From positions 17,983,296 through 18,047,295 of the forward strand of contig OX637292.1 of assembly GCA_951799445.1 (NCBI GenBank): a stretch of DNA of 64,000 nucleotides. The letters run 5' to 3'. Source of the stretch: Pseudisothecium myosuroides. Taxonomy: Eukaryota > Streptophyta > Bryopsida > Hypnales > Lembophyllaceae. Numbering within the stretch: position 1 is the stretch's first letter; each line of letters begins with the position of its first letter. The notes beneath the pieces are model-generated. The model was not told the DNA's origin and did no database searches. It saw nothing but the letters and a program-made list of their open reading frames with translations. Below, piece after piece: positions 1-64,000 of the stretch. Made by a program: the position numbers and the translations under genes.

Positions 1-68
1 ATGGAGAATTCGGGCACGGACACTATAAGCAAGTTCCTCTGGATGTTGCAGGCGCAGGCGCTGAATCG

Positions 69-169
69 CCACTGCGCAGCCTCTGCTACACGTAATGAAG
101 CGCTCTCGCAGACAGGTCTCGAACCTACGCGGGATCACGTCACTACGTGTAACAGAGGTTGTGCAGTGG
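69..169. repeat. Inverted repeat, 29-bp arms (25/29 matching)
   Basis: The left arm at 69-97 starts CCACTGCGCAGCC. The right arm at 141-169 ends GGTTGTGCAGTGG. The 43-nt middle is not paired. It occupies the same place in the first unit as the inverted repeat at 543-663 does in the second. Confidence 0.75.
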
Positions 170-542
170 AGGTACAACGCTTACGTCCAAACATTGGACG
201 AACATGCTTACAGGGTTGTGCAATCAACGGAGACTCGGAGGAGGCAGTGGAGCACGGAACGTCTACGCGCGCACGGTGTCGGCTGCCAGCCGACATAGAT
301 GCACATGTAGGCATTTAGGAGGGATATATAGATGGACACCTTTTCTCTATCAGAGACATTTGTAACCATCATTTTGATGTAGAATCAACTATAATAAAGG
401 GAATTCAGGACGCACATCCGGATTCAAGACATGGATGTCAGGCGCGCTCGGACCGTTCGAATGCTTCCTTCTAAAGTTGAATCGTTCGGGCACGGATACT
501 GTGAGCGAGTTCCCGGGGAGGATGCAGGCACAGGTGATGAAT

Positions 543-663
543 CTCCACGGAGCAATTTGTGCTATACATAATGAAAGGGTTCCGCAGACGGATGTACTAC
601 GCGGGAAATTTTCGAAATCAGGTGGAATCCGGTCACTGTGTATAGCACAGATTGTTCGGTGGA
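543..663. repeat. Inverted repeat, 31-bp arms (26/31 matching)
   Basis: The left arm at 543-573 and the right arm at 633-663 share the core TTGTGCTATACA. Each of the two duplicated units has kept its own palindrome while the primary sequence diverged. Confidence 0.75.
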
Positions 664-1159
664 GGTACACCGCCTGCGCCTCAAACAGCCAAAGGAACTT
701 GCTTACAGGATTCGGTACGAAACGAGGACTCGCGGAGGATGCTTTCGAACGCGTCGATAGCGTCAGACGGACGGACATGTCAACTTTTTATTCATATCAT
801 ACGTCTGGAGTCAAGGAGTGCTGCTTGGGGTTCAGATTGATTTTCGGTTCATGCAAACATGTCGGCTGCCGGCCGACATCAGATGTGCATGCCTTGTGTG
901 CTCTTCAATCCTGTCAACTATTATTGGGGCGTCTCGTTACTGGTCTCATGTGGGATCTGACGGGTATAAAATACTCATTGTCGCAATGGGATTTCAAGTG
1001 GGACACGCAGGGGGGCTTCAAAAGGGTCAATGCAGGTAGGAAGGCCATGGTTGACGCACGGGATTCTCATACATGTCATAGAAATGGTAGCAGTTGTTTG
1101 GTGGGGGGAGGTATGCGGAAATTACCTACGGGGATGGAGATGTTCTGGTACAGAACATC

Positions 1160-1251
1160 TGTGGTATCGGCTGACGGCCGACATCTTTCGAATGGGTAGA
1201 AATGGATCGGAATCGCATTTCGAAGGATGTCGGCCGTCAGCCGATACCACA
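1160..1251. repeat. Near-perfect 33-bp hairpin
   Basis: Arms 1160-1192 and 1219-1251 pair at 32 of 33 positions, separated by a 26-nt loop. Both arms contain the TCGGCTGACGGCCGA motif found elsewhere in the block. A second small palindrome, TGTTCTG-GTA-CAGAACA, lies immediately upstream at 1141-1157. Confidence 0.85.
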
Positions 1252-1720
1252 ATAGCAATGCTCACTTCACATGATTCACTGTCGTTATCTACTCTTGCTT
1301 CAATTCAACATGCATTGACCTCGTCGTGTTTCAGGATTATAGGAATTCCGAACGAGGGGCTAATGGAGTTCAGTTCAGTTATCGGCTGACAGCTGATACT
1401 TATTATACAGGCTACTTAGCTGATTTCTTTCATTCAATTGGCACGAACAAAAATACTGGATTGCCTAGCGAATATTCCCTCCACCCGGAAATGATTCTCT
1501 ACAATTATAATGTTTTGGTCACACTATTTCATTGAGGGAATTCTGGAACCATGCATTTGCTATGGTCATGTCACTCCATTTGCTAGGCGTGTTTTCTTCA
1601 AGTCTGCTGCGTTCAGTTACGTTCAATGACATTGGAAGTCAGAATTCGGGATTCGGCTGTTTCGGCTGCCGGCCGAGTGATTTCTGGACTGTGGATTTGT
1701 CCAGAATTAGTTAAATATGG

Positions 1721-1910
1721 GTTAAATGGAATTGACAACTAACCCAAGTCGTTTCATGTTTTTTGAACATGTGTAGAATTAGTTATGAATTTTGAAGTTG
1801 GAATCACACACAAGTCACAAAAAACACTCACTATTGGTACATTGGCAAATGCAATTGGTACAATACATTGAAGAAAGCAAAATGTACCTTTGTGTTAAAG
1901 AATACTTTTT
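1721..1910 (+). repeat. Dispersed repeat, copy 1 (see 20441-20612)
   Basis: The stretch shares a succession of words with 20441-20612, including AAATGGAATTG, AACCCAAGTC and TAGTTAT, followed by a CATTGAA-A-rich-AATGTA block. No open frame of note and no transposase. A fragment of an unnamed dispersed repeat. Confidence 0.5.
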
Positions 1911-2168
1911 GAACGTGATTGTTTTATGGACCTCCTACCGCTTATTGGAGGACGTTCGGGGTTAGAAGTTGCTCTACGGTTTTGAACCTTTGAGTCTGCC
2001 TTCCTTTCAAGGACAAGAAGCCACCTCAAAAAATTGATTCCCCAATGTTTTAACTACTCCCATGATGTAATTTAGTTACCTTTTGAGATATTAATGGACT
2101 TTCATCCCTTGTTTTTTTACTTATTGAAGGCTTGTTTCAATACATATCTAGGGACACAAACAAGTAGC

Positions 2169-2732
2169 TACCTCCGTCCCAAAATGATCTTTATGTTGGA
2201 CAAAACGTTCCGGATTAAGGCTAAAAATAACATTTAAAAAAACCATTTTGTACTATAAATAGGATTTAGGGTTCTCCTTACTTCCTTAGAATTTTGAGTT
2301 TCAAAGCCCTTTTTAAAGTGCAGTTTAAGAATATTGAAAACTAGAGTTTTTTGAGCATTTTCAAGGAGCACCAGTAGTCACTTAATTGTCAAGTGTGAGG
2401 TCATCGTTTTGTAGGCATTTAGCATATTCCTAAGACCATGTGTGGACGTCTATTCCACCTCCAAAAGCTTCATCTCCAATCGGGCATTATTCAAAGAGAT
2501 GCAAAAAATAAGAATGAATAATGTTGATTGACCCCTTTAATCATTTAATTTGTCTTTTGATTGATGATTTCATGGTTGGAGGGGAACTACTACTCAAAGT
2601 TGTTTTGTTGGTCCCCAATAGCAATCAAAAGTCAAATTTGACCAATTCACAAGTCACAGACTGCAATAGGAAGATCATTCTGGGACAAAAAATGAAGGAC
2701 AAGAGGAAGATCATTTTGGGATGGAGGGAGTA
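2169..2732. mobile_element. Stowaway-like (Tc1/mariner type) non-autonomous element
   Basis: The left end reads TA then CCTCCGTCCCAAAATGATCT. The right end reads GATCATTTTGGGATGGAG followed by GGAG and TA, so the ends are inverted copies bounded by TA. Plant Stowaway elements typically start CTCCCTCCGTCCC and duplicate TA. The inner 500 bp has no transposase. The same end sequence is found at 47409-48032, and a related one at 13373-13943. The flanks, 1911-2168 and 2733-3192, show no gene. Confidence 0.75.
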
Positions 2733-3192
2733 CCTTTCACTGCAAGTATTCATAGAAAATTCAAAAGAAACAATATTTGGTCTTTATGAAAACATTCTCT
2801 AAAAAATGAATATTATCTCATTCTTTGATGATTTTGACTAACTATTTGTTGGATTTCCCTCTATTTTCACCTTACTCTTTCTAGTATTTTGAGTGTTCTA
2901 CTTGAGTATGAAACATGTACTACATGCTAGTTTGCATGAAATCTTAAAACAAGATAATGCCACACTTCTTTATTATCACATAGTAGTGGACTTCAACTAA
3001 GAAAATTCCAAATGGAAAAATGTTTCATTCCAATATGCAAAATTGAAGTTACAAAAAGGTTTGCTGCCAGCCAAAGGCGTGGACCTTCAAAGACACTGTA
3101 CTTCCCCTTACAAGGTACACGGACATCCATCCTTGCTGTGTGGATTGCCTTCAAGTTACTTTGCTCCACTGAAGGTCAAGGCTAAATTACAC

Positions 3193-5806
3193 TTACTTCT
3201 CGTCGCCATCAAAGGGAGACATCTCAATATCTACAGTTGCCGACGGAGTTGCTACAGCAACCGCTTTATGACTAGCAAACGAAAGATATACGTTCCAAGC
3301 CAGGGCGATCACATTAGCAAAAGCCACCTACACAATATCACAAGCCATGTATCAGCCTCCAACGCTCTAGAAAACTAGTAAGAAGCTATGCAATTAAATC
3401 TCATGAGATTGTAGCACATAGAAACAGAGGTCGTTAATATCACCTGAAGCTGTTGGGGTACAAAAAGGAAATTGATGAACTGGAAGGGAATCCAAAGTTT
3501 CCAGTTAGCAATGACAGTCGGTTTCCAATCCTGCAGAAACAGAATATCATGTAGGCATCATAGAATGCAAAGCAATCTTGATAAACATAACCGCTTTCAT
3601 TTATGATGCAGCACTAGACAATGAATGACGGTAGTCAAGATAGGAGAAAAGAAACTCTCGAAGAGGTCATACAGGCGACCTTAAAAAAACTTGCTGTACA
3701 TTCGCACAACTTTGAGGAAGATGTGAAACGAACCTGCTTAAGCTTAGGGACAACGTCCTTGGGGCGCCCCTCAAGAGTCAGCAATGAGGCGAAGAATAGG
3801 GCCACAAATGCAGGTGAAAATATAAACTGCATCACAGCCGAGACTTTAGCTCGTAAGATGCACTTCATCTTCCTTAAATGTCACTTTCTCACTGACATTG
3901 TGAGCAACAAAACCTAGATAGAGGGAATTAGATGCAAATTCAATCTCAATAAACTGCACAAAGAAAGCTCATTGAAAAGTGATCCACCGAACTCCGTGAA
4001 TTGGTATCTATACCAGAAGGATAATTCACAAGCAAAGAAACCACTTCCTGAAAAATAGCATAGTCTGGAGACTACCTGGTCAAGCACAAGCCGGACAGCA
4101 GCACCTGAAACTCCTGTAGCAGTCACTACCTTGCTCAAAGTGAAGTACCTGCGATCACATTGAGAACCTACACACATGAAGCGCCACTACATTGCAAAAA
4201 TCACTCTCAAGGCCCATAATTCAAGGAATGAGCAGTCATGATTGCTACCGGGGAGTATTTTCTATACGCTCCTAGCCATTATGAGCTAATACAACGGGTC
4301 AAAAAACAAATAGGTTTCGAAAGAAGTTGAGGTTCAGGGTATTTTACCATGTGTGCAATGTGGGACCAACAAGAATAAAACCAAGAAAAGTGATCACTGC
4401 TGTTCGCTTGATATCGAATTTCTCAGATTTGTCGACCACTAACTGCCAATCAACAATGATCACCTATGATAATATGTTCCAAATGCTTGCCAAGCCAAGA
4501 CATCGTCAAGACATCGTCACCAAATTCAATCATAAGTACTAAATGCAAGGTCACTACAACTACGAAATATCTAGATACAGATCAAATGTAGAGAAGTTTC
4601 TACATAAAAGATGCGTTTAGTGCAAACTCATTGGTGGGACGAATCCACAAGTACATAACATAATTGGTTCACTAAGAAGTAAGAGAATCTCTGTCAAAAT
4701 ACATATCAAGACTTTACTCTTATCCCTGATTTTTGTGTTACATTGCAATACAACGATAAAAGAATGACAAATACCTGACAAAAGACGTCGCCTAAGAGAT
4801 TAAGAATGGCCGCCGTGATGGCTTTTGTGCTCACTGGATGTCTGTTGGTTTGGTCCATGTACCTGAAGACCACCCACCACTGGACTTTCAAAATGCTTCA
4901 TTACAGGAAAAAGTAAACACTCTTTTGTCTAAAACATGATTGAAGAAATACAGTTCAGCCCTTAAGGTAGGTACACCCCAAAAGCACCACTTGGTCAGAT
5001 GTTCAGATAGTGTTCATTCCCTAATCAATATATACCTCCTGTTGAAGAAGCAATCTTAGAGCATCTTCCAATAAAATTTTGAACCCTCGTAACTCTTGCG
5101 TAGGTTATCCGAGTAATAAATTCTTCAGTGCTTCGGAACTCTCATTCGTTCACCAAAAACACCATTGAAAAAATTGAGCAGTCCAATGATAGGAAAAAGA
5201 AGCAAGAATCAACATTTGGGGTATCTCTTCATAGCATAACTTCCAGAGTTCAAGCTACAAAGAAAGTCAGCCCTGAACCCTAAACCCCAATGCCTACGAA
5301 AGACCTCCGAGACTGCACCCAATTCGGTAGTCCATCACTTCCTCATGATCATGTTGGCCTCCCCATCACTACCACCAACGATAGATACAATCCAAGGACA
5401 CATACCTGTCATTTTCATAAGCAGATACTAAACCCTAAACCCCTAAACTAGAATCCCCAAAAGAAGCATACCACTCCAATAAACCCGACGCAGCCTTCGG
5501 TGCACCCTCCTCTCCATCCGAGCTTTCACTCCCCCCACTGTCGCCCCCGTTGTCACCCCCGTCACCCCCCCCACGTCCAAACCTTTCCCCGCCATTGCCT
5601 TCCCCACCCCCTCCATCCACACTCACAGCGCTCACCACCACCTCCCTCTTGCACCGCAATAGGGATGAATTCAGATTAGTCCTCCTCTGGACACCGTAGT
5701 ACCCGCACCTCGCCACGCTCCTTCCACCATTCCAGCTCTTCTTGTTGGAATGCCTTGCTGCAAGGGAGAAATGCACCTGAGAAACTCGCCCTACAACTGC
5801 CTCCAT
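3193..5806 (-). CDS. Mpv17/PMP22 family membrane protein, probably plastid
   Basis: Seven exons on the minus strand: 5806-5472, 4862-4775, 4442-4348, 4148-4076, 3826-3734, 3530-3444 and 3327-3193. All phases close, giving 301 residues. Residues 1-60 are basic, Ser/Ala/Arg-rich and nearly acid-free, like a plastid transit peptide; 64-93 is a Gly-rich linker. From about 108 the Mpv17 fold is clear: LLEWY, then HPVSTKAITAAILNLLGD (about 120), VDKSEKFDIKRT, LVGPTLHTWY, LSKVVTATG, RLVLDQ, LLTLEGRPKDVVPKLKQ (about 212-228), ANWKLWIPFQFINF and ALAWNVYLSF, the family hallmarks. Plant relatives are four-helix proteins of organelle membranes; their role is unclear. The start at 5806 has a CCACCATGG context; no in-frame ATG lies upstream in the open stretch. 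Residues 285-301 form a short acidic tail. No break is seen. Confidence 0.93.
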
Positions 5807-8611
5807 GGTGGGTTGTGAAATTACGCGCAGAAGAGGCACAGCCGAATCTGTTGGCTGGGATGAAGCTCGTCGCTCCTACGCTAGCGGGGTTGGCGAAGCG
5901 GACCTTTCCCCACTGAACCGGAGCTGTCCGACACCGCTGCTCTCCGCTGCCCTCCGCCTTCTCATGAAGCACGTAAGTATGTAAGAAAGGCACTAAGATA
6001 TATCCTTAGCCTATGTAATAGGACAGGTTTAACTATGACATGAATAAGCTTAAAAAACTGCAGACAAACTAGCACTTCACAGTAAAATTGAAGTTCAGCC
6101 GGAGTAGCCATGACCGAGTGCAGCAAAGCTAGATACAGAAAAAGCTTAATCAAATCCCATCACACAATCTTAATCATTAGGAACACTGGACTTCTCAAAT
6201 CTGGAATACAAGAGCTAACCTACCAGACCCCAGCAGGAGCAGAGAAAGCAAAGGCAAACTCCACCTAAAATGAAACATTGGCCCGTTCTCCTTCTAACAA
6301 CTAAGTTCCACTAAAGAGATATGAATTTCACAAGCTGCACTATGGATTCTATTCCAAACTTTTCTCGTCATTGATCTGATGTCTCGCACTCTCGCCATTG
6401 TTGCTACTCCGACGAAGGTTTCTGGAGACACCAGCACGGACGCCATTTCGAACCGCTTGAATGTTCCGTACTACTTTATCACAGCGCTCATACGCTACAG
6501 GAAACATGATTTTATCTAAATCCTAAAGAACGGACAAGGGAAGAAAACAATACCCTAAAGCAGAAGACTAAAGCTCCAACACTTGGCTGTAGCAAAAAAA
6601 TTCAAAACACAATTGTTCCAGGCGCTGCACGACGAATGCTATTCCAAATCTCTCACGCCATTGCTCTGGTGGTCAGGAGGAGAAAGCTAGAGCTTTTGTA
6701 CCTTCAAATGGCATGCGGATCACACAATTGCTTCCTCCGATTAGGGTAAAATCGGTCAACGATGTAGAATGCGTCCCAAGCTGCCGCCAACGCCGCCAAC
6801 AGCCCGAGATGTTCGAGAAACACTCTGCTCAAGCCACACTGAGTTGGCCAACTGCACTGTAATGAAATGAGGCCGTCTTCTTCACCTAATTCTCGGACAA
6901 GTCGGACGAAACCACACCTGAGAAGTTTGGGGAGCAGAGCAAGTGCGTTAAGCACTACAGTTGACCCGCTCTGGAATTACAGGTACTTCTTCATTTACGC
7001 ATTTTCAGGAACTTTCTCTCGCCGATGGAAACCTTGAAATACTGTAGCCGCGGTTTCCGGTGGGTGAGATTTTGCTGCTGGAGGCAACTTTACTCGGTTT
7101 ACAAGGAGACTCCTGTTCAAAGCAAGGAGACTCCTGCTCAAAACAACAAACGCAACACAATGTTAAACAACAGTCAACTGCAGCAGGTGCTCACTTTCTC
7201 CTCATTATCCTCTGTCACCAGATGAAAACCCTAAGCATCTGGGTACGATGAAAGGGATTAGGATTTCCCGACCAAACCAACATTAGCCCTAATTTCAACC
7301 TTACTCTAATTGAATCACAATGCAGAAAAATATCCACAAATTTACAATCTTCATGCTCAATCAATCATTATAATACAAAACTCCAGACTCTAGGGATCAG
7401 AATGCAATGCATCACCGGTAAAACTACATGCGCGCTACCCCCTGTTATAAATTCCCAACATCAAACACACCTGGAAACTCCGGAAGCTAAAAATTGCCAA
7501 TTGCACGATGCTTACGACGAATAGAACCCGGGTACGAAAGTAGCTCTCCTGGAAGACAGTAAATTGAATCCTCAATCAGAACCGACGAAGCGTTTATCCA
7601 TTGATCGAGAAGGATCACATTCTCTAGAAAATTAAGACTGCCACTACATTTGCACGAAAAGGATTGTGAATCTCTACTCACGGCAAATAGTGAACGCACA
7701 GTGACATTACCACATCACTGCGCATACAAAGAAAAACCTAACACTTTCAACACTTGGTGAATTCTTGCAATCGTCGCAATCAAAGAAGCGTGGCTTTCTA
7801 CAACCCTAAACCTAAAACCAACTAAGCATTCACCTGACAACTTGTTTCTGAGTTTGTGGTCAAATTCACAGCCAGATACCTTCTTGGAAACACACCAACC
7901 TTCAGGTGAATCCAACAATGAGTTCGTCCGAGTGAAAAAAAAATCTTTCCCGATTTAACAGGATATCAAGTGTCGTTGCCTCGTTGGAGGAACCAGACAG
8001 CAGATGCCCAGATCCCAAGCCCTTGTCCACGTCGGACTTTAGTCTCATGAAAGTGAGAAATTGCACATTTGAGCAACTCATTTGTTTTTGGAGAATTCAT
8101 ACTGTAAGGTAGAGTCGGTAAGAAAAAGAATTCACTTTTGGTAGAAATTGGCCACATGCCGATGTCTGATTTGTGGAAATTCGCTTCGTTCAATGCCTAG
8201 AATATTCTTTAAAAAAACCTGGTCTTCCAGGCTTCGAGGAAGTGAAGGCAACAGAAAATGTACACATGATTTCGCGTCTTCGATAATGTGCCAAGATGAT
8301 GAATCAAACGCCGCTCTGCTGCCGTTCTCTACACAATGCTAGCAGTATTGCTGCTAACTCGCCACACAGCACTTCCATTAGATCCTTGTCATTGGAATTC
8401 TCACTTCAGAGGAATGAGGGTGCTCGGAGAATTTCTGGATTACGAGCTCCTGGCTCGTGTAATGCAGTGGTCGTGTGTTCAGCGAGCTCTGGTCATCAAT
8501 TGGGTATGTGCGGTCACTCACTCGTATGGGATTTACGAAAACTTGTTTTGGAATTCAAATCTGGGACATCTGTTGTCACTCTTGTTGTTGTAGTTGTTGT
8601 TGCTGTTTAGG
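5807..8611. other. Divergent intergenic region, no gene supported
   Basis: This lies between the minus-strand Mpv17-like gene and the plus-strand dioxygenase-like gene, and presumably holds both promoters. Open frames such as 6704-6955 (minus) and 7715-7918 (minus) show no recognisable family and no splice partners. The 5' exon of the dioxygenase-like gene may lie in its last few hundred bases. Confidence 0.5.
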
Positions 8612-8632
8612 ATTAGGGTTTAGGGTTTAGGG
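8612..8632 (+). promoter_or_regulatory. Interstitial TTTAGGG repeat (telo-box) near gene start
   Basis: Three tandem ATTAGGG/TTTAGGG units precede the first recognisable coding stretch of the dioxygenase-like gene by about 50 bp. Short telo-boxes (AAACCCTAA) are common just upstream of, or in the 5' leaders of, plant genes. A related AAACCCTAAACCCC run is at 5429-5443, inside intron 1 of the Mpv17-like gene. Confidence 0.5.
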
Positions 8633-11600
8633 TCATAACATATGGTTGGTGTTTTTACGCAAGTTTAGGGCTTGCTCGGAATGGATTGGAGAGGACGAGG
8701 AAGCAGCTTTTTGAGGATGGATATGCCATTTTCCCGGGAATGTGGAGCAAGGCGGAGATGGAAGAGGTTGATGAACTCGTGGTGGGTCAAGCGCAAGAAA
8801 ACTTATTAAGATCGTTTTTAATGGATCCCATTGATGTCCATTCTCAGCCATGGCAATGGCTGCACGCACCAGGACATCGTTGCACTGATGCCAACACTTC
8901 GCCTGAACCCTATTGGCACCATTCCTGGCAGGTGCGTTTCCACTGATGCTTTGAAACCCTAAACCTGAGAGCTCTCTCTCAATTGACCATTTTACGGGGT
9001 GTTACGAAGTCGAGGTATATTGTTTATCCTTGGGAGTATAACGTAAATCGATCCAAACCAAGTATGAATGCCAACTTTGTGGCAGAATCTAACGAGGGCA
9101 TGATGATGTGTGTTAGATAGCTGGCTTGGATGGTGAAGATTTGCAGAGACCGCCTTGGAGTGCAATTCTTCTTGTGTCTCTCGCAGGTTTGTGCTCAGGC
9201 CATGCCTATCGGTATTAAAAAAATTATGAGATGATCTCGATACTACTACTTATCTGCATCCAATGACTGTTAAACGGCCAAATATTCATGGTTTGATACT
9301 GATCAATTGAACTCATCATGCTGTGAAAAATCATAGATGAAACCATATGTTGTATCGCCAGAATCAGTGAAGAATGTTGCCCGTATTGGGCAATAAATTA
9401 ATAAATCTGAACGAGAAAAAAGTCCTCATAGAACCTAAAACTTGCTAAGAGAACCATGAGGCCCAATTTGGTACTTGCAGGATTAGGAAGAGCAGCTGAT
9501 AGTTAATACCATGAAGGTTGGGTTCAGGGCAGATAGGACTGCTAAGATGTTCTGCGGGGGAGTAGCAGTGTTTCCCAGAAGTCATTGGATTATGAGTGAC
9601 AGGATTGCAAATTCTACTTCCGACCAAGTGTCGTTTCCACAACCTTGTGACGTGCCTGCTGCGGCTCCCATGGAGGTACTGTCGTTGGACCTTCTTCCAA
9701 ATTTATTATGATCTATCTTCGAAACTTTGAACGGAGAAGGGAACTCCAGTACTGTAGTGGAGCTAATATACATTTGTTAAAGCGATCTTGAGGTAGTTTC
9801 AACCGAAACCAATTTGATTATTCTTGCTTTTCAATGGAAAGTATCATGTCTACCTTGTCTTTGATATCTTTAGAAGCTGTCCGATGTGCTGCAGTTGAGA
9901 CTTGAGTGTGGAGATATGGCATTACTCCACCCGTTGCTGGCGTACACTATTGCACCCAACGTCTCCTCATCTTCAGCGCGATTGCTTGTGTTCAAACTAG
10001 GGGATGCAAAATTAAATCAAGTCAAATCAAGGTTGAAATCGGTTCTCAGCGATGATGTCTCTAGCATTTTGTGGTCATGTAAACCAGGGAATAGCCATTT
10101 GCTGTATTTCAGAGAAGTATTGATGTAAGTCCATGTGCACTTTTTCTACCATCTTATCCTATTCCACTACACAGCCTTCAACTTTGCATCCATTGGGCTT
10201 CTAACATGGTAATTAGTTCTCAAGGGGGTAGACAACCGTCCACCCTTTTTGCATATTTTTTATGATCAAATTTGTGCTTAACCCGCTTGATAAGAATTTG
10301 CACTCCTTGTGCACTTTTCAAAAGTCTCGTACAGTTTTAATGAATGCGGTGTCTGAATAGTAGTGAAGGGGTTGCTTTTGTGGATATGTTGGATACCGTA
10401 ACTTGTGTTGGAAAATACTCTAAGAAGTTGGAATCGTTTCCAGAAGTGCAGAGTTGAGCACATGTGGAGCGGGTGGGTCTCTATGGCAAATTTCCTGTCG
10501 GATCAAATTAGTTCTGTTGAGGAGATGATGCAGCTGCAGACAGAAGAGGGAAAGGCACAACTCGGAGGCTGGCAAGATACTATGACAGGCCTGCCTATAG
10601 GCGAAGAGAGTCTAGCGACTAGTCTTAGTACTCAAATTGCACCTCGAGATCTTCTGGCTTGGTGCCTCCGAAATTCCGCCGTACAGTTTATGCAAGGTAG
10701 GGATTTCAAAGTGGTTTGAGTTCTGTAATCTTTTTAAAAAAGATTTTTAAGAGCAGTGTATATTTAACTAGCCATTCTCCACTGTATATTTTCAGATGGA
10801 CGATGGAGTAATGGCCTGAGTATGCTGCTGCGGCGAGCAGGACTACGCCCAACTTGTTACTGGACTGCTCTTCAGGTGCAAACTCCGCACAAATTGACGT
10901 CAGATTATAGTCTGCTCACAAGGTGCCACTTAGGGTCACTTTAGATTGCACGGTTCGAAATAACAGGCTTGAGAAAACTAGCTACAATTTTACCAACTTC
11001 ATGTCAATAGGGATGAGATGACAAGCTTAAACTATTCCATATGCATGCCTAATGTATTTGAGGTAATGGGTGTTCAATCCACCTCTAATAGGTAACGTGA
11101 AAGCTTCTTACTTCGGATTGTTTTTTATCATGCCACATAGTAGCCATGTAAGTGCCACCTCTTGCTCATTCCTGTCAGTTGGACTAGTGCAAAGTCAAGT
11201 TTGTTTTCTATTTTGAGTGCATTCCATGAAGGCCATGTGTTACCGTGAAGGACATGTCAATAACAGTTCACAAGCGAGACTTTCGTGTGGTTCTGTTAGG
11301 TTCTAACTTCTACTCTTCAATATTATTTTTCAAATTTATGGAGCTTTGGAATTTTTTTAAACGTTTGAGAAAGCCTTACGGAACTAGAAAGTGCGTCCAT
11401 CAGGCAGGTCGGTGTTGTATGAAGAGTGCCCCAGCAGGCCAACTGGGTGGACGAGCAGGTCGAAAGTGCACGCTGGAAGATGGTGAGAGGTTTTTGCTAC
11501 GAGCCATTGAGGTAACCCATCTCTCTGGAGTCATAAGCGGGTTTTTTTCCCCGAAATATTCTACCTCTACTTTCTAACATTTCAATAGATATTTGTCTTG

Positions 11601-12148
11601 TTTCATCTGTGAATTCATTCCCCTAGGTCTTACTAATATTGCTGAAGCTGTAGCACAGTTCTGTTAACGCTCTTCCTTTCATAACTAGAACTGATTCTTT
11701 TGGTGAAACTGGCAACATTGCTGAGCTCTAGTACTGAAGATGAGAAACAAACTCGGGTTGATTCCATGAGATGATTCTAACCTGCATGTTGCTAAACTGC
11801 ATGACAGGTTGCTCCTGGATGGCCCATTGCATATGCAGAACTCATGAGGTGTTTGGAACTCATGGTAAGTGCTCTTTGCATCTTAGTATGTTGAGGAGCT
11901 CAGCTATCTGTTTACACACATTTTGGCCGTTCGAAGTTTTTATTATATGTATGTTGGTTGTTGACATCCACACGGACATACTCTATCAGGGACGAGGAAG
12001 GGAGAAAGAGATTCCAGGAGTGATGGAGATGATGAAACAGCGTTGCAAGTTGGAGCAGTTGTGCTTGCGATATCCAACTGATTCAGATGTATTACAGGAA
12101 AGCTGGAACAACTGTGAAGCTCAATGCCACAAATCATTGGAACTGTGA
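8617..12148 (+). CDS. Phytanoyl-CoA dioxygenase (PhyH)-like protein, partial 5' model
   Basis: Nine exons join in phase: open frame 8617-8931, then 9117-9186, 9491-9675, 9874-10124, 10452-10696, 10796-10875, about 11404-11511, 11808-11864 and 11990-12148 (stop TGA). About 470 residues. The start LFEDGYAIFPG, then GGVAVFPRSHW and LECGDMALLHPLL-AP-N with a following R, match the order of motifs in PhyH-type Fe(II)/2-oxoglutarate dioxygenases. The usual H-x-D pair is not apparent. The place of the last iron-binding His (normally H in LLxHxxxPN) reads AYTIAPN, so catalysis is doubtful. The later exons (ISSVEEMMQLQTEEGKAQLGGW, LLAWCLRNSAVQF, LSMLLRRAGL, VAPGWPIAYAELMRCLEL) are helical and not recognised. 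No in-frame ATG precedes 8686; the true start is probably in an upstream exon. The seventh exon's 5' border (11404 or 11392) is uncertain. Confidence 0.55.
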
Positions 12149-12856
12149 AGACGTTCATCATGTTACTCACTTCAGATATCATGGCCTAAAACATCCAAAT
12201 ATTAAGCACTTGAGCGTGGTTCCTACTATTAGACTGCCTTAATTCTTGTTAGCACTTGGTCAAGGAATTGAAAACTTTTCAATTGATGTATCTTTTTAAT
12301 GTTGTGTGAATAAACTATGAGTTTTCTGAGTGTTGATTATAGGTGTAATTCAAGATTGCGCGTGTCCCAGTCATTTACATTTTATGCAAGAGTCTATGGG
12401 GGTGGCAATCATGTGTAAGGTATATCACCTATTTCCAACAATGTTAAGCGGTTTAGCATATGTCTGATTGAGTGATGGAGGGGATAATTTTCTTTAGTGT
12501 AGGAATAGAAATAATGAAGATTGCACCATTTTTTGCTAATTTTTCATCTAGTTTGGAATTAGTAAAAACTAAGGAAGTGAAGATTATAGTCCGACTTGTT
12601 CTTGATGTATAGGCAAACCTATTTCCGAAAAATGTAAAACTTAAAGGTATTATTAAAAGGTGTCAATATGTTTTTTGTCATACAACAATGAAGTGGTTGA
12701 ACCACATTATATTTTCTTCATTCACAAAAATAATTCATTTTATATTGTGCAAATGGGGCCATTGTTGGAAATAAATTGTATACCTTAGTTATCGATCTTA
12801 TTTGTGACTTAGAACATTAATTTCCATCTTATGCCGCATGTAATTGTACAATATTA
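12149..12856. other. 3' flank of the dioxygenase-like gene, no gene seen
   Basis: AT-rich, with no conserved frame. It marks the change from the left gene island to the repeat desert. Confidence 0.5.
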
Positions 12857-13139
12857 GGGGCACTTTACACTATGGCCAAAGTTCGAGAGGGCCAAGGGTT
12901 TCCACCAATCAAATTTCAAGAAACCAAGAGTTCGGATTCTCAAACCTTCACACTCGAGCCTAGAGTCCAAAGACCATTGCCCTCCAAATTGATTACATGG
13001 TAGAAAATTGCCTACATGGCAACAAACTCTTGAAAGAAGTTTGGGTTGGCTAGAAATGGAGACCCAAACTATGGTTGAGAACCCATGAGAGTTTTTTCTT
13101 AAAAAATTAGAATCTTACAAGATCTCAACTATTAGATTG

Positions 13140-13360
13140 GTATAGATTTGGACTTTGGGCTTGGCGTTTGAAGGCTTTACACTATGGCCATCCAAATTGA
13201 GAGGCCGTGAGAGTTCATTGCTACAAGTTTGGACTTTGGGTTTGGCCTTGAGAGGCTTCACACTATAGCCATCCAAATTAAGAGGCCGTGGGAGTTCATT
13301 GCCAAGGGTTTGGACTTTGGGTTTGGCCTTAGGAGGCTTCACACTATAGCCGGCCGAAGG
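13140..13360. repeat. 81-bp tandem repeat, about 2.6 copies
   Basis: Units carry TTTGGACTTTGGGYTTGGC, then GGCTTYACACTATRGCC, then AGAGGCCGTG. On the minus strand this gives an open frame (13115-13342) with a repeated KAKPKVQT-NEL-RPLNLDG peptide. That is a by-product of the 81-bp (27-codon) period, not evidence of a protein. The ACACTATGGCC word is also part of the host element's terminal repeat, so the array may have grown from subterminal sequence. Confidence 0.75.
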
Positions 13361-13372
13361 CTCTAATTCCTA

Positions 13373-13943
13373 CTCCATCTGTCCCACTAAAAATCTCCAA
13401 ATCAAGCACAATTTTTGTCCCACTAAAAAGCTCCGTTTTTAGATTTCGATTGTTGGATAAGTGTTGGCCATGTTGAACGACCTCGTGGGGGCAAGTCAAG
13501 TGATTAGGGAGCATTCTTCGCCAAGAAAGCTTGGCCTTAGCCATATGAGACACCTTGGACTCATTGTGCTTCCTTAGACAGTAGTATTGACAATGGATTT
13601 GGTGACCACTTCGACACTTTGAAGAGTTGTTCTTGAAGTGATGTAGGGATCTTTGTTGTGGGTATTTAAGTTGCAGTAGATGTTTCTAGAATCCCAACGT
13701 TGCTACCAACATTTAAATCAGTAAGAATGATGGAGCTAGCAGCGTTTACAAATTTTGTCAAAAATGGTACTTTCCGCATGGATTTTGGGTGCCTAAACAA
13801 TATTGCCTAAGTTGGAGATTTTACAGAGATCTAAAAGATGGGCTGCTACTTTTCAAATGCATGTATCACTATCAAAAAGACTAAAAATGTAGTTAATCCC
13901 TTGTGGGGAAGTTTTTTGGAATTTTTTAGTGGGACAAAGGGAG
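13373..13943. mobile_element. Stowaway-like element nested in the Tourist-like element
   Basis: TA then CTCCATCTGTCCCACTAAAA on the left; TTTTAGTGGGACAAAGGGAG then TA on the right. These are inverted ends of the plant Stowaway type. It lies inside 12857-14049, so it is the younger insertion. No coding capacity for a transposase. Confidence 0.8.
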
Positions 13944-14054
13944 TATAATTTATTGCCTATTTATTATCCATTTCTTTGAACTTTCAACAAAATTTGGCCA
14001 CTCAATTCCATAGCCTCTCAACTTGGGTGGCCATAGTGTGAAGTGCCCTTTAGA

Positions 14055-14950
14055 CACTACAAGAAAATGAGTGTTTTATGACTACAAAATATGACTGCAA
14101 TGAGTCGTAAAATCTAAAAATATGACTCTCGTGGAAATCACTGTAGATGACTCGCAATATGACTAGGTCTAGTCATTACCGACAATTTATAGTGCGCATG
14201 AATCATATTTGCAGTCATATGTGTTAGGGGGGGTATAATTAGCCATTTTTAGCCGTATTTTGCCGACGTGACTTATATGTTGACTATCCTTGGAGGCTTG
14301 ACTTTCTCATGACTTGCTCGGACAAATAACTGGAAAAACCTATGTCGAATATAACTCCATTTAGTCATATTTTTTGTTGACGTCGAATATGATTATGTTG
14401 AGACATATTTTAGCTAACGTGGCATATGACTAAAGTGAATCATATTTTTTTTGTTGATGAGGAATATGATTTTTGTAAGTCATACTTCTTATTGATGAGG
14501 AAAATAACTCTCATGAATCATATTTTCTATTGATGTGGAAAATGACTTTTGAATGACTCTCATGAGCCATATTCTCTATTGTTGTGGATAATGACTCCTA
14601 TTAATTATATTTTCTACTAAAGTAAAATATGACCCTTGTAAGTAATATTTTTTGTTGATTTGAAATATAACCCTCGTAATTAAATCATATTTTTTGATGA
14701 TTTGAAATATGACCCCCATAAGTCATATTTTTTGTTGCTTTGAAATATAACTCCTATGAGTCATATGTTTGGCTAATATAGTAGTTCACATGGAATGTTG
14801 CTTTTAATTTGATGATTAAATGTAGCCATATTTAAAAAAATATAAAGTCGCTTTTTTGGCATGACTATAAGCATTATCACATTATCTAAATACAACCATT
14901 CATATTTTGGCCAAGATTTTTTGTGAAATATGACTCAAGCAAGTGATATT
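14055..14950 (+). mobile_element. CACTA (En/Spm-like) left end with subterminal repeats
   Basis: CACTACAAGAAAA at 14055 is the canonical end of plant CACTA elements. It is followed by about 900 bp packed with the words ATATGACT and AGTCATAT in both orientations, at roughly 40-50 bp spacing from 14340 to 14790. Such dense subterminal repeats are the transposase-binding arrays of this class. No matching right end (TTTTCTTGTAGTG) and no TNPA/TNPD-like gene was seen, so the element is probably truncated or non-autonomous. Confidence 0.65.
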
Positions 14951-15459
14951 CCGGATAAGTGAAAGTCACATTTCTTAGATTTGTGTGCATGGTTTGTAAT
15001 TGGAATAACTAAGGTTTATAATAGTTTCTATCCTAAACTACAAATTTCACATTTTCCATACATTCTTAATGAACATGATGCATTGCAATCATGCATCAAT
15101 ATGGTTTAGCAACTAAACAAGAGACTCCATCCAATTAAAAATGAGTATGTTTGAATTTGAAATGCACAAGAGACAATCATATTAGAGAATAAAAATGCAA
15201 GAGATAATATCACTTTTTTCAATGATATTTATTAGTCACTAATACAAAACATATCACAATAACACTCTATAAATGTATATTTCCACATGCTTATAGGACT
15301 TGTATTCCTTACAAAAATGTGAAGATGTTGCCCCTCTGGTGTTGCAAATAGCCTCCAATTACTTCATTCCAACTTGGTGCCTACATGTACAATCAAGGTG
15401 GTTAATTTCAGTGAATGAATAATATAGTTCAATCTTAAGAGATTTAAGGCAACACAAAA

Positions 15460-15930
15460 TATATAGCACAAGTTTAAGATAAAAAATCTCTAGAAATTGC
15501 AAATAAATAGGAAGAAAGAATAACAATGGTTATAGAGAGAATAAGAAACAAAAGGCAACAAGTGCAAAGAGATAACAACAAATAAGAGGCAATATGCAAC
15601 AAAATGCAACTAAAAGCAACAAGAAGCACAAGTTAAGATACAAAAAAATGCAAAAAATAACAAGAAGCAAAAACTAAGATGCAACAAGAAGCATGACTAA
15701 TTAAGATGCAACAATAAGGATTCAAAAGCAAAAACTAAGGAAACAACAAGAGGAAACAAGCAACAAGAATTGAGAGGAAACAACAAACAAGAACTGAGAA
15801 GCAACAAGAGGCAAGAACTAATAAGCAATGAGAAGCAAGAATTAAGAAGCAAAAAAAACAAAATCTAAAAGGTATTAACAAGAAATGAGAACTAAAAGGC
15901 AACAAGAAACAAGAGCTAAAATACTTGCGG
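15460..15930. repeat. Purine-rich degenerate minisatellite
   Basis: An almost pyrimidine-free plus strand built from variants of AAGCAACAAGA and AACTAAGAAGC. No coding or structural signal. It could be interior sequence of the CACTA-like element that starts at 14055. Confidence 0.6.
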
Positions 15931-18900
15931 CTAGAGTTTCAAAATCCTAAATCAATGGCGACTACATAGAAGTGGTAGCTAGGATTTTAAAATTCTAATC
16001 TTGTAACTTGGCCTAGTCATGCACATGACTTGCTCTAGTCATGAGACTTGTACTAATCAAGGAACTTGCCCCAGTCATGCGACTCACCAAATATAACTAT
16101 ATTAAGCAACTAGACTATTTTAACAACCTAATTTTATCCCAAGTGGATATATAATGATACTAAAACTCCATAAAATGTATGAAAAGGAGTTGCAAAGTCT
16201 TAAGCACCTACAATTATGGCACAAAAAAGACATACAAATAGATGCCATGCGTTTGTTAAAATATCTACGTCCATGCACAAAGTGTGCAGGAACAAAAGTA
16301 TTTGATAGAGGCACTAATTAAAAGCATCTTTGAATTAAGCAAAAAAGGGGATTATGCTTTTATAATCTATATCCTTATAAGAACATCCAAACAACCATCT
16401 TTAAATTGCAATAAAAAGCACACGTGGCTACTGTAGCCTCAATCTTCATATGAATAATTTTGAAACATCTGTAGGGCTTATAGAAACCCTCTATAAATGT
16501 GGCTTGTATGACATTGCTGAGAATCTTTCTACAAAAGAAACAAACTCCAATACATTACATATGCGAGTGTTTTATCTATATCCTTGAGATAAAACATGCT
16601 CAACCATGTTGTTTGTTGTTGGGCTTCAAATCTTAAGTTGGATATTTAATTGTTGTTCAATTGGCATTCTAAGCAATGAACAAGTATTTTCTAATGATAA
16701 AGTATAAGTGCTTCACACCTTAACTAAAATTAATACAATTTGTGAAAGTTGGAGGTTTTGGATGGTCTTAGCTAATCTAGGCCAAAATTCTAGACTTCCA
16801 AATCCAAGTTGAGAAATTTAAAATTTTTGGTAGCTTAAGTTGTAGAGCGTTGCATGCCTTATTCTAAAATAGTAAAAATCTTTATAATAGGATATTTGTG
16901 GCAAAAATTATGGATGGAAAAAGTATTGTCTCTAATTCATCCTTCAAGACTTCATCAAACATTTTCTTCTAGCCTCTAAGGGTACAAATGAGCTCATAGG
17001 AGCCAATGGCAACAAGAAAAAGGTTTCTTTTGGAGTCCTTTTTGAAATTTTAATGGAATGTTTTATTCATAGACTTCATCAATTTCAACAAAATTAGTTG
17101 TAAAAATTATTCAAAGTTGTCAACAATGACAAATTCTATTCAAAGTATCATTATTTTCAATAGTAAAGTTTCTATATAATCTAAGTTCAAATTCAACAAG
17201 GAGTAAAAAGCACTACTTATAATTCTATTTTTGTACTTAATTTAGATTAAATGATGACATCACAGGCTATAGAATACTCAAACATGACACTATGACATTT
17301 AAGATTAATGAGGCATGGTATTTTTGGAAAAATATGAAACAATTTGAGCTAAACATTCAATAATGGTCCAAAAAAAGCAGCGGTTACATTGAAGTTGGTT
17401 CCTATTACCTCATTTATCCCCATAAGTCTTAATTAATTTTTACTTTCAAGATTGGATTCTAAATGTCACCTAATTTTAAGGTTCTTTTCTAATTTGAATT
17501 GGATGAATTTTGATATTTTTAATCCAAAACTAACGCTCTTGACTATCCAATTTTATTGTATTCTATCTTCTTTAATTTTTACCTATTTTTTAAACTATAA
17601 TATGTTATAGAAAACCTCTAGAAATTATCTAAGTAGTCTTGAATTCAAAGTTGGATTTTAGTAAATTCTTAGAAGTGTGACTCAAACCTCTAATTTCAAA
17701 TGTAATTATAATTTCTACGAGAAGAGAAATAACAAAGTGCCAAATTTAAGAACATACCTTAGTAGTCTTTTCCACCACATCTCCATTCTCCAATACACAT
17801 ATTGTAATTGTACCATGGGTCTTGCATTGATCCATTTTTGGTGCGTTTTTGTGTCTTTGTATATACAAATTAATCCTTTACGTACTAAGAATTCATGATT
17901 TTAAGTTGCAAACTTTGATTGATCATATTGTAGAAAGGATAATCTAAATGGAAAATTTTAGTGAATCATTAGCTTGAGTAAAGAACACAATTGCATGTAT
18001 CAGTTTGAATAAATTATTATTAAAATAAATAAAAATCCCCAGATAAACTCTTCAAAATTACTTAAAAAAACATGAGGCCCAATTTGGGCTTCTTGGTCAT
18101 TAAAAAATAAAAAAATGACTTTTGCAATAAGGTGTATAAATTCTATTTATGATCTTATTCTTTTTTTTTAACCTATTTTTTTCTACTTCTCCCTCTTGAC
18201 TTTTTCCAAATTATTTTCTACATTTATTCTTTTTTCTTCTAATTTTTGGAATATTTTAGAATTGCAATCTTTGATTTCTATTACAACTAATTAATTTCTA
18301 ATTATTCTAGGAATCAAACAATCGTAATGACATAAGTCTCATAAGTGCTAACTAAATATATATTGAAGACCTTAAAACTTCATATGGTCAACTATGCATA
18401 TTATAATCAAGAAATTATTGGGTTAATATATATAATCAAACCTCTATAAGGGGGTCAAATTAGTCTTCTAGCTATGCCCAAAGCTTGAAGTAGCAACTTG
18501 GAACCTATACTTCTACTTTTAATTCTTAGACTCTCAACACAAATCACACTCTTCACTTACTCTTACTCCATAGCCACTCGGATACGGATTTTTCTCATAC
18601 TTCTTTTTTGCCTCCTTGGATTAGATTTTTTTTTCAAGCTTCAAGTGTTTTTCCTAAATTCCTCAACCTTCAATCTACATCACTAGTTTAAATGCATTAG
18701 ATTTCACTTTGTATCAACCAATCTAATTTAGCTCTCAATTTGTATCATCCTTTACAATCCATCAATATAATCAATCAACCTCACGGCAATTTCCAATAGT
18801 AAGTTGCATGTAGTTGCCAGTCATCCCTAGTAATATTTTTGCAATCCTAAAATACTTGTTTTCATATAGGGTGATTGCAAGAAACACTTGTACTGTTTGG

Positions 18901-19180
18901 TTGCGGGTTTTTTTTGGACCGCTATAACTTTTGCTATAACTTTTGATTTATAGGTTCAATGCCAAACAAAAAAAAACGCTTCCTAAATGTCATGATTGTA
19001 ATTGTATCCCTTATTTTTTTTAAAGTAAAAAAAATCAATTTATATTAAAAATTCAATTTTTTTAATTTGTCACACTTTGAAGTTTAGGGGGTTTTAGTAC
19101 TATTGAGCAGTTTAAATTAATGATTTCCAGTTGAAATTTCTATGGTATATTTCCCTAGTAGGTAGACATATTCCTACCAA
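15931..19180. other. AT-rich desert, nothing recognised
   Basis: Long A/T runs and frames below 75 codons on both strands, none with a recognisable motif. Probably old degraded repeats. Confidence 0.5.
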
Positions 19181-19359
19181 AGATCATTTAAAAATACATT
19201 ATTTTATATCCTCCACAGTTGTGCAAATAGGCCTCTCTTGCGCGCGCACTTCTAAACATTAGAGATGGTTTTGACTTCATCTTTTTGGTCAATTCTCATC
19301 ACCAAAAAGTCCTCCCAAATGGCCAATTTTTAGTTTTGTTCAAAAAAAATTTTCCTATT

Positions 19360-20240
19360 TTCTACAAATTAAAATGTAGAAGGATGTATTTTCCTCAAAA
19401 GAATCATACAAAAGAAATATGCTAGTTCTACCAATGTGTACAGTTGTGAGAAAAATTTCACTACTACCAACTTTGATACTATCCCAAGGGCTGAAAAAAA
19501 ACATTTTACCATGAAATTTTTGGCATGAGATCATCTCTATATTGATAAAATGTATGCTAAATTTCAAGGTCAAAAGATTTACCAAAAAAAAGATATTCTA
19601 ATTCTACCAACATGTGAAGTTGTGAGAATGACTTTCTACATCCGTGTGAAATTTTAGCCAAAAAATGACACTATCCCAAGGGTTGAAAAAATCGTTCTCA
19701 CAACTACACATGTTGGTAGAATTAGCATATATTTTTTTTTGTGATTTTTTTGAATTTGAAATTTGGCACACATGTTATTGACATACAGATTATTTCATCA
19801 TAAAAATTTCATGGTAAATTAACAATTTTTCAACCCTTGGGATATTGTCAAAATTGGTAGTAGTGAAATTGTTTCTCACAACTGCACATGTTGGGAGATT
19901 TTGAATATCTATTTTTGTGAGGGTCTTTTGGACTTGAAATTTTTTCACACATGTAATCAACATATATATGGTCCTATGCCAAAAATTTCATAAAAAAATA
20001 AAAAAAAATTCAGTCCTTGGGAGGGTGTCAAAGTTGGCAGTAGTGAAATTTTTCTCATGGCTACACATGTTGGGAGATTTTGAATATCTTTTTTTGTGTA
20101 AATCATTTGGCCTTGAAAATTGGTTCACATATAATTAACTTAAAGATGATGCTACGGAAAGAAATTCATAGTCAAAGGTCAATTTTTGAGCCCTCAGAAG
20201 GCTGTCAAAGTTGGAAGATGCAAAATTTCCTTCCCTGCGA
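19360..20240. repeat. Foldback array of about 180-bp units in inverted arrangement
   Basis: On the right (19690-20240) two to three direct units repeat ACATGTTGGGAGATTTTGAA, an A/T stretch, CCTTGGGAKRKTGTCAAA and GGTAGTAGTGAAAT. On the left (19360-19690) the same unit is inverted, for example ATTTCACTACTACCAACTTT and ATCCCAAGGG. The centre of symmetry is near 19690. No transposase. Similar to foldback elements built from tandem subrepeats; the family is unknown. Confidence 0.65.
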
Positions 20241-20440
20241 TTTTGAAAACGCCATTTTGATTGGGACCCCACTGTACAGTTGGCTCATCGGCATTGTAAA
20301 ATATAGATGCGAAGACATTCTTGGATTTGTGGAAGTCATTGAATAAGGTGGTCTACTCTTAAAGCGACCTTATAAGAGCCTACTGCCTTTTTGGAGGAAA
20401 CTGAATTCCTTGAAACAATTTTCAGTAAATTTTTATAGGA

Positions 20441-20612
20441 TGTGAAATGGAATTGGCATTGAACCCAAGTCTTTTCATCATTTTTGGACCATTGTAGAAG
20501 TAGTTATAAATTGTGGAAGTCAAAATGTTGTGGTCACTTAAAAAGACCACCTCCTGCATTGTACACTCTTCATACATTGAAAAAAAAAATGTATCCATGT
20601 GTAACTTAGATC
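20441..20612 (+). repeat. Dispersed repeat, copy 2 (see 1721-1910)
   Basis: Same word order as 1721-1910 (AAATGGAATTGG, AACCCAAGTC, TAGTTATAAATT, CATTGAAAAAA, AATGTA). Orientation is the same. The two copies lie 18.7 kb apart, on opposite sides of the left gene island. Confidence 0.5.
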
Positions 20613-22051
20613 AAGTTTAGAGCATCGTCACTTTTGGAGTGACAACCTTAGTCAATTTTCATGGTTTTACATAGTATTTCATTGGAAAAAATTAATGATG
20701 AATTTATTAAATTCAATTATGGAGATATGTAGGAAACATCCATATGCACATCTTTCCTTCAACAAGCATCTCCAAAAAAGTTTCACAATTCACCCTATTA
20801 AAAGTTCAATATGAGTTGTTATATGACTGAACTTTGTAAAATAGATATCTCTATATTCTAGGTTTATTTTTGCTTTTCAACCCTACATTACAACTAATTT
20901 TGTACATTTGAGCCCCAAGTGCGACAACTGTCCTATGTATTTGCGGAAGGGCAAAGGAAGTAAGAAAGGGCCACTGACTCTTGAAATCAGTTGTCATGGG
21001 TTTGTCGTTAAGCCCCAAGTGCGAAAGGTCTTGAATGCGGCTCTTTTAAATTTTGTGACGTTTCATAATTTTCATCCCCATTTTCCTTCTTGGACTTGGA
21101 TGTTGAGTTATGAAGAGTATCCAATTGAGTGTGTAGTCTTACTAGTCTTTGTCTTCATGTAAATGAAAAGTTTTTAAAAATATCGATCACCGAATATGCT
21201 ATTTTAGTATATTTTAAGAAGAAGTTGCTTTGTGCTCTAAATCTTAAATTTGTCCACAAAATTGATGTTTTTTGAATTTCAGCCCAAATAACAAAATGAA
21301 GGTCAACTCCTCTAAATTCTACTCCAATTTAATTTTTTTGAAGAATGCCTTGTATTGAATATTTGATAGCAATTTGAGTTGTGGATGCACTTTCAATCTC
21401 TATTGAATTTTAATTATAAAATGACATGAAAATTTAGTTTCCACTATGATGTTTGTCATAGTAATGTACCTACGTGGTGAAATTTGGCTATTGTTGGAAA
21501 TAATTTTCTATTGAAGTGAATTTTCTTCACTTTTTCTTCAAAAAATTTAAAGAAAATCAATTTTTCATAAATAAATCTAAATTTTTTGTGAGGTGAAGAA
21601 GACATGTAATTTCATCTCTCAAAAATAAAAAATTTCATACATATCTAGTTGCAAAATGGCAACAAACTAAGTTATAGACACTAAGGCTTGAAACCAGTGG
21701 TAATGGGTCCATCATATAGGGATTAAACCATTCTTCATATGTGAGACATTAGAAAGTACTCTTCCAAAAGGAAATGAGGTGAACAAGTAGAAGAAGGCAA
21801 ACCGCAATCAATTCCAAACTTCTCATAATGCACAATTCCTATGTAACTCTATAAAGAGTGGTGGTCTTAGAGATCTATTATAATTGAGGCGCACTTCCAA
21901 TATTATTTAGCACTAAAAAGTGAAGATTTGTGATGAGTTTCCTAGCACAACCACGTATGAATTATACAACCAAAATAATTCATTTCCCAAATTGGGTTTC
22001 ATATAGCAAAAAAAGAGTTAGAATATAAATTTATGAAAATATAGACAACTA
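20613..22051. other. AT-rich, no gene recognised
   Basis: An open frame at 20908-21162 (plus) has no recognisable motif. Sequence adjacent to the Harbinger remnant may include that element's subterminal DNA, but no terminal repeats could be assigned. Confidence 0.4.
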
Positions 22052-22164
22052 CTAAAAGTTATTTGGCAAGGTTTTATTTACCAACAAAGTATAGTAAACT
22101 ATATAATGTGGAGCCTCAGGCATTGAGGGATTTAGATTTATATAATACTCACTCAATTGTGAGC

Positions 22165-23406
22165 TGTACGTACCTCCCTTTACTACCCACAAATGCTCTA
22201 CCAAGTCTTCTCTCAAACTGTAGTGAGTGTCTTCATTTCCTATCTGTAATGTACCCATCAGTAGATCTTCATATGAAAAATCTCAAAGCAGTGGCGGAGC
22301 TTTGTGAACATCAAACGGCAAATCCAGACTTGTTTTTTGTTCATCTTCTAGAATCATATTGTGTAGAATGCAGCAGGCGAACAAGATGTCTGAAATACAT
22401 TGCAGACTCTATTGTCTGTATAGATTCTGTATAATAGCAAATCGTGCTTGTAGTACGCCAAAACAACGTTCAACATCTTTGTGAGCGCTTTCTTGTTGTT
22501 TAGTGAAGTGAGCAGTCTTTTCATCATCAGGTGCATGTATAGTTTGGACGAAGCATGACCATGGCAGATAGATTCCATCGGCAAGCAAATAGTAGCAGTT
22601 GTAGAGGGTACCATTCACAACAAACTCCATATTATAACCTTCACCTGTCAACATGTTGTGCAGAAGAGGGCTGCGGTCCAAAACATTTACATCATTGTTT
22701 GCACTAGGGAGACCGAAAAAAACGTGCCATATATGCAAACTTTAATCAGCAATAGCTTCTAAAATAATGGATTTGTTTCCATCTTTGTTACCATAGTCTC
22801 CCTGCCAAGCCACTAGACAATTCTTCCAATCATAGTGCATGCAATCAATAGATGCAAATATGTCAGGCCAACCACGCTTAGCATTTATGGCCAATTGGTT
22901 TTCCAAATCTGCTTGTGTTGGTTGCCTTAAATAATAAGGACCAAACTCTGCACGGACGGCACTATGCAAAATCTTTTCATGGCCTCTATAGCAGTGGATT
23001 TTGCAATCTTGCAGTATTCATCGATGGCATCTGTAATGATTCCGTATGCAAGCATACAAAGCGTTGTTGTGCATTTTTGAAGTGAGGACAACCCTAATCT
23101 TCCCACCGCATCACTTTTTTGCTGGAAGTAGCTATCACGTGCACAAACTCCCGCCATGATAGTAAAAAATAACGATCTTTGCACTCGAAAGTGATGTCGG
23201 AACTGTATTGGTCCATACATAGGACTCTCTGAGAAATAGTCAGCGAATAATCGCTCATGTCTTGTTGCCCTCTCTCTGTCCAAATTGCCACACCATCCAG
23301 GCCTAGACCCTCTAGCTATGCTTTCTAACTCAAGAATTGGATTATAGTTAGTCTGATCAAGGAAATCGTTGAAGATGATGTCTTCTTGTTCGTCATCCTC
23401 ACGCAT
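22165..23406 (-). pseudogene. PIF/Harbinger (ALP1/HARBI1-like) transposase, decayed
   Basis: The reading starts at the ATG at 23406 with an acidic N terminus. It continues through a helical region (YFSESPMYGPIQFRHHFR, then a frame shift after EAMKRFC near 22970) into the DDE_4 nuclease domain. There, IDCMHYDWKNC holds the first Asp, LPSANNDVNVLD the second and KDVERCFGVLQARFAI the Glu. The C terminus ends with DLVEHLWVVKG. The frame is broken by the frame shift and by in-frame stops at 22744-22742 (TAA), 22411-22409 (TAG, where the family has Trp) and 22285-22283 (TGA). The family cuts and pastes Tourist-type elements, often with a Myb-like partner; none is seen here. Inactive. Confidence 0.9.
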
Positions 23407-23944
23407 CGTTTGTTGTTGGGTAGCTAATCTGGTTCTCCATGACTCTATATTGATATTACAACATTGGCGCTTGATCTAGCTCCAACAATGTTAGCCTACT
23501 CTGTTTGTAGATTATTCTACAAAATACCAAGAACATTGTCAGTATTATACAACGACAATAGATGAAGTGCTAGTCATCACACTCTATGAACCTCACATAT
23601 TAACAAATGCACAAGTCAATAATTCAAAGAAATAATAACGATGAAGTGCAGTTAAAAAATTGCCCCCTCTAAACCCAAGGCTTTCATTGATGAAACTTTA
23701 AGGAATTTTCTAAAATTCAAATAGGAGACCAAAATTTTCATAAACTATGCAATTTTCTTTCATTGAATTCCATTAAACCCCTAAATGCCCAAAGCTTGTT
23801 TTGAGCCTCTTGGAATTTGCTCTAAATTGAACAAAAAGTCAACATTTTGATAAGTTGAATCAATTTCTCTGTGAATTGTAACCGTACAAATTCAAAATAG
23901 ACATATTAGAGAATACATAGGAAAAGAAAATACAACAATATCAT
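23407..23944. other. Flank of the Harbinger remnant, no gene
   Basis: AT-rich sequence without recognisable frames. The expected terminal inverted repeat of the Harbinger element was not found. Confidence 0.4.
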
Positions 23945-26900
23945 TTAAGGATTGAAAGATTATAATGTTTGATCATCAGAGTGTTAAAACTATGAAAATC
24001 TTTGAGCTCTCTTTTTGCATGTTAAAACTAGAAAGTTCAAGACCTAAAAAATATGAGGTTGAAGGGCCTAATAAATATAATCCCAATCAATTTATGACTT
24101 CTCAAAATGTACTCTACAAGTTTTTTAAATGAATTTCTAGTTTGATTTTTTCTCCAAGATCTAGTGTATTTGAGGCTCATTTCCAAAAGCCCTCAACGCT
24201 ACAAAAAGTCAAGATTGCAATGGGTACCTTTGCACAAAATCTTGAATAGAAAAATTATAATCATTCATTTTCAAAATCGGATTTTTGATGCTAATACTAA
24301 ACTTCAAAAAGAATCTTTCAAAAATATAAACTATTAAAAATAAAAATTTGATAAGGTTTCATTTAACTTCAAAGTTTCTTTGACACCACATTTAGGTGCC
24401 TTGGGCCTTTAGGAGTTAAGGTCCACGTACACATGCTACACATCATATGGGAGAAGTAAACACAATGATATCACTTCTACATGAAAACATTGAAATATTT
24501 GATCATGAGGGGAGTAGAATGGTGTAAGTCATTTCAAGACTGGAAATCCTCATTTCACATATTAAAATCAGAAGAGAAAAAAACATGTGAAAACAATGAT
24601 GTTAAAAGGCATAAAAGGCACCTATTCCCCAATAATGTGACAATTTTTTGAAATGTACTTCCCAATTTCTATACATTAATTCCTAAAACACATTTTCCCT
24701 CCCACTTCTATTGTATGTGAGGTACATTTCTAACAATCTTCAATACGGTGAAATCTAGATTGGCAATGGGCACCCTTGCCCAAAATCTTACATAGCAAAA
24801 TCATAATCACTATTTTCTTGAATAGGAGTTAACATGGTATAACGAGACTTTCATCATCACTTGTCACTTGTCAGAAAAATAAAATACTAAAAATAGAAAC
24901 GTATTCAGCTTAACTTGAACTTCAAAATATTGGTGACAAGAAAAATTATCACTTGTGCATTGAACCCCTAGAGTTAACTATAGGATCTTGCAGTATATTA
25001 ACTTCAAAACATGTGGTAAAATTTTTAGAAATTTTCACTTCATGGATTGTTGGATATCAACATTCAAATTCATTCAAATTAGGTTTTTGATCCTACAAAA
25101 AATTGGGCAACTGCAATTTAGAAGCTATGAAAAAAAGTCCAAAATGGGGGGGCTTTATTGGATTTTTTTCCCTAGACAAGTTGGTTACATGCTTAAATTT
25201 CTTCAAATCATTAGGAATTGTACAACATATGGAAAAAAATAGTAAGTAGAAAAAATAGAGAATGATTTAAACTACTAAATTGTTAAGAATTTCATTATGG
25301 AATTACAAAATGTTAATCCTAATGTTTGTAATGTTGTAATAAACAATTTGCATCTTATGATTTTAACTTTTTCAAAAAACATTGAAAATTAAGTTTAATA
25401 AACAACTTCAAATCTTATTTTAGAGTAGAAAATCCAAAAATGTCCGCAAACAAAAACTCTTTATAACTTATGATTCATTGATCAAAATGGAATGATTCAA
25501 AACTTTCCATGTATATATAAATATAAGAAACCAATTTCAAACTTTTGTTTTCGAAAAAAAAATTAAAATTAATATGCATGGACATCCCATTTACCAAAAA
25601 AAGGAACATATTAGACTATAACTTTTGACTCATATTTGCATATGTCATGAAATTCAGTGCATATAAAAGACATTCCTTGTCTACATCTTCTACTACAATT
25701 TCAACCAAAATATGGAAATCCTCATTCATACGAGCTTGCCAAAAATTTCTATGTTGTCCAAAAACGCATGTTGGTCCTTTACAAGTTAACCCCTCATCGC
25801 CTGAAGTCCAAATGAGGTCAAAAACAGCGTTGCTTTTGAAGTGTTGTAAATTTAGATGTCGCTAAGTTATAGAAATCTTAACCATACAATATTGTAGTGA
25901 ACATGTTGTAGATGACATAGAAAAAATCTGAAGCCATTTGACCGCATGGATTGAAAGATTATAATGTTTTAGTGTTAAAAAAAGATGTTGAAATTTTCCA
26001 AAAAGCACATTTGGAGGTGAAATTCGACTTCTAAACCTACTCAAATGAAAAACTTGAGACTATAAAGTGATTCAAAATCAACATACAAACACATTGGTGA
26101 AAAAAAATATCATTCAATTGACTCAATGTGTCTGCAAAATAGATTTGAAATGTCAAAAAATAGCATGAAAAGTTGCAAAAAACACCATGTAAGGCTAAAC
26201 CTCCTCCACTAAAAAGCATCTCAATCATTCATTACTTTTTGGATTCAAGTGAAATTTTAGCCACACAAACTAGACTAGTATGCGCAACTTTCACAAAAAA
26301 AATTATTGAAAATGGACATTGTATAAAGAAGTTACAAGCCGCCGAATTTCACTGTAATCCAAAAATGGCTGGATTTTAAATTTTGAATTGCTCCCAAACA
26401 TTCAAAGAAGCTTGTATTGACATGAAAATTTTACCACAATAACTAGACTAAAAGGGGAACACAACCCAACAAATTTTATTGAAAACGAACATTGTATGAA
26501 GGAGATACACCCCCCCCCAAAGTTTCAGCCATCAAATGCAGTTTGGTGAATTCAAATTGAACCTGTGAACTTTGATTGGCTCCCATTTAATTTGTAAATC
26601 TTGGATTGATCTGAAAATTTTACCACACAAACTAGAAGAGAGAGCGCAACTTTACCAATAAGTTTTATTGAATTCGGATATCGGATGCAAAAGTCACAGC
26701 ACTTTGAATTATACATGAGGACACTTTTCGTCCCCTCAGGCGATGAGGGGTTAAAGATTACAATGTTCGGTCATGAGGGTGTTAATGAGAACTACAAAAG
26801 TGATTTGGAGTCTTCCAATCCTCTTATCACGTACCAAAAAGAGAGAAATGGATCTTAACAAAAAAAATTGAGGTTGTAAGGCATAACATGTACAACCTTG

Positions 26901-27170
26901 ACCAATTTTCTTAAATGAAGTCCTTATGTGATTTATCCTCCAACTTCTTATGTAGTGTAGGCTCATTTCTAACAGCCTTGAATAGTAAGAAAACAACAAC
27001 CTTGCACAAAATCTTCAATACCGTAACCATAATCATGCTTTTCCAAAATAAGAGTTTGGATGCTCAAACTAGACTTACAAAAGAACTTTTGAAAGTCATG
27101 AAATACAAAAAATGAAATAGGAACATGGCAAGCTTTAAACCAACTTTAAAGTATGGTTCACAATATAATT
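23945..27170. repeat. Three degenerate copies of an about 450-500-bp unit, split by a TTAA element
   Basis: Copies at about 23945-24400, 24480-24960 and 26755-27170 share this order: GATTATAATGTTTGATCATS, a GTGTTAA-type word, CACAAAATCTT, AATCATAATCAT and ACTAGACTT/CTTTCA. The third copy begins immediately after the right TTAA of the element at 25786-26754, which probably inserted into this array. The stretch 24960-25785 is diverged AT-rich sequence. Confidence 0.5.
25786..26754. mobile_element. TTAA-flanked non-autonomous element, CATCGCCTGA subfamily
   Basis: The left end is TTAACCCCTCATCGCCTGA. The right end is TCAGGCGATGAGGGGTTAA, its perfect reverse complement over 19 bp including TTAA. 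Length 969 bp. TTAA targets with CCC-starting inverted ends are the signature of the piggyBac superfamily. The interior has no transposase. It contains repeated sections describing GAAAATTTTAGCCACA/CAAACTAGA words, i.e. internal direct repeats. The perfect ends suggest it is the youngest such element in this part of the window. Confidence 0.8.
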
Positions 27171-27597
27171 TGATGCCTTATTGTTCAAGTTATGTGGAGA
27201 CCTCATTAAAAAAAATTGGCATCTCTGTTTGAATGACAAGCTACTCAATGCCACATCAAGCATGTAATAAACCCAACAATAATATAACCAGTACATTAGA
27301 ACTTGATCTACAGCTGCATACAAGAAAAAATTCGTTCCACATATAGTTATCACCTGCTGTGCTCCTAATCTCTTCTTTGAAAATTGGACTTTAAGCTCCA
27401 CATGAAAGGCTGAACCCAACAACTCCTCAACCAATTCCTCTTAGCAGCGAGCACCTTCCTTCACAGAAGATTGCCTTAAGCACACTCAAAAAATTTCCTC
27501 ACTAGAAATTGAACCTTACAATCTGAACAACAACTGGCATGCTCAATCTTGGCACAAGAACATGCACTTCTGGAATCAAGAATTCAAGCAAGATAGT

Positions 27598-28522
27598 TTA
27601 ACCGCTAAAGGACCGAGGCCTATTTTCTGCCAAAAAACACTCAAAACTGCCATTTCTATAGCAAAGAGTAAAAACAAATTTTAATTGGTTTTTTTCACAT
27701 CTAACCGTATGATCTTACACCTAAATAGTATAAAAAAGTGTGGAAAAAATTTCAGAATTTTTGACCGCACAGATTGCAAGATATTTGCTTTTAAAGTGGA
27801 AAAAACAAGTTTTTCAGCACATTGCGGGACTGGATTTTTTGACTTTGAACATTTTTAACTTAAATTTTTTTGCACTACAGAGTTTTGAGCTTTAAATCTT
27901 TATGGTGGAGAATTGAGTTGAGAGTCTAGGAAAAAAAAAGAAATTCAAAAAAACTTAATTATCATTCTTCAAAAAATTGTTAAGTAGAAGTAGATACGAG
28001 ATAGAAGGAAAATTTAAAATATTTATATATTTTAGATGGAATTAAAATACACTAATTCCAATGGTGAGATTGTTCTAAAAAGTAAATTAAACCATGAGAA
28101 TTTATTTTTTTGAAAAATTGCAAAAATTGCATTCAGAAATGAATCCTACAAGTTATTTTTTTCAAGAAGATGCTCTAACTGCCCGAAAAACAAGAATGTC
28201 CATAACTTCCTCATAACAAAGTCAAATGAAATGAATCAAAGCTTTCCAAATAGACAAAAATATAATCTATGAGAAAAAAAATATTTAAAAAAAAATTCAA
28301 AATTTTGCGAATTTTTTTTGCTGCCTCCCGTCCCCACGCATTCCAAGAAATGGCATAACTTCTTGCTCGAAGGTCCAATTTCAAATTTTTTTTGCCACGT
28401 ACCTCTCTCAATTCTTCACATTCACAAAAAATTTCAAAAAATGGTATGAATTTGTCCCCTCACAGGTACATGCCCCAAGTCCCATTTGTCCCCCTAATGG
28501 ACAATGGTCCTTTAGGGGTTAA
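27598..28522 (+). mobile_element. TTAA-flanked non-autonomous element, CCCCTAAAGG subfamily (complete)
   Basis: The left end is TTAACCGCTAAAGGACC, the right end GGTCCTTTAGGGGTTAA; 925 bp in total. Inside, an ordered set of words recurs in all family members: TTTTCTGCC, CTGCCATTTCTA, GATCTTACACCTA, CAGATTGCAAGATAT, TTGTTAAGTAGAAGTAG, and CAAGAATGTCCATAACTT near the right end. The site used for nested insertion in its sister (TTTTAAAGTGG, about 27795) is intact here. No coding capacity. Confidence 0.85.
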
Positions 28523-30971
28523 AGGTAATTGAGCAAGTCTTCAGTTTCCCTGGAAGCCAAAGATAAGGACGACGCCCATAAAGGTAGCTTCTCGGAAGAA
28601 GGCCGTCAACAAGCCTGACAATTGTTGACCATTGCATGACATGGGGAACTCCAATTTTTGAACGTTGTGCATGTCGAGCTTGCCACGCGGTCTTGGCCGT
28701 GTAGCTATGGACCACAGAAGAAATCCACTAGCCAGCCGCATGAGAACAGCACGCCAAGTGCCACTGGCCGCGCCTCAAAAATGTGCCAGCCTGTAGGGAT
28801 GCTCTAACGTACAAATTCCCACTCTCCCTCTCGGATGGGCAAACAATTTTTACTAATACCATCATCAAATTTGGAAACCGTTATTATATCATCTTCTAAT
28901 GAAGTGATATTAATCTGATTTGTTTTACTTGATTTGCTATTGGATTGACTCTGAACTGGTTGAAAATGCTCATTATTCTTTTAGAAATTGTCTGATAAGG
29001 GGTGTAAGGTACTGTATTGTATTGTCTGCTCTCTCCTTCTTTCTTTTGAAATGTTAAGTTTGAGATATAAATGGAAAATGTTGAACCATTCCAAATATAC
29101 ATTTGGAATCACATATTTATCCACAAAGTGCAAAGTGCTTATGAATTCTATACTATCAAATGGCAATACTATTTTTTTTCCATGAGATACACTAATTTCA
29201 AGTAATCCATCTTTTTCCTACTATGGACAATAAATGTCCATTGAACGGCTCTATGGATTACATTGAAAACAAATACACAAATGCATCCATCTATTCAAAA
29301 ATCTATGTATCTTAGGGATTGACTTCCTTGGTGATAGGCCTTGTCCTCCCCATGGTTAACAATTATAGATATATTTCACCTCAAAGGAAGGTGAGAGCCT
29401 TCTGATTTCCTAATATTAGCTGTACATAAACAATGTACTAATTGTGTGAAGAGTAAATGGTAAATTCCTACACAATATTTATCCAAGGAAATTTTTGTAC
29501 ATAACAATGTCTTAATCTGATTGGTTGTGGTACAACCAACACTTGTGATGGACTTTATAAAGAGAATTTGTAACAGAATGGTGACTGGGTGTGGTAGTTC
29601 AATGACCACCTGAAACAAAGGGTTCTAAGAGGATTTTATTAGTATATGACAATTTAATCACCATCTCATTGCAATCAATACTTGCAACAGTGGAAGTTCA
29701 ATCTAAGCAAAGATATTGCCACAATAATCACCCATACTGTGGCAAATGGAGGCTGTGGAAACAAGCTTTTATTTGTGATACCATACATCAGGGTATGGCA
29801 ATGAATGCGCATACCTCATGAGCCAAGCAATTACAGCCAAACATCCTTGCTGATTTATTACCAGCATGTTACAATTGCTTTTCTTTTACAGTGGCTTCTC
29901 TAGTTTGCATGAGGTCGCTACAGCTTGCTACTAGACACAGACTAAAAGCTCTCAGAGTGTAGGGATTGTGAGATTAATTGGTTATAGAATTTCTAACACT
30001 ATTGTGCACATTCTATGAGCTAACCAGCCCTCGACTATACACCATGGCTGAAAAGGTTTGGAAAAGAGGGAAAATACTAGTAGCATTGGATATTTCTTTG
30101 TTGCTATCTTGGTTTTCTTAAGTTTGCTTTTGCTTGTGAAAAGGATAACAACTAGTCCTTGGCTATAGACACATGTTGTGCGCATTCTAACTAACTTCTT
30201 ATTTGTTTGGAGTGTATGGGCACATGTGAGGCCAAGACCTTCAAGGTTTTAGCATATGACATAGATTTTGAAGTATTTGGTTTGTGATTTTTGCAAAACT
30301 TATGATTTGTGATACCACTTTAGGTGTATGGAACATTACTATTATTGAAGATTGGTGTACCTTGTTTGTTTGTGGAAATATATTATTTCCACCCTCCCAC
30401 CCTAACATGACATGGGCCAACATGACTTAGGCAACATATGAAAACTTGATGCTTTAGTATCTCTATGATTTGCTAAACTTAGAATCTTGTCATGCCTAGA
30501 CTTGCTTGGAATTGCTTAGAAAGTGTTTGTCTTGATAGGGTGATGTCTTAGTCTTTTCTCTCAATTTGGATACAACACTCTCTTCTATTCTTGTCTTAGC
30601 ATTTGCTTCCGCATTTTTTTTTCATTTTTTAACTCTTGTAGCCCTTTTTGCTTCCTTGGCACTCTCATCCCATTTCCAACCCAGTTCCTCTTTGGAACCA
30701 TGATAACTTGAATGAAACCTAAAGATCACACAAATATCATATGTATTACAAAAACAAACAAACAAATATTTCTAATGCTTTCAAGAACAATTTTTTGAAA
30801 ACCCTATACCTGAAGTTTAGTGAACTCTAAATGCTTGAACTTAAAAAATCACAATACTTCAAGCTCATAGAAGATAACAAAACCACAACTTACAAAGTGC
30901 CTAAAGCTTAAGTTCACACCATTTGAACAACTAAAATCATGAATGCAGCTTCAAAATTTAGGGTTTAAGCC
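28523..30971. other. Intergenic, AT-rich, no gene recognised
   Basis: Somewhat less repetitive than its surroundings. Frames such as 29376-29618 (minus) and 29982-30185 (minus) have no motif or splice partners. No element ends were found. Confidence 0.4.
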
Positions 30972-31835
30972 TTAACCCCTAAAGGACCATTGTTCGTTTG
31001 AGGGACCAATGGGATTTCGAGCAAGTACCTATGGTCTCAATTTTTGTCTTGATTTTTTGAATTTTTTTTTAAAGATAGAAAAATTAACTAGCTTTGTGAG
31101 AATATAATTTTTTTTTCAATCGGTGCCTGGGAACAAAAAAATATGTCCAAATAAGCTCAAAATAGGGAAGAGGGGGCAGCAAAAAAAATTTCAAGAATTT
31201 TAATTAAATTTTTTTCCTCATAGTTTATATTTTTATCTACATTGAAAGCTTTGATTTATTCCATTTGGATTTGTCATGAGAAAGTTATGGACAATCTTGT
31301 TTTTTGGGCATGAGAGCATCTTTTTGAAAAAATAACTTATAGGATTCATTTTTGAATCAAATTTTTTACAATTTAAAAAATAAAAATTCCACATGGTTTG
31401 GTTTGTTTGCTAGAACAATCTTACCATTGACTTTAGTGCATTTTCAATTCTATCTTGGAGATATTGTTAATAATTTAGATTTTCCTTCTATCTCTACCTA
31501 CTTTTACTTAACAATTTTTTAAAGAATCAAATTAAGTTTTTTTCAATTTTTCTTTTCCTAGACTTTCAACCCAATTCTCCACCATAAAGATTTAAAGCTC
31601 AAAACTCTGTAGTGCAAAAAATTAAAGTTAAGAAGGTTCAAAGTCAAATAATTTAGTCCCGCAATGGGTTGAGAAACTTGTTTTTTTCACTTTAAACGTA
31701 GATATCTTGCAATCTATGCAGTCAAAAATTCTGAAATTTTTCCACATACTAGTTAGGTGTAAGATCCTATGGTTGGATGTGCAAAAAAAAAATCAAATTT
31801 TTTACTCTCTGCTATAGAAATGACAGAAATCCTTA
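30972..31835 (-). mobile_element. TTAA-element copy, reverse orientation, far end truncated
   Basis: It starts with TTAACCCCTAAAGGACCATT at 30972, which is the right-hand end type of the 27598 copy. It then runs through the family's internal words in reverse (CTTACTTTTACTTAACAATT type block near 31500, ATCTTGCAATCTATGCAGTC near 31705, TAAGATCCTATGGTTGGATG near 31755). It fades after GACAGAAATCC, where the other terminal repeat should follow. Confidence 0.75.
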
Positions 31836-32247
31836 AATTTTGAACGATTTACAGGTTTGTCTTTTTGCCAAAGCTATAAGCAATCAATTTCACTTTTATT
31901 AAATTACTTGTAGGATGAGATTATTCTGTTGAATCCTAACAAATAAAACAGCTTCTTTAATAAACTCTGATTCTGAATGAAGGACCCAACTTTTTTTTAA
32001 ATCAGCCCAATTCTTTGAAGGATGAGGTTGGTTTGGTTTTAAATTTTTAATAAAAGACTTAGGTTTTTAAACATGGATTTTAATTAAATTTTTTAATGAA
32101 AGCCTGTTTATTTAACCTAATGAATAAAAAAAATACTTTATTAAACAGCTTGTTCAAAAAAATCCTAATAAATAAGTGAAGAAATCACCTGAAAGGTATT
32201 AGGGCAGGTTTCAAGGCGGGTGGGAGGCCTTCAGCTCAAACCATCAT
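31836..32247. other. AT-rich spacer, nothing recognised
   Basis: Several runs of AATAAA-like repeats and no conserved frame. Confidence 0.4.
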
Positions 32248-33502
32248 TGTCACATCGGGTGAGTTAGGATCACTAAATGGGCAAACATATCGGACAATTT
32301 GGACGAACCGAACAGTTAATGTGACTTCCTTAAAGTAATCACATCAAGTGAATTAGGATCGCTAACATCCCAAGCGAGCAGGCAAATCGGACGGTTTGGA
32401 CCGACGGTTTGTTTAATGTAACAACTATGGCTCAAACAGCGTCAAGTGGCAGGCAAGTGTGGGTCCCCGACTCCTCGGCGTTTTTTGAGGACTTAGTGCC
32501 AAGGCCTGCTGCTTCTATTTGCATCTATAAAACCTTCCAAGCGTCTTGTCTTCTTAAAACTTTGCAATTGGCAACAAATGGTGTAATGGACAAGATGCGG
32601 CGGTCCTTCTTTCATAAAATTCATGAGGAGATTCTCCACCATGGCGGAGAGTATCCCCTCTATGGATCGGCAATATGTGATGCTTGAGGTTCTTCTCTTT
32701 ACGTCATTTTTTTTTCTTTGTTGTCTTTGGATTTATTGATTGTTCTCTTTGTTGTCTTTGTTGTCTTTGGGTTTAAGTCATATTTCTTGATTGTTTTTTT
32801 CTTACAACGTTACACTAGTGATATTTTTTGCTTTGTCTCCACTTCCTTTGGCGTTGCGGCAATCACAGTTGGTACAAATAACATGATTATGTTTACAAAC
32901 ACTGATGATCTCAAGTCTCAAGTTGAAGCTACAATGGTCCTGATGAAAGATGTAAAAGAATCAACAATTACTTTTAAATGTGACATTAAGAGTTGGTAGA
33001 AGAAGGCATGAAGATACATGAGGATATTTGTGTCCTATCCTACAAGATAGATTGCTTGACCCAAAATATGAACGTTGGACTTCTGACCATGAAGAAGAAA
33101 TAGTGGTTGTAGCAGAGATGGTGTTGTTTTACAATGTAATGAAAGTGAAACGGTTGTGGCTTGTATTTGGACTTTGTAAGATCCCAGATGAGCAACTTCA
33201 CTGTAATTTGCATAGGTGCTCGGATTATAAATTCATTTTCAATTTAATTATATAATTATAATAAGTGAAATAAATTTAATTAATAATTTTCTTGAAAAAA
33301 GTCTAGATTGATCTTAATATAATAATTCAAATTTTAAAATATGACATCATATTTAAAAGAAAAAATACACATTTAGTTGGTAATTAAAACTACTATTTCA
33401 AACACAGTTGTCACATTGGTCCGATGACCCTAATTTGCCCAATGTGATTACTTCAAGGTAGTCATATTGTCTATTTGGTTCGTCCAAATTGTCCAATGTG
33501 TC
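32248..33502. repeat. Element-like unit with about 95-bp inverted arms
   Basis: The left arm (32248-32345) holds GGACAATTTGGACGAACC and AAAGTAATCACAT. The right arm (33408-33502) holds GGTTCGTCCAAATTGTCC and ATGTGATTACTTCAA as reverse complements. The left arm is followed by a partial direct copy of itself (32345-32420). Frames between the arms (32409-32687, 32718-32999, 33028-33255, all plus) carry no recognised domain. Probably a non-autonomous transposable element; no target duplication could be fixed. Confidence 0.6.
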
Positions 33503-34250
33503 TGCTTTTAAAAATCTCAATGTCAAAGTGGGTAGCTAAAAATACATTCTAAAAATAAATCAAATAATTCAATTTGGTTGGATACATTGATTCCTACACA
33601 AATACCTTTGGGCCATTCAATTTCAATTTATGAGATGAAAGTGATGGGGAGTTTAATTTTGCAAGCAATGAAGGCAAAAACAACAAATGAAGTTGTTTGT
33701 TGTACATAATTAAAAAATTAAAAAAAAAACAAAAAAAAACATAGAATGCGTATTTCTTATTAAAATATTCTCACCATTGTGTGAACAAATACTACATTTG
33801 TGAAAAATTCTTCCATAACAGTACCCTCAATATGTTTCACTTTACATATTGACTTCCCTAATTCAATATATAGTCCTAGAAACAACTTGAATAAATAAGT
33901 AAATTGAAAGTTCTTAACTTAGAAAAAAAAAGCTCATGAAAAATTAGAAATACTCAATCTATATTCTATTTTAGAGGAAATTTTTAATTTTTGGTTTAGA
34001 AATAATATTGATAAATATTGACTATTGTAGTAGTAGATTCAACTATGTAGACTTGATGTAATGGTCAAATTTTTCAAATTTTTAAGACATTAATGAATTA
34101 TTTTTAAAATTTATATTTATCTAACTTTGTTATAATTGTGGGGTTTTGTTGGGAGGGGGTAAGCAATTTCTCCAGTGGCATTGCCAATCACGTCCTCAAG
34201 TTCTGGAAGAAATGGTCATAAGCCAATCATTGTCAGAATCACAAAAATTT
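33503..34250. other. AT-rich spacer, nothing recognised
   Basis: Homopolymer-rich DNA with no frame longer than about 70 codons and no element ends. Confidence 0.4.
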
Positions 34251-35087
34251 GGACATATCATTTATACATATAGATTTCAAAAATAGGATTTTTATTTTTT
34301 ATTACATTTTTTTATACCTACCGAAATATATTGAAATTTATAAAAAAAATTGATGTAATTTTGTGATGGCTAAATTAATGAGATTTACGACATGCCAAAA
34401 GTTGCATGCAATTACCATGTTTATTTTGTAGAAACATTTAATTTTTTAATATAAAAATAAATAAATAAAATTCTATAAATAATAGGATTAAATTATTTTA
34501 TCTTTTAATATATTAAAAATTACATAATTCTAGCCAATCAAACTAAAATTTAATTAAAAATAACCTAATTTGTATCCGTAATAAATTTTAAACAAAAAAG
34601 ACTTCAAAATCCTAAATTTTCTACTATGAAAATTATCAATTCCATCAACTTAGTTCTACTATTATTTGTATGCATATGATATTAATCTAAACCACAAATA
34701 ACTTTTATCAAAAATTGAGAATTGTTAATTCCAATGGCGAGAATGTTCTAGTAAACAATTGGAATGCTCTTTTTTGTTTTATTTTGAAAAATTTGAAGAC
34801 TGAGTTTAAAAATCAATTTTATATGTTTTTTTTACCTTCATTGCCTGCAAAATAAAAGTCTTCGTAGCTTTTGCTTCATTATTCAGAATTGAATGGTTCA
34901 AACGTGTTTGAGTAGGTATCAATTTAACATTTGCAATATTTATTGAAATGACTATAAACAAAGCTTCATACACAAAGTGATTAGCATCAATCCTAAAAAT
35001 TAAATGCAAAGTTTTTCAAATTATAACTAGTTTGACTGCCAGTCTTCAAAAAATCCTAAATGGGCTCATTAGTCGTTTAGGGATTAA
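34250..35087 (+). mobile_element. Degenerate TTAA-element copy, only right end clear
   Basis: The right end GTTTAGGGATTAA (35075-35087) and the internal word TTAATTCCAATGGCGAGAAT (34729-34748) place it in the CCCCTAAAGG family. The left end cannot be recognised, so the start given is approximate. Confidence 0.5.
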
Positions 35088-35282
35088 CAAGAGTGTACAA
35101 AGCCTTGGTTTCACAAAATAAAATCTTTAAGGTATTACTGATAGATTTCTAAAATTATTTTTCAATCAATTATATTTAACTAAATGACTTGTTAAAATCA
35201 AATTGTACCTTGTTTAGTTAGTTGTCTACTATGAAACTAATAATATGAATGAAAAATCATGAACGAAGTTTCTTCCTTGATT

Positions 35283-37812
35283 TCATTCCTAAAGGATCGA
35301 GTAATCATTTGATATATACAAGAAATCTGAGATAGATTCACATAAAGGCAATTCTCAATGGATGTTTTGACAATAGGTGAACATGTATTCCCTTGGTGGA
35401 AGTATAATTTTATTCCGAGTGGGTGTGTGGATCAAAATTCTATACCACCCTAAAAGAATTGGGTAGTTTAAAAAGATTAGGTAGTTTGGGTAGTTCAAAT
35501 AGTTTGGAAATCTTTTCAAAATTCCATAAATACTTTTGAAATTTGGTAGGTATATAGCTAAAATAATGTAGGATGCAATTGTCAAAAAAATAACCATGCA
35601 TGTGTTGTGCAAAAATTTCATTCTAGGAGGAGTTAAAGTCAATTGACCCTTGTAAAAAAAAACATTTTCTTCTAACTTCAAACACTATAATCTTTCAATC
35701 TTTATAGTAAAAGTTTCTAAAAAAATTTCCATACATTTCCATAGTATTCTAATACAAATTTGTGTGATTGAATCTTTATATTTAATTCATTTTTTTTGAG
35801 TACCCTATGTAGTAATAGTTTCTGACAACTTTTCTTAGGGAGATCACTAGCGTTTTTTTAGAAAACTACAACTTAAAAGATAGGTTCTATTTAATTCAAA
35901 GGGGGAATCAAAGTTCTATATAATATGTAGGGTTAGTATAAGGTCTATAAAATGCTACATATTCTAATATATAAAAATTAGGTTATGTAAAAACATCATG
36001 TAGTAGGAATTTTTATGAATAAGTCAACCTTGACAAATGGAAGTTGTGCAAATTTTTCATAATATGGTAAGTATAGATGTGAACAAATTATTTTTTCATA
36101 GATGATAAAATGAATATAATCAAAAGAATCTTCAATGAAGGGCAGTTGACTAAAATTTTGTCACAGTACTAATAGTGTATATATCAAAAAAATTAAATGT
36201 AACTATAAGACATTGACTACAAGTGACAAAATTGTCACATTGCACAAATAGGGAAGTATACCTTAGTAGGTTCAAAGAACTAATAATTGTACAATAAGAA
36301 GATAGAATTTATAGTCCATTTAACTTCTATTTTTGAAGCTTGCCATATGTGTTAAACACACATATTAAATAGGATGTTTATAAGATAGTTTTAGTGAAAA
36401 TTTTGAAGTGTTCGATGGTAAACTTGTTATTAATCTCTAAAGGGTGGAGGGTGTTTTGGAAGAGGAAAAGTCAAAAATTGCCAAATTGCCAATTTTTGGT
36501 GCATTGTCTAAAATAAAAAAATTAATTCTTTTTTGGAATTTCAAACATACAAAAGTGTGTTAAATAAGTAAGTCAATCTCTAGGAAAATTTCAGCCCATT
36601 TGACCTCTTGTGGATTGAAAGATTATAACGTTTGAAGTGAGAAAAAATAACTTTTTTTCATTCCTGCAAAACAAGGGTAGTAGACTTTGAGCCCTCTTAG
36701 AGTAAATTTTTTGCTCTATATAAAATGATGAATTTGATCATTTATAATTATACAATATTAGGTTCATTCAAGAAAATTTTCAAAAGCAAATATGGAGTCT
36801 AGCTTACTATAAATCAACCTGCAATGATAGGAGTTTAAAAGTGCATAGGCAATACACTAGTCATTTTTTGATGATTTTTTGTGCAATGAAGAATTTTTTA
36901 ATTTAAAATCCAAATGGTAAAAAATTAGAAAAAAGTATTTGGAGTATATTGGAAAAGTTTCAAAAACTTCAACTTCATATAATACGGCATTTGAAGTTAT
37001 AAAAAAATATTTTTTTTGAAGTTGCCCCAACATAGCTAACAAAGTTTGACTCCTCTTAAAATGTGATTTGAAAATAAACTTTTTTGGTACAATTGTATGC
37101 CATATTTTATTAGTTACATAAGTACCAAATTTCAAAAATTGATGAGTGTTTTTGTAAAAGATGCCCCAAGGATGCCCAAATTGCCCAAACTATCAAAAAA
37201 GTTTAGAAAAGCATAACTTTTGGTCCGAAAACCCAATTGGAAAGAAAAATCATATCACTAAAGGAATAGATGTTTACACCTTGTATCAAAATTTTGTGGA
37301 CATCTGACAAAAATTGACTTCATAGAAATGTCTCTTCAACGGACAATTCCTATGAAGTCAGTTGAATCCGGGTTCCTATGAAATCAATTGAATGTCTCTT
37401 CAACGGACAATTGGCCTTTAGGAATTAAAAACTTCCACTTTGTCAATGGCACTAGAATTGATTTGATTGTTGTTGATTTCATGGTAATTATCCTATACAT
37501 GTATGTAGTAGAGGGAAGGAAAAATTTGTGAAGAAGGGTTGGGGAGGGAAAAATTGGACACTTAAATTTTTTATATGTAAGATAACTCCACTTAAAAACC
37601 CACATGAATGAATTTACAAAAACCATAGGCTATTGGAAATATTCCGTTTGTAGTTTTTATGTAAAAATATGGTCATCTTAAATAGACAAATTAAGGTAAA
37701 TAGTCCCATATCAAATCCCGTTTTAATTCAAGCGTATACCAGGTTAAATTACAAGGAGTGATCTCCCCGAGCAATTTTTGCCCAAAATGTGCCCTAATCC
37801 TTTAGAGGTTAA
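35283..37812. mobile_element. Outer TTAA-type element, split by a nested copy
   Basis: The right end CCTTTAGAGGTTAA (37799-37812) pairs with a decayed left end, TTCATTCCTAAAGGATCGAG, near 35283. The total length is explained if 36430-37428 is a later insertion. The left end has lost its TTAA, so the pairing is tentative. Confidence 0.4.
36430..37428. mobile_element. TTAA-flanked element, about 1 kb, probably nested
   Basis: The left end is TTAATCTCTAAAGGGTGG and the right end GGCCTTTAGGAATTAA. Near the right end a word containing TCTCTTCAACGGACAATT is duplicated (37330 and 37394). There is no coding capacity. An open frame at 36857-37135 (minus) has no motif. Confidence 0.6.
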
Positions 37813-37999
37813 AGATTTAACAATTGAAAGTGCAATTAAATTAAGTGAGTCAACTGTGATTGGTTAATCATGTATTAATTGAAGCAAGAATATTAAACAT
37901 TCAATTTTTTTCATATCATTTTCAAATAATTTAAATAAATAATACAACATTTGTGATTTGGTTGATGTTTAGTATTGAAATATTATTTTTTCACTAATT

Positions 38000-40900
38000 T
38001 TAATCTTTCAAAGTTATCGCTAACCAATCAGGTTGATATACACCTTCTACTATTAGATGATTTTTTTTTGCATTTCCTTCTAGAGTGTTTTCTGGAGCTA
38101 AACGTATTAGTCCCCATGTTGTTTTATTTACATCATAAATTACAAATTCTGGTTGACATACTCTAAAAGCTATCAAATCACCACTACTATACACTTCATA
38201 TTTAATAATTCCTTTTTGCCATCGATTTTTAAATAACTTGAGTGCGTATACCTCAGGCATAATACCATTTTCAACAAGAGCATACTCTCCATTTGGTGTA
38301 CCTTCTTCATCTAATAGTACTTCTACAATCACTACATTTTTAGTATTTTTTGTAGTCAATGTTGCTTCACGCGTTATTGCATATATTCTATTATTTGCTA
38401 CTTTTACAAGTTTAGGTGCCTCTGGGATTTGTATATCTCCTATGCCATGTAATAAAAAGCGATGCATTACATGTTGGTATCTACTTCTTTCACAATTGAT
38501 GTAAAAAATAGATGGTAATTCATCATCCGCAGTTTGTTCTGGACAAGGAATAACTTGTAGTCCACCAAAATAGAATCTATAGTTTATGACAACACAATTT
38601 CCAAAACCTCCTGTATTTTCAAAATGATTTGTTTTGGTATGTTCAAAATGATCAAAATGATTCCATGTCTTATCTGCAGAACTATATATTGCAAAATTTA
38701 CTATATGTATAGGTCTTTTCTTTGGTATTTTTTTTTCATATTTTTGGGCGTGTTCAATTATATCAGCTGCAGTGGGTTCAATTTTTTCACATCCAAGAAT
38801 AAATAATCGATAATTTCGATCTTTTGCATTTGAAAAACTCAAATATCCAATTTTTTTCTTAAATACATTAAAAGGAATAGGCGGTAAAAACATGTATTCA
38901 TGAGTCAAAGGATTTATAATGGTAAGTAAACTTTGATCTTTCTCATGAACATAGTTATTGAATTTTTGAGTATCGTAAAACACCCACTTATAATTTATAT
39001 GAATCTTAGAAATTGCTGGTTTTTTACTATCTAATACAATAAGTCCATCATTTGCAGCAATTACTTTTGCAATTATTGGAGAATTTATCCACTCTAAAGA
39101 TGGCATTATAATCCAACCTTCTTGGTTGCAATCTTTGCTAGTGTCATCTATATCTCTATTATTTCTATAATCAAAAGCTAGAATTTTTTTTGTTGATGTA
39201 TTCAAAACAATAGGAAAGTACCTATTGTATATTTTTAAATCATCATCCATATATAATTGGGGATTCCAAATGTTTACTTTTGATGTATCAATATTGTTAT
39301 CATTATTGTGCATGATATTCCAAGCTTCAATTTTTTGTGAGTTGGAGAATATATTCATGCAAATGCCAATCAAAAGTGGATTTTCCATGTTTTTCCATTC
39401 TAGAGGTATAGGTTTATTTATGTAAGTCAAGGCAATGTCTAGTGATGCAGAATTTGAAGTAGATTGCCATTTGTTAATACTAGATCTTGAATTTGAACCT
39501 ACTTCAAAAGTTGTATTAGTATTGAGACCTTGTAGAGCACTACTCATTGACTTCTTTTGAGCATCTATAATTTTATTTAATCCTTTGAGATTGTCTAATT
39601 TGAGGCTTCTTGATTTGAATAGAACATTTCCACCTTGTTTTACATTAATTTTTATTGTATTTAAAGGTAGAAAGTTCTCTTGATTTTGTGCATTTGTTGT
39701 TTTAGTATCATAGGATGAACTTTTTAGTGATGTAACTTCAGACAAATCCATGCATTCATCTTCATTCAAAATATAACCATTGGCTTTACTATTATGTGAT
39801 AGTAAAGAGTCTTCAATTGTTGATATATTTAGTGGAACTTTAGACTCTGAGGTATCACTATCGTCAGTCAAATCGGGATCATAAAGTTCAAGGACTTTAG
39901 AGGTAGAAGTTACGTATGCATCCCCTAATTCTTGTGATGCCTTTATATCATCTAACCCTACTATAAACCTTGCTTCATCATCTACTTCTTCAATTATTCT
40001 TGTACCTTCTTCAACTTCAATCATTTCACTTCTACCACGATAATCATTGTGACTTAATGAGTCAAATGAGTCAAAATTTAATGTGTTTGGATCAAAATGT
40101 GATGATATATCAGAATTGGAATTTGGCGTATATGAATCGTATATATTTGATACATTTATATTATTAAAATTTGATAGATTTAAATCAAAAATTGATGTAT
40201 CTATATTAAACATTGATGTATCAACTTCATTGAGTGAAGGATGGAGTCCAAGATTACTCAGTTCAGCTATTAAATATTCAAAATCTTTACTAGAACCATC
40301 TATTGGAGAATTAGGAGGTTGAGGCTGTAGAATTGGGGGTGGTTGAGGAGATACTACCATATTCAATTTTCCTACTTTATCATTTTTCTTATCTACAAGC
40401 TCATACAATGTTTTGAAATTTATTCCTAAAATTGTATTGATGTATTGATTTTTTTCTAAAGTCTTATTAAGAACACGCTTAAGAATGTCTTTAAATTGAG
40501 GTGACAAATCACGACGCTGTTCATTGCGATTTGTTTTGCTTAAGCGCCTTGGTTTATCTTTGTAGTTTGTTGTGTTTGGGTTGTAAGACCGAGCTTGTCT
40601 TGAACGAGGCTTACGTGGAACATTAGCAAATTCATCTCTTAAATTTTCAATATGCAAATTTCTTTCATATCTATGGTTGTAATCTTTGTTGAATGATTGA
40701 GTGTTTGGAGAATCCCACAATGTATACTCTCCGTCATCAACATTGTGAACATGGTAATCTAAGTTATTATCACAGTATAAAAAATCATTTTGAAAATCTC
40801 TTTCTGTTTCATATGAACTACTAGGATTTCTATTTGTATAAGATTGTGCACTAGTTTGACCAAGTCTTTCTAAACTATTTGAACTGTATTCATTAATAAG

Positions 40901-41116
40901 ATGTAAGTGTTTGTTATTTTTATAGTATTGAGATTGATGTTGATCGATTCTTGTATATTGTTTGTCATCTTGGATAAGACTTTCTAAAAAACTAAGGCTC
41001 CCTGGACTCATGGCACCAGGATCAGCTAGTCCTATATAATCTTTAGTAGACAAAATTGTTGCATCTTCATCAGAACCATCAAAGAAGTAATGAGCATCTT
41101 GCAAAACATGAGCCAT
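38000..41116 (-). CDS. Intronless 1038-aa protein: disordered N-terminal half, F-box-associated/kelch-like C-terminal half
   Basis: A single uninterrupted frame, ATG at 41116 to TAA at 38000, in AT-rich repeat DNA where chance frames rarely pass 130 codons. Residues 1-560 are low-complexity: Asn/Ser/Asp-rich, with a basic patch (167-205, KPRSRQARSYNP), a Pro-rich stretch (256-271) and acidic segments. From about 580 to 1035 the sequence becomes ordered. ANDGLIVLDS (688-697) is followed by INPLTHEYMFLPPIP (734-748), FAIYSSADKTWNHF (808-821), RFYFGGL (847-853), NRIYAITRE (909-917) and IYDVNKTTWGLIRL (993-1006). That order, with NPLT-LPP and YSS-TW, is typical of plant F-box-associated/kelch beta-propellers. 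No F-box is visible. Such proteins normally recruit substrates to SCF ubiquitin ligases; without an F-box that role is not implied here. Codon use is AT-rich like the surroundings. Function unknown. Confidence 0.75.
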   Translation of the reverse strand: MAHVLQDAHYFFDGSDEDATILSTKDYIGLADPGAMSPGSLSFLESLIQDDKQYTRIDQHQSQYYKNNKHLHLINEYSSNSLERLGQTSAQSYTNRNPSSSYETERDFQNDFLYCDNNLDYHVHNVDDGEYTLWDSPNTQSFNKDYNHRYERNLHIENLRDEFANVPRKPRSRQARSYNPNTTNYKDKPRRLSKTNRNEQRRDLSPQFKDILKRVLNKTLEKNQYINTILGINFKTLYELVDKKNDKVGKLNMVVSPQPPPILQPQPPNSPIDGSSKDFEYLIAELSNLGLHPSLNEVDTSMFNIDTSIFDLNLSNFNNINVSNIYDSYTPNSNSDISSHFDPNTLNFDSFDSLSHNDYRGRSEMIEVEEGTRIIEEVDDEARFIVGLDDIKASQELGDAYVTSTSKVLELYDPDLTDDSDTSESKVPLNISTIEDSLLSHNSKANGYILNEDECMDLSEVTSLKSSSYDTKTTNAQNQENFLPLNTIKINVKQGGNVLFKSRSLKLDNLKGLNKIIDAQKKSMSSALQGLNTNTTFEVGSNSRSSINKWQSTSNSASLDIALTYINKPIPLEWKNMENPLLIGICMNIFSNSQKIEAWNIMHNNDNNIDTSKVNIWNPQLYMDDDLKIYNRYFPIVLNTSTKKILAFDYRNNRDIDDTSKDCNQEGWIIMPSLEWINSPIIAKVIAANDGLIVLDSKKPAISKIHINYKWVFYDTQKFNNYVHEKDQSLLTIINPLTHEYMFLPPIPFNVFKKKIGYLSFSNAKDRNYRLFILGCEKIEPTAADIIEHAQKYEKKIPKKRPIHIVNFAIYSSADKTWNHFDHFEHTKTNHFENTGGFGNCVVINYRFYFGGLQVIPCPEQTADDELPSIFYINCERSRYQHVMHRFLLHGIGDIQIPEAPKLVKVANNRIYAITREATLTTKNTKNVVIVEVLLDEEGTPNGEYALVENGIMPEVYALKLFKNRWQKGIIKYEVYSSGDLIAFRVCQPEFVIYDVNKTTWGLIRLAPENTLEGNAKKNHLIVEGVYQPDWLAITLKD

Positions 41117-43127
41117 GTTGATTCTATAACATATTTAACATTATAGTTTTTGTAAGTATTTCTATTGAACTATATTTATCATTTTAATGATATTTTATAA
41201 TTCTAACAAATAAAGATTAAAAACCGTAAAATTTTCTTTGAATAAATTATGAATAATTTTTAACTATTTAAATATATGATCAAAACTATAAAATTGTTGT
41301 TGAAGCAAGGTTGCACATTTTTTAGAATTTGAATGGTTTTGTAATAGTAAAAAATCATTAAGAAAATAAATTAATAAATATGTAGAATGATGGTAGCCTA
41401 TTTGATTTATATTACTTGATCATGTAGCCCATATTATTTTTTTGTCATCAATAAACTTAAAAATTGAAGTTTAATTATATAATATTATTTTCAATAAATA
41501 ATACTAAAAAATAATTAACATTTTCAATCAACATAAAATAAAAGAGTTAAATTTTTATACTTTGAAATTAGTGGCACGTAGAACAATATTTACATATTCA
41601 TTCATGTTCAATAAAAATTCTTTGAAACTTGATATGTTAGTTGAAAATTAGTTATATTTAAATAAATATTATAGTTATAATTATCCAAATAGACTAGTTT
41701 ATTGAATATATAGATATATAATTATATTCTCTATAAAATAAGTAATGATGATACTATATTTTAATATGAGAATTATTTATATAAAAATTTAATTATTCAA
41801 AGATTTAATTTATATTATTTATATTAGATGTATAAAAAATGTTTTTAAATTATGGTATTGATGTTTTTTAATTAGCAATGAAAAACAAACCAGATATTAC
41901 AAGCAAAGACATTTTAAGCCAAAATATAAATTACTATCATTTAATCTATGACAAGTCAAAAAATGTTTGTACAAAAGTGATACAATCTATTTTGTTTTGA
42001 CATTCAATCCAATGAGAGAAATAATTAAATGAACATTTGATGGTTTATCAATTTAGTTTTAAAAGATATATATAAAGTTTGTCCATTTTTTCATTATGAC
42101 ACCTATAATTGTAATAATTTTGAATTTAGTGAATTTGTTCAAAATAGTGTATTGTTATGACTTTAGTTTTTGAAAAAAATAACTTAAATTTGATAGCACC
42201 ATAGTTTAGTCCATATTTCATATTCATGATCATTTTATTCTATATCTTATTATAAAAAAAAATATTATATTTGTACAAAAATCTTTCAATATTCCTAAAA
42301 TAATCCTAACATTATATTGTATATTTTTTATGTACAACATAAAAATAAAGTATGAAATATAATCATTTTTTTTTTAAATTTGAAAGATCACAACTTTTCA
42401 TACATCATTGATTTTTGGACAACTTAAATGTTTGATACATTGTCAACAATTTAACAACTTCCTTATTTTTACATCAAAATTTAAATTAATCAATCAATTT
42501 TTATAATAATATTGTACATTGGTAAAGAAAATTTAAAATCTTTCAATTATAATTTTAAACCAAAATTGAGAATTCCATCTAAAAGTGACTGCATCCTATA
42601 TATTAGGACTTAGTTGCTCTCTGTGCTACCAATGGTGTTCACTGAAATATTGAAAATTTTGGGGCCTTATTTTTGGCTTGAAAGACTTTGGCAGTAGAAA
42701 TTCAAATTCCACGTAGATGTAGGAATCTCAAAAGAATGATCCTTATAATAGGTTGCAAGAATAAACATACAATGGAGCAACAAACGCAAATAAAAGCCAC
42801 AATTGTTATAGAAGTGAGTTGATTATATGTGCCAATTAATTATGCAAGCTCTAGCAAAAGAAAATTAAAAAAATTTGATTTTAAATGATTTTTTTTTATA
42901 GATTATGGCTTATTCTAAATATAGAATGGTTAATTCATTTCATTTAGATTAGTATTGTAAAAATTATGAAGCATCTTTTTTATGGACAAGTCATAGAATC
43001 TTTTTAGAAAAATAACAAATTGAATCCAATTTTTTACTTAATTTTCATAATTCTCACAATTTCCTTGATCTCAAGGTTCAATTTTTGGTGCTCAACAAAT
43101 GTTGCATAACATAGTGAGCGCATCACT
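41117..43127. other. Very AT-rich 5' flank of the 1038-aa gene, nothing recognised
   Basis: No frame above 60 codons, no element ends. It may contain the promoter of the minus-strand gene at 38000-41116, but no specific element can be defended. Confidence 0.45.
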
Positions 43128-43266
43128 TTAACCTCTAAAAGACCAAGGCCTATTTTCTGCCAAAAAGCACTCAAAATTGCCATTTCTACAACAAAGTATA
43201 AAAAAATTCAAAATAGTTTTTTTTGCACATCTACCCATAGGATCTTACACCTAACTAGCATGAGAA

Positions 43267-43671
43267 TCATTTGGACAAAATTGTACCCCCCAAAAGGCCG
43301 CTTTGCAATGCAAAAATTTGGGTGGAAAGAGCCTTCTCAACTCGTTAATCGTACCAAGATTTGCATGATGGGCTCAAATATTTGTCATGATTATCCAATC
43401 CATCTCCACAATCACTACAATCCATCTCCACAATCACTACAATCCATCTCCACAATTCACCGTTTATCCACTCCATCTCCACAATTTCTGCAATCTCCAC
43501 AATCCTTCTCCATGATTCACTGTTTACAAATATCTATGTGCCAAGTGGCTACAAGTATTTCTTCATAGTGGCACCAATGACGATGTGGCCGCCCTTATAC
43601 TCATTCAATTAGTACTAGAATTAGTAAAAAACTCAAAGCCTCTTATTGGATACAATTTCCTCCTAATGGTG
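43267..43671. mobile_element. Small MITE-like insertion with imperfect 22-bp inverted ends
   Basis: The insertion interrupts the word GAGAATGTGTGG, which is continuous in the copy at 46.4 kb. Its ends, CATTTGGACAAAATTGTACC and (reverse complement) CATTAGGAGGAAATTGTATC, match at about 16 of 20 positions. The interior contains the tandem CCATCTCCACAATCACTACA unit. The open frame 43260-43568 runs through it but is low-complexity. An AAT repeat may be the target duplication; the exact edge is off by a base or so. Confidence 0.6.
43388..43515 (+). repeat. Tandem repeat based on CCATCTCCACAAT
   Basis: Two exact 22-bp units and several diverged ones (CCATCTCCACAATTCACC, CTCCACAATTTCTGCAAT), followed by TCCTTCTCCATGATTCAC. 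It lies entirely within the MITE-like insertion. Confidence 0.7.
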
Positions 43672-43721
43672 TGGAAAAAAATTCAGAATTTTTGACTGTA
43701 TAGATTGCAAGATATTTGTGT

Positions 43722-44303
43722 TTAACCCCTAAAGTCCCATTGGCCCTATGGGGGTCAAAATGCGACTTCGGGTAGGCTCCTACAGTCTCAATATTCATTA
43801 TAATCTTCTAAATTATTTTGTGAAGTTGAAAAAATATATAAGCTTCTTGGGAATATAATTTTTTATTCAATCACTACACGGAAGCAAAAGTTATGGTACA
43901 AAAAGCCGAAATATGAAGGTCAGTAGTCAGCCCAAAAAAATTCACAAAAAGTCCTTTTTAGAATATTTTTTCTAAAATATTATATTTTTGTCTACATGTG
44001 AAACTTTGATTCATTCTATTTGGACTAGTGATGAAAAAGTTATGGACAACCTTGTTTTTCGGGCAATCGAAGCATGTTCTTGAAAAAAAACTTTTTGTCC
44101 AACTTTGAATGCTAATATCTTCCAATCCGTATGGTCAAATTTGATGAAATTTTTACTACATGATTTCAGACAATTGAAGTACAAGATCCTATGGTTAGAT
44201 TCTAAGAAAAACATTTTTTCTACTTTCATGGATGAATGTAGCAGAAATGGCAGCTTTGAGTGATTTTTGACAGAAAAAATGGCCTTGGGACTTTAGGGGT
44301 TAA
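43722..44303 (-). mobile_element. TTAA element nested at an internal TTAA of its own family
   Basis: The left end is TTAACCCCTAAAGTCCCATT and the right end GGGACTTTAGGGGTTAA; 582 bp. The host reads GATATTTGTG-TTTAA before it and TTAA-AGTGAAAAAAAC after it. The sister copies at 27598 and 46279 read GATATTTGCTTTTAAAGTGG and GATATCTGCGTTTAAAGTGG without interruption. The insertion therefore duplicated exactly TTAA. The orientation is opposite to the host, and it is shorter than full copies by an internal deletion. Confidence 0.9.
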
Positions 44304-44399
44304 AGTGAAAAAAACAATTTTTTAAAAACATTGCAGGATTAGATTTTTTGACTTTGAGTATTTTTAACTTTAAATTTTTGTACTTCAAAGTTTTGAGCT

Positions 44400-45308
44400 T
44401 TAATCCCTCAAGGCCTAACAATGTTTTGACCATGGAGGTTTTCAATGAATCTTCCCTCTTTGATATATTTTTGCACATGAATGTGCTTAAAATTCTTAAT
44501 TCTAACCGTACAAAAGTAAAGACTGCTTTGTCTAGTATGCATGGAATTAATTGTGGAAAATATTGACTGTTGGATTTGTAGATTATAACAATTTTGGATG
44601 ATCAACATTATAGGCAAAACAAGCAGCTTTTGGAGAAGAAAAATTAAAGCAAGATGAATAAATTTTTCTTCCCTCCAAAAAATTGTATTGGAATCTAAAG
44701 CAAATATAATATTTATTCGTTTTTTTAAATGAGAAATAAAAAACTCCCTCAAATTTGTAAACATTTTCAAACAGGAGTAGAAAGTCAAAACTAACCAAAT
44801 TAGATCCTAGAATATTTAAAAAAATTTATATACATGTCAATTATTGAAATTTAACAATTGATATTATTAGCATATTGTGTAGAACATCTTAAAAAAGTTG
44901 GAATCAATCTAATTATTTTTGTGTTCTTAATTGCACCAAATTGAACCTTGAAATTTTTAAAATTGCTAAAAATACAAATTTAAATTTTTTTTCTAGACCC
45001 AGTTTGTTTGTGCAAAGTAATGACTAGAAATGTTCAAGAATATGTTCTTTCCATCCCTTCAATTCCTTTCATTGTAAAAAATCTATGTTTGCTCCCATTT
45101 TTCTATTAGACTACATTTTCTAAACAATGTTTTTTAATACTTCTCACATTGAAATTTTGAAAATCGAAAAATGCAACAAGTTTGTAAACTTATTATTCTA
45201 CAAGTTCCTAGTTTATAAAATATTGAGATTTGTTTTTCCCTATCGAGAATTTGCCATTGAAATTTTTGAAAAGGACACATTGTCTCCTCTTAGTCCTTGA
45301 GGGGTTAA
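44400..45308. mobile_element. TTAA element, CCCTCAAGGCC subfamily, nested in the same host
   Basis: The left end is TTAATCCCTCAAGGCCTAAC and the right end AGTCCTTGAGGGGTTAA; 909 bp. It sits at the TTAA of the host word TTTTGAGCTTTAAATTTTTA, which is intact in the copies at 27.9 and 46.6 kb. Its interior differs from the CCCCTAAAGG copies, so this is a distinct subfamily using the same target. No transposase; the frames 44408-44788 and 44583-44798 (minus) carry no motif. Confidence 0.7.
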
Positions 45309-46278
45309 AAAACTATCGTTGCAGTTGAGTTATGCCTTACAGATTCTTTAAAAAATTGTTAAGTAGAAATAAATACAAGATAGAAGGAAAATCTAAAATA
45401 TTAATATCTTTTGTTGGAATTAAAATGCACTAATTCCAAAGGTAAGATTGTTCTAGCAAGCAAACTAAACCATGTTAAACTTTTTTTTTAATTGTGAAAA
45501 TTGCATTAAAAAATGAATCTTACAAGTTACTTTTTTAAAAAGATGCTCTAATTTTCCAAAAAACAAGATTGTCTATGACTTTCTCATAACAAATCCAAAT
45601 GGAATGAATAAAAGCTTTCCATGTAGACAAAAATATAACCTATGAGAAAAAAAAATTATGAAAAAAATTCAAATTTTCAAATTTTTTTTTGCAGCCCCCC
45701 CTCTTTCCCCTGCTTTGAGCTTATTTGGGCATAACTTTTGTCCCCGAGCACCAATTAAAAAAAGGTTATACTTCCATGAAGCTAATTAATTTTTCTATTT
45801 CAAAAAAAACTTTAAAAAAATCGGGACAAAAATTTAGCTTGTAGGTACCTGCCCAAAATCCCATTTGTCCCCAATGGGACGAATGGTCCTTTAGGGATTA
45901 AATTGTAATAACAGTTTATTTTGCAATTGAAAGAGCATGGTTTACTCCAAAAACCCACTTCTTTTATCATCCAACAAATATTGTGAGGTGCAAAAAGGTC
46001 TTAGCAACTCACTCATAATTCATTTTTTCCGGCGCTATAATGGTACCTTGCAACATTCTATTGAGAGAGCTACATTTAAAAAAAATTGGTTTCTATACCA
46101 ACACATCATTTTTTTATGCCAATAGCTACAACACCATTTATGAGATAGGTGCTGCTATTGGTATTCCTACCTTAATAAATTCAAAATTTGGTGATCCACC
46201 ATCATTTGCTCCAACACAATAATATAAAATATAATTTCTAGAGATTACATAATAGAATGACCCTGCTTCTCCCCACTA

Positions 46279-47219
46279 TTAACCCCTAAAGGCCTAAGGT
46301 CTTTTTTCTGCCAAAAAACACTGAAAACTGCCATTTCTATAGCAAAAAGTTAAAAAAAGTTAAAATTGTTTTTTTTTCACACCTAACCATAGGATCTTAC
46401 ATCTAATTGGTATGAGAATGTGTGGAAAAAATTTCAGAATTTTGGCCGCACAGATTGCAAGATATCTGCGTTTAAAGTGGAAAAAACAAGTTTTTCAGCA
46501 CATTGCGGGACCAGATTTTTTGTCTTTAAACATTTTTAACTTAAATTTTTTGCACTACAGCGTTTTGAGCTTTAAATTTTTATAGTGGAGAATTGAGTTG
46601 AGAGTCTAGGAAAAAAAAAGAAACTCAAAAAAACTTAATTTTCATCCTTAAAAAAATTGTTAAGTAGAAGTAGGTATGAGATAGAAGGAAAATCTAAAAT
46701 ATTAATATCTCTTAGATGGAATTAAAATGCACTAATTCCAATGGTGAGATTGTTCTAGCAAGTAAACTAAACCATGCCAAAATTTTTTTTTTGAAAAATT
46801 TGAAAAATTTCATTCAGAAATGAGTCCTACAAGTTATTTTTTTCAAGAAGATGCTCAAACTGCCCGAAAAACAAGAATGTCCATAACTTTCTCATAACAT
46901 ATCCAAATGAAATGAATCAAAGCTTTCTAGATAGGCAAAAATATTATCTATCAGGAAAAAAATATTAAAAAAAAAATCCAAATTTTTGTCCATTTTTTTT
47001 CTGCTGCCCGAGCTGCCCGCCGTCCCCTGTTTTGAGCTTATTTGGTCATAACTTTTTTTCCCGGGCACCGATTGAGAAAAAAATTATATTCCCACAAAGC
47101 TCATCAGTTTTTCTATCTCCAAAAAAAATTTCAAAAAATCAGAACACAATTTCAGCCCGTAGGTACCTGCCCGAAAACGCATTTGTCCCCCGAAGGGACA
47201 ACGGGCTTTTAGGGGTTAA
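46279..47219 (+). mobile_element. TTAA-flanked element, complete copy of the CCCCTAAAGG subfamily
   Basis: The left end is TTAACCCCTAAAGGCCTAAG and the right end GGGCTTTTAGGGGTTAA; 941 bp. It is collinear with the 27598 copy throughout. It keeps both TTAA sites that were hit in the 43128 copy, which makes it the best local reference for the family's uninterrupted structure. Confidence 0.85.
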
Positions 47220-47408
47220 TGGAAGCCAAAAAAAAATAAAGACAAAGCACTAATACAAAACACCAACATAAGAAGATGGACATCCAAATCCTTATAGTCA
47301 TCATGGTAGGAATAATTAGAACAAATACATATCCCATCCTTTAACATACTATGTGAGAAATTAAAAATATCCAAACTTGCAATTAACCAAATACTCCGTA
47401 CTAAATAC

Positions 47409-48032
47409 TACTCCCCCTGCCCCAAAATGATCTTCCGGTTGCCCTTCATTTTTGTCCCAGAATGATCTCTCAAGTGCACATTCTACTGTGGAAGGAAGGA
47501 GTCTGGAGGCAGTTCTTGGAGTGATGGAACAGAAGTCCAATCAAAAACATTCAAAATGTACTGTTGAGATTGTTAAGAACAGTATTCCAATCACAAAAAT
47601 ACCCGTAGGAAGCAAGTAATGTTAAAATTATTCCCCACAATGGTAGCCATTTCTAATTAAGTTACGAATCAAGTCAAAAAGTGGTAGGTTAATGGCCACA
47701 TGGTCCTGGGCTATAGGATGGGAGCTTAGGTTTTAGGCAACAAGCATTGGCCCACAAACACACTTATAGTTGACCAATTGAATACTTGTCCTAGTCCACA
47801 AAACTAGGCAATTGCGTAGCCATTGGTGCTCCTCAAAAATGCCTCAAGTATCTTACTTTTGAATACTCCCAAACTCCATTTTGGAAAAGGCTCGGGAACT
47901 CAAAGTTTTAGGATGACAAGAGTGCACCAAACTCTACTTGAAGCTCAATTTAAAAAAAAAAAAAATGATATTTTCAACTTTAATTTGGAATATTTTGTCC
48001 AACAAGAAGATCAAATTGGGATGGAGGAAATA
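47409..48032. mobile_element. Stowaway-like element, related to 2169-2732
   Basis: The left end is TA then CTCCCCCTGCCCCAAAATGA; the right end is TCAAATTGGGATGGAGGAAA then TA. Both end words and the internal TTTTTGTCCCAGAATGATCT (inverted near 2680) are shared with the element at 2169-2732. No transposase. Spacers 47220-47408 and 48033-48616 show no gene. Confidence 0.65.
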
Positions 48033-48616
48033 TAAGTAACATTTCTACCTTAAATTCCACCTATTTATTACTATACAAACAAAAACTTGAAAACAACCAA
48101 ACCTTACTATACATACCAAACTTATTTGACTTTCTTTGTATTATAAAATAAATAATATTTATGAAACATACTATCCATCAAAATAACCTAACTACTTAAA
48201 ATTGAAAATACTCAATTTCAATACAAACAAAACAAAACAAATAATCACTCTATCAATAGGTGGTACAAAGTCTCACTTGTAAACAAAAGTATTTAGTCTT
48301 AGTGTCACTCATACTATAGTAGCTCATTTTGATTGCATGTAGGACCCAAGACGAACAAAGTCTCAATTCATATCAACCCAATAAGGGTTAGAGTTCCTCT
48401 CTCCCTTACCTTACATCAAAATTAAATTGTCTATAAGAAGATTCAATACAACAATTGACCGAATTTTGGCATATCAAGTCCCAAAGGAAAAATATGTACA
48501 AGTCCCGTATCTAAAATGAATGAATTACAAATTTGAGCATCCACACTAATTTATTCAATCGGCTGCAATGCACAATTTCTCATCCATCCCCATTCATCCA
48601 ATGCCAAGGGTCCCAT

Positions 48617-51600
48617 TCACACTTGCGCCTCCCCGCGCGTCCCCCGTCGCCGCAGTGGCGGCGCTCTCGCAGTTTCCTCTGCGCCCATAGCCTCTTCCCC
48701 CTCGCCACCATCCACACGAAACGCCGCCACTTGCTTGTACCGATAGAAATGCGCGCACACTAGAAAAAAGAGAAAATTCACGAAGCTCAGCAGCGCCAGG
48801 AACCAGTAGAACAAGTCCAGTCGGCTTCGGTTGAGGTTGTCGATGAGCCAAGGTCGAGTGCGCCCGTTGTGGCTGGTCACGCGGTTCACCACCGTGACGA
48901 GCACGGAGGATAGGAAGTGGCCGCAGGCGATCGTGCTCAAGTAAATCGCGGTGCCTAAGCTGCGCATGCGGTCGGGGGCTTCCCCGTAGAAAAACTCCAG
49001 TTGCCCGATTTGGGTGAAAATCTCGGTGCTACCGCGAAGGAAGTACTGCGGGATGAGCCAGAAGATGGAGATCGGGACAGTTACCTTGGGAAGGTCCATG
49101 AGGCCGTGCGCTCGAGCGACGTTTACACGCTTTACCTGCGAACATTGGAAATATTCTCAGATTTCGCATTCGATTTCGCAGGTTCAGAGAATTAGATCAT
49201 GGGTGAGGGCTTGGGAGAAGTGCATGGTGCGTTCCAACAAGCGATCACTCACATGATTTGATCCCGAAATGAGCAAGAAATCTCAAAAACATGAGCTACT
49301 TGTTAGGTCTCTATTCACCTCACACTTGCTGTGAGCCCAATTAGGAAGTGTAAACTAGCTCATTTGAAGCACGTTAAAAGTAGCATTTCAACAAGACATT
49401 ACTCAAAACATTCAGATGAGTATTGTGAACAAAAGTTTAAATTCCAAATTTGATTCCAACCTTCGATTTCTAGCCTAGGTTGAGCGGTTTTAGGATTGCA
49501 TTACCTCGACGAAACCAGCGATCACCATAGCCAGGATGGAGAACGAAATTCCTGTTCCAATGCGTTGCAGTTGAGTTATGCCCTGCGGATGGCTTGTGAA
49601 TCGCCGCAGGAACGGCACCAGGAATCTGTGGACAGTGCAGAAAAGACGTATGCTTAGGGTTTGCAGGCTCTTCACGTCACTTCACATACCCCTAAAACAC
49701 CAAGGATTCATGACCAATTCGATCATACTGTGAAAACACTAGAATTCAAAAGGGGATAAATTTAATGTCGCCAGAATCAGGGGAGAACAGTGCGATTCTT
49801 GGTCCAAAAAATAAACTAAGATTGGACAAAAGGAAGTCCCTATATGACATCCCAAATGGTGAAAAGTCCAGTGTACCTGTCGTAAAGTGGTAAGATAAGG
49901 AGCACATTGACAAGCTCGAAGACGGAAAGGGACGCAGGAGGGAATTTGAAGTGAGCACCCATGCTGTGGTCCATGGTCGCGCCTTCTTCCACAGAGAACG
50001 TTTCCATCTGAGACAACGCCGTCCACACGAGGATGGTGCTCACCCAGATGGGGAACAAGCGAAGCAGCATCTTCACTTCTTCCACTTGTGTCACGGTGCA
50101 CAGTCGCCATGCATCGACGGGGCTGCTTCCGCCTCCGTCTTTCAAGCTCTCTGGCACTGCCGCCTTGTCCAGAAACCTGCCACAGTCGACACACTTCAGC
50201 CAAATCTGCAGACTTGGGCTTAATCACAATGGACGCCACTGGTGGCACAGGTATTCTCTATCCTTGAATATGGAGCAACCACCATGACATCCTTATGACT
50301 AGCAGCGATTTTCATGACTAGATGCTTCATCACTAGCAGGGATTTACATTCTGGAAAAATTCGTCAGTTGTGTCTGATTTTGGCCTACTAGGTGACGTCC
50401 CTCCAAACATTCCCCAATGTTATGATGCCAAAGAAGGGCTTCCTATTCCCGGGAAAAAACGCTGTAATTATGAGTCTCACAATTCATCTGACAACATTTA
50501 CCAAAGGCTCTTTTCTTGTAAACTACTCTGAACATTGTAACACTGGCTCGCTTTCCGAGTGTCAGCCAACCCAAAACTTCCTCACATTTACTGTAGACGT
50601 AGCTCTTGTCAATCCAAGGCCTCGTCTCCTTTGGTCCAGAGTCAAGAGACAGGATATGATTTGGATTCAATCAATATTCCTGACAATGGTGAGTAACAGA
50701 ATGCTACTTCTGCTTTCTCACAAGTGGCAATCCAAGGACTGTTGGCAGGAGGCTATTGAATGAGAGGGGATTCCCTCTTCCAAAAAAATGAACTCAAAAA
50801 TGTAAGTGAATGAGTGTCAAAGAACGAGGAAAGTTATGTCATGCAACGTACCGAAATTGGTCGGTGTGGGCAAGCACCTCCACGGGGCGCTGGCCCTCGG
50901 TTGGGCCTTCGTACAGCACTACAAAATCATCGTCATCATCAGCGTCTCGCTTGGCCTTGCGTTTCCGAGCTGCAGCAACCAGGACCTGGACAACGGATGT
51001 CAGAGGGCTTCCACAAGGCTGCTTGTATCTGTACAAGGGCGCACCGAAAAAGAACACAACGATAGCGAGGATCATCACCGCTGCTGGAATTCCGAATCCC
51101 CATCCGAAGCCAACATTGTCCTGCATAACCAATCACAACATCAAGCTTAGATATGAAGTTGCATTAGTACAGCCCACCTCAGAAGAGGTTTTGAAACCTT
51201 GCCACGTTACAAGAGCAGGATTTATGTTTTAAACTGCCTTAAGAGGCATTTCAAGTGGAAAGATTTAATGTAGCTAAGTTTTCTAAAAGGGGAGATTTTC
51301 TATAAGTATTTGCACAACATCAAACTTGCAAATCCAAGTGCCAGCAGAGAGTTCGACAGAACAGTAATCACAGGGAAACTGTACTTGCTGCAAAAGACCA
51401 AAGTTATGCCAAAATTTTCTGCGTAACCAAACAGATGTCATTCCAACCTGGATGTACACGAACACGGTGACGGACAGAAGAGAGCCGATCGAAATGATGA
51501 AGTAGTACCAGTTGAAAAAACTGGACATGTGCTTCTTCTCTTTCTCGTGGCTCTCGTCGAACTGATCGGCGCCCATGGAGGACACATTGGGTTTGATTCC

Positions 51601-53226
51601 ACCATTTCCAAGAGCAATCAGGTAAAGTCCCACGTAGAGCACCGCCAGTTGCGACGTGCTGGCGGATGGACACGGAAGAGAGGAGTCGGCTGGGCATGGA
51701 GCGGGTTTCAACGATGACAGTGAAGCCGATAGAGTCAAAAGAACCATCCCCTGAGTAATGCAGTTACATTTTTATTGTCAGACACGTAAACCAAAGTTGT
51801 ACTCCATTCTCAGGATCTATTTTCTGAAACAAGCTCATCTGGTTCACGAGCAAACTCAGAGCATTTTTGCGCAGCTCCTGCAACACCCTTGGAAATGTCC
51901 ATCAAAAAGAATCTAGAATTCTTTTGGGTACAACCTTGAGCTCATAAGAGTCCTTGCAAAACCATGTTCTCAATTGTTTAGGTTTCCTAACTCCATGCCT
52001 AAGAGTCCTCTAAAAGTGATTAAAATACTCTTCGATCTGAGTCAACAACGGAGAAAGGTGCGTGATCCCAAAGTTATGCTAACATTCTCAAAGAGATACC
52101 TCGACACCCCTGGAAAAGGAGTCCAGATTCATGTTGTGCACAATCCTGAAATCGGCCATATGGAAGAAACTAGGTATTGGCCACTCACTGAGAGTCATGC
52201 TCGATCTCTCCAGAGTGAATGTCAGACTTTTCGTTTCCATCTGTAGTAGCGACGGGTCAGATGGGAAAACTTACCACGACTTGAACGGATGCAAACACAG
52301 CGATGGCCCAAAACCGGCCCCAGTACGCATCCGCCATGAAACCCCCAATGAAAGGAGTGAGGTACAGCGCTCCCACAAAATTGGACACCGTATTCGCTGC
52401 CTTGGGATTGCTCAAATGTATTTTGGTGGTGAAGTATGTGACCAGATTCCGTTGCAGCCCCAACGAGCCCATTCGCTCACATATCTCTGTGGCTGCGTTC
52501 AGTACAAAATCCACTCACCGAATCAGTCATTGCACTTGAAGGGCCACTTACCGACTCAATGAGTCAGTAAATTCAGCTATTCCATTTCCAAAAACAGGAT
52601 CTCTTATTCCCGCAAGTGCGGTCAGTGACTTGCAGACTTTGAAATCTATGCAATTCACACACGCGAGCCTGCAGTCTAATTAGGCCTAGCAGGTTCTGCA
52701 GATTTGTAAGCTAATTTCCATCGTCTAGATCTAGCCCACATGCGAATGAAAACAGAAGTCATGTTACAGCGCCAGTGACTTTGTTCTAGACAGAAAGTGA
52801 ACCTTCAGTCAAGATCAACCATTTAAGGAAGAATTAGTTGCATTTCATGTATTCTATTCAAAGCATGATCCGAGGGAGGTGACATACCGAAGATGAGAGG
52901 AGCAGCTTTCCAGCCGCCTGTCCTCCGTCTATTAGCAATGTGGCCCTTCCTGTCCACCGTTCCATCTCCCGTGAATTGCTCGCTCTCAGCACTCACTACA
53001 GCCTCTTGCAGTCGTTCCTCTTTGACAGAACTCTGCACCCACCGATGTGATAACCGTTCAATCAGTCAATCTCTTCTGCCGGAGATCATGAAACAAAACG
53101 AAACCCTCATAATTGCAGAATTAGAAAACGAGTTCCTGAAAGGTCAGTAGTTTACCATCGTCGTCGTCGTCGTCGTGTCTGCGTTTTCATCCGTCCTGAG
53201 AGGTACATATCCGCTTTGCCCTTTAC
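48617..53226 (-). CDS. NRT1/PTR family (NPF) proton-coupled transporter
   Basis: Eight exons on the minus strand: 53226-53156, 53032-52888, 52492-52275, 51750-51448, 51120-50852, 50176-49877, 49625-49505 and 49135-48617. Phases close to a stop at 48617. About 625 residues from the ATG at 53158. WKAAPLIF begins the first helix and EICER is the ExxER proton-coupling motif. These are followed by [110 protein letters not shown] and [18 protein letters not shown], the full 12-helix MFS order of NPF proteins. Best resemblance is to the NPF8/NPF5 type, tentatively; substrate (nitrate, peptide or other) cannot be inferred. The first exon encodes a six-Thr run from an (ACG) repeat and starts mid-codon, so an upstream exon with the start is missing, unless the ATG at 53158 is used. 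The C-terminal 40 residues are Arg/Glu-rich. Confidence 0.93.
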
Positions 53227-55645
53227 CTGCCCAGAAAGTTCAACACCATGTGAGTTCAAAACAGGATCAGTGGGAAGGTTACCTACTTGCTAAAAGAGAC
53301 ACATCTTTCTAATGTGGGAACAGTTGGCTTGGTTAGAAATTGCATAGTTTGTAGGTCAGAACTGAATTGCGACAATTTGGGGGTGTAGAGCTGGCACACA
53401 TAAGAAGGCAATTTCAGAACCACGTTACAAAGCTCTACAACGAGGTAAGTACTTTGAATAATACTTTGGAGGAAGAAGGGTTTCGAACTTTCAATGTGAC
53501 CAATTGGGTAACAAATCTGCAAATTGCCAGGTGGGAATTGCGAGATCTGACACCTACCGTGAAACTACATTAAAAAAAAGGTATTTGAACGTACTCCTTT
53601 GCAAATTTTTCTTCTTTCTTTCTTTCCATTTTCACGATTCTCAGCCCCGAATTCCCGTAGTAAAGCCCTCACTGGCTCTCACACAGAATTCTCAAGTCTC
53701 TTTTGCAAAACCTCAATCCTGTAGTTCCGGAAAGCAGGTCTCGCACTCATACCCCCCCACTACACAACTGATTAGGATTTCTAAAATTCGCAACCTCTCC
53801 TGCTGATTTCATTGTTTCTTTCTGAATTCGCCTTGCGCAATTCTAAGCCCAAAATCTAACCTCACATATGCTTGCCCCGCCGTAACAAAATCTCAGACAT
53901 CTCTGATTCTAGAATTCTAGCACACTCAATGCTAAACCTAAAAGGAGTACAAGTTTGTGCGTAGTTACAGATCCTTTTCCACATGAATTCCCAACCCAAA
54001 CCTTCAAAGGTAACCGTCACGCAATTAAACTGCTCACAACAAACCCGATTTCAACACACCTCAAAAATCCTCTAAAATCAAGCACCAACACCAATGGAAA
54101 CATCGAAAAGCTTGAAAATCCAAGACACCTAACCTCAAGCATCCATAACGGAGCGCACTCCCAACGAGACTTCCACAGACAAAAGCCGAACAATCCAGTT
54201 TGGGGACGTACCAGACACCATGACTCGTAGAGCATGGGTTATGCTCCGCTAACTGCAGTTGTAAGAGCGTCCTTCTTCCACAAGACTCTGAAGTGTCAGG
54301 CGCTGCGTTGTCGATTTAGCAAACTAACACGGGCTTACTCTAAGTGCAACCAAAGTGTTGTTCTAGCTCTAGGGTTGCCCAAGTTCATTGTACCCTGCAC
54401 CTTGAACCATCGCTTTTGGAGTGTCTTCGTCGATAACACTGCAAGCACAACAAAAGTTGACTGGATCCCACACTCACAGTGGGACCGCACCTCCTTTGTC
54501 TGTAAACTCACTTCTACTATTTCTTCGAATTTAGAAAATCTCTCAACCAGATTTGCCGTACTAGCAAACTCGAAAACTTGCAATGTCCAGTTTGGTAATC
54601 GCCTATAGTGCGGAGCTAGATCTGCTGCCCGCCTTGGACACTCCGAGGATGCAGATGTGAGACTGAAGCAAGCAAAGTTTGACACTACTTGAAGCACATG
54701 TTCAATTAGTTTCAATTCGCTTTCAGAATCAAAAAATGGGAAACCCTAAACCAGATTTGCCGCAAACTAGCAAACTCGAAAACTTGTTATGTCCTGTTTG
54801 GTCGTGCCTGTTTGAATGGTCCACAACTCCACATAAGACACTAACTTATTCCTCTCGAGTTGCAGATGTGAGGCTGAAGCAAACCCCTACTTCCGCTTGC
54901 TTCAAACTGCCATTGAGCTAACTCAGTTTGCTACAAACTGATGAAATCTGAAACTGTTTGAAACTACCGGTAATTGAACATGTTTGAAACTATTCGAAAC
55001 TGTTAGTACCGCAAATGCACGTGTTGTAAGGAATTGAAAAAATTTAAAAGAGAATGCGTGACAGACAGCAGTAGGCTTCGTGTGCGTTCATATCTGTTTA
55101 GGAGTCGTACCACTTTTTGCAGTAACTTAACATCTTCTCCTTGGACACACATCAGTGTGAGGTATACCCTGGAACCTCAACCGGATATCAATCCTTGCCG
55201 AAAAGCCTACAGTAGCATATGCAGGGTTTAGTGATATCCCACGGAGACGCAGCAGCTGCAATGGCATGAGGAGGGATTGCGATTTCAAATGTAAGCTTCT
55301 GCAGCAGATTGTGATGGAGAATTGCTATATAGCGTTTGGTGAATAGACCCGAGTGGTGTGCTTTTTCCTGTCGTTCAAGAATAGTCATGTTTGATTTTAC
55401 AATCGAAGTGGTATTCCATTCCAAATTTTTGGCATTCCCAATTGCGTTTCTTAAATGGTGGAGAGTGTATGTCAAAATTGCGCATGGTTTCTTGTCTCCC
55501 AGTTAGCAAAAACATTACTTAGCTCTGGATTGTCTGCTAGGTTAGGTAAACTTTGCTGTTTAGCCCTTGCATGAGAAAATTGCTGTTGGGAATCCTGAGT
55601 TTTCCGCGGAAGCGAAGGGGGACATAAGCTTCTACTGGCACGTAG
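53227..55645. other. Divergent intergenic region between NPF and PPR genes
   Basis: It should contain both promoters and probably the missing 5' exon of the NPF gene. Frames such as 54234-54608 (plus) and 54335-54715 (minus) overlap a direct repeat and have no family resemblance. Confidence 0.5.
54540..54895 (+). repeat. Direct repeat of about 200 bp, two copies
   Basis: ACCAGATTTGCCG, CTAGCAAACTCGAAAACTTG, ATGTCC-GTTTGGT and GCAGATGTGAG-CTGAAGCAA occur in the same order at 54548-54670 and 54753-54883. The copies have diverged moderately. It lies midway between the divergent NPF and PPR genes. Confidence 0.7.
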
Positions 55646-55985
55646 AATTGAGTTAGAGGTGAATTGGAATTCGAGAAACCAGGTGCAATGTTGCATTCAT
55701 TAGGCAAACCCTAAAGTTGGAATTTGAGGGGGAATTGACATGGGCATTAGTGATAGTAGAATGGAATTAGAAGAGAATTGGACTTCGTAATTGCGATGTT
55801 GCACTCTTGCACTCTTTAGGGTTTGAGGCAGGGACGAAACCCCAAAGTTGGAAGTTCAAGTGAAAGATTTGGCATGGGCAACTCCTGGTACGTAGTGATT
55901 GCAGAACGGAATTAGAAGAAAATTGGAATTCGAGAATCTAGTTGCGATGTTGCACCCATTAGGGTTCGAGGCAGGGACTAAACCG
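55646..55985 (+). repeat. Three tandem diverged units ending in the PPR start codon
   Basis: Each unit holds GAATTAGA/GAGTTAGA, GAATTGGAATTCGAGAA or similar, then TGCRATGTTGCA, a TTAGG word and usually GAGGCAGGGAC. The TGCRATGTTGC words are at about 55684, 55794 and 55943. In the third unit this ATG is the likely start of the PPR protein; in the first two the frames close soon after. Confidence 0.65.
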
Positions 55986-58900
55986 TATTTTTTCTCCCTT
56001 CCTCGAGACCCCCCGAAGCGTCATGTCCAGCTTGTGTTTGCTAGCCAGTCCGTGTCTGAAAACCAGAACCCAGGAAGACAACCCAGCGTGCCTTTGAGAA
56101 ATGTCTGGACCAAGAAACTTGCGACGCAGGAGGAGATGGCCACCACCATGGCCAGAGTGCCGTCCAAGTACAAAAAACGGCAGTTCAGTGAGGGCGAGGA
56201 GGTTTGGAGCCCCAGGGAAGTGGTGGCCAAGGTTCTGGCCCTCAATCACTGGGACGACATTGACGCCATTCTGAATTCCTGGCTCGGCCGCTTCAACCGG
56301 AAGAATTTCCCTGCACTCATCTCGGTATACTTCTGGCTTGCGTGTCGTAAATGTTGTTTTCAACTTCAATTTCTGCTAATTTCGTGACCCCTGAAGGCCG
56401 AAGGTATTTTTTTCTGCTCAGAAATACTCAGAACTGCCATTTCTATAGCGATTACATGAAATTATGAGAATACTGAACTTTGCTCTAATGTTTGGAATAA
56501 GGCTAAGATGAATTCTGAGAAGGTTGTGGCATAATGTTGGAATTAGTTCGAGTACACTCTTTCCTTTGCTTTAAGCGTTTTAACCAAAACTTTGGAAGTG
56601 TGGATTCATTGGGAGAGCACTCAATGGAGAGACAACTTTTGGTACTATAAGAGCCAACTTCTTGAGATCAAATTGTTATAGCTCGCGGGAGATGACGAGT
56701 TCTTGTTGAAATCATTCAAAGTGGGAGGTTTTAGATCACTATTGAAGGGATAGTAGATAATCCCGTTTCCATTCAAAGAGGAGTGGCCGTAGACATTATT
56801 TGCCAAGTCATGGTTACACTCAACTTGCTATTTGAAGGCCAAACAAGTGTTGATTGGAAGGGATGAGTTGCTGTTGGTAACAGGAGTCATTAAGAGACGG
56901 GATGAGGTCCCTAACGGTTATGGTGTCCTCTACCTTATAGAACTTGAGCATAAGCTTAGCATAATTGTAACTTGAGCATTCTAAATGTTGTTGCAGGAAA
57001 TGACGAGAACAGGGGCCATAGAACACAGTTTGCGAGTGTTCAACTGGATGAAGAACCAGAAATGTTACAGGGCACGGACTGACATCTACAACTACATGAT
57101 CTGGTTGCACGCCAGGCATCAGCGCGCCGACCATGCGCGGAGTCTCTTTTATGAGATGCAGGAATGGAGGTCAGGTAACTTCGAATTTGGTTCAATTTGA
57201 TTTATTTATTGGCTAACACATGCAATGATCTTCACTGATTCTAGCGATATTAAGCTTGGTCCCATCTGGGTTAAATTTTGCACAACATGATCAATGGAAT
57301 TGGTCATTTCCAAACTATGAATTCTAGGTTCTTTTGGGGTTAGAATTCTCAATTGTGGAGTGTTGGTGTCAATTCAGGTGCAAGCCAGATGTGGAGACAT
57401 ACAATGCATTGATGAATGTTCATGGTCGAGCTGGACAATGGCGTTGGGCTCTGCAAATTTTTGATGACATGCAACGGGCCTGTGTAAGCTCCTAGCTTCT
57501 GAAGTTCCAGTTTCTCTTTCATATTCGTGGGCACTTCTTGTTTCTGCTAAGGACTTAGCTAAAGTAGAAACTCCTCCTCTTGAGGTATTCTGGAAAATCT
57601 AGAATGTTTGTGTTAGAAAATGTCAGGGTTCATGTTAGAAAATGTCTTATTTGGCATTGCAATTGACAAGGTTTAATGTGACCAGGTTTTCTAGAATACC
57701 TATGGATTCATTCACAACCAAAAGTGATGAAAAGAGAGTTTACAAATTTTAATCTTGTGGGGATTAATATGAAGAGTTCATAATATAACCCATGTGAGGA
57801 TAAATTTTCCTCCCTTATTCACGCAAAGGGGTGAATTTAACCTTCAAGGGGTAAAGAAATCTCATCCTTTCTCGAGGTTTTACATACCCTCACTATTCCC
57901 TTCCAACATCTAATTATTTTGCAGATTATAATCTCATGGGGTAGAATTTAACTTCAAGGGTTTAAGATATACCCCAACCGCCATGTCTTGTGTCACATTG
58001 AATTAAGGTGAAGATTTGCACCCTAGGTAGGTGCAAACACTTAAGATGAGTTTTAAATCTTAAACTTTTGTGGTTTAGAATTTCACCTTGGTGTGAATAC
58101 CCTACGGGGGTGGGTTCTCTACTATGCATACATTTTGTTCCGTATGTCATTGAGCAACATGGAGCTTTGATTTCGAAGGATCTAGGAATCAAGGTTTTCA
58201 AGTGACCAATTCAATTGATAATATTGTGAATGCTTAAGGTGCTCATTGTTATTGTCGTTTTAAAACACAGATTGCACCAAGCCGAAGCTCTTACAACAAC
58301 TTAATCAACGCATGTGGACGTAGTGGCGAATGGTTCAAAGCCTTAGAAGTGTGCAAGCGTATGACCGACAACGGTGTTGGCCCTGACCTCATGACACACA
58401 ACATCATTCTGTCCGCGTTTAAATCTGGAGGTCAACCACGTCATGCAGTGGCATATTACAATCACCTGGTCTCGAAGAAAGTGCCTGTTGACCGATACAG
58501 CCACAACATAATACTCAACTGCTTGACAAAACTCGGCCGCTTTGAAGATGCAACCAGGCTCTTCACTGAAATGCGGAAGATGAATGGGTGTGAACCAGAT
58601 GTTATCACTTTCAATGCTCTCCTGCATCTATACGCTGTACGCGGGGAGATTGCCAAGGCACGTGAAACTTTTGATATGATGAATGGTAAGAAAGATTTAT
58701 CCAAGTTCATTTATATACACCTGTTTCCCCGGGGATCTATTCAAGAAGATCTAGTTGAAATCTACACTGTTGTGTTTGACGATTGCAATACATGAGGATG
58801 CTTGTTTTGACGGTTAAGGTGCTTTTCTTTCTTGAAATACCGCTGATTGGAATGGAATTTCTCAGTTCTTAAGTTTCCAACTTCTAGAGGTATCCTGCAA

Positions 58901-61900
58901 AACTTAGCCGCATTAAACTCTACCAATTTTAATGTTATTTAAGATATTTTTTTAAACTTATTTCCTAGCAATTTTAACGCAGCTAAGTTTTCTTAAATAC
59001 GTTTTTGGGGTGGTTTTCTACTAGTGGAATCTGCACTGTTGTTCATCCTCACTACTGTCTTTTAGGGTTTGCCATAAACGAGGATGCCTCATTTGACATT
59101 CATGGAACTGTTTCTTTCTAGATATAGCATTGCCTGGTATGGAAATTTATCAGTTTTAAGTTTTCCAACTATGAGGAATTCGCTATGTGCAGGGGAAGGT
59201 GTGTCTCCGACGATAGTGACTTTCAACACTCTCTTGGGGGCTTACGCATCGCAGGGAATGCACACGGAGGCCCTCAAAGTGTTTGGTCTCATAGTGAAAG
59301 CAGGGTTTGAACCAGACGTTGTGAGTTACTCCTCGCTGCTCAATGCGTTTGGCAAGTCGGGTCATCCAGAGAAAGCTCAGGAAGTTTTGGACTTGATGAA
59401 GAAGAGATCACGGAGACCAAATCTCGTCACTTTCAATGGCCTGGTGGATGCATATGCAGCTGCTGGGAAATACGAGCAAGCTCGAGAGCTTCTGCATGAC
59501 ATGGCCGAAGCTGGAATTGAACCAAACGCGGTCACCATATGCTCTTTGTTTGCGGCCTGTGCACGAGCTCGGTGCCCAGAGAAAGTGAAAGATGTTTTTC
59601 ACGAAGCGAGGATTCGGGGGATAGTGTTGAACGCCCCGGCTTTCAATGCAGCCATTACAGCGTACGTAGAAGCTGGACAGTTGAGTGAGGCTTTAGTGTT
59701 GCTGGAGGTCATGGAAGAGGAACGGGTTCAACCAAATGGGGTCACGTTTTTACAACTCATTAAAAGTGCTGGAAGTCTTGGAGATCACCAACAAGCCAAA
59801 CTCTTGTATGACAAAATGATCGGTCTTGGCGTGCCTTTGACTGTGGAGCCCTGCTCAGCACTTATCAATGCCTTCGCAAAGCTTGTAAGACCACTGCTAA
59901 CACAGAATCCGTTTGCAACATGCCATCAACCTCCATTATGCCTTTTATTTCTTGGTTGATGGGTGTGCAGTAGTATTCTAGTTTAAATTAAGACCGTTTC
60001 ATTTCTTTTTCAAAGATTGTATCACCCCAAATGTTACTGTGTTAATGTTAGTGTAAAGAAATTAGTGTAAACGTAATGTTAGTGTGATGCTAGCGTCCTG
60101 GCATTCACTTATTATAATATTGGCATCTAGTAAGTTAACATTTAGTAAAAATAAACACGACATTTAGTTAACATTATCTTAGTATTGATATAATGTTGAT
60201 CTTTTAGATTTACATTATCTTACCACTAATAAGTTTCTGAAGCTAATATTGGATCTTTTGAAACGTGCTGGACTCTATCTTATTCACTCCGCCGGACACA
60301 TTTTATTGAATGTGGCCATATACTGCGTGCAGGGCATGTACAATGAGGCACGGGAGATATTCGATGATATGAAGAAAGCTGGATGCAAGCCTAACGTGGT
60401 TACGTATACGAGTCTCGTATTCACCTACAGCAATGCAGGTCTGCTTATTCATATCCTTCATGTTAGTATGTCATATTTTTTTGCTTACATGAGACTGCCT
60501 GTAACAAAGTCATCCCATCTGTAATCATATTCACTGTGCCCTTCATATTTTAATGGACAGGGATGTTCGAACATGCGCAATCTGCGTTTGAGGAGATGGT
60601 TGCAGCGGGCATAGCTCCTGACATTATTGCATATGGAGCCCTTCTAATGGTCTTGAACAAAGGAAATCGCTCTGAAGAGGCTCTGGCAATTGGGAAAACC
60701 TTACGAGCACGGAGAATTCCATTGAATGACGTTGCCTATACAGAAATGTTGATAGCATGTAGCAGGTATTGATCTGATTGCTGATGATAGTTAGTAAGGC
60801 TTTTGTCCTGATTGTTTGGAGCTTTGATGCTTGCTGTAGGTGCAGGTAGTTTAATTCTGTCGACTTTCGTTAAATAAGTGCATTATTGCTAGATATGTCT
60901 GTAATACTTACCGATCTTGTGAACAGGCTTAAGGACTGGGAAACGTCTCTGTTTGTGTATGAAGACTTGAAAAACGCACGATTACAGCTTACGGACGTCA
61001 TGGCTACTAATCTTCTGTCTGCTGTTGGTAGAAGTGGAAAACTTGATCGATTACACAAGGTACATTTACAGATTGTTTTTTCAGTTTAGAGTAGTGTTTC
61101 ATTTCTGTTTGAGACTTCTTGACTTCATTAATGTTAATACTTCTTGACGTGCCGCAGAATGAGGCGAAGTCTGTTGATGTCATCTCCGTATACCGAAGTA
61201 ATTTTGAACACCCCGGTCATAGTGCAGAGCTTTCCAAGTAGATAACAGCCCGTGTCGGACATAGAGTAACCGCTCCTATTTGCAAGCTGAGCTAAAATCC
61301 AATCATGTACATGATCTCAACATGAGAGCCTAGGTCAATTTTGAGTACACCTATAATGAGTACTTTGAAAATCGATAGTTTGTTCATGTGGCGTCCAAAA
61401 CTTTATGCTACGATGTGGTGGAATCTCCTTTCAATTGAAAACAAGATCCCAGAAAGTTATGAGATGATTCTTCTTTCCCATGCTTAGGCTTCAGTGCAAC
61501 TGCTCATGGCTACTCCCTTGTGCTGTTTGGCTTCAGGTTTACGTTGAGTTTCAACAGGCTGGATATGTGCCTACTCTTCAGATATTTAACATCTTGGTTG
61601 ATAGTTACAGTCGAGGCTTGAAGTGGCGAAAGTGTCTGGAGGTGAATCTAAAATTTTGAAGTTCAAATACCTGTACTGAATGTGATCATGGTCTGACTGC
61701 TTTGTAATTATCTCAGAATTTGCCTAGGTTTCTCAAATATGAGTGTTTCGTGGGGTGGTTTCCAGATTTTGGGGTGTATCCAGAAAGAAAAACTGCAACC
61801 CAATTGGAAAACGTACGAGCCTATCTTTTCATGCTTGGGACAACTGGAGCTTTGGGAGACCTTTGTCGAGTTATACGCCGAGGTTCTGGCTCAAGGGTAC

Positions 61901-62225
61901 AGTCCTACATGGATTGATCGCTCCTTCATTTTTCAATTGTTTTTAAGTGCGTATGGATATGAGCTGAGTGTCGTCATGAGTCTATAGTTAATGATGTAGG
62001 TTTTTTTAAATTTTCACCAAAATTTTAGAAACTGAATGGATCATTCTGTGATGCAGAATTGAGCCTGACAACAGTACTCTAAGAATGGCACTAGCTGCAT
62101 ATGGGGCTTTGGGCATGAAGAGCAGTGCCTCATCAGTAATGATTCGCCTCCAAGAACTTCAGAGAGAAAAAAAGGCAGCCGTTAGAGGAGACGACAAACG
62201 GTTGCGTGACTCACTACCTCATTAA
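55947..62225 (+). CDS. EMB2654: P-class PPR protein, EMB2654-like plastid RNA splicing factor
   Basis: Eleven exons: 55947-56324, 56997-57169, 57378-57483, 58271-58685, 59193-59884, 60333-60438, 60561-60765, 60927-61059, 61537-61641, 61766-61896 and 62057-62225. All phases close, giving 870 residues. The first 75 or so residues resemble a plastid transit peptide. A conserved block FNRKNFPAL (about 118-126) leads into consecutive 35-residue PPR repeats, with typical stretches such as GPDLMTHNIILSAFKSGG, CEPDVITFNALLHLYAVRGE, EPDVVSYSSLLNAFGKSG and CKPNVVTYTSLVFTYSNAG. Matching phrases (VCK-MTDNGVGPDL-THNI, HGRAGQWRWA) and the exon-rich structure fit Arabidopsis EMB2654 (At2g41720, about 820 residues). 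EMB2654 is an essential plastid protein needed for trans-splicing of rps12 intron 1. The C terminus is basic (LQREKKAAVRGDDKR). Repeats bind RNA bases one by one; the target here is assumed, not shown. No break found. Confidence 0.93.
56385..56450 (+). mobile_element. Relic of a TTAA-element end in PPR intron 1
   Basis: ACCCCTGAAGGCCGAAGGT, then TTTTTCTGCTC and CTGCCATTTCTATAGC, follow the left end of the copies at 27598 and 46279 over about 60 bp; TTAA has decayed to TGAC. Nothing of the right end was found downstream in the intron. Confidence 0.7.
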
Positions 62226-64000
62226 ATCGTACATTATACAACTTTAGGCTAAAATATGAGGTACATGACTCTCTTACGGCTGTCCCCTCTTGAGAAGATA
62301 GTTCTTTGTCCAGCTTCCGTTTCACATTTCAGGTCTGACAAACATCTACGATCATTCATGGACAGGAAAATCACTCGACATTCTTTAAGGAGCTGCCCCA
62401 ATATCCTTGGAAAAGGAATGCAGATTCTTTTTGTGCACAAACTTGTGCACATGTCCCGTTGGATGTATCAAAATATATTTGAAGAAGGCTCGCTCATTGA
62501 CCACTGATTATGTACCATGCACGCTCTCTACATTGAATGTTTGGATTTTGACTTTTTACTTGGCAAGGGGGAGAAGGGTGAATTTTCACAACCTCTTAAA
62601 GAGTTCAAATGTTGAGACAATCCAATACTGTTCGTTACTAGAAACAACACGTGCAGCGACAAAACCCTGAATTGCAACGAGGAGATCCATTATAGAGTGT
62701 TGTACAACTAAGACTACAAACACTTTGCACCAACGTGGTGCGTCGAATCTGCACTGATAAACACTAAACAGTATTAACCCTGAATGTGAACAAATAGCAG
62801 CGAATGGAAATTCTTAGTTCCTCATCATCTGGTTAGTGTCCTGAAAATGTCGGATCAAGAAGTTGCAATTACATTTGAAGAATGCTTATCAGATTTGGTT
62901 CTTGAGTTCCAAGTAGTTCCCAAGTAGTTGACCGCCGATGCGTCAAAATGTTAGAGTTTGTGGTGTTTTGTGTCAAAGTACATTTGACATCTAGTGAAAC
63001 CTACGTTTTCCTAAGATTGTGGAATACTGAATGCAGGGAGGTAAGAGTCTTGTGGCCACATGACAAGAATTTTTCAAATTGCTTTGCCAGAGAACGAAGT
63101 CACATCTTATCCAACAACACAGGATACTAGTGTTACAAATTGCTCCCGTGAGTTGCACCGACTGACAGCACATTTCGTGCGTCTACCCTAGAATGCAATC
63201 CGAAACTACCCTGTTAGTAGATAAGCTTACTCATAGCTTGAAGATTCTCACTCTGAGACAATCAGCATCAAATCACGGAACTCGGAGCAGTAGAAGGGGT
63301 TGAAATGTGTGTTCCCGTATTGACTGGTGAAATGGAAACCGCGTCAGCCCATCAATCCGCCTGCAAGACGCAGGAAATAGATCTTAGTTTGGCTCCCCGG
63401 CCTAACCGAACTTGTTGAGCCTTTTTATTCCACTACAGGCATCTCCACCCCTATCAACTGCACCACCAGCATGACCATTTGAGCATGCTTCCATTTGAGG
63501 CATGTCCCATAGGAATTCACCACAATCTCAATCTTCCAACACAATTGATGAAAAGCAACCAACTATGTACAAGAAGTCAATTAATGTCGGCAAAGAGACT
63601 CCGAGAGAAGGAAAAAGTGTCAAAAGGAGTAATTGGTGTCAATTTCTGAAGCCAAACTGAGCAACAGCAATTTTCTCAAGGTTCAATTACTATTCAATGA
63701 CTTACTGTGGTGCAATGCCCTAACGCTGTACAATCTCTACTTAGGCTACGCTGATTTACACTACTAGTGAGAGGCGCACACTAGTGTCGGTACAAGAAAT
63801 TCTTATTTGTGAAAGTTCGCACAATGCAGTGATATTTCAGCCCACACTGATTTAAAATAGTGTTGCTGTGGTATTAGTGTCACACACACAAACCAGATAA
63901 TTCAGTGTAAGTTACCGCCAAAGTGAAAACGAACCCAAGCATTTTTGCGCTAGATTTAAGACTCCTCTGACTTCGACAAGCACGACAGTCAAACCTTCTG
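62226..64000. other. 3' flank of the PPR gene, no gene supported
   Basis: Moderate GC content and no obvious repeats. Frames up to 87 codons (for example 62407-62670 plus) lack recognisable domains or splice partners. The PPR 3' UTR is presumably at its start. Confidence 0.5.

Follow-up and report, generated by a model that had tools for sequence, protein, structure and literature searches.

In the genome of the moss Pseudisothecium myosuroides, a 582-bp element bounded by TTAA lies inside another repeat, which raises the question of what kind of transposable element it is and which transposase moved it. The locus is situated in the window, the whole stretch of 64,000 nucleotides that was analysed, on contig C6 of the assembly. 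The piggyBac superfamily is best known from animals, and piggyBac is in wide use for genome engineering. The reading favored here, with a probability of roughly 96%, is that 43722-44303 is an internally deleted, non-autonomous piggyBac element in a moss, and that it was moved by the transposase of full-length relatives. Coordinates and sizes of the features are given in Table 1.

Table 1. Features of the nested locus and its sister copies in the window, and complete transposase-coding elements of the assembly
Feature	Position or length	Strand	Remarks
Host element, ~930-bp family	43128..45901	+	Split by three insertions; from alignment with sister copies
Host pieces (approximate)	43128-43282, 43669-43725, 44300-44403, 45305-45901	+	From alignment
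Third insert in the host (approximate limits)	43283..43668		Not at TTAA; ~14 bp of the host present on either side
Nested element, probably non-autonomous piggyBac-type, 582 bp	43722..44303	-	Inverted relative to the host; both terminal TTAA counted in
Left TTAA target-site duplication of the nested element	43722..43725		From flank reading
Right TTAA target-site duplication of the nested element	44300..44303		From flank reading
Second nested TTAA element, 909 bp	44400..45308		Different family; related ends TTAATCCCTCAAGGCC / TTAACCCCTCAAGGAC
Sister copy of 925 bp, target site intact	27598..28522	+	
Sister copy of 941 bp, target site intact	46279..47219	+	
Fourth family copy, uncut target site	30972..~31826	-	One end lost or decayed
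Complete element E17	5626 bp		Open frame of 758 aa; both ends
Complete element E28	5566 bp		Open frame of 780 aa; both ends
Complete element E34	5632 bp		Open frame of 1091 aa; both ends
Complete element E09	5414 bp		Open frame of 1056 aa; both ends
Complete element E26	5098 bp		Open frame of 840 aa; both ends

The nested element and its target site

The coordinates of the 582-bp element were exact, with TTAACCCCTAAAG running from 43722 and its inverse reaching up to 44303. The element starts with TTAACCCCTAAAGTCCC and finishes with the inverse, CTTTAGGGGTTAA; its terminal repeats begin with CCC, and CCCCTAAAG is present at both ends. When up to two mismatches were allowed, the end motif occurred 22 times in the window, versus a mean of 2.17 and a maximum of 7 in 100 shuffles. 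Some ends of the window copies have changed, namely to CCGCTAAAG at 27598 and to TTAATCCC at 45901, and one end is missing at 30972. More elements bounded by TTAA, whose ends are related and in part decayed, were observed at 23773-24419 and 36430-37428, along with single ends at 35087 and 37812.

The filled site of the nested element reads agatatttgtgt-TTAA-CCCCTAAAG...CTTTAGGGG-TTAA-agtgaaaa. Alignment of 43128-45901 with the sister copies revealed a single TTAA at this site in all three: gatatctgcgt-TTAA-agtgg in the 46279 copy, gatatttgctt-TTAA-agtgg in the 27598 copy, and gatatctacgt-TTAA-agtga in the 30972 copy (reverse complement). The initial annotation described a host word that is cut at TTAA, with TTAA on both sides; the duplicated TTAA here versus one TTAA in each of the three sisters bears this out. 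The uncut 20-letter word that it had reported for two sister copies is exact in the 46279 copy; in the 27598 copy it is one letter off, and the TTAA is uncut there as well.

The 582-bp element lacks ~340 bp of the family’s middle, lies in the orientation opposite to the host, and shares ~70-77% identity with the remaining copies in the window where the matches are longer, so it represents a sister subfamily of the host’s ~930-bp family. The earlier description of an element inside a copy of its own family was correct with respect to the nesting, and “own family” holds only in this wide sense.

The host was entered a second time at TTAA by the 909-bp element, which has the ends TTAATCCCTCAAGG and TTAACCCCTCAAGG; the empty site of this insertion, GAGCT-TTAA-A, is kept in the three sisters. 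By our own arithmetic, the chance that two insertions both fall at TTAA is ~2 in 10,000, because the uncut 46279 copy contains 15 TTAA words in 941 bp with both ends counted, 13 of them internal. Family copies are dense in the window, a setting in which nesting could arise without transposition through recombination or gene conversion between repeats. However, both breakpoints lie exactly at the element ends with a 4-bp duplication, and this occurred twice in one host, which makes such an origin extremely improbable. The third insert in the host, of ~385 bp, may be a retroposed sequence.

Ends and transposase genes across the assembly

The 222 contigs of the assembly searched add up to 387.9 Mb. 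Eleven of them, named C1-C11, measure 17-55 Mb each; a 115-kb contig carries a RuBisCO large subunit gene and cemA. The CemA protein shows 99% identity to a 61-sequence cluster bearing the name of Hygroamblystegium humile, a moss of the Hypnales, and 91-94% to the clusters that follow, of which those at 94% and 93% are partial sequences of the mosses Bartramia and Plagiomnium; although such a cluster name is no guide to the genus, this indicates a moss, probably a hypnalean one. Exact TTAACCCCTAAAGG ends numbered 21,067 genome-wide, versus 1 for the reversed control. For CCCCTAAAGGACCA, 9,184 words were found, and TTAA directly precedes 8,083 (88%) of them; the 1,101 words without a preceding TTAA may be the product of mutation. 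Further copies of the ends, for which the initial annotation had proposed a genome search, were thus recovered in the thousands.

A profile search of the assembly with PF13843 (the piggyBac domain DDE_Tnp_1_7) returned 899 candidates; 116 were scored, all 116 exceeded the cut-off, and the best hit reached 1.7e-83. The control for this search was a set of 14 genomes, a weak one since those named are all prokaryotes. Matches were present on every one of the eleven large contigs, the window’s own among them. The stretches around ten transposase loci were joined for the end search, and five complete elements were obtained. All 10 of their ends are TTAACCCCT, the TTAA in them being partly due to selection because the search pattern contained TTAA. 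The five proteins matched PF13843 in Pfam at 2.8e-76 to 2.1e-84, with no other domain, and no PIF domain, above the cut-off. Genes of the piggyBac transposase that was to be sought do therefore lie between ends of the same kind, and no domain of another transposase was found in the five proteins. Together with the empty sites and the 88% of end words preceded by TTAA, this supports the original attribution of the precise TTAA duplication to a piggyBac-type transposase.

Three further transposase loci (E18, E19 and E20) are 98-99% alike, and their common sequence reaches the left edge of the retrieved DNA. They were dropped as complete elements, as the common left flank shows that the units extend further left. 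E15 has one end only; E21 has a left end with an extra C and an ambiguous left flank.

TTAA duplication is also a property of the Kolobok superfamily according to passages of PMC9587614 and PMC6004289, and T2-MITEs share it, so that the window’s elements could be imagined as Kolobok derivatives. Kolobok termini are given as 5'-RR...YY-3' (PMC9587614) and its transposase is a different one, whereas the window and E09/E34-type ends are 5'-CCCC, and a PF13843 protein is encoded in all five complete elements that carry ends of this kind. A Kolobok derivation was set aside because of those 5'-RR ends, and hardly any weight is left to it.

At the protein level, E28 matched two structures in the PDB, piggyBat 9c0f at 1.7e-28 and 6x67 (“Transposase”, which we take to be piggyBac) at 2.5e-20. 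Its motifs TIDEM, TDNFF and GVDVADQ line up with piggyBat 9c0f, and the catalytic aspartates are conserved. All three motif patterns are present in 14 of the 20 transposase loci; they were wholly missed in L014, L016 and L023, and partly in L019, L024 and L027. In L019, K replaces E next to the first D.

In the protein search, those relatives of the E28 transposase that bear a name come from animals and have 25-32% identity, which would suit a scenario in which the piggyBac genes are animal contamination of the assembly and the window’s elements are unrelated to them. However, its nearest relatives are nameless proteins from the jgi, lgn and ena sources with up to 66% identity, and the transposase matches extend over all of C1-C11. 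The window carries PPR and peptide-transporter genes, and copies of its 930-bp family adjoin E09 and E26. We consider contamination scarcely credible.

Link between the window family and the transposase elements

Element ends were compared with the first 18 bp excluded, using 50 shuffles, with the bar set at 1.3-fold the highest score among them. The A end of the nested element scored 249 against E18 (largest shuffle, 28), 152 against E17 (30), and 60 against E28 (27). The B end of the ~930-bp family scored 71 against E17 in the 46279 copy (largest shuffle, 23) and 42 in the 27598 copy (27). The match of the window family beyond the terminal 18 bp therefore involves both ends of E17 and one end each of E18 and E28. 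No pairing with the ends of E26, E09 or E34 reached the bar; a few pairs with E09 and E34 ends were just above the shuffle maximum (24-27 versus 21-26, and 23 versus 22) and stayed under it. The nested element’s own B end, on the 43722 side, did not rise above the shuffles against the transposase-coding ends tested (best score 23, maxima 21-29). Its tie to the transposases thus appears to run through the A end and the sister copies.

The transposase domains of E17, E18 and E28 are 60-71% identical to one another and 36-48% identical to the other eight compared, in a comparison that covered 11 of the 20 loci and left E34 out. Judged by these identities, the elements with matching ends belong to a single transposase clade. 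Among the elements retrieved, no autonomous one was 80% alike across the whole window family. A simple deletion of L021 was also considered as the origin of the nested element and was dropped: one matching piece is wrongly oriented and is rather a separate inserted copy. In L021, together with L043/L044, the right flank opens with TTAAAGTGAAGAAAA, the same host word as at the window’s nested site; this word may be an insertion hot spot.

Since the nested site shows TTAA duplication, the family’s ends match those of E17, and elements with such ends encode PF13843 proteins, the 582-bp element is very probably a non-autonomous piggyBac derivative. In the proposed mechanism, full-length relatives elsewhere in the genome (the E17, E18-20 and E28 clade) would make a piggyBac transposase, which would bind the element ends in trans and cut the 582-bp element from its donor site at TTAA. 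The element would then be joined to a new TTAA inside an older relative, where the TTAA is indeed duplicated. A transposase of the E17/E18/E28 clade thus probably moved the 43722-44303 copy in trans. Hairpin intermediates and seamless repair are described as established for piggyBac in a passage of PMC7351741, and by analogy the 43722-44303 copy may have moved by cut-and-paste via hairpin ends, with seamless excision.

Signs of recent movement in the moss genome

Five E09 copies (L009-L013), located on five chromosomes, were 99.90-100% identical over 4116 bp in all 10 comparisons; this identity refers to the E09 copies, and the E34-type copies were judged by their ends. Ends were examined in all five copies with E09’s profile score and all six with E34’s. 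Each of these 11 insertions is bordered by TTAA left and right and has flanks of its own, and the TTAA lies at, or a few bases from, the position expected from E09 or E34. One E34 copy was inserted exactly at the terminal TTAA of another element, and a resident element’s terminal TTAA seems to serve as the target of the next. Abutting elements with one common TTAA were observed at L034:2318-2321, at L015:147-150, and in the left part of the joined stretch L035+L018.

These 11 insertions also bear on a possible PIF/Harbinger (Tourist-like) origin, in which a 3-bp TTA/TAA duplication would mimic TTAA. PIF/Harbinger elements and Tourist MITEs are common in plants and use a T/A-rich target, and duplication of TAA or TTA by Tourist elements is stated in a passage of PMC10004981. 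Moreover, the window contains a PIF/Harbinger gene at ~22330-23406 on the minus strand (Plant_tran PF04827 at 4.6e-74), whose element ends were not found. In contrast to a 3-bp duplication and another transposase, however, the full 4-base TTAA stands at both ends between the unlike flanks of all 11 insertions, and the proteins encoded by the five complete elements are of the piggyBac type, with PF04827 or PF13359 in none of the five. This origin was set aside because of the 4-bp duplication and the PF13843 coding partners, and its likelihood is negligible. The Harbinger gene was rejected as a source, as no pair of such ends lies around it; the window listing contains no such end between 5436 and 23774, and therefore none just left of the gene.

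With respect to age, the nested piggyBac-type element is ~15% diverged from E18 over the A end, E09 and E34 belong to other lineages, and E18-20 show the high mutual similarity given above; the window’s own insertions are thus older than the E09 copies. The sequences nevertheless carry signs that piggyBac was very recently active in the moss genome, and we infer that this activity may be continuing today. On balance, we lean toward the view that the moss is host to a native, presently active piggyBac population made up of several divergent lineages, which together with its gene-less offspring may amount to about ten thousand insertions or more.

Comparison with known piggyBac systems

The moss elements resemble piggyBac of Trichoplusia ni and piggyBat of Myotis in their TTAA duplication, their C-rich repeats starting from CCC, the DDE_Tnp_1_7 domain and the aligned aspartates, and differ from them in having a moss host. 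The complete moss elements are 5.1-5.6 kb long, compared with 2472 bp for piggyBac in PMC10813416; the same source gives a range of 1.23 to 9.51 kb for animal members and lists their end motifs as CCCTC, CCCTT, CCCAT and CACTA. The moss proteins, at 758-1086 aa, begin with a long N-terminal stretch that matched nothing in Pfam. Like animal piggyBac-derived MITEs, the window copies are short, gene-less, and have ends related to those of a full-length element. Unlike these, they comprise a ~930-bp main form and an internally deleted nested form, and exact ends number 21,067 in a 388-Mb plant genome.

The initial annotation called piggyBac-type transposases rarely reported in plants. This is fair insofar as piggyBac is absent from the six TIR superfamilies listed in a 2022 land-plant review (Tc1-Mariner, hAT, Sola, MuDR, PIF-Harbinger and CACTA) and is named nowhere else in its text, but other sources do name it for plants. 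A 2024 plant review counts PiggyBac as a class II superfamily, and in a 2023 MITE review (PMC10004981) it is one of the seven superfamilies into which angiosperm MITEs are sorted according to their ends and target-site duplications. The superfamily is said in PMC10813416 to have been isolated from “insects, fungi and plants”. A fern repeat table contains 1230 PiggyBac entries making up 0.00% of the assembly, and a grass repeat table has one entry of 75 bp. In the relevant passages of the plant reviews naming piggyBac, no native full-length element is mentioned. Among the matches listed from the open-licence literature, no title or abstract opening refers to native piggyBac in a moss, and in the text of one moss genome paper both occurrences of the word are “piggybacking”.

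The element at 43722-44303 is thus a member of a known superfamily in a land-plant host with signs of very recent piggyBac activity. If the moss does harbor the native, active population envisaged above, this would be a large piggyBac bloom in a plant group for which no such report was found, and transposases adapted to plants and capable of seamless excision would be readily at hand. The thousands of ends and the five near-identical E09 copies make the silencing or tolerance of piggyBac in plants testable, as are the performance of the transposases in plant cells and the question of whether piggyBac is ancestral in mosses or was acquired by horizontal transfer.

Two other features of the window were recorded. 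An open frame of 1038 aa at 38000-41116 on the minus strand had no Pfam match at E 0.001, and an 81-bp unit at 13136-13297 is duplicated in tandem with 84% identity.
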